Shown: positions 1 through 64,000 of the stretch, piece after piece
How positions within the stretch are numbered: position 1 is the stretch's first letter
How the letters are laid out: the number at the start of each line of letters is the position of its first letter
Assembly: GCA_951799425.1 (NCBI GenBank)
Contig: OX637401.1
Location: 21,118,001 to 21,182,000 of the forward strand
DNA: 64,000 bases
Direction: 5' to 3'
DNA from: Ilex aquifolium
Lineage: Eukaryota > Streptophyta > Magnoliopsida > Aquifoliales > Aquifoliaceae
The notes under the pieces: generated by a model
Told to the model about the DNA's origin: nothing
What the model saw: the letters and a program-made list of their open reading frames with translations, nothing else
The model's database searches: none
Position numbers and translations under genes: made by a program

Positions 1-1764
1 TCATCGGCAAGCATAGAATTCTGGCCTTTCGCTTATGTAATATTTCATATATGGACATACTATACCCTTCGTAATTCGCCTTAAAATCATTTGTATTACT
101 AGCTCAGCAGTTGGAGTGAATTTGCCATACTTGAATTTATTTTGGGTTCGAGATGAATCTCGAGTTTAATCGATACCAACTATGATTTACAGATAATTGT
201 TTATTTCTAAATTTTGCTCAATATATGAGTCCAAATTCCTCATCATGGAAAAAGAAAAAGAATGTCGGTGTTTAGAAAATTGCCAAGTCAAATTTTTTTT
301 TTTGGGTTAATAGTATTTTTTATTCTTAAAGTATATATTTTTTGTCAGTTTAGTCAAGACTCTACTTGACGCCGAGATGAGGTACCGTAGGAGATTCCAC
401 AGCAAAAATCATTCATAAGATATTCAAACAGAGCATGACTACACAGATAGAGACACTACATAGAGAGACAAAGGTTGTGTGATTCTTTGTGTGTGTGTAT
501 CTATGTGTATTTGAAGTTGTTTTCCATCTCACTCTATAGACATATATGTGTGTATCTGTGTGTGTTAATCACTGTTGGGTAACAAAATCCTCTATGTTGT
601 GGCTCTGTAGTAAGCGATGGTCATGTGATTGGTAGTACACACAGAAGAAGGTATACAATGACACTAGAAAATGTGGAAAGTATCAACTGTGTACTACACA
701 GAAGAAACCAAACAAATGACACAGCCAACGATGGATTACAAAGACTCATGTTGGGTAGGAGTGAAGCAAAAAGCGACTCGCCAAAAATTACCCACCACCA
801 TACAAACCTACAAACAGCTAGATACAGACAAAGAGAGCGACATCCACCAATTAACCCACAACAGCACACACCTCCATACACCGACATACCCCAAACTGCT
901 CGCATCCGATACATAATTTTTTCCATGTATATATATTTGTACACAGAGAGAGGGCGAGAGATATATAGAGAGAGATAGATATAGAGAGAGGAAACATACC
1001 TTGCCCTTGCTAATGAAGGAGTTTGCGCTGTTCTTGGGGGGGGGGGGACCATTGAAAAGGGGGAAGATACGATAAAAAACCTCAATTTTGTGGTGTTCAG
1101 GGGTGTAATGGTAAAATCCTCCCTCAATCCTGTCGGCAAGCATAATCCAAAAGTTTTGGTGGGATTTGTATATCCTCTTGAGAAAGGATAAAGAAGCTCA
1201 AATACTACGGCCGAGTTTTTCAAAGGCTACGATTGTCTAGCCTTAACTTTCCTTGTCAAACCAAAGATAAATGGGCCCCACCTTGTTTTTATCCAATTCA
1301 AGTGATGTAATCCAGATTTATCCACCATACCAAACACCCCCAAAGAGTTTTAATCCCTTAACAGTATTAGTGTCTAAAGTCTTACAAAAACAAATAAGGA
1401 TGTCAATTGTGTCGAATCATATCGTGTGACCTATGTATCATATCTTTTTCTGTCATATTATATCATTATTATTCTTTTTGTGTCAATTTTATAATCATAC
1501 GTGTCAAATTGGTACCAACGAGTTAGCGTTAGAGTTCACATCTTACATAAAAACACGAGAAATTGTCACTATCCTTGCAAGACCTTGTTGGAGGGTCACA
1601 TTTGGTCCACCTGTTACCCCCAAGCATCCTCCCTCGTTAATCGTTATCAGCCTCAAATACCCCTCACTCTCTCACCTAGCACAAAACAATAAAAAATCTT
1701 CCCCTCCTTGTCTTCGTCTCCGTATATATGCATGTGGAGGTCTGAAAGGCCATCATTCAAGAAA
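1..1764. other. P450 upstream flank, no gene seen
   Basis: No coding region is convincing here. The open frames are short, overlap on both strands and match no family I recognise. A GA/TA-rich microsatellite lies at about 942-990 and a 12-nt G run at 1036-1047. A TATA-like stretch (TATATATG, 1723-1730) lies only about 35 nt before the P450 start codon. It would give a very short leader, so it is only a weak promoter candidate. Confidence 0.5.
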
Positions 1765-4700
1765 ATGGACAGAATTTTCAGTTTCAGCTCACTTTTGGTT
1801 TGTTGCTTTTCTGCTATTGTTGTTGTTGTGGTAGTATGCTCATGGAGGGTGTTCAATTGGGTGTGGTTGAGACCAAAGAAACTGGAGAAGCGACTCAGGG
1901 AGCAAGGCCTCAGAGGAAACTCCTACAGGCCGCTGTTCGGAGACCTCAAAGAGCTCACCACCATGTTCAAAGAAGCCAAATCCAAGCCCATCAATCTGTC
2001 GGACGATATAGTGCCACGTGTCTCGCCTTTCATCCATAAAACCATAATGAAATATGGTATGTCTCGCAAATTCAATCTCATATGGAATTAAAATCATAAA
2101 AATGTTCTCTTTTTCCTAACTATTTTCAAGAGCAACTTGGGCAAGTTGATGGGTCAGGATTAAGTCAAATTTGGGTTCAGGTAGGTTCGTCAATCATCAA
2201 AAACCATGTAGATTCAATTTATTATCTACTAGTTCCCTCGCATATATAGTATAAAATATATAGGGTAAATTATACTCGTACGGCTTGACATTTGACTTTA
2301 TTACACGGATATCCCCTTACGTTTCAACAATTACACTGAGACCCTAATGATTAGATAGAGTTAACTATTTTAATAAAAAAGACTATTTTGCCCTTCTGTT
2401 TAACACACACTCAAACCCAAACCCAAACCCTATCACTATCCCCTCCAGGGCATTTTCTCTCTCTCTCTCTCTCGACGAAGAAGAAAATCATCAGTCTTCT
2501 CTGTCTCCCTCAGCCCATCTCTGTGTGTGAGTGTATATATAATCTTTTTATTAAGATAGTTAATTCCGTCTAACAATTGGGGTCTTAGTGTAATTGTTGA
2601 AACGTGAGGGGTGTCCATGTAATACAATCAAATGTCAGAGGGTGTGAGTGTAATTTATCCAAATATATATTAGTAAATAAAATTGGTTTGAATTAGACTT
2701 ATTAAATTAAGACAGTACTCAAGTTGGATTCCCGCAGCTTGACAGTGTGACCCGAGTCAAGGGCGGAGCTACTGTTGGTCCAGGGGGCAAGTGCGATTTT
2801 TTTTTTTTAGCTTCTAAGTGCTCCAAGTTCTACCCACCTAAAACAAACTAAAAATTACTGAGTTCATTCAAAATAATTTACTAAATTGGGTCCACAAACT
2901 CTTAAATTTTTTAAAATTGTGGCTTAATCGAAATTGGTCACCATTAGAAATTGGAATTTAGTGTTTTTGTATTTCAATTTACTTGAATTTTTTGGTAAGT
3001 TGTGCACTTATATTTGTTCCTACTATAATTTCTACTGAAATACATTCTCCTTTAATATATTAGCGATAAAATTACAGTAAAAATTGTATTTATTCTTGTA
3101 TTTGCTTTCTATTACAATTGCTTCATATTTATTCTTTTTATTAATTATTTGAAACAATCACGGAGAATACTTTAAAAGAAAATCCGAGTTAGAGTTATTA
3201 TCACTTACAAAAAGAGGTATTAATGAATTTTTATGTATTATATATAATTTGAAAAATTTATATGTATTATTTATTTTAATTCACTAGTTGGTATACACGT
3301 GCGTTGCACGTGAACTATTTTAAATCATAATTTTTATAAGAAATTGAATTTATTAATTGAATAGAAACCACAAAATAAGTTTATATTTTGGTTTTAACAT
3401 CATGATTTATCATTTTTGTTTTTATTTATTATTTTGTTTTTATAGTGAGTTTGCAGGTTTTGAAATGCACAATTTACGAATATAGAAACATAAGACAAAT
3501 AAAAGAGTAATTTGGAATATGAGTTGCATACCCTATAGACAATTTAATTAAAAATTCAAGAGATGATACACTTGTTGAAATATATACCCAACGCACCAAA
3601 AAAATAAGTTATCAAAAACTTTAAATGATAATGGAGGGCCACGAAGCACAAAAAATATAACATGTGAATCTAAAATCACCCTAGCCTATTACTTGCTTAA
3701 GTCATGCACCAACCATGTGGTGACCATGTATCATGACCAAATATATAAAAGCTCAATTGCATCATAATAAGCTCAATAGTCTCTAAGCTAAATAAAAGGA
3801 TAAATTAATTTGCAAATTTTCAAATCAATATTTTATTTCTTCAATACGCTTATGACGGGTGATACTCTACCAATAACCTAGCCTAGGAGCAATGCTATTG
3901 GGACATAATTTATGGACATAATTTGGGGACATAATGAGTTGTCACCAATGATATGATAATGAATTCATTAATGCTATAATGGGACCCATCATTAAATACA
4001 TTTCACTATCATATCATTGGTGACAACTCATTATATCCTCAAATTATGTCCCTCAATTATGTCACAATAGCATTAGTGCCTAGTATATTCCTTCATCCTA
4101 ATATATCACTCAAATCTTATAGTTGACTCAGATTGTGATTAATTACAGTCTTAATAGTCTATTAAGCTGAGAGCTATTAGGTTAGACTTGTCCCGAAATA
4201 TGTATGGTAAATACATATTCAAGCAAACCAATACCAATTACAATTGTTGCTAGGCACGAACACTAATGATATGATTCTTTTATCACAAACAAAATGTTAC
4301 AGCCTGGGAAAACTGCAACAAGACAAACAAAGAATTGTATATGATATATATAATTGAGGCTCTGGCCGAGATTTAAGATTTCAATAAAATCTCATGTCAA
4401 CAAAAAAAAAAAAGAAAGAAAAATTTTATAATTGTTACTTCGTCATTTGGATTTTTTGGACTCTATCGGATAGTAAGAGCATCTCCAATAGGGGAGGCAT
4501 ATGGGGTGGCATACCCCATATGCCACCCCAAATTCAAAAAAGTGCACTCCAATAGGGGTGGCATATGGGGTTGTAAAATGGCACCAAGGCCTTTGGGGTG
4601 CCATATTTGGCAACTCAGGAGAGAGAAAATGAGGGGTGGCAAATGGATTGGTGAATGTAGATCCGTTAGATGAATATAGATCCAACGACTCATATAGATT

Positions 4701-7700
4701 GATGAACAAAAATATTAAAATGGCACCCCATTTTGGCACCTACCATTGGAGCAAAAACACTATTCAGGGGTGTCAAAACACTGTTCAAAGTTGCAAAATG
4801 GCATTTGGCACCCCATTTTTGGCAACTACTATTGGAGTTGCTCTAAGAACTTCAAGCAACCCTTCATTCTTATTGCATTCTTATTGCTGCCATGTTACTT
4901 GCAAAGTCATCCATGTCGTCCCTCCATTTTAACTTTTTGTCATCTTTCCTCAATAAGTAATGTTCATCACCTTTCATCTACTTGCATATATAAAAAATAT
5001 AGTTTAGAGAAAATAAACACAAAATAAAACTTAGAAATTGAGTACATAAATATAACACAAAACCTAAATGCAAGAATTTCAGACACCTTTTATCAATTTT
5101 CGAACCATAATATACAAAAAGAACAATCTAAGATTCGAAATAGTGACCACGTCATAGAATTAGAAAAGTTCGTGAATACAAAATGTGAAGGTTAGCCAAG
5201 AAACCATTCAAACCAAGATAATAAGAACTTATAAGAACACCCCATAATAGAACGTTAGAAGAAAAACAACACGATAGATTAAACCAAACAATGATTTGTA
5301 TATTCAAATAATTTTATCTGCAACTAACCCCACTTTATGCTTGCTTTATTTCTTCCTTCTGTCCCTCCATAAACAAATAGCAATTGAAAGATTTGAAAAC
5401 ACAAAAAGTGAAAAATACCTATTTTAAGCTATTACTGTGTGCTCCTTGACCAGATTTGACATATCTCAAGCTTTCAACCCTGAAAAAATAACATCTATGC
5501 TTTTAGATTGCCAAATTATACATGGGAATGGAGATTTGAAGCGTTATTAGTATCCCAACAGTCCATATAAATTGAGAGTTTGTAACATTCACAATTACAA
5601 GTAATATTAATGAATTTATTAACAAAAACTCATTTATTATCAAAGGAAGATCAAAGGATGTAGGACGTGATTCAAATTATAACAATAGTAGAGGATAAAA
5701 TAGGAATTCAAAAGTTTTTCTTGTTCAGCCACATTTAGAAGTCTTATAGATAGATTATAGATAAGAAATCAAAAGTTATAACTTATAATTAATGTCCACC
5801 CTCCACCCTTGACTCGAGTATTACCCGCGAGTTGCCTCACGTTTATTTTCCCGTGAGTTGCCTCCCTTTTTTCTGTTGCAACGAGAATTAGACCTTGATC
5901 GTCACCCACCCTTTTGAGTCTCACACCAGCGCACTATGACATCAGCTTACTAGTTATAATTTCATTTTGAAACTAAGTCTTATTCCTTTCTTTCTCTTCT
6001 TTCTTCTAATCTTCGATCAACCTAACCTTGAATGTGCATTTAAACATAATCAAGGTTTTACAATCTTTGGAAAATTGGGAATGCAACATTCATCATGTGA
6101 TAGCTAAGTATTTTTGTGCGTGTGTGTGTGTTTTTTTAAATATAGGTGGCTGTAACTTGCAGGTAAAAATTCTTTTATATGGCTTGGGCCTAGACCAGCG
6201 GTGATCATCATGAACCCTGAACTTATCAAAGAAGTTTTGTCTAAGCATTACGACTTTCAGAAGCCTCAGAGTACTCCACTAACCAAGTTGCTGGCAACTG
6301 GACTCGTCACCTACGAGCGCGACAAATGGACCAAACACAGAAAACTAATCAATCCTGCTTTCCATCTCGAGAAGTTGAAGGTAATTTTTGATCCTGTCTA
6401 ATTGCATTGTTTAATATTTGATCCTGTCAAATCCAATAAGAAGATTTTTTCTTTTTCTTTTTTTTTTACTTTTCTTTTTATACAATGTAGCATATGGTAC
6501 AAGCCTTTTATATGAGTTGTAATGACATGATAAGCAAATGGGCAAATATGGTCTCAATAGCGGGGTCAGGTGAATTGGATGTATGGCCTTTTCTCCAAAG
6601 TTTGTCGAGAGATGCAATTTCGCGTACAGCATTTGGGAGTAGCTATGAAGAAGGAAGAAGAATATTTGACCTACAGAAAGAACAAGCTGAGCTTGTAATG
6701 CAGGCTGCACAGTCAATTTACATTCCAGGATGGAGGTAAAAAAATTGATTTGCAATATAGAAAATGATGTTATATGTTGAAATCACTCATGAATTTTTTT
6801 TTTTGGCACCTCTTTTGCCCCCTTGTTGGTCCTTGGTCCTTACTCTATGTTTAGGTTTGTGCCTACTAAAAGGACAAGACGAATGAGGGAAATTGACAAA
6901 GAAGTGCAAGCTTCAATTAGGGCTATTATTGATAAAAGAGTGAAGGCAATGGATGTAGGGGAAGCTAGCAATGATGACTTACTAGGTCTATTATTGGAAT
7001 CCAACTTCAAAGAAATTCAACAACATGGGAACACAAATTTTGGAATGACGACAAAAGAGGTCATTGAAGAGTGCAAGCTGTTTTACTTTGTTGGGCAGGA
7101 GACCACCTCTTTATTGCTTGTGTGGACGATGGTTTTGTTGTGTAGGCATTTGAACTGGCAAACTCGTGCTAGAGAGGAAGTCTTGGATGTCTTTGGTAAC
7201 GACAAACCAAATTTGGATGGGTTAAATCACCTGAAAGTCGTAAGTATCTTCTTTGCACATGAAGTGAACATATGATCAAGTTCTGGACATAATGCTGTGA
7301 TTTTTAAAGTTGTCAAGTATCCTTGTTTGACACTACATGAACAAAACAAATGAAAATGTTTAACATTGCTTACCCAAAAAAAGACATGTAAAGTAGGGTG
7401 CAGATGTTTGGTTGACAATAGGGTTGGATGAGATGATTCAAACCTCTTAAGAAATATACGATAATTGTGGATATTATGGTGTATAATTAGTTAGCAGGTA
7501 TTCATCTCATGTGCGCGGTAATTAGAACTCCAACAAGGTTGTAAGCATCAGAGATATCAATCTATTTAAAGCGTTGTTGCTCAATGGACACCGAGCCTTT
7601 CAACCTTTTATCATATAAAAGACCAAGTAACATAGGGTCCTTGGTTGATGTCATGGTTAGGCTTTAAGGGTAGACCTTCATTGAGGTTTTTCTCAACCAA

Positions 7701-8510
7701 AGCTCATATCATTACCACTGCTAAATGTCAATTTTAGTTGTCACTTAATACATTCTACAATTAAGAACGAAAACTGGATGAATGCAAAAACATAATAATA
7801 TCTTTTCTTGGAGTACTTTCCTCTAGAGAGATTTTTCTTGTAAGGCATGAAGCCAAAAGAAAAACGAAATTACAAAAAGAACCTACTTTTGAGCATAACT
7901 TATGCATGATGGATATTGGATTTGTTATGGGGAAATCAAGTTTGTAAGTTAATGCTATATCTTCATTCGATTCATTAGTTTTTTTTTAAATAAATCTCTT
8001 CCTGTCTTAATTTCCCGTCAGTATATCAGTTAATAGACAAAGTAATACTCATTTTACTTACAACTCTTACAATATCTTTCACAGGTAACCATGATTTTGT
8101 ATGAAGTTCTGAGGTTATATCCACCTGTTGTTACCCTCACTCGAACTATTTATGAAGAAACCAAATTAGGTGAAATATCCCTTCCAGCGGGAGTGCAACT
8201 CTCATTACCAATACTACAATTGCATCATGACCATGACTTATGGGGTGATGATGCAGAAGAATTCAAACCAGAGAGATTTTCTGAAGGCGTGTCAAAGGTG
8301 AACAAGGGGCAAGTCTCCTATCTCCCTTTTGGCTGGGGACCACGGATATGCATTGGACAAAACTTCGCAATGTTAGAAGCAAAAATGGCATTGACTATGA
8401 TTCTACAACATTTCTCCTTCGAGCTATCACCATCCTATGCACATGCTCCTCATACAATCATAACCCTTCAACCTCAGCACGGTGCTCACCTAATTTTACA
8501 TAAACTGTAG
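1765..8510 (+). CDS. Cytochrome P450, CYP72A-type, five exons
   Basis: Exons 1765-2056, 6163-6380, 6491-6735, 6855-7239 and 8085-8510 join in frame at GT/AG borders to give 521 codons, the normal length for plant CYP72A enzymes. Seen in the protein: an N-terminal membrane anchor (about residues 8-30) followed by [12 protein letters not shown], a very typical CYP72A start; an I-helix oxygen-binding site VGQETT (about 331-336); ExxR as EVLR (387-390); PERF (442-445); and the heme loop [11 protein letters not shown] with the cysteine ligand near residue 469. No stop or frameshift is visible, so the gene looks functional. Family knowledge: CYP72A enzymes are ER-bound monooxygenases using a reductase partner, and they oxidise terpenoids such as iridoids, triterpenes and gibberellins. 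The substrate cannot be read from the sequence. The start was chosen at the ATG preceding the hydrophobic anchor; an upstream in-frame ATG at 1708 would add a non-hydrophobic 19-residue extension. Intron 1 is 4.1 kb and packed with MITEs, while introns 2 and 3 are about 110-120 bp and intron 4 is 845 bp. Confidence 0.93.
2263..2660. mobile_element. Foldback MITE, Mutator-like, in P450 intron 1
   Basis: The two ends are long imperfect inverted repeats of about 110 bp, starting GGGTAAATTATACTC on the left and reading GGATAAATTACACTC from the right. The 9-bp sequence AAATATATA flanks both sides (2254-2262 and 2661-2669), the target duplication size of Mutator-like elements. The centre holds a CCCAAA repeat and a CT-rich stretch resembling a plant 5' UTR. 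The end sequences resemble the elements at 26699-26945 and 40529-41544. Confidence 0.75.
3887..4077. mobile_element. Short inverted-repeat MITE in P450 intron 1
   Basis: A 191-bp near-palindrome. The left arm from GAGCAATGCTATTGGGAC is repeated in reverse on the right, where the end reads CACTAATGCTATTGTGAC from the other strand, and the arms share GAGTTGTCACCAATGATATG. GCCTAG flanks both sides (3881-3886 and 4078-4083), a likely target duplication. A second copy of the family is at 41637-41797. It could fold into a long hairpin RNA if transcribed within the intron. Confidence 0.7.
4477..4843. mobile_element. PIF/Harbinger (Tourist-like) MITE in P450 intron 1
   Basis: 367 bp with terminal inverted repeats GAGCATCTCCAATAG and, from the other strand, GAGCAACTCCAATAG. 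TAA lies directly outside both ends (4474-4476 and 4844-4846), the 3-bp target expected for PIF/Harbinger elements. Inside are repeated GGGGTGGCATATGGGG-like motifs in both orientations. No transposase, so non-autonomous. Confidence 0.8.
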
Positions 8511-9322
8511 GATTCAAATGTTAGCAACACCAATGATCATGCTGTTCAAACGGAAGGGAAATCCCTTTTTAAACAAAAAATGCTAAAGCGGCAGATCGGG
8601 AAGAAGGAACTTATCCCGGAGAAGATTTAAAAGATTGAGAGATTTCTATTAGAAGGCTCTTGTCTAGGTAAGTTTGTGCTATACCTTTCTCAGTGTGTGG
8701 ATTACTAGTTCGGATCTGGTTATAATGTACTGCAGAAATAATATTCATATGCATAGTTTGTTGAAATTATATCTCAAAGTTGAACTTCAAGGAACACGTC
8801 TTGCCTATGTGATTTTATGTTATCATACAAAGTTATCCAGGGATTGCCATATGAACCATGGAATATTTGGTCCAATCCTTTTAATTATCTAGTCTATGTT
8901 TGGGCTAATGTTACAATGTCCTTAAAAGATTTTAAAGGTTATAACTTCATATTCTGAAATAGAGGGTGTACTTTGGAATATTGTTCAGGTTATTTTATTG
9001 TAATGTTTGAGTCGCATGAACAATCTCTGTTTACACCTCATAGTAGTGGGAGCTTCGTGTGCTCGCTTGCATATTTTATTATATATCAAAGGCTTACGGT
9101 GTCCATTTAATTTCTCAAAATTGTTGCAGAATGCCCCGATAGCCAAAGACATTAGTTTCATCTATGCAGTTGATCACAGACCAATACACTTTCACAGCTG
9201 GAATCTGGACGACCTTGGGCTATTTTAGGTCAAGTTAGTAGTGTTGAGAAATTAAATGGTTGATTTCATACTTTCAATTTGAACGGTTGGAGTGTAACTA
9301 CTTTACTTTACCTTGGTTAGCT
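8511..9322. other. P450 3' flank, no gene seen
   Basis: This contains the presumed 3' UTR and then AT-rich intergenic DNA. The small open frames at 8674-8892 and 9007-9228 have no recognisable domain. I see no repeat structure of note until the hAT-type element begins. Confidence 0.5.
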
Positions 9323-9330
9323 GCTCTAGC

Positions 9331-10335
9331 TAGGGGTGCAACTTAGGTGGGTTGGCCGGGTTAGATAGTCAACCCTAGGTATATAATTTTCAATCTTAAC
9401 CCTAATCCTAACCCGAGTTAACTCGATGGACTCAACCCGAGCACTGCCCGAGTTTAATTCGGGCCGGCTCAGGTTGAATTCGGGTTTATAATTTCGGGCT
9501 GATTTCGGGTTATTTTACGGATTCAATTCGAGGTGAAACGGATCTGAGAGACGGATTTTGCATGCCCTTTCAGAACCACCCCTTGCAAAGCTTCCTTAGC
9601 AGATTTTGCATCCTCGATTCGACGGAAGTACACGAATGCAAAGCTTCGCGCCACGTAAGAGGCAATGCCGTCCAACATTGAATGTGTTTCCGGCTTGTCG
9701 GGGTCCTTTGGATTATGAATCGGTTTCATGAATTTGTTCGGCGGAGGCATTGTCGTAGAAAGAAACCCTAGAAAATATGGGAGGTTTGGAGACTGGGAAG
9801 GGAAATGAATTGTATTACGCAAGAAGAAAAAGGTATCTATATGTAGATATACGAAGGGGTGTGTGTGTGTGTGCAGGGAGGAGAGAGAGAGAAAGAGGGG
9901 CCTCTCGACGACAAGAAGAGAAGGAAAAGAGTAGATGAGAACGAAGGAAGAGTACAGACCAAAAGAAAAAGAACGAAGGAAGGTAAAAGGCAAGGAGAGA
10001 AGAGAAGGGGGGCAAGCTGGCAGATATGCATGGCTCTCTATAAGTGGATCTGAGAGTGAGAGTGAGAGTGAGAGAGTGAGAAACGGATTTGAGAGATTGA
10101 GAGTGAGTGAGGGAGGCGCAAACTTCAGATTAACCCTAGGGATAAAATTGTATTTATATAGTTATTAATTCGGGTTGAACCCGATGTCTCAACCCGAGAC
10201 CCGTCCAAATTGAATTCGGATTGAAATTTTTTGACTCAAGTTCAACCCAAGTATTACAAATTCTAACACAAGCCCTAATTTTTTCGGATTGGGTTCGGGT
10301 TGAAATCGGGTTAGTCGGCCCAAGTTGTACCCCTA
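9331..10335. mobile_element. Non-autonomous hAT-type transposon with captured gene fragment (Pack-type)
   Basis: 1005 bp. The ends are inverted repeats: TAGGGGTGCAACTTAGG on the left and TAGGGGTACAACTTGGG read from the right. TAGGGGTG starts are typical of plant hAT elements. A perfect 8-bp duplication GCTCTAGC flanks it (9323-9330 and 10336-10343), the hAT target size. Both subterminal regions are crowded with AACCCG/CGGGTT motifs in alternating orientation, as expected for transposase-binding zones. There is no transposase. The interior carries an FPA-like gene fragment on the minus strand, preceded by a CT-rich leader. Confidence 0.85.
9523..9750 (-). pseudogene. Captured FPA-like RRM gene fragment
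   Basis: A minus-strand open frame starting at 9750 encodes 75 residues beginning MPPPNKFMKP, then RSFAFVYFRRIEDAKSAK, which carries the RNP1-like core and following helix of an RNA recognition motif, then EALQG. This arrangement resembles the first RRM of FPA, the SPOC-type RNA-binding protein of 3'-end processing and flowering control. The first half of the RRM, where RNP2 should be, is missing between KPETHS and MLDGIASY, so it is internally deleted. After VVLKG the similarity ends and a stop follows. The frame is open further upstream into a CT-rich tract (to 9993) that looks like a captured 5' leader. It lies wholly inside a hAT-type element, so it is a transduplicated fragment. RRM assignment is firm; FPA over another RRM protein is recognition from memory. 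Confidence 0.7.
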
Positions 10336-10376
10336 GCTCTAGCTTGTCAGGAAGTGCATCCAAAAGATGGGCTTGA

Positions 10377-10791
10377 CTACGGTACATGGAAAAAAAATTT
10401 TGTATCATACCTTTAAAATTTATTATTTTAAAGAGAATTTTTATAATTTTTGTTCGTCGTTTTATAACTAAAAAATTATCATTTTTATGGTTGATTTATC
10501 ACTTTTGTGGATATTTTTACTACTGTTGTGGGTATTTTTATTACATTTGTGATAACTATTTTTATCAATTTTCTTATGTATAAAAAAAATTTATCACTTT
10601 TATGGGTGATTTATTATATTTATGGGTGTTTTTATCACATTTATATATGTTTTTACTACTATTATAATAATTATTTTTACCATTTTTTGAGTAACATAAC
10701 AATGATAAAATTATCCATAAATATGATAAAAATTATCACAAATATGATAAATTTTGGTATAACACCGAAATTTTGAATTTTGTTACCATAG
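10377..10791. mobile_element. AT-rich MITE-like element with internal repeats
   Basis: The left end CTACGGTACATGG and the right end read from the other strand, CTATGGTAACAAAA, form an imperfect inverted repeat, continuing to a shared TATACC/CATACC. The interior is made of imperfect repeats of a TTTATCACTTTTGTGGG-like unit. No clean target duplication is visible and no coding capacity is credible. Confidence 0.45.
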
Positions 10792-11259
10792 TGCAGTCCC
10801 CAAAAGAGGGACTTATATCCAAAAAGTCAAAGGTGTCAACTCACCAAAAAGTATACATTTTTTCAAATGGGCTTTTAGGTCTGGATACGCAACTTGGTCA
10901 GTGGGTTAGGGTTAATTAACTCTAAACACAGACTTAAAAAATTTAGTTTATTAGGTTAGGGTTCCTCTTTTGATGTGTAACCTAATTTTAGTTTTATCGA
11001 ATTTTTAGTATAAAAAAAAATCCTCCGATTTTTGAAAAAAATTGAATGTGGTCCCTGTGTTGGCCGAAATATTAAGGAATTGATTAGTTATTAATTTTTA
11101 TTACCCATTTTGCCCTCATCACATGATTTCAACTTAAAATATAGTTTAGTTTCCTTCTTTTTTTTTGTTGCGTTTGTTGGTGAGATTTTTGCGGTATTGT
11201 CTATCAATTTTGAAATTCAAACTGATGAATCAAACTATTTGGACATTATGATGACGTAT

Positions 11260-11490
11260 GACAATCTGTGTTTTTAGTGTACATATCTGACGATCTGTGT
11301 TTTGAGTGTACCTGTCTAACGATTTGTGTTTATGGAGAAGAAAGTACATTAACGATCTGACGATTTGTGTTTATGGAGAAGAAGGTACATTAACGATCTG
11401 TGTTTTAGGGTATCTGTATGACGATTCTATGTTTTAGTGTACCTATCTGACGATCTGTATTTTAGTGTACCTGTCTGACGATTATTATGT
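11260..11490. repeat. Minisatellite, about 28-33 bp unit
   Basis: Roughly seven imperfect copies of a unit beginning ACGATCTGTGTTTTAGTG and containing GTACCTGTCTG. Two adjacent units carry a variant middle (TTTATGGAGAAGAA). The surrounding 10.8-12.0 kb has no gene. It is AT-rich and probably an old decayed element. Confidence 0.65.
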
Positions 11491-11998
11491 ACATGTTATT
11501 TTTTATATTTTTTTATTAGGTGCTCGTTATTTTTTTTATTTTTTATTGCATTACATGTTATTTTTTGCCTCGTAGGTATTTATTTTTAATTGCGTACCTG
11601 TTTATTTTTTAATGTACCTATTTTACAATTTGAGTTTATGGAGAAAAATGTACATTATGATGACGACCCTTTTAGAATAGGTGTTTAAATTAGGTGATAT
11701 CATTATCGTTATTTTTTATAATTGTAAACGGCGTTAGTTATACTCATTGCTTTGACATTTCAACAAGGGCCTAATCCAAAATAAAATTGCCTGAGTGGGT
11801 TTTTTTTAGAATTCTATTGGGCCTATGGACCGGCTTCCTAAAAAAAAATTTGACAGATAGAACCAATTTTGAAGTGAAAATATATAATTTTAATTCAATT
11901 GAGAAAGCACATGGACGATTCAGATTTAATCCACTTTTAATTTAATGGCCCAAATTTCATCTCAATTGTTCCAACTTAATCCAAAGTGAAAATACTAC

Positions 11999-12597
11999 TG
12001 ATGATGCACAAAATAGTCTTGTGCAAGATCAAAAGTCGAGTGTGTGATAAGGTATAATTAAGGGACAATAAATAAAGCAATCAATGGCAGTAATGTAAAT
12101 ATTAAGTCAACACACAGATATATAGTGGTTCGGTCCGGGTGACCTACTCTACTCTGAGAAACGGCAACGGTGGCCGGAGGTCTTTATTGATCAAGCAAGG
12201 TGAACAAGAGAGAGAGCAATGGTTAGCTCCGAGAGAGATACAATAGCTAGGAGAGAGAAAAGTTATGTGTGTGTAGAGATGTGTAGAGGCAGAGCTCAAT
12301 GTGTCCTCTCATGTAGAGAGAACTTACAATTTATAGGCACATGGTATTGGTTAAGGCAGTGACTTGAAGGCAAATGTACTAATTCTCTGGGTGTCTACAA
12401 AAGGTAGTTGCCATAAAAGGTTGTCTTGATCTTCGTGAGGGAGTATCCCGATAATTGCTTTTCATGTACTCTAATTCTTCTTGGACTCCTTGGAACTTGG
12501 GTTGGGCTGGATTTGCAAACTGGGTTTGACCTGCCTTTTAGTTGACTTGGGCTTTCTGAATTTATTGGGCCTAGCCTGGTTAGATTCGGGCTCGTCA
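11999..12597 (-). repeat. 3' LTR of the 12-22 kb element
   Basis: 599 bp, near-identical to 21885-22482. In element orientation it begins TGACGAGCCC and ends CATCA, keeping TG...CA borders. A polypurine-like tract (GGGGCATGAGGGCAAA in element sense) lies directly inside at about 12598-12613. Confidence 0.9.
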
Positions 12598-14028
12598 TTT
12601 GCCCTCATGCCCCAAGCCCCGGTGGTGACAAAGAGGGGTTGAGACCATGAGTGAGCCCCATCGTCCAAAAAGGATTTCTTGCTCCTCACGGTGCTATCTT
12701 CCTCAGCGAGCAAAAGTTTTCTTCCTTCGCACTGTAGTCTTCTCATTTCCCTCAATCACGAAGCTTCTGATATCTCCATGGTTAGGCATCTATGGCTCTG
12801 GTTATCCTTGCCTATGGTGAGTCTCCGCTGAGCACGAATCTCCTTCTTTAGGGCACCAATCTTCAGAACTTAAGAGGTCTGCCCCAAGTTTCTTAGAATT
12901 TTCCTTTTTATAACCAGGACTTTGGATACCCTTCACCCATCTATTCCACAACTCAAAATTTTCTATTAGGTCTTCTTTATTTCAAAGGCCATCGAGAGAG
13001 AAAGCTCATAGGAGAAAAGGATGGAAGACAGTGGGAGAACGAAGAGATGAGGGTTCACAGATGGCTCTGCGAGGAAGATAACTACAAGGCCTTTAGGAGA
13101 GCTTGGCCCAGGCAACTCTGCGACGCCATGGATGAAGCCTGGCGACGCCACGGGTGGAGCAAAGACAGGCGAGTTGGGTGTCGGTGCAAGGGGCGGCGCC
13201 TCCTCCGACATGGGTGACCTAGGTGTCGGTGTGGGCTAGTTGGGTGCAGGTGCAGGTGCCGGTGGGATCATCGACTGTGATCCAGGTGAAAAGGAGCCCA
13301 TAGGTAAGACCCGAGGCCATACGGCTGCACAAGGCAGAGCTATGAGTGACGCCGCGAAGCCTTGGGCGCCGCCAGGCGGAGCCTTGGGCGACGTCTTGGT
13401 GAAGCCCCAGGCGACACCTTGGTGAGGTCCCAGGCTGAGTTAGGTGGGTCCCCCGACAGCGGCAGTTTGGGTGATGGCTTTGATGGCGCCGATGGAGGTG
13501 AGATGGGAAACGGCATCTTAGTTGTAGGATACATAGGCGACGCGTCAAGCATTGAAGGGGGAACCCAGCTGCAAGGAGCTGCCCAAGAGGAGTTGGGCGA
13601 CGCCTGTCACGCGCTGGGTGGCGCCAGCGGCGTGCCAAGTTGCGCCAGGTGGCAGTTTCGGTGGCGCCCCAGGCACAATTCGAGCCTCCTTTTGCGAGGC
13701 CAATGATGAGGGCGACGGAGGGCGCAGGCTAGGTGGCGGCGCCGAAGAGCCGAACGACGCCGGTGGAGTCTTGGGCGCGCTTGTTCTTCAAACGGGTAAG
13801 ATGTTCTTCTGAACTTTGTGGCATACATTTTGAACTCTTGTGAAACCCCGCGACCTGACCGGGCAGGTCGATCCCCGAAATTCAGTCGAAGCGCAACATG
13901 GACGTAGCTAGATTCAAACACAGCTAGACTACATAAGAGTCCAACAAGCATTAGTATTCCCTTGATATTGACTTTGATTACGTCTTGGTTCTGTTTGTTG
14001 TCAAACACCCACTCTGACAAGCACATTA
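12598..14028. other. GC-rich spacer between antisense ORF and 3' LTR
   Basis: 12.6-12.96 kb is unremarkable. 13.1-13.8 kb is strikingly GC-rich and built of short degenerate repeats around GGCGACGCC and GGTGGCGCC, which makes overlapping open frames on both strands rich in Gly, Ala and Pro. I see no conserved domain, and tandem repeats in this position are common in Tat/Ogre elements. A GGGTAAGATG splice-donor-like site at about 13794 could belong to a leader exon of the antisense gene. Confidence 0.5.
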
Positions 14029-15948
14029 TGGGGAAGGCTACTCGAGACATCGAGCGAGGCAAGGGGACTGCTGGAGATAATGACTCAAATGTGACCTCCA
14101 TATTTAGCTTCATTGACTGCGATGATGATATCGCCCGTGTTGTGTCTTCGTACCGCATCCCTCCTATTGTCCTGTGTCGTCGGGCGGAGGAGGACGAGCC
14201 AGCATGCTGTGACACTTCGGGTGAAATTGTTCTTTATGAGGATGCCCTAGAGGCGGTTGCTTGAGGTTCCCGATACCCGATCCTATCTGTCGGATTCTGG
14301 GGCACCTGTCGCTGGCTCTTGGGAGGTTGGCTCCCAACGGGTAGAGGGTGATACTGGCATTCTTCTCATTATGGCGGTTGGTTTACAGTGCTGAATTCCC
14401 TCCCCTATTCGAGGAGTTCTTGACCACATATGTGCTTTTGGATAACCCTTTTCCTCATCAAGGGTGGTGTCTTTTCGCCTTGAGGTCGGGCAAGTTCATC
14501 ATTGGGCTTCCTTTGAACTGTCATAGCTGGAAGTCTAAGTTTTTCTTTGTTGGAGGCGAGTGGGTCACCGAGGAAGATCGCGACCTAGTGCCTTCGAGGT
14601 GGGACACCGTCCCGATGACCAAGCTAGGTAAGGATTCCACTTTCGTCTTTACTTCCAGTCGTTACATATCTGTTCTCACTGTCTGATTGGTTTCTTTGTA
14701 GTTTCACCAACATTATCTGCGGAGCAGGAGAGTAGACTCTAGATAGTTCGTGACCATCCTTTCAAGGAGTTTTCGGAGATTATATCCGCTTCCGGTTGTC
14801 CCAAGGTTTCTCATCGGCCGAAGAGGAAAGATATCTGATCCTTTCAATAGAATCTTGATGGTTACTACATTGTAAGTTCTTGTCTCACACTAACTTTGCA
14901 GGTACTTCTATTGATAGGGGCGATGGTGGAGGCTGTCTACGCTTCTAGGGTGGCGTCTTCCCCTCCTTCTTCTAAGAGGGCGAGGTCTGATGGCCCCAAT
15001 GTTTTTCGGGTGAGGTCTGCTGGCCAGGATAGTCCTCGGGAGGCGGGACTTGTCGATGCCCCACTCCTTCCCCTGCTGTGGTACCATCGCCTTCCAAATT
15101 TCATCCCAGCATGGTCGTCGGGATCGAGGCGTCAGTGCGGTCTCCTACGAGGACCGGGGCTCTACTTGGCCGTCCTACTTCCAGTAGTGGTTCGGTGTCC
15201 ATGTTGAAAGACGTGACTCTGGCCAAGGAGCGACTGTGGGGGTTTGTGACCTCCGGGGAGATCCAAGAGGTTGGTTCTCGAGGTACGGGGGGCGTCATTG
15301 GCACAACGATAAAGGGCTTTGCTTTGGTATGCCCTTAACTCATCTCCGATCTCGTACCTGACTTTCTTCTTTCATGTTCTGGCTTTTGGATATATGTAGG
15401 TGGTTGTTGCCTTTCCTTGATTATTTTCGAGCACGATGAAGCTTAGAGAGTCACTCAATGGTCAGACAGTGGAGAGCCAGGCACGGAGGGCTGCTGAGGA
15501 ACAGCTAGGGCTCGAGAGGCAGGCGCGAGAGGCTACCGAGGAGCAGTCGAGGCTAACACATGAGAGAGCTGCCCTACTTGAGACCGAGCTTCTGGCGTCA
15601 CGCGAAAGGGCCGCCCAGCTGGAGGCTAACAGAGAGGCTGCCTGCGCGAGAGCAGAGACAGAGCTGCGAGCGTCCCGTGAGAGGGCCGTTGTAGCAGAGG
15701 TTGGCCTTCGAGCAGCTCTTGAGAGAGCTACCAGGATAGAGGCTTACTCCATGGAGATGGAGAAGAAGAGAGATACTGCTGAGAGGGTCGTGGCATGCGC
15801 CTTTGTTAATAGCTACGAGGAGTTCAAGTGGAAGGTCTTAGCAACTTTCCCTGCTTATGACTTTTCTGGCTTCGTTCCATACGAGGCTCCCGAGTCTGAT
15901 GACGAAGAGGCGAGCGATGATGGGAGCAGATTGAGAGGCAGTGAGTGA
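14029..15948 (+). pseudogene. Antisense ORF of Tat element (putative gypsy-type transposon domain plus coiled coil), disrupted
   Basis: It runs opposite to gag-pol. The first part (14029-14264) contains RIPPIVLCRRAEEDE and is followed, after a frame change near 14252, by RLAPNG, an in-frame TAG at about 14340, and RVILAFFSLWRL, leading to the open frame through 14627. This pattern matches the plant 'putative gypsy type transposon' domain (Pfam PF04195, from memory). Splice-like borders follow: donor after 14627, exon 14702-14871 (with a TAG after SAEQESRL), and acceptor before 14902. The last block, 15436-15948, is an uninterrupted frame of 170 residues with heptad-like repeats of RAA/REA/ERA, a predicted coiled coil, ending in an acidic tail DDEEASDDG. 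So it was a multi-exon gene of nucleocytoplasmic protein type with unknown function. This copy has at least two stops and one frameshift. Confidence 0.7.
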
Positions 15949-16169
15949 CTTCAGGAGCATGGTATCTTTGTATTTATGTTTTTATTACTAGGTCATGTTC
16001 TATCTTTTGTAAATGCTTTATGAACTACTATGAGATACAACTTTTTGAAAAAATCTTGCGAAATTTTATTTCATAATCCGAAGTAAATATTGAGGGAAAT
16101 TGACCAAAAAAAAAAATAGACAATCTAAATGGTGATTATTGACTCATACACTCACTGCCTTGTCCCCAG

Positions 16170-17625
16170 CTACTGATAATATTTTTTTAGGTACTCTGCG
16201 TTCCATGGATGGGCCAAAACTTTCCCCTCGGAACTCTGAATTTTGTAGGTGCCTGGTCTTACAACTTTCGTGACCGTATAAGGTCCATCCCAGTTAGATC
16301 CTAGTTTCCCTTCCCTAGAGTCTTTGGTAGACAGGATGACCTTTTTGAGGACTAAGTCCCCGAGCAAGACAGAACGAGGCTTCACCCTCGAGTTGTAGTA
16401 TTTGGTCATGCGACGCTTGTACTCTGCATTCCTGAGCATGACTATCTCCCTCTCCTCCTCTACCAATTCGAGGTTGATGCGGAGGCCTTCTTCATTACTA
16501 GAAGGGTCATGATGCTGGACCCTAAGGGAGTGTACCCCAATCTCAACGGGTATGACCGCCTCTGTCCCGTAGGCCAGGGAAAAAGGAGTCTCGCCCCGTG
16601 GGGCTCCTTGGTGTCGTTCGGTAAGCACACAGCACTCCCGGGAGTTTGTCTACCCATCATCCTTTCACACTCTCCAATCTGATTTTCAATTGCGGAGGAT
16701 GGTCCTGACGGTGACCTCTGCTTGCTCGTTTGCTTGTGGATGGGGTGGGGCTGGAGTGGGGCTGCTTGATCTGTAGGTCGGCACATAAACTGTTAAGGAG
16801 TTTGTTGTCAAACTGTTTGGTGTTATCACTCACGATGGCGTGAGATATTCCGAAGTGGTAGACTATATTCCTCCATATAAAGTATTTCACCTTCTGGTAT
16901 GTTATTCTGGCTAAAACCTCGGTTTCTGCCCATTTAGTAAAGTAGTCAATGACTATCACTACGAATTTGCACTGGCTCCGACTCACGGGTAGGGGACCTA
17001 GGATGTCGATCCCCCACATGAAGAAGGGTCATGGGCTCTGAATGGTGGTGAGCTCTTTAGGTGGCTGTCTGGGTACAGTCGCGAAGCGTTGACACTTATC
17101 ACACTTCCTGACGAACACTTGGGTGTCTCTGATCAGGCTAGGCCAGTAGTAACCTTGCCTCACTGCTTTGTGGGCTAGTGCACGCCCTCCCAAGTGATTT
17201 TCACATATTCCCTCGTAGATTTCCCTCATGACGTAATTGGCTTCCTCGAGGGTAAGACAGCGGAGAAATGGCAGTGTGTAACTCTTTTTGTAGAGTGTGT
17301 CGCGTAAGATGACATACCCGAACGCTCTCATCCTCAACTTTGTGGCTTCCACTGGATTGTCCAAGAGAGCGCCCTCCTCCAGGTAGGCTCGGATGGGTGT
17401 CATCCGATTGGCTTCCAAGGATGTACAATTAACATCGTCCTCCTCTGTCTTGAAGGTGCTTGGCTCGAACTGGTGGCCTGTCAGTGCAAGGGCCATGAGT
17501 ATGTTGGCAGACGCGAATTTGGCAAGGGCGTCTGCCATGGCGTTCTCCACTCGGGGCACATGGTGGATTTGGAAGCAGTTAAACCTTTTTAACAAAGCTT
17601 GGACCATTGACAAGTATTCTTGCAT
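16170..17625 (-). pseudogene. Tat integrase and end of second RNase H, disrupted
   Basis: 17625-17029 begins with the end of the second RNase H (HVPRVENAMADALAKFAS) and then the integrase zinc-binding region, with H-H-C-C spacing ending in CDKCQRFA. A TGA at about 17029 replaces the expected Trp before FFMWGIDILGPLP, the start of the DDE core (first Asp in GIDILG). The second Asp lies in IVSDN. Near 16790 the frame shifts, losing the glutamate region, and reading resumes at 16628 to the stop at 16170. The C-terminus has the GPY-like motif NWDGPYTVTKVV. Three frames are needed, so it is inactive. Confidence 0.85.
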
Positions 17626-17639
17626 TCTCTCCTCATTTG

Positions 17640-19507
17640 CTTCAAAGTCTCCCTTTACCTAGTTGACTATCAGTTGTGAGTCACTGTAGGCTGTCAAGTA
17701 GAAGGCTTCCATCTCCAATGCAAGCTTCAACCCTGATATGAGGGTCTCATATTCAGCTTAGTTGTTTGATGTAGCAAAGTGGAGGGAGACGACGTACTTC
17801 AGTGGAGTGCCATGGGGGCTGATCAACACTAGTCCCGCACCGCCGCCCTTGCTGGTGGTGGACCCATCTGCGTAGAGTCTCTAACCTGGTATAGTATATA
17901 GTAGTGAGGGCGCAGAGGGTTCAGGTGGAGTAGGCACAAGGGAGTCGGACGCCTCTAGTCTCAGAGTGTGGTCTCCCGGGGCCTGTGGAGTTGTCTCCGA
18001 GTCGTCGGGCCCTCTCGGAGTAGTGTCTAGGCTAGCCTCATAGTGGGTGAAGGCATAATGTATTGAGTAAGCGGGCACAGGGATGCGTGATACTTCCTCC
18101 CGGGACTCCTGCGGTGGGGTATACTCCCGGGACTCCAGTGGTGGCGTAGAATCCCGGGACTTCGGTGGCGGTGTAGACTCGACCAGGAAGTCCACAAGTG
18201 CTTATGCTTTGATGACCACCCTCGGCTGGTACTGCACATCGAACTCACTTTACTCGACAGCCCACTTAAGTAGTCGGACGGACACATCGGGCTTTCCCAG
18301 AATTCTCTTAAGTGGTTGAACTATAACAACCATGATGGTGTGACTCTAAAAGTAGTGGTGTAGACGCCTGGCGGCGGTGACAAGTGCGAGTGCCAACTTT
18401 TCAAGCTTTGAGTATCTTACCTCTGTCCCTCGGTATGCCCTGCTTACATAGTACACAGGCTTCTGGATACCTCCATCCTCCCGAACAAGGACAAAGCTCA
18501 CGGCAGAGGGTGAAGAGGAGAGGTAGAGATACAGGGTCTCTCTTGGTACAGCATGGGAGAGCAAATGTGGTGTGACGAGGTAGACCTTGAGCTCCTGGAA
18601 GGCCTCCTCTGCATCTGGTCCCCACTGAAAAGACCTGCGAAGGATTTTAAAGAAAGGCAGACACTTATCTGTTGATTTCGAGACAAACCTGTTGAGGGTC
18701 GTTATCCTCCCGTTAAGGCACTGGACTTCTTTTACCGAGGCTAGGGACTTCATCTCCAAGATGGCTCTGATCTTGTCTGGGTTGGCTTCAATGCCCCTCT
18801 TGTTGACCATGAAACCTAAGAATTTTCCTGAATTGACGCTAAAGACGCACTTTTCAGGATTCAGCTCCATCCTATAGGCTTTCAGTACATCAAAGGTCTC
18901 CTGGAGGTGCGTCACATGGCCTACTACAGCCATACTCTTTACCAACATATCGTCCACGTAGACTTCCATGGTCTTCCCGATCTGAGTCTCGAACATCTTA
19001 TTTACGAAGCGCTGATATGAGGCTATGACGTTCTTGAGTCCGACAGGCATCACCTTGTAGCAGTAGGTACCTTTCGGGGGTGATGAATGAAGTTTTCTCC
19101 TAGTCTGGAGGGAACATGCTGATTTGATTGTACCCGGAGTAGACATCCAGAAAACTCAAGAGCTCGTGTCCCGCAGTGGCATCAATAAGGAGATCGATGC
19201 GTGGGAAAGGGTAGTTGTCTTAGGGACAGGCTTTGTTGAGCTCCATGAATTCCACGTAGAAGAGCCACTTCCCATTAGCCTTCGTAACCATCACTACGTT
19301 GGATAGCCAGTCTGGGTAGGCTACCTCCCTTACTGACCCACTCTCAGTATTTAGATTCCTCAACTTCTGGTGGACGAGCTTGTACCTGGGATCGACATTG
19401 AGTCAGTGGGAGGTCACTTCGGGGTCGATGCCCTCCAGGTCTTCTTGGAACCAAGCGAAGACATCAATGTTCCGTCTGATGAAGCCTACTAGGTCGGAGG
19501 CTTGCTC
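17640..19507 (-). pseudogene. Tat reverse transcriptase and RNase H, disrupted
   Basis: The N-terminal third of RT (19507-19147) is readable only with stops. 19146-18346 is open and contains the polymerase core with YVDD in EVYVDDMLVKS, then thumb and connection, and the start of RNase H (KLEKLALALVTAARRLHHYF). Stops follow in the rest of RNase H. A linker (18195-17881) of proline-rich sequence separates it from the second RNase H, which starts at DGSTTSKGGGAGLVL and has stops at about 17759 and 17659. A dual RNase H arrangement is characteristic of Tat elements. Confidence 0.85.
18099..18179 (-). repeat. 27-bp tandem repeat in the RNase H linker
   Basis: Three copies of a 27-bp unit, each starting CCCGGGACT on the plus strand (18099, 18126, 18153). 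On the coding strand this gives three nine-residue repeats of the type TPPxESRE(Y/D). In-frame repeat expansion has lengthened a flexible linker between the two RNase H domains. Confidence 0.8.
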
Positions 19508-21717
19508 CTAGGAAAATGAGGAGCCTATATAGACTCTCATCTCTAGAAGGCTCTTGTCCACCGCTACTGGCCGAAGTTTTTCTGTTGGTTCCCCTCTCTC
19601 CAAGGTGGTGTCATCCCTCGGGTCAAGTACTTCGACTTGGAGAGTCTCGTGTAGCTTTCTAGCCCTTATAGAAGCCACATAGCACTCCCAGGCGAAGACC
19701 TGGCCTCCTCTGATCTCTCCAATTCCACTGGTGGTTGGGAAACGGAGGAGAAGGTGGTAGGCAGACGGCACCATCCTTAAGGTATTGAGGGCAGGGCATC
19801 CTAGAATAATATTATAGGCAGATGGACAATCAAGTACGATAAAATTTACCATTATGGTGGAACTCCTCGGTACTGTTCCTATTGTGACCAGCAGGGTGAT
19901 GGAACCCAAGGGATAAACCCTTTCCCCCGAGAAGCCAACAAGAAGAGTCCTGACAGGTTGCAATCTCTCCCTGCCTAGATAAAGGCTATCAAAGGCTGGT
20001 GCAAAGAGAATATCGGCTGAGCTGTCGCTGTCGACTAAGATCCTCTTAACCTGGTAGTCGGCTACCATCAGGGTTAAGACTAAAGGATCATCATGAGGGA
20101 CTTGGATCCCCTCGAGGTCCTTGTCTGAGAAGGTGATGACCTCTTCCTCCTCGTATCGAGGTGTCTTCGTTGAGAGAGAGTGATGTGACTCTGTCTGTCT
20201 AGCTTTTCGGGTGTGCGTTTTTCTGGCGGAGTTGGAGTCACCTCCTCCTCCTAACCCTCCGGCGATAGTTTGGATCTCTCCGAGGGGCTGTTGGCGCTCT
20301 CGATCCTCCTGATTCCGACCGGGCGGTGGAGCCTGTCCTCGGCCAGCAACGTATTGCCTCAGCTGGCCATGCTGAATAAGATCCTCGATCTGCCTCATTA
20401 ACTGGAAGCAGTCGTCAGTGTCGTGGACGTGGTCATGGTGGAAGCGACAGTACCTACTGGGATTTCTGTGGTTTGGGTCGGACTTCACTTTTTCGGGCCA
20501 GCGGAGCGTGGGGTCATCCTGTATCTGGAATAAGATGTGCTCCACCGAGGCGTTGAGTGGCGTGAAAGGCTGTCGTTCTCTCGGGGGTACTAGACTGAGA
20601 CGATCCTTGACAGAGACTCTCTCGGTTCTCTTTCTCTTGTTCTCCGCCACTCGCTTGTCTTCGCGGGTGTCCTTCCTTTTTTTCCCTCCTCGGGAGGACT
20701 CACCTCGATGGGTCTTGGTGACGTCCTCGGCATTCATGTACTTCTATGTCCTTGACAGCAGTTCGGGCATATTGGAGGGCGGCTTCTTGAGGACGGAGAA
20801 CATAAAGCTGGAGGAGCGCAAACTAGCAATAAAGGCGGCCAGGGCTACCTTATTGTCTGGCTCCTCGATCTGGAGAGCTTCCTTGTTGAAACGAGTGAGG
20901 TAGCTCCTATAGCTTTCATCCCGGTCCTGCTTAATGGTGAGTAGGTAGGTAACATGCTTCTGATGTCGGCGTCCCCTAATGAAGTGGGAGACGAAAGATT
21001 TACTCAGCTCCACGAAGGAGTGGATAGAGGAGGGTTTGATCTTCGCGAACCATTGTCGAGCAGACCCTTCGAGGTGGTGGGAAATGCTCTACACATGATC
21101 TCATCAGGCACGTTGTGGAGTTGCATGAGAGACTTATAGGTGTCAAAATGATCCAGAAGGTCTTTGGTACCGTCGAAGATCTCGATGACAGGCATCTTGA
21201 ACTTCGAAGGTAGAGGATAATTGACAATATCTAAAACAAACGGGATATCAGTGCATCTTACCAAGTAATCCACTGTCTCGGGTGTCTGTGCTTTAATGGC
21301 GTTGAGGACATCACCGAGCTGGTTTTGCACCTTCTTGATCTTCTCGTCTCATTGGTTGGGGACATCCTCCGTCGGGTCATTGTAATGGCTTTCATGATCG
21401 GCATACTGACTTTCTCCCTCATCCTTTTGCGTAGTTACATGAGGAGGGAAAACATGTGAGCTTCTTGCGCGCTGAGGAAGGACTCCTGGGCGAGGGGTGC
21501 CCGGGCGTTGCCTAGGGGCATTCTGGCATGAGGCTCCACGGTGGGGGGTGGCTTGGTGCCCAGAGTGGAGAGGTTGCGGTGCTTCTCTCGTCGGAGGGAG
21601 TGGTGCTCCTCCTACAGGCTGAGGGGCGACACCTTCCTGGGCGAGCATCAACTGAATGATTTGCTGGTTCTGGTTTACCACCAGCTGCATGGTCTGTAAA
21701 AGTTGTTGCCCGACCAT
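19508..21717 (-). pseudogene. Tat gag and protease, disrupted
   Basis: Gag starts with a Gln/Met-rich helix at about 21717 and a Pro/Arg-rich stretch. It then has the retrotransposon capsid region (PVIEIFDGTKD to WFAKIKPSSIHSF) and a His-rich pocket CRFHHDHVHDTDDC. The frame is broken by a TGA at about 21347, a one-base loss near 21072, and a TAG at about 20745. From 20737 to 19508 it is open and includes the aspartic protease. The protease active-site triad reads DSD (ILVDSDSSADILF) where the family has Asp-Ser/Thr-Gly, so a catalytic-loop glycine has been lost. The stop at 19508 separates it from RT. Confidence 0.85.
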
Positions 21718-21863
21718 GAGAGTTTCTGTTGCGGATGGTTTCGAGGGTGCGAGGGGAGGCGAAACCTCCTCCCGGGGGGGCCGGTTTGTTGTCTCCCGGT
21801 TGTTGACTCATTGACCTGATCGTGATTGCCATGGAGTAGCAAGGTAGTAGAAAATTTAGTCGT

Positions 21864-21881
21864 TTCCCACAGACGACACCA
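21864..21881 (-). other. Primer-binding site of the 12-22 kb element
   Basis: In element sense, TGGTGTCGTCTGTGGGAA starts three nucleotides after the 5' LTR. It is nearly the same as the sites of the two other LTR elements here. I do not assign the tRNA. Confidence 0.75.
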
Positions 21882-21884
21882 AAC

Positions 21885-22482
21885 TGATGATGCACAAAAT
21901 AGTCTCGTGCAAGATCAACAGTCGAGTGTGTGATAAGGTGTAATTAAGGGACAATTAATAAAATAATTAATGGCAGTAATATAAATATTAAGTCAACACA
22001 TAGATATATAGTGGTTCGGTCCGGATGACCTACTCCACTCTGAAAAACGACAACAGTGGCCGGGGGGTCTTTGTTGATCAAGCAAGGTGAACAAGAGAGA
22101 GCAATGGTTAGCTCCAAGAGAGATACAATAGCTAGGAGAGAGAAAAGTTATGTGTGTGTAGAGAGGTGTAGAGGCAGAGCTCAATGTGTCATCTCATGTA
22201 GAGAGAACTTACAATTTATAGGCACAAGGTCTTGGTTAAGGCGTTGACTTGAGGGTAAATGTACTAATTCTCCAGGTGTCTACAAAAGGTAATTGTCATA
22301 AAAGGTTGTCTTGATCTTCGAGAGGGATTATTCCGATAATTGCTCCCCATGTGCTTTAATTCTTCTTGGACTCCTTGGAACTTGGGCTGGGCCAGATTTG
22401 CGAACTAGACTTGATCTGCCTTTTAGTTGACTTGGGCTTGCTGGATTTATTTGGCCTAGCCTGGTTAGATTCGGGCTCGTCA
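21885..22482 (-). repeat. 5' LTR of the 12-22 kb element
   Basis: 598 bp and closely similar to 11999-12597. The scattered differences are mainly single substitutions, with a 2-bp GA difference in the GAGAGA run. Confidence 0.9.
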
Positions 22483-22487
22483 ACTAC

Positions 22488-23359
22488 TATGAATCAATGA
22501 TATAGGCAAAAATAAAAAAAATAGAATGCAACTAAAAATAAATAAGCAAGAAAAAAAAAATAAATAGGACGATATATAAATTTTAAGAGCCACTAACGAT
22601 ACACATTACACATATCATACGAATTTCCATGAATCGGTATAGACTTGGTCAAAACTCAATAGACTAGGCCTAACTCATTTGAATTCGCCAAGTCATCCCG
22701 TAATAACAACGAGATACGAGAATCATTGTGCAAACCAACATCCCACAAGGAAAAGACCTAAGCAAAAAATCTAAATCCAATCCAACAAATCTCAGAAGAG
22801 TAGAAAGCCAAAGAAAAGGCAAAGAGAGAAGTGCGATTCTCATCCCTTAATCACAGAAGTCAGAAACTACAAACAATCTTTCATGTTTCAACCCTAAATT
22901 ACCCCCTTTTGTAATTATTTGAACAAAAGAAGGAATTGAGAGAATTCGTAACATAAACTTGTCAAATCGTGGTAGAATTACAGTGAATACAAAGTCTTCT
23001 CTTCTTCTTCTTCTTCTTTGTGAAGCAGTCGCAATGGAAAAATAGTGATTATTGTTGTCATTTCCTTTGGTGACCTTGTATCAGATTGCATCCACGATGG
23101 ATCGTCTCTCTCTCTGTAGAACGTCTAAACCCCACAGACTTTGACACAGTCAAAGACTCTTAGTCTCAATCTTTCTATCTTCAATGCATAAGTTTTTTTT
23201 CCCCTAATTTATTAAATGTCTCATGTAAGTGTTTTTTATGGGCAAGTTTTATTAAATACTTTTTGGTTAGGCTGAATATGATTTGGTGCTAAACATACGG
23301 TAATAATATATTTAACAGATATCTACTTAAAACCTAAGCATATCAAATTAATATTATTT
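22488..23359. other. Intergenic, no gene seen
   Basis: AT-rich DNA with a CTT microsatellite near 23005 and a CT run at about 23105. No frame with recognisable content and no clear inverted or direct repeats. Confidence 0.5.
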
Positions 23360-23959
23360 ATTAATTTTTCAGTTTGATATATAATTGGCCATTAATACAT
23401 GCTTCCACTGAACAATGACGATTAATATTTCCAGTCATGAATGTGCTAAGTGATGTATTTTAGACATATGATGCACAAAGGTTAATGTGTATATTTTTTA
23501 GAAATTTTTTCTATAATTTTTTGGAGCTTCTACCTAGTATTTTGAGTGTATCGGTTGATACCATGCGCTACACCGCGGTCGATGTGTATCAATGCCTTTC
23601 AAGGTGATAACCAATACTGCGACCTTGAACCATGTCTCAAAACCATCACTTTCTCTTGGCCATTAATTTTTCAGTTTGATATATAATTGGCCATTAATAC
23701 ATGCTTCCACTGAACAATGACGATTAATATTTCCAATCATGAATGTGCTAAGTGATGTATTTTAGACATATGATGCACAAAGGTTAATGTGTATATTTTT
23801 TAGAAATTTTTTCTATAATTTTTTGGAGCTTCTACCTAGTATTTTGAGTGTATCGGTTGATACCATGCGCTACACCGCGGTCGATGTGTATCAATGCCTT
23901 TCAAGGTGATAACCAATACTGCGACCTTGAACCATGTCTCAAAACCATCACTTTCTCTT
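23360..23959. repeat. Recent 302-bp tandem duplication
   Basis: Unit one is 23360-23661 and unit two 23662-23959, both starting ATTAATTTTTCAGTTTG and ending at CACTTTCTCTT. Reading them side by side I find one substitution (CCAGTCATG versus CCAATCATG). The motif GGCCATTAAT inside the unit recurs at the junction, so a short direct repeat may have seeded the duplication. Confidence 0.9.
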
Positions 23960-25102
23960 ATGAAGTTAGTTTGCATCATGAAAATAAAAAGTGGAATTCA
24001 AATATTATCCATTTTTTTTTAATTCAATCGTTATTCTAGCCCTATAGCATACGATATTTACATACCCTATACTTTACATACTCGCAAACACTTGACCCAT
24101 CGAGAAGTGCAATGAAACATAACAAGAGAGAGAAAATTGCATATGGGTTAAGTCAAGAGAGAAAAGAGAAAGACATGCCTATGAAAACGCATCTAGGACA
24201 GGCCGGGTGGATGAAGAAAGAGAGAGTAGGCAAGAGGAAAAGGACATAGAAGGTGAAAAAGTAGAGAGAGGATTGTAGATAAGGTTAGACATAAGGAGAA
24301 GGAAATCGGTCTTTTTGTTTGATACTTCAACGGGTGGCTCAAGACGATGAAGGAGTGGTGTCAAATGAGGGCTTTTAAAGGATGGAGTCAAAACATAGAT
24401 GTGAGGTCTTGGAAAAGGAGATGAGGATTCATGTTTAACAATCCCTGTTATTAGTGATATACCACTGATATATGTAAATATATCGTGAATCTCATCTCTA
24501 CTGTTTCGGTTATTTAAATCGATTGAGTTATTCAAATTGATTGTTTTAAATGTATTGTTATACTTTTGTGTTTTTTGCTCCCAAATTATACATTGAAGTA
24601 TGATATCGAACTTAGTTTTAAAATCAAGGTTAAGGGTAATATTGTCAAAAATGTTTAATTTTACACTTTTAAAGGTATTGAAACCAAACATATTTTTCTA
24701 TATAGATGTTTTTCTTAATTCATAAATGATAAGCACTTTAAAACACTCATTTAGAAAAAAAAATTTATTTCTTGAAAGTCCATCCCGTAAAGTCTATTTT
24801 ATAAAGTCCATTTGAAGAATAAACTTTTACTGCGAGAAGTTATATCAAACGCAACCGAAATTAGTCATGTTTGCATAATATCAATGATTGGCTTGTAATT
24901 GATAGAGGCCTATTTATTCTTAAGAAAAAACATGGCTCAAACTAACTACCAGACTCACCATAGTCCTGTTTCAGCACAATCATTTACCAACTAGTGCAAT
25001 ATCATAATACTTATAATTATAGACTTTTTTATTTTTACACGCACAATAACCATATATCAATCAAGAATGATAAAACATTAGGAGCCCACCAAAATAAGCA
25101 AC
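23960..25102. other. Intergenic, no gene seen
   Basis: A 170-residue minus-strand frame (24691-24179) is Asn/Ile/Ser-rich with no recognisable domain and is probably chance in AT-rich DNA. The rest is AT-rich and featureless. Confidence 0.4.
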
Positions 25103-25105
25103 TAA

Positions 25106-25879
25106 GGTCCCGTTTGGTAACGTTTATGTTTTTCGTTTTTATTTTGATATTTGGAGAAAACCATAAAAAAAAAAATTCGTTTGGTAACTGTTTTCCTTGT
25201 TTATTGATGTCAACGTTTTCAAAACCATGGATGATTTTTAAAAAGGGGAAAATGTCTTTTTTGAAAAAATTACAAACTTTTAACGCGCGTTGAACATTAA
25301 TGAGGTCAAGAGATCGAACTTTGTTAGTATAAAAAAACCCACTTATTGGCCACCCATATAAATAACAATTGATATCCCAAACCCTAGCCCCTCTAACCTC
25401 TCCAAGACCTGTTCATCGCCTGACTCCCCCCTCCCCCTCTCTCTCTCTTTCTCTCTCTCTCTCAGCCTAGACGCTCTCTCAGCCCAGCCTCTTCATACTC
25501 TTCGTCTTCGATGAGTTTTCGGTTCTCCACAAGGTAAATAGCTACTTTGCTCATCTATTTTGTGATCTGTGATCTGGGTTCTGATTTTTTTTTTTTTTTA
25601 AAACCCTGATTTGGGTGATCTACTGGATTCTGTGATTTTTTTTTTTAATAACACTGCTTTGCTCATCTATTGCTTTTGTGCTGTATTGTTGAAATTTTTG
25701 CTGCTGATTTTTTGCGAGTTCTGATTTTTTTTTTTAACACTGACTTGGGTGATCTGCAGGGTTCTGTAAAAGCAACCAAACACGTTTTCTGATTTCATTT
25801 TTTGCTGACAAAAATCAAAAACTGATTCTGTTTTTCATTTTTAAAAAAACCAAAATTGTAAACGTTTCCAAACGAGCCC
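25106..25879. mobile_element. PIF/Harbinger-type element with captured 5' gene fragment
   Basis: 774 bp with inverted ends GGTCCCGTTTGGTAACGTTT and, read from the right, GGGCTCGTTTGGAAACGTTT. TAA lies outside both ends (25103-25105 and 25880-25882). There is no transposase. The middle holds a CT-rich leader, a short exon and a splice donor, apparently from a host gene. Confidence 0.75.
25375..25533 (+). pseudogene. Captured leader and first exon of unknown host gene
   Basis: A CT-rich stretch like a plant 5' UTR (25375-25510) leads to ATG at 25511 and the short frame MSFRFSTR. The sequence ACAAG|GTAAATAG at 25533 is a good donor site. The following DNA has intron-like T-runs and repeated GATCTG/GATTTGGGTGATCT motifs. 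Eight residues are too few to name the donor gene. Confidence 0.45.
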
Positions 25880-25882
25880 TAA

Positions 25883-26698
25883 CCAAATGGAAATAACTGA
25901 TTGAAAGTCACTTACTTGGTTTTTTTCCTTATTCAAAGATTTTGTGAGTCCACAAGGATGACTGAAATTAAGCAGAATTCTTGATTTCTTTGGCAAACAA
26001 ATCAAACGAAAAAGATAAAATGAACAACATTAACAAGTTATAAGCATTATCCACCACATCTTCAGAATGAATTTACGTAGTTTGCCAGCATCCATTCCAT
26101 TTGCAAATCCTTAGCAAAAATAATTGCCATGTCGACTTGTTCAACAAAACAAAAATTTCTATGCTTGAGTAGGAATTATAAAAAAAGAAATAAGGAATTG
26201 TGATGAGAGGACGTACTTGGAAACCATTGATGTTTGCTTTTTTTTTTTTTTTTTTAAATTCGCAAAAACCCTAGCAGATCATAGACCGAAAATCGTAAGA
26301 CTAATCATCAATGAAGTAAAACAACAAGGAAAATACACACATATATAGAAACAACAAACAAAATCTAGAGATAAATGAGTTATGACAGGGAAGAAACTCT
26401 GCACATAAGCACATTAACATTCAACAATCTGCCGAATAGCATTAATTACCCAATTCACCAAATCGGCGACGATTAAACGTCCTGTGATCTTCAGATCCCA
26501 ATTTCAACTTCAATCGAAGGGGCTGTCCTGGGGGAGGGAGGGCAGCGGGGGTAGAGACGGTGGCGGTCTCAGTTTTGAATTCAATCGGTGGAAGCTATGG
26601 TGGGAAAGGAGGGCAGCGAGGGTTGCGGGGGAGTTTCAGGTGGTGGACGGGATGAGAGCGCAGTGGTGTCTGAAGCTGTCGTCTATCGAAAACAAAAG
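25883..26698. other. Intergenic with a GC-rich patch
   Basis: Mostly AT-rich. 26461-26690 is GC-rich and, on the minus strand, could be a decayed 5' exon or leader of a gene. Open frames there are Gly/Arg-rich with no domain I recognise. Confidence 0.35.
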
Positions 26699-26945
26699 GC
26701 AAATTACACTAAGACACCCTGAGATTTATCACTTAACTATATAGACCCCTTACATTTGAAATATTACACTTGAAACCCTTATCAGTGACGATTGAGTAAC
26801 GCAGTTAATGGAACCAAGTAAAAGACAAGAATGCCCCAATTAAGGAAGAAGATATTGGATCAATTATACTTTGACGCCTTGAGGTTTGTCACATAATCAC
26901 TTTGACCTCTTATATTTGAAATATTATATTCAGACCCCCTAAAGA
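26699..26945. mobile_element. Remnant of the foldback Mutator-like MITE family
   Basis: GGCAAATTACACTAAGACACCC at the left, and AATTATACTTTGACGCC followed by GAGGTTTGTCACATAATCAC in the same orientation, match the end sequences of the elements at 2263 and 40529. Here two end-like segments are in tandem rather than inverted, so it is a rearranged or partial copy. Confidence 0.5.
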
Positions 26946-28689
26946 GAAGCATATCTAATAAGCTCTTTATTTTCACTCAATTCTCCATTTTAGAGAACTA
27001 ACTCCTATAAATTTGTCTCCAATAGTATCTCTATTTAGGTTAGTTATAATCAAGAGTTTAATTTGGTTCTCTATATTTGAAGAGACAAACTTACTCTCTA
27101 TTTTATCATTAAAGAATGATAAGATGACACTTATACATTTTTTATTAAATGCTTTGATTATAAAGACTATTTTTTTTGTTAGTATAAAGAGCTCATTGGA
27201 GTTGTATAAAAAAACTCACTACCTATTTCAATTTTTTGTAATTGATACTCTCTAAAGTAGAACTAATGACCAAATTTTAAAACACAACAACACAAAAAAA
27301 ACAAAAAAAAAATTGGCCATGTAGTCACAATCCCTTGTAGAAATTTGCAATGCAACCGGTGTCAACCATCCCGCTATTCCGAATGAATAGAGTAAGAAAT
27401 GACCTTTACTTTTCCTAATCTCAAATTGTCTCATCAAAAGAATTCAATTCCTAACATCTTTATTTAAAACTAAACTTTTATTGGTTTTTTAACAATCCCT
27501 AGTACATTCGGCCCAACATTTTATTCCTGTGAGCAATAGCAATGCATTAGGTCCACTTACAATATTTCAATGAAAACAATGCTCCAAGTTTTTAAATTGA
27601 GTACAAGTAGTATTATTAATAATATATTCTGACGGACTTGATGGGTTATTTGCCTGCCACACCAAGCTAAAGAAATGAAAAATCAAAGAATTAATACAAA
27701 ATGCTCTAAGTACAAGAATGTAATACATATTTATACACCATCAATGTTTAAATCGTTGAATACCACAAAAATAGTCATACAATACCTTTTACCAAGTAGG
27801 AGATACCTTTTACCCAGTAGGTTTCGTGTTTGTGTTTTTTAGTTAATTATGTGGTTTTTTTTATATTTGTCTTTATTCTGGTACTATAGTTTCTAAAGTC
27901 TTTCTGAATCCACTACTCGCTGACTGTAGTATTTGATCATTCTTCACTATTAGTGGACATTAGAGTCATCAGATAATGTTCCCTTGTCCTCTGTCCACGT
28001 GTCACGTTATAGCTTTTGTAGACTAACCCTGTGTCAGGCTCCTGAGTTTCGAGTTTTTTATCGTACCGAGCTTATTACTCTGAGCTTCCTTGCAACCGGT
28101 CTGTGGCCCCGCTCGTGCTTAGGAGAGCTCGTTTAGGCGAATTACTTAAGCCACTTTCTGCAAGTTCCAGAGAGTCTTCGGCTCTAAAGGTGTCCAAACT
28201 TAAACTAATCATTGTTAGAAACAAATCACAAACGTCGGTCTCAGTCTTCCTTCATGAGTTAACATTTTTCTCATGCGTCATAGCTCTAGTCATTAGTTTT
28301 GGAAGTCGGTGTATGAAATTGATGTAGCAAAAATACAAAATATCATGCTCTTATCTGCTTATCTTGCTAGTCATGTAAGGCCGACAAGACCTATTTTTAA
28401 AACACGAAAACAAAAAGAATTAGTAATGTTGTGTAGACTAAAAAATTTGTCCAAAGTTAATAATAATGTATTTGATGATAGAGTCTAAATAAAAAGTTCA
28501 ATAGTTACTATTATAATAATTCTATCAGACTACTTTCAGTCACGTAAATCAATAGTTATTAACTACTTTCAATAGTTAATAATTCTATCACGTAAATAAA
28601 TTAAATTAAATTTTTTAGTTATAGTAATAACACTCTAGAAAATTTTAACTTGGCTCATTATTACTGTTAGTATTGTACTAAGAATGTAA
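26946..28689. other. Intergenic, no gene seen
   Basis: AT-rich. 27.9-28.3 kb has a higher-GC patch containing GTCCACGTGTCACG, possibly a decayed LTR fragment, but no partner copy or borders are visible in the window. Confidence 0.35.
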
Positions 28690-29571
28690 GAGCATTTTCA
28701 ACTATGACTTAAATTTAGACTTAAATTTGAGTTTAAATTTGGTTAAAAAGTTTGATTTGGTATAGAGTACTCAAATGGATAAACTCAAATATCTACTCAA
28801 ATCTTTTAAAAAATTCTCTTCATTCAAATAATGATATTTGATAAAATAAATGAAACTTTCATATCTCTCCACAAATGGGTAATCAAAAAAAAAAAAAATG
28901 AATATGTATACAACACTACATGTGAATAAAGAAACCATTCCAAAATTCTAAAATTATTCTAATCTCTTATCATTTTTTATAAATCCAGATAAAAAAAAAA
29001 GAAAAAAAATATACTATTTTGACATGGGTTTGGTTTAAAGAACACAAAAACATACATTTTCAACAAAAATGGAAGATTGAACAAATAAAATGACGAATTT
29101 TCTAAATTTGTGGGTAGCGAAGACTTAAAATTTCAAGAAGAATCGGTTGCCTGAAAATTGTACTAGTGTTTAATTCGAAAAAATTAAAGAAAAATTTGAT
29201 GGATAGACTTAGGGTTTACATAGTCTGAAAGATGAGTGAGATTAGGGTTTTAAAAAATAAAAAAAAATCAAAAAGATGGAAGATAAAAAGGAAAAAAAAC
29301 TTACCTACAGGCCTTCAAATGATTTGTGAAAACTTTGGTGGTGGTCGCGTAATAGAGAGAGACAAAAAGAGACAAAGAATAAGTCATTTCTTTTATTTTT
29401 GGATAAGTTAAAAAGTTACTGTTAGAAATTTGATATAAAATTTGAGTATGCTTCAATTTAGGTCTAAAAAAAGTTTTGCCTTGATTTGGTGTAAGTTTGA
29501 GTTCAAGGTTAGAAAATTTTTTTTGGCCATTTTAACTCAAATTTAAATTTGAGTCAAGATTTGAGATGCTC
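28690..29571. mobile_element. MITE-like element with ATTTAAATTTGAG-rich ends
   Basis: The left end GAGCATTTTCAACTATGACT and the right end read from the other strand, GAGCATCTCAAATCTTGACT, are inverted, followed on both sides by clusters of AAATTTGAG. TAA precedes the left end, but the right flank reads AAT, so the target duplication is not clean. About 880 bp with a non-homologous centre and no transposase. Confidence 0.55.
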
Positions 29572-30236
29572 AATCATGTGTTTAGTTTTGCTTAATCTCT
29601 CTTCGTCATTCATTGGGATAAAATTATTATTAATGTCTATCATACATAAAAATTGTGATTATTCATGCGATGTACTAAAAAGTTTTTTTTTAAAGGTTTT
29701 CTCACCTAAGCTCAAGTTAGAAATGAGTCTTTTTTATGTTGATTATAAATATAAGTGTACTTTTCTTAATCATCCACTTTTATGGTAAAAATGCTTTCTT
29801 ACATGCTTGAAACTTAATTAGTTTAAATCTTTTATTATACTCTCAAAGCCATATATTTTTTTTATTGTCTTAATCTACAATCAATCTACCTCTTCTTTGG
29901 AAATCTATAAAACAAAATATATTAAATTTTTTATGAGACTATACTTCTACTTGGAGCTAGACAATTCATGAAAGAAAATCCAAGCGGGATCAAATTCATT
30001 AACAAATATGGGGATCAAATAAACTATTTTCATTGAATCCACTTAATATTAAGGCTCACAGTCAACTCAACAGCAGAAATTCATTAATTTTCCATATATT
30101 TATCTTCAAACTTGATCTTATTTGTAGTGCTCAATCATTATGTATGCGACAAACAAATAATTTAGAATTTTTTTAATCATTTTATCATTTTTTTTACAAA
30201 TAATTATAATTCATTCAAACCACAATCAATGGATAG
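29572..30236. other. Intergenic, no gene seen
   Basis: AT-rich DNA up to the outer LTR element. Nothing else is supportable. Confidence 0.5.
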
Positions 30237-30936
30237 TGTAGGGGAAAAAATCTGCACCTATCAAAATAAAGAGATTCGTTTGGGATGAGTACTCGAGATC
30301 GCCTTTAACCTGCAAAACAAACAAACTGCCATAGACCAGTGGGGTACCGGCCGGAGGCACTCTGATGTTTAAGTCAGTAATGACACGAGAACGTGTATTC
30401 AATTTACTAGAGAAAAAGTGTGCGTACCTTAGACTTAAGTTTTACTAGTATTTATAGGGAGTCTGTCCCCGATTATTCAGGACTTACCTCCTCGTTAGAA
30501 TATGATGACACACCTAAATTTCAATAATTCATTCCTTAATTCATGTTTGACCCTTATAGGGTTTCCTTTCTCATTAGCTGATTTAGGTCACATGTTAATT
30601 ATGTGTTCCTATGATTTAGGCAATTTCCTCATTGGTCGCCTAGTATCATCTCTGATTTTTCGGGTATTTGCTTAGTCGGATATTATCCTCTGCTCGGCTG
30701 GACTAAGTTTAGGTCAGCCGGGATAGCCTAGCTATTTGCTCGGTCAGACCAATTTTAGCTCGACCGGGATAGCCTAGCTATCTGCTCGGTCGGACCAACT
30801 TTAGCTCAGCCCGAATAGCCTAATTACTTGCTCGGTCATAGTAGAGTCATTCCAAATAACTCTTTTCAGCACGTGTAACCTGCCACGTGTTCAAAGTCTA
30901 ATTGTCAGATATGATCAGAATTTATCGACCCCTTCA
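30237..30936 (-). repeat. 3' LTR of outer element
   Basis: About 700 bp, near-identical to 39688-40387. It contains a 46-bp tandem repeat (30692-30840) with units starting GCTCGGT or GCTCGGC. A polypurine-like tract CTCTGGGGGCAAT in element sense lies directly inside. Confidence 0.9.
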
Positions 30937-33900
30937 ATTGCCCCCAGAGAATATTTTTCATGTGGCACACTAGAAAATATTCTCTGTTTACAATCCTCTC
31001 TCATTAATTGCCTTGTATTATTCCTTATGAAAAGGTGTTTTTGTGCCGCGCATCAATATTTTTGAGCCTTACATAAAGATTTATCCGGTGTTAGTTCGCT
31101 TGGATTCTTGTTAATGGGAGAGAGATAGTCTCCATCCCTGCTTCAATCTGTATGAGAGATTGGTTTTCTTCGGCTTTCACCGTTCGGCCAATAACGACCT
31201 TTAATTTCATTTGGGCAAAGCGATTGTCCAACGCAAGCTCACACTTTGATTACATGGTAGCTTTATATTAATTTGAGGAGTCCGTTCTGATAGTTGGGAT
31301 GATACAATTCTTTCAGAAGCCCAAGCTACACCTTGTGTCCATATAATTGGAACACCTAGAACCATGGGGTGTCCACATTTTGTCTATACGAGCTCGGGGT
31401 GCTTTCATACAAAAACCCAGGAATATTTCTATGTTTGTAGTGGATTGTAAAGGATTCTCTTGTTTTCTTCAAGAGATTAATGGAAAACACACGTGATAGA
31501 TTGGTATTGCCAAAGGTTTTGGCTTGTGGCATTGCCAAAGGTTTCAGCTTGTGGTATTGCGGACGCCGTGGCGAACCCTTGATGATCAACTGATTGTCCT
31601 CGAGACAGACCATCATTACTTGATCTAAATGCTAGGTTGACCGTATTTTTAATGTTGTCGATCAACTTCTGTGTAGGTCCGAAAAAGAGCCAAGAGCTGT
31701 TTGTTTTTTGCTCGGATGTCAGGCTGACCAGTTCTCCATCAGTGCTATTCAATAAACGTGGCAGCTATCCATATACAATAGAGAAAGTCGATGGTTCTCA
31801 GCTCGTCCTTGACATTTTTTGATGCATCCTTGATGACGAAGATCCACTTTAGGTTGAAGAGGGAGTTGAGATCGAGGTTGGGCAGCCATGGTGATAACTC
31901 AATTGGAGTGTTAGTCTCTATGGACGTGTGAAGAGCTAACCGGAATGGGATCTCTGTGCTATCGTGGTAGGTTGGGAAAATGATGCCGAACCAATGTGCC
32001 GTGGGCGTAGCAGCAGAGAGCTGAATGAACGTTTTTTATTTTCTGTTAAAATAACTTGCTCAATGACTCTTCTGATATAATTTTTCTCTCTGTCTCCTTG
32101 CTGCAGTTGCTTGTTTGTTCAAGCCGAATCGACACTTCACCCTTGAATTCATATGGCTAGAGAATTCGTGGGTCAAGTTTTGCCTGTGTAACGCCATGCT
32201 AAGCCTTTGTCAAAATATCCTATGTTGCATAACTAAGCCGACACCCAGATGCTTGATCAGAATAATAGTGGCTAATTAAGGTTGAGAATGAGATTGGAAA
32301 AGGAACCACTAAGATTTATGTGTGACAGACAAAAGAGGTTTATGATGGTGCCAACCACCTTCTTGATGTGTTGATGCCAATCTCCTCCGGCCAGGTTAAT
32401 GAAGTCGAGCTTGTCTTTGTTAAATCCATAAGTCCGCCGCCTTCCCTTCGAATGTTGGTGCAAAAGCTTCTTGACTGGATTGAATTTTTCGGTTGATGAT
32501 TCCATGATCCATGTTCCGCGTGATAGTGGGCATTGGCTTTGCCTTGAGAAGGCTCAAACAGATAATCAAACAAAAAATCTGATTCTCCATGATGTAATAG
32601 TCACATGGGTTAAGAGAAACCTTTGGACTCTTGTAATCTAAAGAGAGTGCATTTAAAAGTGTTCGATGACAGCAACAGGTGATCTTCAAAGCTATGTAGT
32701 GCGAAAAGTGCCCCACTTAGGAATAACCAATTTTGGAGATTTGATCTTAAGCCGTCAAAAAATTTGGCACCGAAATCTCAGCGAGTGCTTGCTGCTTGCT
32801 GCTTGTTATTTGATTGTTAGTCATGTGCTTGAGCTTTTGGAAGAGAAAAAAGCCATGACTGAATTGCACCTCACGTTCATGCTTCACGGTCCCATGGAAA
32901 TTACTTTCAACAAGGCATGTGATTGCCAACCAGCTGAATTCTTGGACTTCAAATTTTCCTTTTACAGAGATTTAATCTTTTTTACTGTAGGTCCTACCTT
33001 CAGGGAATCAAGTGGCACACTTGGATTCCTTTCATAGTTTTTTTAATTCTCGTCCTCTTGGACCTCTTTATTGTATCAAGTTTTGACCCTCTTGGATCTC
33101 TTTCTAATTAGCCGACTTCACTGGTCGAGAGCTTCAATGTGTTGGGATCAAGATTGATTATAAGCCATCATAAAAGGCATCATATTGCATAATTCATCTC
33201 CCTGTGCTCACGTCACATACAAACTAAAGCAAGGGATGAGATTTTTATCATAAACTATAATATAAAAGAATTTCATGATTAGGTGTTGACCCCATGGTAC
33301 TCAAATAAGGTATTTGGCTTCTTCCAATGTGAATTTATATTCCATGGAAACATGTGACCACAAGAATTGATACACCATATTTATTCAACGCGACCATTAT
33401 TGTTACTTCTTACTCAATGATCCTACTCTTAAGCCAATAGCCAATGTGTATTGTGGCATACTATGTCAGCCTAGAATGCCCCCTTTCTTTTTTCTCTCTC
33501 TTTCTAGGTTCATGTGTTAAAATCAACAGGTGCTTTTTTAGGAAAAATCGATTCTTACGAGTGGGATCATGTGTAGCCGAACTCCTATGCCTCACCAATT
33601 TTCGTATAGAATTAGTCTTTATTCATGTAGGTCATGTCTACCAGGAATCAAACAGCACGCTTCGATTCATCCTATAGTCAATTAATTTTTTTTTAATTGA
33701 CCCTTTGGGTCTGTTCGAGTAATTGACTCTCTTGGGTATCTTTTATGGTATCAAGCAATTGAACCTCTTTAGTTTCTTTGTAAAATCATGAAGATAATTC
33801 AACTATGCTCAAGATCTTATGTATAATTTAGGCCAATTATACCCCAACCTTGAAAGTATTCTTTGATATGAAAGGCAAAACAGGATGTATTAAATATTTG

Positions 33901-34503
33901 TATTACCTGGTGTTGGCCATGGGACCCAAATAAAGGGTAGCTGACTTGGTTCAAAAACCAATTCCATAGAAACGAAATACCACATCCAGCACTCCATGAT
34001 TCTTCAACGTGAATAAGAGAAATCAAGTGGTACACTAATTATTTTTTGAGTTATCTCATGCAATTCTTATTGGTTGTTCCCTTGGATTGGTTATCAAGTA
34101 ATTGACCCCCTTGAGTCTCTACGGTATAACGTCATAAATCTTTTCTGATGATTGATCGCACTGGTTTCTTCTATGTCAAAAGACATCATGAATATCTCTT
34201 TCTTTTGTTAGCCTCATGTGGCCTAAATAAAAAGTGACAGACTTTGTTGCATGAAAATTGATTCCATTGGAACAAGTAACCTCAACAAGTACCTTATGAT
34301 CCTTCCACGTGAAGATAAATAACCCCTCTTGCTCCGTGAGACGACATCCACCGTGAGAGGTAGAAAGCACATGATCTCTCTTTGCCTTTTCTGAAATACA
34401 CGTTCGCGAGATAATCACCAACTTGTGTTGTTCACACAAGAATAGGTCTGTACACTATTCTTGCGTTCTCTATTGTTGCGCAATTCCCATTGCAGTGACA
34501 TAG
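30937..34503 (-). other. Interior of outer element, no gag-pol, with diverged internal repeats
   Basis: Both strands are full of stops. The longest frame (32666-33037, +) has no recognisable domain. From about 32.9 kb rightward the DNA contains several diverged copies of two modules. One has CCATGGAAA or CCATAGAAA followed by a CACGTGAA-like end (near 33350, 33970, 34270). The other has a GGAATCAA...CACxCTT motif followed by GACCCTCTTGG/GACCCCCTTGAG (near 33000, 33650, 34030). The architecture fits a large non-coding retrotransposon derivative. Confidence 0.65.
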
Positions 34504-35111
34504 TGTAAGAGGCAAAAAAGTAAACTTACCTCTCACAGGAATGAATAGAGATGGTCTCTCACGTGAACAAGTTATGTACTTGATCCCCAAGCTTTACCTT
34601 TCTGCAAAACGAACAAACTGACCAAGATCGAAGTGCTTCGATTGAAGGCACTTTGATGCTTAAGTCAGTAATGAAATGAATAATTTATGGTAAGACAATG
34701 AGAATTCAGTGTACCTTTCACCTTGGCTCCTTATGCCTTTTATAGAATCTTTAGTTAGGGTTTCCATGATTTTTGATTCAAGGTGGTATACTTTCCCCTA
34801 ATCAGATGATTCTATTCAAGAAGTTGCTGAGATTTCTCCCGAAATTCCTTCTACTGAGCCTATGATCATGACCATTTGTTCAACCAAAATGCCTGAATTG
34901 TAGGCATCTTTTGAGCACTACGTTTACTGTTTTAAACAGCTCGGTCATGATAAGGACTAAGCTCATTCCTTCCTTTCCGAGCTTTCTAATCAGCTCGGCT
35001 GCCATCTGATGATGGAGTCTAGTGATGTCAGTCTCATGTGACTAGTCTTGTCACCCTCACATGAGATCATTTAACGTTATCACATGTGTTGTAAAGGGAG
35101 CACCCCCTTCA
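34504..35111 (-). repeat. 3' LTR of inner element
   Basis: 608 bp, near-identical to 39018-39624, with borders TGAAGGGG and CTTACA in element sense. It shares the segment CTGCAAAACGAACAAACTG with a similar stretch in the outer LTR, so the two families are related. Confidence 0.9.
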
Positions 35112-35359
35112 TTTGCCCCTAGGAAACGTGTGATAGGCACTTTTCATTTGTCAGTCGTTTTATGCCCCCCAAACCATCATTGTGCGTACTATTTGAGACA
35201 TGCCCCTTTGTTTTGGCGGCATGTCTTGCATTTAAACATTGTCTTTTGAACTTCGTTTATCTCATTTTTAAGCGAACTTTTATGTCTTCTTCTTCTTACA
35301 CAATCTTTCTCTTTCCTGCTTACGAATTCTTCACTGCCTTCTTTTCTTTCTTCTGTGCT

Positions 35360-35705
35360 ATGGCTCCTCTAATACCCTCTGAGATTCATGTTTTCAGAGC
35401 AAAGTATCAAATCCATGACGACGTTGAAGTTTGTGTTGTTGGCGCTGACAAGCCCCTGATTGGGACTAGAGAGTGCATCCCCATTCACACTCGAGCAATC
35501 ATAAAAAGTGGGGTTCATTTCCCCCTAGACCCTCTTCTTCTCTAGGTTCTCTCTGCGATGAAACTCTGCCCGATTCAGTGTTACCCCAACTTCTTCAGAA
35601 TCGTTATGGGTGTGGCTGCTCTCAACAATTGTTGAACCTAAGTTTGGGCCTTTGGGAGATTTTGTACTGCTACATTATCAAGTATGTTGGAGACAACTAC
35701 TACCT
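35360..35705 (+). pseudogene. Antisense ORF fragment of inner Tat element
   Basis: Starts at ATG 35360 (MAPLIPSEIHVF) and runs through SGVHFPLDPLLL to a TAG at 35543-35545. It continues in frame with VLSAMKLCPIQCYPNFFRIV to a stop near 35635, then shifts frame (LGLWEILYCYIIKYVGDNYY) up to the deletion junction. The pattern of a hydrophobic FPL-P stretch followed by L-P-Q-PN-R-V parallels the antisense ORF in the 12-22 kb element, so both belong to the same putative gypsy-transposon domain family. It is truncated, with one stop and one frameshift. Confidence 0.6.
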
Positions 35706-36574
35706 CGTTGTAGTTCTTTTATCGCCTTTACTTGGTCGAGATTTACCTCGACTCCCCGATGTGTCATCAAAAATCCGAGGAACTTTCCAGATCCTACCCC
35801 AAATGCGCACTTCGACGCATTGAGCTTTATTCGATATCTCCGAAGTATGTCAAAAGTTCTCCTTAGATCAGAGCAATGATCAGAGGCCCTTCGGCTTTTA
35901 ACTACCATATCATCGATGTAGACTTCCATAGTGACGCCCAACATGTGGAAAAACATTTTTGTTACCAATCTCAGATAGGTCGCTCTTACATTCTTTAGCC
36001 CAAAGGGCATTACCTTGTAACAGTATGTCCCTTCAGGTGTTATAAAGGAAGTCTTTTCCTGATCTTGCTCGGCAAGGGGGATTTGATGATAACCCCAGTA
36101 AGCGTCTAAGAAACTCATCCGCTCATGTCCTGCGGTAGCGTCGACTAACTGATCTATCTTCGATAAAGGAAAGCTATCTTTTGGACATACTTTGTTGAGG
36201 TCGGTGAAGTCGACACAAACCCTCCACTTTCCATTCTTCTTCTTGATGATTACAGTATTTGACAACCAGGTCAGGTATTGAACCTCTCTGATGGTTTGTG
36301 ATTCCAATAACCAAGCTACTTCTTCTTTTACCACCTTCTGGTGTTGTGGTGCCGACCTTCTCAACCTCTGTTTTACTGGCTTAAAACTGGGGTCAACATT
36401 CAGTCGATGGCATGCCATTTCTGGCGGAACGCCAGACATTTCATAGGTTGTCCATGCGAATACGTCGGAATACTCTCTTAACAATGAAATGAGTTCCTCA
36501 CGCTGTTCGGGTTTCAGGGAGACTCCAAAAAGGTAGTAATTTTTGTCATCTGTGTCTAAAGGTACTTTAGACAA
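35706..36574 (-). pseudogene. Reverse transcriptase of inner Tat element, truncated after thumb
   Basis: An open frame of almost 290 RT residues, with SNTVIIKKKNGKWRVCVDF, KTSFITPEGTYCYKVMPFG and the catalytic YIDD in EVYIDDMVVKS. It is intact through GKFLGFLMTHRGVEV and AIKELQ. At about 35700 the retroelement sequence ends and only nine foreign residues follow before the stop, because the DNA passes directly into the antisense ORF. The polymerase core is therefore preserved, while RNase H and integrase are gone. Confidence 0.85.
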
Positions 36575-36739
36575 GCTTTCGATGGTTCAATCTGATGGCG
36601 CCTCTTCTTGTTCTAAGGGTACTTTAGACAAATTTTTTGTAGTTTGGTTGGTTGGCACCTACTCCATGCCTAAAGGTACTTCAGGCCTGACCTCGAAAGT
36701 TCGGTCGGTCAATTCTTCCTCCCTATCGAGGTTTGGTTG

Positions 36740-37504
36740 CTATTTCATAGTTTCTGGAGCTGAGCCCCCGTCTCGCGTTTCTCCGTCATCTCTTCCCTTT
36801 ACCGAGGCCAGTAAACAAGTTCTCGAACTTACTTGGTCTCCTCGAATGTTCACTATTCTCTCTACCAAGGGGAATCTGAGCATCTGGTGGTACGTCGATG
36901 GTACCGCCTTCCTCTCGTGCAACCAGGTTCGACCCATAATAGCATTGTACACCGAGATCGTGTCCACTACAAGAAATTCGGTCATGACCCCAATAGGGCC
37001 AGTCTTCAACGGAAGTGTGATTTTTCCCCTTAGAAGGATAGTTTTTCCGCTGAAGCCGACCAACGGGGTATTTGCCGGCTTAAGGTCTTCTTGTTTGAGC
37101 CCGAGCTTCTGAAAGAGGTCCATATACATGATTTCAGAGGAGCTTCCTGGATCAATCAACACCCTATTTACTTCATAGTTTGCGATTCGGAGGGTAATCA
37201 CCAATGCGTCATTGTGTGGCTGATGTATCCCGATCAAATCCTGTTCGGAGAAACATATGGTCTTGACTACCTCTTCTAACTTCATCCTCTTACTCCTGAC
37301 CTCGGGGGATAATCTCAGCTGATAAACTTCTCTCTCATTGGCCACTCTCTGGATGTACGCCCTAGCAGCGTTATTTGTTTCCATTTGGGGATTTGTTGCA
37401 GCGTGGATCACATCGATCACACCTACTGCGGTGGTTTGATCCCCTTGAAGTTCGGCTCTTCCAGCATTAGCTCTATTATCTATGAACTGTGCAAGATGAC
37501 CCAC
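36740..37504 (-). pseudogene. Aspartic protease of inner Tat element
   Basis: A 254-residue open frame with the retropepsin-like core RVLIDPGSSSEIMYMDLF, a flap-region FSGKTILLRGKITLPL, and NAIMGRTWLHERKAVPSTYH, the usual downstream block in gypsy elements. The active-site tripeptide is DPG, seen in many plant gypsy proteases. Upstream, the zinc-knuckle-like CSYHRDVG is in another frame. The linker to RT contains three copies of a LSKVPL motif. Confidence 0.8.
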
Positions 37505-37784
37505 CTAGACCAACTCCTCCAAATGTTGCTTTAACGACCAGCAATTTTCGATCATATGCCCCCACATCACGATGATAGGAGCATCTGAAATTAGGGTTCC
37601 TCTTGGAAGGGTCCCCTATAAGCTTATTAGGCCACTTGAAATATGGTTTTTCCCTGATTTAAGTCAGTATTTTGCATATTGGCTCTTTGAACACCGTGTT
37701 TACCGCTACAAAAGGGGATTTCGAGGGAAACCCCTCTTTTTCTTTCTTCTTCTCAGCATCTCTATTCGGTTCATCCTGTTTATT

Positions 37785-39016
37785 TCAGCCGAATTGCTTT
37801 CTACCTGACTGCTCCTTCCCCGCGTATCTATACAGGTCGTCATCAACTTTTGCGTACTTCTCAATTCTCGCCATCAGCTCCTCCATATCCACGACAGGTC
37901 TTCTGGTGAGGGATTGGTACAAGGGGTTCTCCTTTTGCAATCCTATCTTGAAAGAAGCCACGACAATCTCTGGGTTACAGGCTTCAATTTCGTTCATCGT
38001 TTCCCAGTATCGATGAGCATATTGTCTCAAAGTTTCGGTGCTTTTCTTTTTCAGTGTCACCAGCATCCTAACATCTTTGGGTTGTCTGCTGCTTGTGATG
38101 AAACGAGCTGTGAATTGCTTAGGAAGTTGTGCCCATCCATCTATTGAGCCCCTCGGCAGACTATCGAACCACTTCATGGTTGACTCTCCGAGGCTGCTCG
38201 AAAAAATGGTGCAGAACAATGGCTCATTCTTTTGATAAATGGTCATAAGTTGTCGGTAATGTCGGATGTGGGAGGTCGGGTCTGTCTTCCCGTCATATAG
38301 TTTGAAGCTCAGGACTGTGAATTTACTCTCGATCCACCTGGTGAAGGGGGAAGACTCTGAACCGTCTCCGTATTCTCCTGTAGCTATTCTGGTTAGGTCC
38401 CTAGCTGACTTCTACTCAGGTCTTCTTAATCGGTTATTGAGCTCCTCGGTGATGAATTGTTTCCAGGGTTCCTTGTCTTGGCTTTGATGTCTTTTTTGCC
38501 TATACTCTTCTTGAATGATGTCCTCCTTTTTACTACGTTTCTTCTTAGGACTCTCCCGTCGGTTTTCTCTGCTACGCTTCTCCCTCTTGGTCATTTCCCT
38601 TAGTCTAACTTTTAATTCCTCGTTTTCTTTCCTCAGATCTCTCTCTCTCTCTCTCTCGCATAGGATTTCTTGAACATTTTGTCATGCGCGTCCAGTCGAT
38701 CCTGCAAGGATTGAACTAGTTTTGCCAAAGCGAGGTTCTCCCCCTCGGTACAGAGGGATTCGTCGCGGTCGGCATCTTGTTGGTTCTGGTGCTTATATGG
38801 CTTGAAACTTGATGAGGACAACTTGTAATCCTCACGTGGCTTGTCTGGACTTTTGCCCATGTCCATCCTAATGTCGCTATCGGACGGGAATGATCCTTTG
38901 TAGTTTGGATCGGAATCTTGCAGAGCAAAACTGCCTCCAAGTGAGCCGATGGCACTTTTTAGTCTCGACATTGGTTTTTTGTTCCACTTGATGAAGATTC
39001 CCACAGACAGCGCCAA
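37785..39016 (-). pseudogene. Gag of inner Tat element, frameshifted
   Basis: 39016-38633 opens right after the primer-binding site and ends in a run of Arg-Glu coded by a CT/GA microsatellite (38639-38658), where the frame breaks. 38594-38412 continues with a Lys/Arg/Glu-rich segment. 38246-37785 is the capsid domain (LGESTMKWFDSLPRGSIDGW). Slippage in the microsatellite is the likely cause of the first break. Confidence 0.8.
38998..39015 (-). other. Primer-binding site of inner element
   Basis: TGGCGCTGTCTGTGGGAA in element sense, two nucleotides after the 5' LTR. Confidence 0.75.
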
Positions 39017-39017
39017 A

Positions 39018-39624
39018 TGTAAGAGGAAAAAAAGTAAACTTACCTCTCACAGGAATGAATAGAGATGGTATCTCACGTGAACAGGTTATGTACTTGATCC
39101 CCAAGCTTTACCCTTCTGCAAAACGAACAAACTGCTTAAGATCGAAGTGCTTCGATCGAAGACACTCTGATGCTTAAGTTAGTAATGGAATGAATAATTT
39201 AGGGTAAGATAAGGAGAATTCAACGTACCTTTCACCTTGGCTCCTTATACCTTTTATAGAATCTTTAGTTAGGGTTTCCATGATTTTTTATTCAAGGTGG
39301 TACACATTCCCCTAATCAGGTGATTCTGTTCAAGAAGTTGCTGAGATTTCTCCCGAAATTCCTTCTACTGAGCCTATGATCATGCCCATTTGTTTAACCA
39401 AAATGCCTGAATTATAGGCATCTTTTTAGCACCACGTTTACTGTTTTAAACAACTCGGTCATTATAAGGACCGAGCTCATTCCTTCCTTTCCGAGCTTTC
39501 TGATCAGATCGGTTGCCATCTGATGACGGAGTCTAGTGATGTCATTCTCATGTGAGTGGTCTTGTCACCCTCACGTGAGATCATTTAATGTTATCACACG
39601 TGTTGTAAAAGGAGCACCCCTTCA
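39018..39624 (-). repeat. 5' LTR of inner element
   Basis: 607 bp, matching 34504-35111 with scattered substitutions. Confidence 0.9.
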
Positions 39625-39667
39625 CATAGTAAAATAGCCCGAGCACTCAAATAAACTTGATTATCGT

Positions 39668-39685
39668 TTCCCACAGACGGCGCCA
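39668..39685 (-). other. Primer-binding site of outer element
   Basis: TGGCGCCGTCTGTGGGAA in element sense, two nucleotides after the 5' LTR. It still adjoins its LTR because the nested insertion fell 63 bp from the LTR border. Confidence 0.75.
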
Positions 39686-39687
39686 AT

Positions 39688-40387
39688 TGTAGGGGACAAA
39701 ATCCGCACCTATCAAAATAAAGAGATTCGTTTGGGATGAGTACTCGAGATCGCCTTTAACCTGCAAAACAAACAAACTGCCATAGACCGGTGGGGTACTG
39801 GCCGGAGGTACTCCGATACTTAAGTCAGTAATGACATGAGAAAGTGTATTCAATTTACTAGACAAAAAGTGTACGTACCTTAGATTTAAGCTTTACAAGT
39901 ATTTATAGGAAGCATGTCCCCGATTATTCAGGACTACCCTCCTCGTTAGAATATGGTGACACACCTAAATTTCAATCATTCATTCCTTAATTCATGTTTG
40001 ACCCTTATAGGGTTTCCTTTCTCATTAGCTGTTTTAGGTCACATGATAATTATGTGTTCCTATGATTTAGGCAATTTCCTCATTGGTCGCCTAGCATCAT
40101 TTCTGACTTTTCGGGTATTTGCTTAGTCGGATATTATCCTCTGCTCAGCCGGACTAAGTTTAGGTCGCCCGGGATAGCCTAGCTATTTGCTAGGTCAGAC
40201 CAATTTTAGCTCGACCGGGATAGCCTAGCTATCTGCTCGGTCGGACCAACTTTAGCTCGGCACGAATATCCTAGCTACTTGTTCAGTCATAGTAGAGTCA
40301 TTCCAAATAACTCTTTTCAGCACCTGTAACCTGCCACGTGTCCAAAGTCTAATTGTTAAATATGATCAGAATTTATCGACCCCTTCA
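39688..40387 (-). repeat. 5' LTR of outer element
   Basis: 700 bp, near-identical to 30237-30936, including the 46-bp tandem repeat (here from about 40143). Confidence 0.9.
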
Positions 40388-40528
40388 GATGGGATTGGAT
40401 TTTAGCACGGTACCATAACCTCATCCTCAAGTTTAATTTAGACATTCATCAAATTCGTGCTATAATTTTCTAAATTGGTGAAAACTCCCGACCCCACTTG
40501 TCTACGGAAAAGGAAAAATATATAAAAA

Positions 40529-41544
40529 GGGAATTACACCCAGGTCTCTTGAAGTTTGTCACTTAATCACTTAAACTTCTTGACATTTAAAATATTACAT
40601 GCAAATCCCTTAAGATTTGTACGCACCTAACATTTAGACCCCTGCCGTTAGTATTCTGTTAGTAAATTATACCTGACCCCCCTGAAATTTGTAGGCTTTT
40701 AATACTTTAACCCCTCAAGTTTAAAATATTATACTTAAACAAAAAATACTCCAATCAAAGATAGAATATCAAATATTTTAAATTTTACAACCAAAATTCA
40801 TGTTTTATTGTATCATTTATTGAAATAAAATCAAAAATACAAATTCAAATTTTTCTTAAAAAATCGTAATTAGTATACAATTATACTATCTATTGGAACA
40901 AAACTAAAAAATCAAACAAGGGATCTAAGTCATTTATAATAGAACATGAATTTCACAACCAAAATTCATTATATTATGTCATTTATTGAAATAAAATCGA
41001 AAATAAAAATTTAATTTTTTCTTAAAAATCATACTAACTATCTATTGAAATAAAACAAAAAAATCAAATAAGGGGTCAAACTGTAATGGACATAATATCT
41101 TCTAATTTTAATTGGGGTAATTTGGTAGTTTAACTTGGTCATTTAAACAACCAAATTAAATTCCAATAGATAGCATAGTTATATACTAATTATGATTTTT
41201 TAAGAAAAAAATTAGATTTTTATTTTTGATTTTATTTCAATAAATGTCTTAATAGAATATGAATTTTGATTATAAAATTTAAAATATTTGATATTCTATC
41301 TTTCATTGTAGTATTTTTTGTCTAAGTATAACATTTTAAACTTGAGGGGTCTAAATATTACACGCCTACAAATTTCAGGGGGTTTGAGTGTAATTTACTA
41401 ACGGATATACTAACGCACATTGATGGCAGGGGTTTAAGTGTTACGCACATATAAATTTTAGGGGGTCTGTGTGTAATATTTCAAATGTCATGAGATCTGA
41501 ATGATTAAGTGACAAACCTCAGGAGGTCTCGGTATAATTCTCCC
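40529..41544. mobile_element. Foldback element with arms of about 400 bp, Mutator-like
   Basis: Inverted arms run from GGGAATTACACCCAGG at the left and, from the other strand, GGGAGAATTATACCGAG at the right, and stay alignable for some 400 bp on each side, so only a short spacer remains. ATATATAAAA flanks both ends (40518-40528 and 41545-41554), a 9-11-bp target duplication. No coding capacity. RNA from it would fold into a long hairpin. Confidence 0.8.
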
Positions 41545-41558
41545 ATATATAAAAGAGT

Positions 41559-41581
41559 GGGGGGGGGGGGGGGGGGGGGGG
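41559..41581. repeat. 23-nt G homopolymer
   Basis: An uninterrupted run of about 23 G directly to the right of the foldback element's target duplication. The exact length should be treated as uncertain in any assembly. Confidence 0.7.
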
Positions 41582-41636
41582 TTTAAGGAAGACTTTAAAC
41601 TAGTTTTTTTTTTTTTGGCAAGTGATTTTTAAAGTA

Positions 41637-41797
41637 GAGCAATGCTATTGAAACATAATTTAAAGATATAAACTAATAAATTGATAGTGAAATGCATTTT
41701 TAATACTGCAATACGTCCTATCATTAAATACATTCCACTATAAATTAATTGGTTACAATTCATTATGTCTCTCAATTATATCCTAATAGTATTTAGT
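41637..41797. mobile_element. Second copy of the 3887-4077 MITE family
   Basis: It begins GAGCAATGCTATTG and ends AATAGTATTTAGTG, with the internal TCATTAAATACATTxCACTAT core shared with the copy in P450 intron 1. It is more diverged and lacks a clean target duplication. Confidence 0.6.
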
Positions 41798-42308
41798 GTT
41801 TAAGGAATTGCTTACATAAAAACATGAAAAAGTGTCACTATCTTTTTTTTTTTTTTGCTCGATAAAAAAGGGTGGAGATAAAGGAGAGCATCGAAGGACC
41901 ATTCCGATAAGCCCTCACTGGTGGAATCTTTGACTGCACCCGTTACTTCTTTCGGAAACAAAATGACTCTACCATTGAGAAGAGTTGAATAAGCCAAGAA
42001 AGTCGAACCACTATCAATTGTTGCATTGTCTTATTCTTAATTGTACTTATGTCTTAAGCGAGTAATAATTTTGTAAGCTATTTTTCAATCATATAGGAAA
42101 TCAAATGAGCAATCTGACCATTTTAGGGAGGTTTCAGGACATTAATAACTTATCTTTGAAAAAATGGATTTAAATTCCCCCAATTGTCCTACAAACAGTA
42201 TATGTTTCTCCACCCTCGAAGCTATTTTCTCGTTATTCTGCTGCCACAAACAGTATATCCTTTTTAACAAGGTTATTTGCATTTTTCCTTCTTTGTTTTG
42301 CTTTAGTG

Positions 42309-43110
42309 GTTCGGCCCAAAGCACCTAGTTGGGGACCTTTCAACATTTGGAAAAATTTTCATGTTGTAAGAAGTTATGGCCCTCTTCTTGGCATTTCTTC
42401 AAAGAGTTCGATCCCAAGCACCTAGCTAGGGACCTTTCAACAGAAAATTTTTTATGTTCTAATAAATTATCGCCTTTTGCTCGGCCTTCTTCAAAGAGTT
42501 CGGTCCATAGCACCTACCTAAGGACCTTTCAACACTTAGAAAAAAGTCATGGCACTTTGCTCGGCCTTCTCCAAAGAGTTTGGTCCTTAGCACCTAGCTA
42601 GGGACTTTTTAACACTTAGAAAAAAATTTATGTTCTAAGAAGTTATGGTATTTGCTCAGCCCTTCTTCAAAGAGTTCGGTCTTTAACACCTAGCTAGGGA
42701 CCTTTCAACACTCACAAAAAAATTTATGTTCGAAGAAGTTATGGTCCTTTGCTCGGCCCTTCTTCAAAGAGTTTGGTCTTTAGCACCTAGCTAGGGACCT
42801 TGCTACACTTAGAAAAAATTTTATATTCTAAAAAGTTATGGCCCTTTGCTCAGCCCTTCTTCAAAGAGTTCGGTCCTTAGCACCTAGCTAGGGACCTTGC
42901 TACACTTAGAAAAAAATTTATGTTCTAAAAAGTTATGATCATTTGCTCAGCCCTTCTTCAAAGAGTTCGGTCCGTAACACCTAGCTAGGGACCTTCCAAC
43001 ATTTAGAAAAAAAATTTATATTCTAAGAAGTTATGGCACTTTGCTCGGCCCTTCTTCGAAGAGTTCGGTCCTTAGCACTTAGCTAGAGACCTTTCAATAC
43101 TTGGAAATCT
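42309..43110. repeat. 97-bp satellite-like tandem array, about nine units
   Basis: Units begin near CACCTAGCTAGGGACC at 42318, 42419, 42511, 42592, 42687, 42784, 42881, 42978 and 43076. Central spacing is 95-98 bp, with shorter and longer units at the left. Each carries TTCTAAGAAGTTATGG and TTCTTCAAAGAGTTCGGTCC. A tenth, degenerate half-unit follows. The motif TGCTCGGCC resembles LTR repeats in this window, so an origin from a retrotransposon 3' region is possible. Confidence 0.85.
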
Positions 43111-45002
43111 CTCTGAGAAGACTTGGTCCTATTGGGCCTTTCTTTGAAGAGTTTGTTTCTATGCATGCACTGACCCGCCAATCCAATTAAACTTAGATCT
43201 CTACTCGTTTGGTTTACATCGTCATGTCTAACCTTAGGCTTAGATATGGTCAGGTGGCTACGCCTGATTAAGGCTTCTACCTCTATCAAAATTTTTGTCT
43301 CTCTGCCTTGGCAGTAAGATGGGTTCAATAAACTCAAAATTTGATAAATTCATAATGAATTTTTATTAAAAATACTTTTAAAGCACAAATAAAAATATTC
43401 TTAAAGAAGGTACTCTTCTTTCCTAAAGGTACGGTCTTATAGGGGGCACCTATACAATCTACTCATTCAAAGGTATACTCTCTCACTCCCTGCATATTTT
43501 CCATCTCTCATTGTACTCTCTTTGGGTTAACACTATACAATCTTGGATTTGTGAGCTTGGGAATTGAAGAAGAGATCTAATAGCCGCTTCTTTAATCTAG
43601 TACGCGAATTCGGTTGTGTAAGAAAACTTGAGCAAATTCAAATTTGGCATTGTCGGACTCGTAACAACAAGGAACGATTCGGTTTAATATGGGTTCTTCA
43701 AGAGATATCGAAAACCCATTATTTATTGTGTTATTATATGTCAATACATCAAATACTTGCAAGAGTATAATAGTGTAAACGTCAAAACTATGGCCGAATG
43801 TGACTTTAATTAAGCATGTTCTTGCTGATATAATTTTAACAATAAAACTCTCCCTCAATAACAACTCAAGTGAGAAATGTGCGCAAAATGATTCATCTTG
43901 CAATTTGCAATGTAGGAATACTAATAGAATTAGGGTCTCTTTACATATCGTCTAGAATATTTTTTAGTTGATACTTTCTAGCTCGAACACTTACATGTTG
44001 AGGTAAGTGTTCGAGTTGAGCTGGTCCGTTCACCCTGATCAGCTATATTGAATGACTTTGAATCGAAACTTCAAATGATTTCATGTCTACCAACGTGAAG
44101 GATTGTTTTACATCATGTATAACCCATGCAAGAATCTTAATTAGCTTATGTTTTCTTCATTGATGGACATGGTTTGATCGCTTTAATTTGGAATTGGATC
44201 ATCTCGATTTTAAATTTTATTAGTTTTAGTCAAGGTCAATAATCAATAGGTAAAATTCTTTGGACTTTGTTGGGTGGTTGCATTTCCATACATATCTACA
44301 AATGGATCTAATGACTTTAATCGTCAATGATTTGATGAAATTTTGCAATTTATTTTTCCTCTTTTTGTGTTTATTTTTTGGGGATAGGAAGCGTTTATAA
44401 CCTACGATTTAGGCACGTGACATATATGATATTTTCCATCCAACAACTCATTCCAAGAAGAGGATGGGAAAATAACTTAGAACATCATACTAAACATGGA
44501 TCCGCGGAGACTGAAAATAATATCTTAGATTGCACAATTAAAAACTGAAAAATAAAAGAAGGTATTGCAGTCAAAATCCATAAAACAAATTTGAGTGTAG
44601 GGGCTACCTTCACCGGCCTAGTAGGGGCCGTTGGTACATGTGTGTACCCAATATTTATTGTGCATAATAATACGATTGAATGACACTTTTAACTTCTTAC
44701 AGATATTATAATTTTTATTTTATATTTCTAATAATTAAAATTCTCACATTACGTCTTATTTTTTATTAAATTATAGCAAAGAATCTCCAAAATAACACGT
44801 CGTTCGTTTTTCCGTCTACTCACATGGATGAAAAAAGCAATGGCGTACTGCTTTTGTCACACTGTTGCTATTATAAAACACAAAACATTACATTGCAAGG
44901 TGAGACTTTTAAGTTTTAAAAGCGAAAAGCGAAAATTTAAGTAGTTTCAAAGCATAATGTGTCGTTCCCCTATAATATATTCGAGGGAAGGGGCACCATG
45001 GA
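43111..45002. other. Intergenic, no gene seen
   Basis: Partly looks like decayed retroelement DNA (43.1-43.9 kb). A perfect 12-bp stem CTCGAACACTTA / TAAGTGTTCGAG with a 10-nt loop lies at 43982-44015. No credible frame. Confidence 0.4.
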
Positions 45003-46136
45003 TTATTCCTTTGGTGGCGGAAGACCAAAGCCGTGCTCCCAGGGATCATCTGGACAATTCCGGCAAGCAGAGGACAAAACCTTTGTACCTGGAAAAAGAA
45101 AAACAAAATGACAGCATTCAATTCACTTACTCATTTCATTTCTTTACCCTCTTCCACCTAAATGTATTTAGACCACTCCAAGAATTAGAGTTTTTTTAGA
45201 CAAGTGTTTGCAACGGCAGTGTTTACCTTCATAAAAAAAACGTGTTTTGGAGAATTTTTTTTTATGGCGGTAATTCTATCATAAAAAATTTATTTGCTAC
45301 CGCAAATACTATTTGAGATAGCCGTTGCCACCATAAAGACTTTTTGAGACAACATTCAATTCATTCAATCATTTCATTTCTTTACCCTTTTCTACTTAAA
45401 TATATTTAGACTATTATAAGAATTAGGGTCTTTTGAGACAAGTTTTTTACGATGGCAGTGTTTACTTTCACAAAAAAAACATGTTTTGGAGAAATTTTTT
45501 TTATGGCAGTAATGTTATCATAAAAAGTTTATTTGCTACTACAAATACTATTTGAGATAGAAGTTGCTCCCACAAAGATTTTTTGAAATTACACTTATTA
45601 TGACAACGCATGTCGTCACAACACTTTTGCCGTAATATCCAGTCTCAAATAGTATTTTCGGCAGGAAATAAACTTTTTATGACAGCACTATCGCCACAAA
45701 AAAAACTTTTTTTTCCTCTAAAACACTTTTTCGTGACGGTGAACACTGCTGCAGCAAAAAAACTTGTTTCAAAAGACCATAATTCTTATAGTGACAAAAC
45801 GATTTTAGAAATTGAATGACCAAATTGAGACAATTAAAAGTTTACAAGACATTTCAAAAACAAGATCATAATATAAGGGTTTTATTTATGATATTCATCC
45901 AAACATTAAACTACACCGTATTCATCCACACACACACAAGTAAACACCCTAGCTATCTCCCTCCGGCATAAACTTGATACTGAGAAATGTGAAAGACCAT
46001 GGAGGAGGCAAAACTTACCATTGGTGCTAGGGTTGGATGTTTCAGCTAGTTCCCTTGCAGTCACTGCAGCAGAAAACATAAGCATAATTATCAACAGAAC
46101 TTCCCAAACTTTGAAAATCTTCCTAGAAGAAGCCAT
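45003..46136 (-). CDS. Putative small secreted peptide precursor, two exons, 67 residues
   Basis: Exon 1 is 46136-46019 and exon 2 45088-45003. The donor is G|GTAAGT at 46018 and the acceptor CTTTTTCCAG before 45088. The joined frame gives 67 residues: a basic start MASSRKIFK, a hydrophobic signal segment (about residues 11-27, ending AAVTA), then RELAETSNPSTNG, and from exon 2 VLSSACRNCPDDPW ending GFGLPPPKE. The layout (signal peptide, polar middle, short Cys/Pro-containing tail) is that of a secreted signalling or defence peptide precursor. I do not recognise the family. Only two cysteines occur, so it is not a typical cysteine-rich peptide. The 930-bp intron is largely filled by a repeated transposon-like sequence. 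A TATA stretch lies at 46272-46284. There is no expression evidence, so the model is a prediction. Confidence 0.55.
45111..45793. repeat. Tandem plus inverted repeat cluster in the peptide-gene intron (CACTA-like)
   Basis: Two direct copies about 238 bp apart (45111 and 45349, each with CATTCAATTC and TTTCATTTCTTTACCC) are followed by an inverted half-copy (about 45600-45793). The inner ends read CACTxxAAGAATTA on the left and, from the other strand, CACTATAAGAATTATGGTC on the right, recalling CACTA-type termini. No target duplication is clear. Confidence 0.55.
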
Positions 46137-46210
46137 TTTATTAGGCCCCTTTTCTTTGCTTTTGGGGTGTTTTATTTGTGGTGGTGTGTGTGTGTGTGTT
46201 GGGAGAGAGA

Positions 46211-46212
<2 letters not shown>

Positions 46213-46244
<32 letters not shown>
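46213..46244. repeat. 32-nt G homopolymer in presumed 5' UTR
   Basis: About 32 consecutive G on the plus strand, flanked by GA and GT repeats. It lies between the TATA stretch and the start codon of the minus-strand peptide gene, so the transcript would carry a C-run. Confidence 0.7.
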
Positions 46245-46245
<1 letters not shown>

Positions 46246-46271
46246 GTTACCGAGAAGCACGTTTAGGACTG

Positions 46272-46284
46272 TATATATATATAA
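46272..46284 (-). promoter_or_regulatory. TATA-box candidate of the peptide gene
   Basis: TATATATATATA at 46272-46284, about 140 nt before the start codon at 46136. Transcription would begin near 46245-46250, at the edge of the homopolymer. Confidence 0.45.
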
Positions 46285-46499
46285 CAACCATTTGAAAGAG
46301 ACGCAAGAAGACTTTAATTTTTGAAAGAGACGCAAGAAGGCCCTCTCAAGCTAAAGTCCTAGCCTAGAGGTTGAAAATCATACCTTGACCCACCAACTAT
46401 GTTCATTGCTCAACCTTGTCCCTTCAATGGTCATGTTCTCATATTAATTGCACCTCCAACTACGGCTTTTGGTTTTATATTACTGTATATGTTAAATAA

Positions 46500-46668
46500 G
46501 AGTAATGTTACACTGATCAAATTTTAGGACCAAATTTAGAGCCTAAATTATATGACAGTCTTTATTGGGGCCCAAATGACATGACACCAAATAAAGAAGT
46601 CCAAGTCAGCTGTCATATCATTTGGACTCTAAATTTGGTCCCAAAATTTGGTCAGTGTAGTATTACAG
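46500..46668. mobile_element. 169-bp Mutator-like MITE
   Basis: The ends GAGTAATGTTACACTGATC and, from the right, CTGTAATACTACACTGACC are inverted, with arms of about 60 bp. A perfect 9-bp duplication GTTAAATAA flanks it (46491-46499 and 46669-46677). Confidence 0.8.
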
Positions 46669-47183
46669 GTTAAATAATCATCTACTCTAAAAATTTGAAT
46701 TGTTGGAGATAGTGTAATTTAAATATTTACACTTTGACACGCTCTTTCACGTCCAGACTATATTTTGGATCTAACACATAAAAACTCTTTTAATAATTAG
46801 GGTGACGGCGAGATTCAAACAAATGACCTCTTATTCTCATACCATGTTAAATAACCATCTATTTCAAAAGCTTAAATTGTTGGAGAATGTGTTAAAATAT
46901 ACATTTTCAATTTTTGTAACTAGGGGTCAATATGAAACCAATAATCATACATAATAGTCTAAATCATAGCAAATGTTTGTTTTTTGAGACAATGTGCGAA
47001 ACCAATCCAAGTAATTGAGGAGGCAATGTTAGAAATTCAACAAGTTGAGAAAGCAAAATAAAATTGAGATCATAGTTTATGAGGTGAAAGCATAATTTGC
47101 CCTTAAAAATCAATAATTTAAAGGGTATTTAGTGGAAAAGGGTTAGGACTCAGATAGATATAGCAACAGATGTAGTGGACTTT

Positions 47184-47330
47184 CCTTCTCCAATGATAGT
47201 TGAACTGGTAACAGGAACGAACCGTAAACTCAGACGTCCTGAGTTCAAATTCAAGGCCGCAGGACGCCTTCCATTTTTTGTCAGGGGAATAAAGGTGAAC
47301 TATCAGAATAGTTCCTAAAATATTCATTTC
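47184..47330 (+). mobile_element. tRNA-derived SINE-like fragment
   Basis: TGATAGTTGAACTGG resembles a pol III A box and GAGTTCAAATTC a B box, about 50 bp apart. The segment is similar to 53463-53645. No poly-A tail or target duplication could be defined. Confidence 0.4.
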
Positions 47331-49058
47331 ATCTCAAATGAGTTCCTACGATTTTTAATTTGTGTTTAAATGATCGATCAATAATGGACATTTAAATTGA
47401 TAACAAAAATGTCACTGCCCACGTTTGGTCTTTAAAGTATGTGTGAATGTCGCTTTCATACCTCAACTTTGAAATTTATCAATTACAACTCTAACGCTTT
47501 TTATATGAATTTGATGATCCTTAAAGTAGCTGATAGAAAATGCCGCATGCATCGATACTTTAAGGATCAAAAGTTTATTTAGTCAAATATCACATAGTAT
47601 CATCTATTAACAAAAAAAAATGCAAAATAAGACCCAAATCCAAATTACATTGACTAGAAGTCAACCTTCTAACCATAAAGCTGAAGTGTTACATTGCCAA
47701 TTTTGCAAGCTGGAAATTTTTTGCATATTATGCAAAAATGAATGTATTATATAAGCTTAATAATATCAACTAGTCTATCGAGTCGAGAGGCACAATGCTC
47801 GAATTCGATTTGTATATCATACAAGCATAATAATTTGGTCATAATAAGTTCACTTTTGAGTAGTATGAACAAGTTTGAACGAGTCACAATTTGAGTTTAG
47901 TACGAGCGTCCCAATTTGTTTAGCAGTCGTAGACGCAAAAGACTTTAATATCTACCAAGAAAATAAAGCTAAAGTCATGATTTGACTCGACTAACATCTC
48001 TAATTAGATTTGTGTTGAAGATAGGACTTATAAAGTTCTAACATGAAATAGAACTCTGAATTTTTGAGTGACAAATAGGAGGGTTGGAGAGAAACCAAAT
48101 TTTGTTTTTCTGTTCAAAGGTTAAGGGTGTTCGTGTTAACTTACGTACATCTCAATTAATCTCTTTTTTGGTCCGATCAAAAACAAGTATTCATATCAGA
48201 ACTAAAGTATTTATGAGGGATAAATCTCTTATAGCTTGACCTCAATGAGTTGAATCCATGACATGACACTAAATCAACGTTTACCGTGGTGACTTGGTGG
48301 TTCTTATTTGTCAATTGAAGTCTTTTGGGTTTTAAAGTCTTGGTAGATTTTTGGGATTCCTCTTTGATCAAAATCAACTTGTTAGTTTGCTAAACACAAA
48401 CTTTTTTTGATCTTTTTTTAAATGACTAACCTATCAAAAGAGAGTTGGATTGGACTCATTGTTTTCCGTTTCGTTTGGTACGATAAAATAATGGAAGGAT
48501 GGAAAGTTAGAGGAATAGATAAAACATCATGTGTAGTAAGGAATAAAAATAGAAACAATGAAAAAATAGATGGATTAGTTTTCCTTCTAACTCACCAAAA
48601 TTAATCTCTCCAAAATTGGAAGGAAAAGTGGATGAAAAATTAATTATGTGTGTTGAAATGTATGTTATTTGTCTATATATTCTTTGATATATAAATATAA
48701 CATATTTATCAATTATATATTATGTATACATTAATTTCATATATAGATATAATGGTAAAATATTCATTTATACTTTTTTTTAAAAAATTATATAAAAAAA
48801 ATTTACATCTTGTCAAGCACAAAAAAATCAATCCTTCTTATTTTTCATCCATCTTACTAAACACAAAGGATGGAAGGAATGATTCCTCCCTTGAAAGATA
48901 AAAAGTGTATTGTTCACACTTTCCATCACTCTATTTTTCCATTTACCCTGCCACATAGACTATCAGAGTAAATCTCAAATATATACAATTTATAAAATTT
49001 AGTCTTAGAATGGAAATCATTTTGCATTTTTTATTTTGTTTAGCAACGAGCTTTTGCT

Positions 49059-49137
49059 CCAAAGGTACTCCTTATCTTGTAAAGGCTTTATCTTCTTGAA
49101 GTTAAGGGTTCAAGTCCCCTCCCCCAAAAAAAAAAAG
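49059..49137 (+). mobile_element. tRNA-like SINE fragment with A-rich tail, left copy
   Basis: GGGTTCAAGTCCCC is a B-box-like motif and is followed by an A run. The same fragment is at about 59090-59182, so it was present before the duplication. Confidence 0.4.
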
Positions 49138-50215
49138 AGAATGGCACAGGCATAAGTCTAGTACACCCATAAAATATAATGCCTTCTTCATGAGTGGGGC
49201 ATAAAAACATTATTGTGTTGGTTTTAGTATGTGCTTGTATTCTTGCTCATGCAACTTAGGTTCGAATCCGCCTCGTTTTTATAGTACTATAGCTCGAATT
49301 CGCACAAAAGCTTGAGCTTACGAAAGAAAGACATGCACAACAAGACTCAGAGGCACATAATACCATAATTAGCAAAATTGAAATCAAGTACACTTTTTCA
49401 AATTTTTTTTGGCAATAAGAACAAGCACAAATTTTTAAGTTATTAAGGACAAATACTTCAAACAATTAAGTTATTAAGTCCAAACTAATTATAAATTTTT
49501 TTAATGACACAACTACCCTTAGGTCTATCCCTGCTTCTTTGTCTTCTTTAAAGTCACTGTTCCTCTATCAACCAACGTACTGATCTTCTTTACTGTAGAT
49601 CGGACGGAGGGCTGGAGTTGGAGATCAATTGGGGGTTGGAGATCAAATTCGAAAGACGACCAAATGGAGTTGGAGATTAATTTTGCTCCCTACTTTTGTG
49701 GAGGAGGATTCAACACAAATGTCTTCACTTCTTTTTGTGTGAAAGCTGAGTCCGTTCGAAGCCAGGAAACCTTTTTGTCACTCTTAATTTTTTTTTAAAA
49801 ATTCTTAGCTTTAGTTTATTTTATGTTTTGATGATATTTTTCAGTTTATATGTTATGTCCAAATGTTGTTCAATGAAATATATGAGGTAAGAATTTTATT
49901 ATTTTTTGTGCAAAGATTTTCTAGATCTCCACTTTTACTTGGCTGTTTTGATATATTAATCTTTGATTTAATCTGATATGAATGGAAAAATTATGTGTGT
50001 TTATTTTGTTTAAACTTATAAATCGTTATATTAATAGTTGTGGCTTTTACTATAGTTGTTACTGTGATTATGTAGTTGGCTAGTTCACGTTACTGTCTAG
50101 TTCTATAGAATTTTGACAGTGACTGTGTCAATTACTGTGATCGTGTAGCTATCTAGTTCATGTTACTTTCTAGTTTCGTAGAATTTTGAGAGTGACTATG
50201 GCTATTACTGTGATC

Positions 50216-51218
50216 ATAGGCGGCTCAACATATTTGTGGGCCCTAGGCAAAAATTTTAAATCAGGCCCTATTAATATATTTTATAACAATATAAATAATT
50301 GTCAACAATTAAATTATTTAATTTTTTTTGTTTTTCTTTTTTGAGATTCAAAAATATTAATTGAATTTTTAAATTCAAGTTTTATACATTAAAATTCAAT
50401 TAACAAAAGTCGAATCCTCGACCAAATATAATTAAGTTTATTTTCTATTGAAGATAATGAGAAAGAGAATGAAAATTTAAACTAACTAACAAAATAATTT
50501 TTTTCAAAACAAATGTGAAAGTTAAGATTTTGTGTAAGTTAAATGGTATTGGAATATGTGAAACATGTTTTAATATTGCAGAGAACCAAAGAAATGTTTT
50601 AACTGAGAAATTTTAGCAAAACAATTATGGTTATAATTAGTTTCAGATAGTGAGATACTTCTACTCACTCTATTTTATAGTCATTTTTATACGCTTTAAA
50701 AAAATAATTAAGTAAAAATTTATCCTAAATTTGAAGTAACCTCAAATTTAATCTAAAAAAATATAAAGTTATAATTTTTAACTATTAGTTGATAGACAAT
50801 GAAAAACACAGTTTTTTTTTTTTTTTGATAATAAAACAGAAAAATATTTTATTAGGTGATAACACATATTTTTCATATACCATAAACATTGAACAAAGAT
50901 AAAACACATCGGCTCAAACTTTAGGGCCCTAAATATTTTTGTAAGAAATTCTAAAAATTTTACAATACTATTACTTGTATTTAATCTAGGGACCTAATTT
51001 TGACACTTAGTAAATTATAGTTATTTGATTTTTAGTAAACTTATTCAATGGTATTTTTCTTACTAATTTAATGGTCAAAATGCATTTAATTCTCAAATTG
51101 AACCCAAAAATTAAGTCTAATAAAATTGTACAAAAATTTAATTTGGGGCCCCAAAAATTTTGTCTCATTTGGGAGCCCTAGGCAATGGCCTAATGGCCTA
51201 GTGCATGGGTCGGCACTG
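50216..51218. mobile_element. 1.0 kb DNA transposon-like insertion, only in the left duplicate
   Basis: ACTGTGATC is duplicated at 50207-50215 and 51219-51227, and the right duplicate has only one such site with no insert. The 9-bp duplication suggests Mutator-like or a related family. The ends are rich in CCTAGGC and GGGCCC in opposed orientation, with weak inverted repeats. No coding capacity. Confidence 0.7.
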
Positions 51219-53462
51219 ACTGTGATCTTGTTATTATTGTTGTGCTCTTGTTGTTGTTTAATCCACCACCACTCTATACTCCAGTCCTGTCGCCTTCTAT
51301 AACACATACATTCTCAGTCATCGCCCCTTACACCCGCACCTACACAGACATTGCTATTACGATTATCGTGTTAGTGTGACAGTAACTCTTATTGTTACTG
51401 TGTCGCTGTTACTCGATGTTACTGTCTATTTTGTGATATATATATATATTTATGTCATTAAGGGTAAAATTAGTTTTTATACGTTTTGTCCTTTAAGCCT
51501 GAAAAAGAAAGTGTCTCTTTTTCTTGACCCAAAAGTCCACAGCTGTAGACCGGCCTCTAAAAAGCTAAATATTTATCTATTATATTACAAATGAATTAAG
51601 TTTTAGTCTTGACAATCAAGTCATGAAGGATTTATCCCTCATAAATGTTATAATCTCAATGTGAATACTCTGTCTTTGACCGGACCTGAGAGAGAATTAA
51701 TCAAGGTGTATATAAACTGGTCTGAACACCTCCAAACTGTTGAATTAAAAAAAAGGGAATTAATCTTTAGCCTACCAAACAAAGAGGCACAGGTCGTATT
51801 GAATATTAAAGGAGAGCTTAACATTTGATACTGTGTTGAATTTGTGACTCTTATTTTGTCCAAGTGAAGTCTTTTCGGTTTTGTTAAGTCTTGGCAGACT
51901 TGAGCTTTGTCATGTGGATTGTTTGTGTGTTCTATGTGCATGTTCTGTCCAAAAAAAAAAAGCAAAGTCTTGGCAGACTCTTGGGATTTCTCTTTGGTTG
52001 AAATCAAATTGGAAGTTTGTTAAGTCTTGGCAGACTTTTTCAACTGAATCGTACTATTCAATTTAATTTGTGTGGCCAATAGCCTTTTGCCCCTGAAATA
52101 TTTTAAATTTTCTATTTTGTTCCATCTGAGTTAACAACATTCCCCAACACATCATTTCAATTTTTTGTCCGTAGAGATTTAGTAATGCTATTGGACCTAT
52201 TTCAGGGGTTTAATTTGAAAATCTAATTCATTACAACCATTACATTAGTTGTGAGTTTCGATGACAGATGGAGTCGTCTTTTAATCCAACAACTATAACG
52301 AATTAGGTTTAAATATCATTTTTCAAAAAAAATTTATAAAATTATTTTGATCCTTGAAAGGCTTAATAACATGTTGTGCCCCCTAAAATCAAGGATAATA
52401 ATTGAGTCAAGTTACTCGGGCTCGGCTCATGTTCTAACGAATCGATTTTGAACAAAATTTTAGACTCATTTAGAATACAAAGCCTAAAAAGTTCGGCTCG
52501 AACTCACAAAACTCGGCTAGTTTATATGTAAAATAGTCGAGTTACTTAAGTTCGGCTTGACTCGGCTCGAGCTTAACTCATTTTCTAAATGAGCCGAACT
52601 TGAATAATTTTTTATGGTCGTTTAGAAAAACAAGCTCGACAAACTTGACTCGACTATCAATTTTACTTAAATTTGGTTCATCTAAATCAGGCACGTGCTA
52701 CATGGGATGTCAATCAATATATACAAAATGTGGCCCATTATACTAGTTGGGACATATGGCTACAGCATGTTAAAGAAATTCAGGGTAAAATATGGTATTT
52801 CTAATATTTGAGTTGACAAAGTAAAAAATTTTAAAAAATTCTAGGGTACAAAATGTCACTCGTGTACAAAATAGAATTATTGAACAACGCTCTCTATCCG
52901 GTCTTCCTGCATCTCTTTGAAAAATTAAAGTCTTGCATATTAAAAGGCCTATCAAGACCAATAATCTGACTTTGCCATCACTCCTTACATCTAAAGTCCG
53001 AGTGGAAACTTTTTTCCAATTGAATGAAGAATTTTATTTGTGGAGCTACTTTTGCCCCCACAAATTTTAGATTTTCTATTTTATTTAATTAAGGGATACA
53101 AGATCTTACATTGACATGTATCATTTAATTTTTTGTCTTGTAAGATTTTATAATATAATATGACCATTGAAAGACTTTAGCCGTCTGTTTAGTTTGATGG
53201 AAAATCGGGTGAATAGAAAATAATGGAAGGAAAAATGAATGGAAAGAAAGATTTTCTAGTGTTTGAAATCTCCGATGTCTAAGCGGGTGTAACAACATTC
53301 TAAGTGTGGAAGGAAAATACTGCACCCTCTAAAAATTAATTTTTCGAAACCATGTACATGTCATGTGGGATGTCAACATACGAAAAATGTGCCACCATTT
53401 AGAAATTGGGACATATTGCTACTATTTGAAGAAATTCAGGTTGCAAACTAAGGGATAGCCAA

Positions 53463-53645
53463 TGGAGACAAGGACGAATTATAATCTCAGATGTCCTGAG
53501 TTTAAAACTTGACTACTTGTTTGAGGCCAAGTAATGAGAGATTTACCCGCATGAATTCCCTAATCCTAATATATATGACTTACCTTTTACCAGACCAAAG
53601 AGGGAATAAGTCAAGGTTCGCGCATAAACTGGTCCTAATAACTCT
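53463..53645 (+). mobile_element. SINE-like fragment
   Basis: GGGATAGCCAATGG and GATGTCCTGAGTTTAAAAC parallel the fragment at 47184. The 3' portion ATAAACTGGTC recurs at 51710 and 60688. Its 5' part is deleted in the right duplicate. Confidence 0.4.
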
Positions 53646-53810
53646 GTTATAACCACAATAATGCTATTGAACCATGTCGGATATAACATGGTTAAGTCCA
53701 CAAATTAAATCAAATATTTATGTCTTAATAACATCATCCTCTAGCTCTCTAAAGAGATTGCTTTGGGTGCTCTTTCAAAACAGGACCCAAAAAAGGAAAG
53801 CCACAGAACT

Positions 53811-54003
53811 ATGGCAAACCCCGTGAATGGTCTTGCAATTGGTGCTTGGGTAGTTCTTCTGCTACCTTTTTGCAGAGCATAACCAAGTCAAAACACAGAA
53901 GCTGAAGCTCTTCTCAAATGGAAACAAAGCCTTGGAAACCAATCGATTATGAGTTCACGGGTCAACCCAGCAAGCAATAATTCTACAGTTTTAAACCCAT
54001 GCA
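53811..54003 (+). pseudogene. Truncated 5' copy of the MIK2-like receptor kinase gene
   Basis: Starts with the same ATG, leader context and signal peptide coding sequence as the gene at 62799. Codon 24 is TAA where the intact copy has GAA, just after the signal peptide. Similarity stops at codon 64/65, within the N-terminal LRR cap. A further short stretch, about 54015-54045, could be a diverged, frameshifted remnant of the next codons. It cannot make a receptor. The promoter region is shared with the intact gene and may still be transcribed. Confidence 0.85.
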
Positions 54004-54699
54004 TCGAATCTGGAAGATGAAAGGATTACTGAACTTAACATTAAATAAAAGCAGTAAAAGATCATATGTGTCCTTTATGTTTGACAAATGACATTGAGAC
54101 CCCTTGATATGTGCACATGTAACGCATACATCCCTTGTCGTCATGTTCCGTCAGACTCAATTTTAAAGTTGGTCGTTGTCAACATATCTATCTGTCAATA
54201 CTATTTATATAAAGTAATCAAAATATGTGTGAGGTGACTTGAGAAGTCTTTCTTCCTATTTTATTTGTTATCAAGAATTTTTAATTATTTAATTATTACA
54301 CATATGTTATAATCAATTATATTCTAATACATGGCACATGTAACTACCACTCTATCCCACTAATTAACTACCATTTATTTAATTTTTTTTAAGAAATCAG
54401 CCACTAATTTGAATCATATTAGGACAATACGCAAGAATACACCCATTCAACTGTTATTAAACCCCCAACAACCTAGTTATAGCATCTCTTTAATTCACAA
54501 GATAAAATAAATGAGAACAATCTAGAATAAACACAACAAAATCAATTAAGTTCTAACCTTGTTATGTCTATTTTTGCATTGAGAGAGAGAGAGAGAGAGT
54601 TGACAATGAGAGATTACACTTAGCATAGACACGTGTGTCAGTCTCTTTTAACTCTCCACCTACATTCTTTTAGCGATTCCATTATTAGAGAGGTTTGTT

Positions 54700-57640
54700 C
54701 CTCACTAGCTTATGCCTGATACAACTTGGAGTGGAAGAGTATTGTCTAACACGATTACTAGAAACAGCATCGAGAGGGAGAATGAACAACAGAAAAGTCT
54801 ACCCTAGCTCGAGGATAGACATGGTTTTTGTACGAGCCAAAAGGCACCCGAAGTACTTGGCCTCTCCATTATGGTGTAGGTTTTGCACGATATGCAGACT
54901 CTGCAACAGCAGATGACTGTAGCAGTGTAGATGATGCAAACTCAAATATATTTTCGACCACCTAGTTTACAAAATCCACCGATGTCCATACCATTACTCT
55001 CACAATACTCGATGCTACCACTTTCGACCTTGCATATATCCTCTCAAATGGCACTATCAGACGATAATGGTGCATCACAAAAGTCAAGCCCTTATGGCTT
55101 AACAGTGTAAAATACGGCCAGTGAACCCTTACCACTTATACCACAAATTGCTGAAAGTGACACCTGGTGCCCTTGTAGTAAACCACCATAGGCGGTCCTC
55201 TAGAACACTTGCAGTAAACCGCTATAACTAGCCCTATAACTCTTCTAGAGCAAGCAGCTGCAGTTGGCCCTCAAACTGTCACAACTCTTGAGGTGCCCAC
55301 TATAGCCAAACTTCCATCCACAACTAGTGAACCTCTCCTAAACCCTGCGACGACTCTCGGATGTAAACACGCTAGGACTGGCTACAACTAATGCCACACA
55401 GCCTCCCAAATAGCCCCTCTCACCATCTCTACAACGGCGCCAACAAACACTCAATTGCAGGTAAACTGTTTTTTCTATTGTTCCCACGACCATGTCTTCG
55501 ACATTTCAAGTCCCTGCAGCCACCACCTCGTTTCCATCAGCAAGTGCATGAGCGCCATACTCGGCCAATACAGAATGGCCAGTGTCGAATTTTTCACGCT
55601 GCAAGCGCCAGGTTCATCATATTGGCCCAAGTCCAGGCCCTATAAGATAGACAAAATGAGACCATGCCAACAACCATGGACATAAGGTCTAAGTTTATCC
55701 TGGATGTGCAACAAGCGATATATCCTGTGGGTTATTTGTTGCCGAAGTTTGAGAAGTTCGACGAAAAAAATGGCAGCCCCCGGGAGCACATTACCCACTA
55801 TCTTGATAGCCTTGGCCACTATGTGTCCCACGAGCCTCTTCAGATGTGAGAATTTTCCTAGTCCCTCAAGGATAGGACCTTCACCTGGTACACTATCCTT
55901 TCGGTAGAATTGGTGAGTGACTAGGATAACTTGGTTGCACAGTTCTATGCAAAGTTTTTTTCATGTTGAACTGCGTACAACAATGCTGTCCCTTACCAAG
56001 ATCACCCAGAATGGTGGAGAGACCCTGATGACATACATTGACAAGTTCTGCGACAAGGCCATTGATTGTCAGGAAAATGTCACCAAAGGGGTCCTTGTTC
56101 AAACTTGCATCGACGAAATGCACCACAAATACAAGGCGTATTTGGTGAACAACGACTTCAAAAACTTTATTAAGCTCTATGAGTCTACTCAAAGACTCTC
56201 GAACGTGGTCTAGTTCTAATTCAAGATAGCAGGCTAGAATGACAAGAGGAAATAACGAATTGTCTCCATTGCCGAGGAGGTCACTAAGGGGGGGGGGGGG
56301 GGTAACGCCAAAAGAAATGGGGGAGAGCCTCCAAGCCTGAGGAGCCACCTCCATATCCTTGTGGCTTGATGGAAGTCTGACAGATCCTCAAGGAATAGAT
56401 GAAGAATGATGATGTCGAGCTTCTATCGATGGAAAATGAGATAACTAGAGAAGAGAAAAATAGCCCGACATTCTGTGAGTTTCATCGCCACAGCAAGCAC
56501 AACCTCAAGGACTATTTGTACTGTGCACCATATATTTTAGAAGAGTGGAGAGTTGGTGCTGACCGACATCAGGGGCAATGCCCACGATCGGCCCCTCATA
56601 GATCAGAAAAAAGACAAGGAAATGCAATTGGTGTTATTCTATAACGAAATCAAGGAGATAGTAGAGAGAAACTTCGAAGAGTGGCCCGAAGAACAATTGA
56701 GTCAAGAGACCCTAGAAGTTTGCCACGACACGCCAGAAATTGACCCCTACGCAGGCAAGCGCATCTTAAAGGAAACAATCAAGTTCATGAACTTCTTTAA
56801 TTAGTTGGGACTTACCGATGGTACTAGATTGGTAGCCACCAAGGCCATCATGAACTTATGTGCTGAGGGGCCCTCAAGCCCCGAGAAGTGCGTGGTCGCA
56901 GAAGGCTCTGTGCCCCGTAGCATCAAAGAAAGGTCTAACCCCATCACCTTCATAGAGGGGATGCAAGTACCCTGGAACAACAATTACCCCCCCCCCTACG
57001 TCACCGCGAAGATCAATGGGGTATAGTTAAAAAGGACTTTTCAAGACATTGGAGCTTTAGTGAATGTCATGCCTCTCTCCACATACGAGCAACTTGGGCT
57101 CTGCATGTCAAGTTTCGCCAAAAAAACAACTGGAATCGTCGGCTTCACTAGTGACAAGAGAAGGATCATCGGGTATGTCACTGTTTCCTTGGTCATGGGG
57201 AAGGTGAGGATGCCCACGACTTTTCACGTGATCAATGCCCCAACAACCTATCATGCGTTCTTTGGGCGCACTTAGATGAATGATCTGGAGGTAGTCCCTT
57301 CCACATACCACTAGTGCATGAAGATGATTTGAAACGGGAAGGAAGTGATGATTCCCGCGACCGAGGACCCCTTTAGTAGCACTGAGGCACATTTGGCGAA
57401 GGAAGCACTATACGATGAAGTGGCCAAAGATGACAAGGTCGTAGGTTCACTACATTGGCCCTTGTCATTCCCTATTCCCTCTTGGGACGAAGTCTAGCAG
57501 GGCGGCACCTTGGAGGGCAGTTTGAAAGAAACGCTCAAAGAACGAGCCCGACGCAAAAGACAAGTTGAAGAATCCCCAAAGAGATGTATTCGCCATGTCC
57601 TACCTGATGGGCTAGTATTTTTCTATGCATCGTGATCTGA
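54700..57640 (+). pseudogene. Decayed Ty3/gypsy gag-protease fragment
   Basis: Plus strand. Remnants in order: a Gln/Met-rich N-terminus (about 54900); a capsid region with GSPREHITHYLDSLGHY and FTWYTILS (about 55780-55905); KITQNGGETLMTYIDKF (about 56000); a CEFHRHSKHNLKDY knuckle-like site (about 56480); then a protease region with DIGALVNVMPLSTYEQLG (about 57045), where family members have Asp-Thr/Ser-Gly. Many stops and shifts. A 15-nt G run at 56288-56302 interrupts it. No LTRs were found on either side and no RT follows. Confidence 0.7.
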
Positions 57641-57975
57641 TGTTCTTACTGTTGTGCATTTCGATCTAATGTTCTTTATCTCAATTGTGAGCTTTGAATT
57701 CTAGAGTGAGAGTTTGAATTGGCGTTGTGGAGAATCAACAACCGTAGCTTGAATCGGCATTGTTGAGAAGCAAAAACCTAGCTTTAATCAATCAAGTCCC
57801 AATCTCTCTACCCTCCCAAGCTTTCTCTACTCTCCCTCCCAAGCTCTATCTGCTAAATCGTACACATGCAGAAGCATTCACACACAAATACACACACACA
57901 ATCGCACACACTCACACATAGATGCTCACCCATAATCACTATATATCTCTCTCACACACTCTTAATCGTACACAG

Positions 57976-58006
<31 letters not shown>

Positions 58007-58025
58007 TTGAGGTATTATTATATTG
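57641..58025. other. Spacer with CA/CT microsatellites
   Basis: CACACA and CTCTCT runs at about 57870-58006 end just before the right duplicate starts. No gene. Confidence 0.6.
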
Positions 58026-61000
58026 ATGATAGGACTTATAAAGTTCTAACTTGAAATAGAACTCTGAATTTTTGAGTGACATCTAGGAGGGTTGGAGCGA
58101 GACAAAATTTTGTTTTTTAGTTCAAAGGTCAGGGGTGTTCGTGTTAGCTTACATACATCTCAATTAATCTCTTTTCTGGTTACCAATGTGCCTTTGGTTC
58201 AATGGTACTCCTTGCCTTTGGAAGACTTTGTCTTCTTGAGGTTAAGAGTTCAAGCCCCCTTCCCCCTCCCCTCCCCTCCCCTCCCCTCCCCTCCCCCTTC
58301 CAAAAAAATCCCTTTTCCGGTCCGATAAAAAACAAGCATCCATATTGAGACTGAGATATTTATGATGAATAAATCTCTTATGGCTTGACATCAAGGAGTT
58401 GAGTCTTGGTAGACTTTTTTGATTCCTCTTTGATCGAAATCAACTTGGTAGTTTGATAACACAAACTTTTTTTGATTTTTTTTTAAATGACTAATCTCTC
58501 AAAAGAGAGTTGGATTGGACTCATTGTTTTACGTTTCGTTTAGTACGATAAAAAATGGAAGAATGCAAAGTTAGAGGGATAGATAAAATATCATGTTTGG
58601 TAATGAAAGAAAATAAGAACGATGAAAAAGTGGATGAATTAGTTTTCCTTCTAAGTCACCAAAATCAATCCCTCCAAAATTGGAAAGAAAAGTGGATGAA
58701 AAATTAATCGTGTTGAAATGTATGTTATTTGTCTATATAATCTTTGATATATAAATACATCATATTTATCAATTATATATTATGTATACATTAATTTCAT
58801 AAAATAGATATAATGGTAAAATATGTATTTATACTTTTTTTTTTTAAATTATATAAAAAAAAAAATCAATTCTTCTTACTTTCCATCCCTCTTACTAAAC
58901 ACAAAAGAGGGAAAAAATGATTCATCCCTTGAAAGATAAAAAGTGTATTGCTCACACTTTCCATCATTCTATTTTTTCATTTACCCTACCAAACAAACCA
59001 TCAAAATAAATCTCAAATATATACAATTTATAAAATTTAGTCTCAGAATGGAAATCATTTTTCATTTTTTATTTTTTTTACTAACGGGTCTTTGATCCAA
59101 TGAGGCTCCTTATCTTGTGAAGATTTTGTCTTCTTGAAATTAAGAGTTCAAATACCCTCCTCAAAAAAAAAAAAAAAAAAAGAGAATGGCATAGGCATAA
59201 GTCTAGTACACCCATAAAATATAATGCCTTCTTCGTGAGTGGGGCATAAAAACACTGTCTTGTTGGTTTCAGTATATGCTTGTATTCTTGCTCATGTTAC
59301 TCAGGTCCGACTCATTTTTATAGTACTATAGCTCGAATTCGCACAGAAGCTTGAGCTTACAAAAGAAATACATGCACAAGTACACTTTTTCTTTTCTTTT
59401 CTTTTTTTGCAAGAAGAACAAGCACAAATTTTTTAAGTTATTAAGGACAAATACTTCAAACAATTAAGTTATTAAGTCCAAACTAATTATAATTTTTTTT
59501 AATGACACAACTACCCTTAGGTCTATCCCTGCTTCTTCGTCTTCTTTGAAGTCACTGCTCCTCTATCTGCCGACGTAGTGATCTTCTTTACTGTAGATCT
59601 AACGGAGGGCTGGAGTTGGAGATCAATTGGGGATTGTAGATCAAATTCGAAAGACGACCAAATGGAGTTGGAGATTAATTGACTCTCTACTTTTGTGGAG
59701 GAGGATTCAACACAAATGTCTTCACTTCTTTTTGTGTGAAAGTTGGGTCCGTTCGAAGCCAGGAAACCCTTTTGTCACTCGTAATTTTTAAAAAAATATT
59801 CTTAGCTTTAGTTTGTTTTATGTTTTGGTGACATTTTTCAGTTTATATGTTATGTCCACATGTTGTTCGATGAAATATATGAGCTAAGGGTTTTATTATT
59901 TTTTGTGCAAAGATTTTCTAGATCTCCACTTTACTTGGTTGTTTTGATATATTAATCTTTGATTTATTCAGATATGAATGGAAAAATTATGTGTGTTTTT
60001 TTTTGTTTAAACTTATGAATCGATATATTAATAGTTGTGGCAATTACTATAATTGTTAATGTGATTATGTGGTTGTCTAGTTCACGTTACTGTCTCATTT
60101 CATAGAATTTTGACAGTGATTGTGACTGTTACTGTGATCGTGTAGCTGTCTAGTTCATGTTATTGTCTAGTTTCGTAGAATTTTGAGAGTGACTATGGTT
60201 GTTACTGCGATTGTATTATTATTACGGTGCTCTTGTTGCTGTCTAATCCACCACCACTCTATGCTCCAGCTCTGCCGCCTTCTATAGCACTTTCATTCTC
60301 AGTCATCGCCCCTTACACTAGCACCTACACGGGCATTGCTATTACTGTGATCGTGTTAGTGTGACAGTAACTCTTACTGTTATTGTGTCGTTGTTACTGT
60401 CTATTTTATAATATAGATATTTATGTCATTAAGGATAAATTAGTCTTTATACGTTTAATTGTCATTTAAGCCTGAAAAAGAACACGTCTATTTTTCTTGT
60501 CCCAAAAGTCCACAACAGTAAACCGGCCTCTAAAAAGCCCAATATGTATCTATTATATTACAAATGAATTAAGTTTTAGTCTTGACAATCAAGTCATGAA
60601 TGATTTAGCTCTCATGAATACTATATTCTCGGCGTGAATGATCTGCTTTTGACTGGACTTGGTAGAGAATTAGTCAAAATGTGTATAAACTGGCTCGAAC
60701 ACCCCTAACTGTTGATTTAAAAAAAAAAAAGGGAATTAATCTTTAGCCTACCAAACAAAGAGGCACAGCTCATATTGAATATTAAAGGAGAGCTTAACAA
60801 TTTGAAAATTTTACAAGCGTGTCTACTGTGTTGAATTTGTGACTCTTATTGTGTCCAAGTGAAACCTTTTTGTTTTTGAAGTCGTGGTAGACTTTTGAGA
60901 TTTCTCTTTGATTGAAATCAAATTGGAAGTTTGGTAAATACACTTTGCATTTTAATGATGACAACCCTCTCAAAACAGAAATATATTCAACTCATTCTTG

Positions 61001-62991
61001 TACTATAAATTTCACTTATTTGTAAATCACAAATATCGATTAAATGCTAACTTAATGACATAGCAATGATATGGTCCAATGATATTATTATAACAACTAC
61101 TTTTCGATTTAGTCATTGGGACTACTCCATCCTTTGAAACGTCATTAGACCAACAAATTAAGTAAAAAAATTTTAAGTCTAAATAACGTTATTATATGTA
61201 TATCAACTTAATAGAGTTATTGTACATCGTTCGAATTCAGATCTTTTTTAATATACTTTATTTTCAATTCTTTTTTTGGTACATCATTAATCATAAATGA
61301 AGAAGAGATTCACTTATATACAATGAATTATACTTGAATATATAATAAATGATGTGTCAAAAAAAAAAAAAATTGTAGAGGATCTCACTCTAAATCGCTC
61401 CTTCGAGCCTCCTTGCATCTCTTTGAAAAACAGAAAGTCCCTTGCGTGTGACTGAAATATTTTAAATTTTCTATTTTGTTTCATCTAAGTTAAAAAAATC
61501 TTACATTGACCATTAAAGTTTGCAAATGTGTAACAACATTCCCCACCACATCATTTCAATTTTTAGTCCGTAAAGATTGAGTAATGCTATTGGACCTATT
61601 TCAGGGTTTAATTTGGAAATGTAATTCACTATAATTATTAGATCAATTATGAGTTTCGAAGATAGATGGAGTTGTCTTTTAATCCAACAACTAAAAAGAA
61701 TTAGGTTCATATATCATTTTTCAAAAATAATTTATAAAATTATTTTGATCCTTGAAAGGCTTAATAACATGTTGTGCCCCCTTGATAATTGAGTCAAGCT
61801 ACTCGAGCTTGGTTTGAATAGGACTCGACTTTGGGTTCGGCTCGTATTCTAAATGAATCAAGTTTGAACAAAATTTTAGACTCATTTAAAAAACAAAGCC
61901 TAAAAAACTCGACTCGAACTCACAAAACTCAACTCGTTTATATGTAAAATAGTCGAGCTACTTAGGTTCGGCTTGACTCGGCTCGAGCTTGACTCATTTT
62001 CTAAATGAGCCGAGGTTGAATAATTTTTTAGGCTCGTTTAGAAAAACAGACTCGACTCGATTATCAATCCTATTTAAAATTTGGTTCATCTAAATCAGGC
62101 ACATGCTACATGGGATGTTAATCAATATATACAAAATGTGGTGCATTATACTAGTTGGGACATATGACTACAGCATGTTGAAGAAATTCAAGGTACAATA
62201 TGGTATTTCTAATATTTGAGTTGACAAAGTAAAGAATTTAAAAAAATTCTGGGGTACAAAATGTCATTCGTGTACAATAGAACTATTGAACATCGCTCTC
62301 TCTCCGGTCTTCCGGCATCTATTTCAAAATTTAAAGTCTTGCATATTAAAAGGCCTATCAAGACCAAAAATCTGACTTTGCCATCACTCCTTACCTCTAA
62401 AGTCCGAGTGGAAACTTTTTTCCAATTGAATGAAGAATTTTAGATTTTCTATTTTATTTAATTAAGGGATAAGAAGATCTTATATTGACAAGTATCATTT
62501 AATTTTTTGTCTTGTAAGATTTTATAATATAATATGACAATTGAAAGACTTTAGCCGTCTGTTTGGTTTGATGAAAAATCGGAAGACCAGACCAAAGAGA
62601 TAATTAGTCAAAGTTCATGCATAAACTGGTCCTAATAACCCTGTTATAATGCTATTGAACCATATCGGATAAAACATGGTTAAGTCCACAAATTAAATCA
62701 AATATTTATGTCTTAATAACATCATCCTCTACCTCTCTTTAGAGATTGCTTTGGGTGCTCTTTCAAAACAGGACCCAAAAAAGGAAAGCCACAGAACTAT
62801 GGCAAACCCCGTGAATGGTCTTGCAATTGGTGCTTGGGTAGTTCTTCTGCTACCTTTTTGCAGAGCAGAACCAAGTCAAAACACAGAAGCTGAAGCTCTT
62901 CTCAAATGGAAACAAAGCCTTGGAAACCAATCGATTATGAGTTCATGGGTCAGCCCAGCAAGCAATAATTCTACAGCTTTAAACCCATGCA
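58026..62991 (+). repeat. Segmental duplication, right copy
   Basis: Direct repeat of 48014-54003. It carries its own SINE insertion (58180-58311) and a unique stretch near 60950-61440, and it leads into the intact receptor-kinase gene. Confidence 0.9.
58180..58311 (+). mobile_element. tRNA-derived SINE, only in the right duplicate, with CCCCT expansion
   Basis: Interrupts sequence that is continuous in the left duplicate at about 48170-48180. CTTTTCTGG before it (58171-58179) and CCTTTTCCGG after it form an imperfect target duplication. It contains a B-box-like GAGTTCAAGCCCC, then an expanded (CTCCC)n tract (about 58257-58298) and a short A run. Confidence 0.65.
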
Positions 62992-64000
62992 AATGGCTGG
63001 GAATTACTTGCAACAAGGCAGGCAATGTAATTGAACTGAACCTGGCATACACTGGTTTACAAGGTACCCTTCTCCATTTAAATTTCTCTTCTTTTCCAAA
63101 CCTCCTACGTCTCGACCTTAAATTCAACAAACTCGGTGGCACCATACCAGCCGATATCAGTATGCTCTCAAACCTCCAATTCCTTGATCTTTCCACAAAC
63201 TCTCTCAACGGAACACTTCCAATATCTCTTGGCAATCTTACCAAGGTTGTTGAGATCGATGTATCCCGAAACGGATTAACCGGAGAACTCTGGCCAGGCT
63301 TGTTCCCTGACGGGACAAGCTCGGCCAAAACTGGCCTAGTTAGTCTCCAAAGACTTCTAGCCCAAACTACCATGCTTGGTGGAAGTATTCCATCTGAAGT
63401 AGGAAATATGAAGAATTTGGAAGCCCTAATTCTAGATGACAACTACTTTTTTGGTCCCATTCCCCCATCTTTAGGCAACCTAAGCAAGCTAGATACTTTA
63501 CGCCTGAACGAAAATCAATTTTCCGATAATATCCCCCAGAATATCGGAAGGCTGAAATTGATTGATTTGCGCTTGTTTATAAACAAATTGTCCGGTCCAG
63601 TACCAGAGGAAATAGGAAATCTATCATCATTAGTGGTCCTTTCTTTGGCGGTGAACAACTTTTCTGGTCACTTACCACAACAAATGTGTAGAGGTGGAAA
63701 GCTTGTAAATTTCACTGCAGCCTTCAACAATTTCACTGGACCTATCCCAAAAAGCCAGAAGAACTGCACAAGTTTATACAGAGTGCGTCTTGAATATAAC
63801 CAGCTAACCGGAAATGTGGACCAAGATTTTGGAGTATATCCAAACCTCACTTATATTGACCTGAGCTATAACAGATTGCCAGGCAACATCTCATCAAAAT
63901 GGAGTGAATGCCAGAATTTAACAGTATTGAAGATTGCGGGGAATATGATTGATGGAAAAATCCCAAAAGAGATTGGTTTGTTGAAGAAACTTGGTGAGCT
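62799..64000 (+). CDS. LRR receptor-like kinase, MIK2-like, 5' part only
   Basis: Open from ATG 62799 to the window edge (400 codons). Seen: signal peptide (about residues 1-23, ending PFCRA); an LRR N-terminal cap with EALLKWKQSL and the paired-cysteine block PCKWLGITC; then roughly twelve LRRs of the plant type (NLxxLxLxxNxLxGxIP). RLEYNQLTGNVDQDFGVYP and FRAME-typical LFPDGTSSAKTGL are characteristic of the group named MDIS1-interacting receptor-like kinase 2 (MIK2-like, LRR-XII relatives). The rest of the LRRs, the transmembrane helix and the kinase lie beyond the window. Family role: cell-surface sensing of peptides in immunity and pollen-tube guidance; the ligand here is unknown. The start is supported by conservation of the ATG and leader in the truncated upstream copy. 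No disruption is visible. Confidence 0.9.
   Translation, partial: MANPVNGLAIGAWVVLLLPFCRAEPSQNTEAEALLKWKQSLGNQSIMSSWVSPASNNSTALNPCKWLGITCNKAGNVIELNLAYTGLQGTLLHLNFSSFPNLLRLDLKFNKLGGTIPADISMLSNLQFLDLSTNSLNGTLPISLGNLTKVVEIDVSRNGLTGELWPGLFPDGTSSAKTGLVSLQRLLAQTTMLGGSIPSEVGNMKNLEALILDDNYFFGPIPPSLGNLSKLDTLRLNENQFSDNIPQNIGRLKLIDLRLFINKLSGPVPEEIGNLSSLVVLSLAVNNFSGHLPQQMCRGGKLVNFTAAFNNFTGPIPKSQKNCTSLYRVRLEYNQLTGNVDQDFGVYPNLTYIDLSYNRLPGNISSKWSECQNLTVLKIAGNMIDGKIPKEIGLLKKLGE

What the first reader, a model, noticed from the sequence alone, without database searches (positions are those of the whole stretch)
9331..10335. hAT-type transposon carrying an FPA-like RNA-binding gene fragment
Seen: inverted TAGGGGTG ends, a perfect 8-bp duplication GCTCTAGC, CGGGTT-rich subterminal zones, and inside it a minus-strand frame with an RRM RNP1 core and a CT-rich leader. 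Known: gene capture is best described for Mutator-like (Pack-MULE) elements and less so for hAT. FPA controls poly(A)-site choice and flowering. Inference: a transduplicated 5' fragment of a 3'-processing regulator could yield antisense or competing RNA against its parent gene.
Basis: partly seen in the sequence, partly recalled or inferred. Interest (0 to 1): 0.7.

Follow-up and report, generated by a model that had tools for sequence, protein, structure and literature searches.

The report
Jumping DNA carrying a flowering-gene fragment
A one-kilobase plant jumping element of the hAT kind has picked up the front end of a relative of the flowering-time gene FPA and moved it to new places; this is a clear case of an already known behaviour, and nothing shows that it does anything for the plant.

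Summary
Window 9331-10335 is a 1005-bp non-autonomous transposon with imperfect inverted ends and a perfect 8-bp target duplication. Its arms recur in the host genome, and three longer units with the same arms and 8-bp duplications carry hAT transposase domains. Inside, 488 bp (9560-10047) is host DNA: upstream/leader sequence plus exon-1 start of an FPA-family gene, minus strand. Nearest relatives are a C7 gene with FPA-type RRM and SPOC domains and its partial duplicate (about 91.5% identical); the C11 gene with three RRMs and SPOC is much more distant. A second element, on C8, has the same fragment, junctions and 75-nt in-frame deletion but another target duplication: one capture, then transposition. 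Sister elements carry a PPR-gene fragment and a piece matching C2. This is a Pack-hAT family, a known kind. The 75-residue frame lacks RNP2 and shows no clear constraint. No 21-mer is shared with the first 10 kb read at the C11 gene, so small-RNA action there is unlikely; action on the C7 relative is untested.

The parts
9323..9330 (.). left copy of the 8-bp target-site duplication GCTCTAGC
   Evidence: read directly; TIR/TSD scan
10336..10343 (.). right copy of the target-site duplication GCTCTAGC
9331..9347 (+). left terminal inverted repeat
10319..10335 (-). right terminal inverted repeat, 2 mismatches of 17 to the left one
9331..9559 (+). element's own left arm with CGGGTT-type subterminal repeats; about 9331-9530 is shared by many sisters, the last 25-30 bp by the C8 copy and few others; its inner part supplies the last residues and the stop of the frame
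9560..10047 (-). captured host DNA, 488 bp: 297 bp upstream/leader and 191 bp of exon-1 coding sequence of an FPA-family gene
   Evidence: homology to C7 loci L010 and L011 begins and ends here
9526..9750 (-). 75-codon frame: fusion of exon-1 start, minus 25 codons, with element sequence; stop 9523-9525
9677..9678 (-). join of the 75-nt in-frame internal deletion that removes RNP2; shared with the C8 element
10048..10335 (+). element's own right arm, with a GA-rich zone next to the capture
   Evidence: shared by sister elements

Best explanation
It is a non-autonomous hAT transposon of the Pack-TYPE class (a Pack-hAT). An ancestor acquired leader and first-exon DNA from a C7-type FPA-family gene, probably when a break inside or between elements was repaired from, or joined to, host DNA. 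A 75-nt piece of the fragment was lost at or after capture. hAT transposase from relatives with the same arms then mobilised the element, giving at least two insertions, on C8 and in this window on C11. It now behaves as a decaying passenger. Shown: ends, target duplications, transposase-bearing relatives, donor-lineage loci, one capture shared by two insertions. Inferred: the repair step, use of that transposase in trans, silencing, and absence of function.
For: TIRs plus exact 8-bp TSD. Arms shared with many loci. Three longer units with the same arms and 8-bp TSDs (C4 3573 bp and C6 2576 bp exact; C9 3866 bp one mismatch) contain hAT dimerisation-domain hits; the 577-codon C4 frame, the one scanned, matches Dimer_Tnp_hAT (4.8e-27) and hAT-like_RNase-H (6.2e-20). 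The captured segment matches C7 loci that have the undeleted RRM and no family arms in the 29.0 and 29.5 kb compared. C7B also encodes an RRM3-like exon and SPOC, best solved match FPA 5kxf. The C8 copy (TSD AAAAATAC) shares junctions, deletion and the 75-codon frame; 8 of 480 columns unite WIN and C8 against both C7 loci and none supports either other pairing. A protein search (49 of 49 candidates scored) found this exon only at C7A, C7B, C11 and in these two elements, other matches being 40% or less. Arm changes of WIN from the family consensus are 30 C>T/G>A against 3 T>C/A>G, the pattern of methylated-cytosine decay.
Against: By raw arm distance WIN's nearest sister is L018a (14.2%), then L017 (14.7%), then the C8 copy (15.2%); the tree joins WIN and C8 with support of only 0.669. 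The frame has stayed open in both copies at about 9% divergence, which can be chance over 225 nt but is also what weak constraint would give. The exact donor is uncertain: the element is 8.3-8.5% from both C7 loci, which are 5.6% apart, so the capture may predate their duplication or come from an unsampled copy. In the captured part the decay bias is seen in WIN (11 to 1) but not in C8 (5 to 6), and the arm consensus is itself rich in C and G.
Confidence: 0.93

Rival explanations
1. The captured fragment acts in trans: transcripts or small RNAs from the element lower expression of an FPA-family gene.
For: Of 470 21-mers of the window fragment, 91 match the C7A locus and 58 the C7B locus; of 512 of the C8 fragment, 93 and 108 (words of one or two letters left out). 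Arabidopsis FPA limits its own expression through early polyadenylation in its intron 1 (passages of PMC8116057), so its level is under feedback.
Against: No expression or small-RNA data. No 21-mer is shared with L064, the 10 kb that holds RRM1 to RRM3 of the C11 gene (longest exact match 15 and 17 nt). C>T/G>A decay suggests a silenced element.
Confidence: 0.05
2. The 75-residue fusion peptide is made and selected, for example as a competitor of the parent RRM.
For: Frame open in both copies with the same stop; apart from the shared deletion no indels in the coding part, while the leader has several.
Against: RNP2 and the first half of the RRM are deleted. Lineage-specific coding changes fall on codon positions 1, 2, 3 as 1, 2, 3 in WIN and 2, 0, 2 in C8, and some change charge. 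WIN-specific changes are 6 of 191 coding and 12 of 289 leader columns, a small difference.
Confidence: 0.03
3. The element is a Mutator-like Pack-MULE or another superfamily.
For: Gene capture is best known for MULEs (recalled; also stated in PMC2528002).
Against: 8-bp, not 9-bp, duplications and hAT transposase domains between the same arms.
Confidence: 0.01
4. Capture came from two tandem elements flanking the gene segment and re-excising as one hybrid, rather than from break repair with a template jump.
For: The route proposed for Pack-TYPE elements (passages of PMC8903248, and PMC13317346). L018 holds two family members in one orientation 19 bp apart. Short element motifs (GGATCTGAGAG, ACGGATTT) occur on both sides of the capture.
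Against: No family arms were found in the 29.0 and 29.5 kb compared around the two C7 loci. Sister elements have native repeats of a similar motif, so the flanking repeats are not diagnostic either way.
Confidence: 0.4

Closest known systems
Pack-hAT elements of maize and rice (Gisby and Catoni 2022, PMC8903248; passages read)
   Same: non-autonomous hAT ends around captured gene DNA
   Different: different host; here transposase-bearing relatives and donor-lineage loci were located in the same genome
Hatvine-6 of grapevine (PMC2528002; passages read)
   Same: one hAT family with shared ends and variable interiors, often matching host exons and introns
   Different: Hatvine-6 members are described as sharing transposase coding sequence; this element has none
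Ds2 and Ds-l4 elements of maize (PMC3260210; abstract and passages read)
   Same: hAT ends, filler DNA occasionally from genes, about 1 kb for Ds-l4, decay of many copies
   Different: other terminal and subterminal sequence
Pack-MULEs (recalled, and mentioned in the papers above)
   Same: capture and spread of gene fragments
   Different: 9-bp duplication and Mutator transposase; not met here

Membership tests
hAT superfamily | 8-bp target-site duplication | tested here: met
   exact at the window element; 20 of 29 delimited elements exact, crossed control 2 of 812
hAT superfamily | short terminal inverted repeats | tested here: met
   17 bp, 2 mismatches; family consensus TAGGGGTGCAACT(C/T)GGGCGGG
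hAT superfamily | moved by a hAT transposase | tested here: inconclusive
   three units with the same arms and 8-bp TSDs encode hAT domains; mobilisation itself was not tested
Pack-TYPE (Pack-hAT) | non-autonomous | tested here: met
   1005 bp, longest stop-to-stop frame 212 codons; the two overlapping frames scanned match only RRM_1
Pack-TYPE (Pack-hAT) | host gene DNA inside, with its source lineage in the genome | tested here: met
   C7 loci about 91.5% identical over 480 columns
Pack-TYPE (Pack-hAT) | captured DNA mobilised with the element | tested here: met
   C8 copy with the same capture and a different TSD
Pack-MULE | 9-bp duplication | tested here: not met
   8 bp
FPA (Spen) protein | three RRMs and SPOC | tested here: not met
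   the frame holds part of one RRM, RNP2 lost

The most novel reading that the evidence does not exclude
A hAT family that repeatedly picks up host DNA has put a leader-plus-first-exon fragment of an FPA-family gene into at least two new places, and small RNAs or antisense transcripts from these copies tune the C7 FPA relative while sparing the diverged C11 FPA gene.
Probability: 0.04. Interest if true: 0.6.

Novelty: new member of a known kind. Interest (0 to 1): 0.3.

Why it matters
It documents a Pack-hAT family with its parts in one genome: non-autonomous carriers, transposase-bearing relatives, donor-lineage loci and a pair of insertions that share one capture. That makes it a usable case for asking how hAT elements acquire host DNA, for which more than one route is proposed. 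It does not change what is known about FPA or flowering.

Tried and rejected
Pack-MULE rejected on the 8-bp duplication and hAT transposase. C11 FPA as donor rejected: best DNA pieces 83% over 89 bp and 76% over 68 bp, and it is not among the 80 matches. Selection on the frame: counts too small, pattern near neutral; the high C8 leader divergence is inflated by a repeat tract that aligns badly. Flanking short repeats as proof of template switching: rejected, sisters have similar ones natively. L041's large interior looked like a capture but reads as a solo LTR with a 5-bp repeat GTATT (by eye). A literature search for the TIR letters listed nothing relevant. A search for papers holding FPA, SPOC, RRM and transposon listed 2, neither about this by title. 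L022's interior matched five other places at 86-91% over most of its length, not classified as elements or donors. No donor was found for the PPR piece (40 of 200 candidates scored). L035's interior was asked for and never answered; the genome was not searched with those of L023/L026/L034, L031/L032, L036, L037 and L029. Seven fetched places stay undelimited (L014, L027, L039, L040, L043, L045, L047).

Full report
What is there. Window 9331-10335 (G000:C11:21127331-21128335) is flanked by GCTCTAGC on both sides and has 17-bp inverted ends with 2 mismatches. A DNA search of the own genome gave 80 matches, with 40 of 1811 first-look candidates scored, so copy numbers are lower bounds. I fetched 37 of the matched places with flanks (L009, L012-L047). 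TIR pairs with flanks differing at no more than 2 of 8 bases were found in 27 of the 37, giving 28 elements plus the window's. Ten places gave none at that stage; three of those ten (L042, L044, L046) later proved to be ends of longer, transposase-bearing units, and seven stay unresolved. Own flanks: 20 of 29 identical, 7 with one mismatch, 2 with two; crossed flanks: 2 of 812 identical, 8 of 812 with two or fewer mismatches.

Superfamily. The hAT dimerisation family PF05699 matches at 150 places in the genome, 150 of 1396 candidates having been scored. Three of these lie beside unpaired arms of this family. Fetching the missing stretches gave complete units: C4, 3573 bp, TSD GCCCCAAG exact; C6, 2576 bp, TSD GTTTAAAT exact; C9, 3866 bp, TSD with one mismatch. 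The C4 unit has a 577-codon frame with the hAT dimerisation (E 4.8e-27) and RNase-H-like (E 6.2e-20) domains (the only one of the three scanned with Pfam as a whole). The arms therefore belong to a hAT family. That this transposase moved the window element is inferred.

Capture. Alignment with sister elements and with host loci puts the captured DNA at 9560-10047 (488 bp). Two C7 loci, at 19.24 Mb (C7B) and 19.59 Mb (C7A), match only this part and not the arms; no family arm was found in the 29.5 kb and 29.0 kb compared there. The captured piece is 297 bp of upstream/leader sequence (no transcript start is known) and 191 bp of exon-1 coding sequence. Both C7 loci keep 75 nt that both elements lack; the lost 25 codons hold the RNP2 strand (the RNP naming is from general knowledge). 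A protein search with the C7A exon gave 18 matches from 49 candidates, all scored: C7A 100%, C7B 95%, a C11 locus at 7.19 Mb 71%, then the window and C8 elements at 81-83% over their intact part, then other RRMs at 40% or less.

Which gene. C7B also has an RRM3-like exon (RRM_1 E 2.4e-06) and a SPOC domain (E 8.6e-16), about 17 and 20 kb from exon 1. Its SPOC end matches one distinct solved sequence at E up to 0.01, FPA 5kxf (E 3.3e-38). RRM2 was not found at C7B with recalled Arabidopsis probes. C7A carries the exon-1 region as a partial duplicate of C7B (2.8-kb and 0.56-kb blocks at 88%); no RRM3 or SPOC match was found in the 29 kb read there. The C11 locus has RRM1, RRM2, RRM3 and SPOC in order, so I take it as the canonical FPA gene. 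The element's fragment is far closer to C7 than to C11, so the donor lineage is the C7 gene.

History. Over 480 gap-free columns: WIN-C8 45 differences, WIN-C7A 41, WIN-C7B 40, C8-C7A 49, C8-C7B 47, C7A-C7B 27. Eight columns unite the two elements against both C7 loci, none supports another pairing, and the elements share both junctions and the deletion, so there was one capture. It may be older than the C7 duplication; faster decay in elements would give the same picture, so I give no date. Arm data are weaker: WIN is slightly nearer to L018a and L017 than to the C8 copy by raw distance, and the tree joins WIN and C8 with support 0.669. In the arms WIN differs from the family consensus by 30 C>T/G>A and 3 T>C/A>G changes; in the capture, WIN-specific changes are 11 and 1, but C8-specific ones are 5 and 6.

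Other captures in the family. Eight delimited elements carry one interior; its translation in L015, the one scanned, matches the PPR E_motif (E 2.7e-07), and 4 of the 8 have stops in it. A genome search with it scored 40 of 200 candidates, all at 91% or more over at least 203 of 205 bases; seven of the 40 are elements delimited here and the rest were not checked. L017's interior has a match on C2 (85% over 417 bases) and a weaker one on C3 (69% over 312); in the 2.6 kb fetched at C2 the match stops at the arms, so C2 is not another element. Its gene context was not settled. Other interiors were not traced.

Function. The frame ends in element sequence and has the same length in both copies. 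Lineage-specific coding changes number 6 (WIN) and 4 (C8), spread over codon positions; this neither shows nor excludes weak constraint. The protein would lack half an RRM. For RNA effects, the window fragment shares 91 and 58 of 470 21-mers with C7A and C7B and none with L064, the 10 kb holding RRM1 to RRM3 of the C11 gene; the C8 fragment shares 93, 108 and 0 of 512 (words of one or two letters were left out). Regulation of the C11 FPA gene by this element is therefore unlikely; regulation of C7B is possible and untested.

Known or new. Gene capture by hAT elements is in print: grapevine Hatvine-6 (PMC2528002, passages), maize Ds2/Ds-l4 (PMC3260210, abstract and passages), Pack-hATs (PMC8903248, passages). 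I read no paper whole. The finding is a well-supported new member of that kind.

Noticed in passing
L018 281-1510 (C2:58.30 Mb): Two family members in the same orientation only 19 bp apart, each with its own 8-bp duplication: the arrangement that the tandem-insertion model of capture needs.
   Followed up: no
L010, L048, L049 (C7:19.56-19.59 Mb): A partial duplicate of the C7 FPA relative with the exon-1 frame intact and no RRM3 or SPOC found.
   Followed up: partly
L011, L050, L051 (C7:19.22-19.24 Mb): FPA-family gene with RRM1, RRM3-like and SPOC but no RRM2 found; about 17 kb between exon 1 and the next exon recognised.
   Followed up: partly
L041 322-1731: A family member whose extra interior reads by eye as a solo LTR with a 5-bp repeat GTATT.
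   Followed up: no
L015, L018, L019, L020, L025, L030, L038: A subfamily whose interior is a PPR E-motif gene fragment; the fragment occurs at 40 or more places at 91% or more.
   Followed up: partly
window 17029-20743 and 35678-38411, minus strand: Frames that look by eye like Ty3/gypsy retrotransposon polyprotein pieces; no family search was run on them.
   Followed up: no
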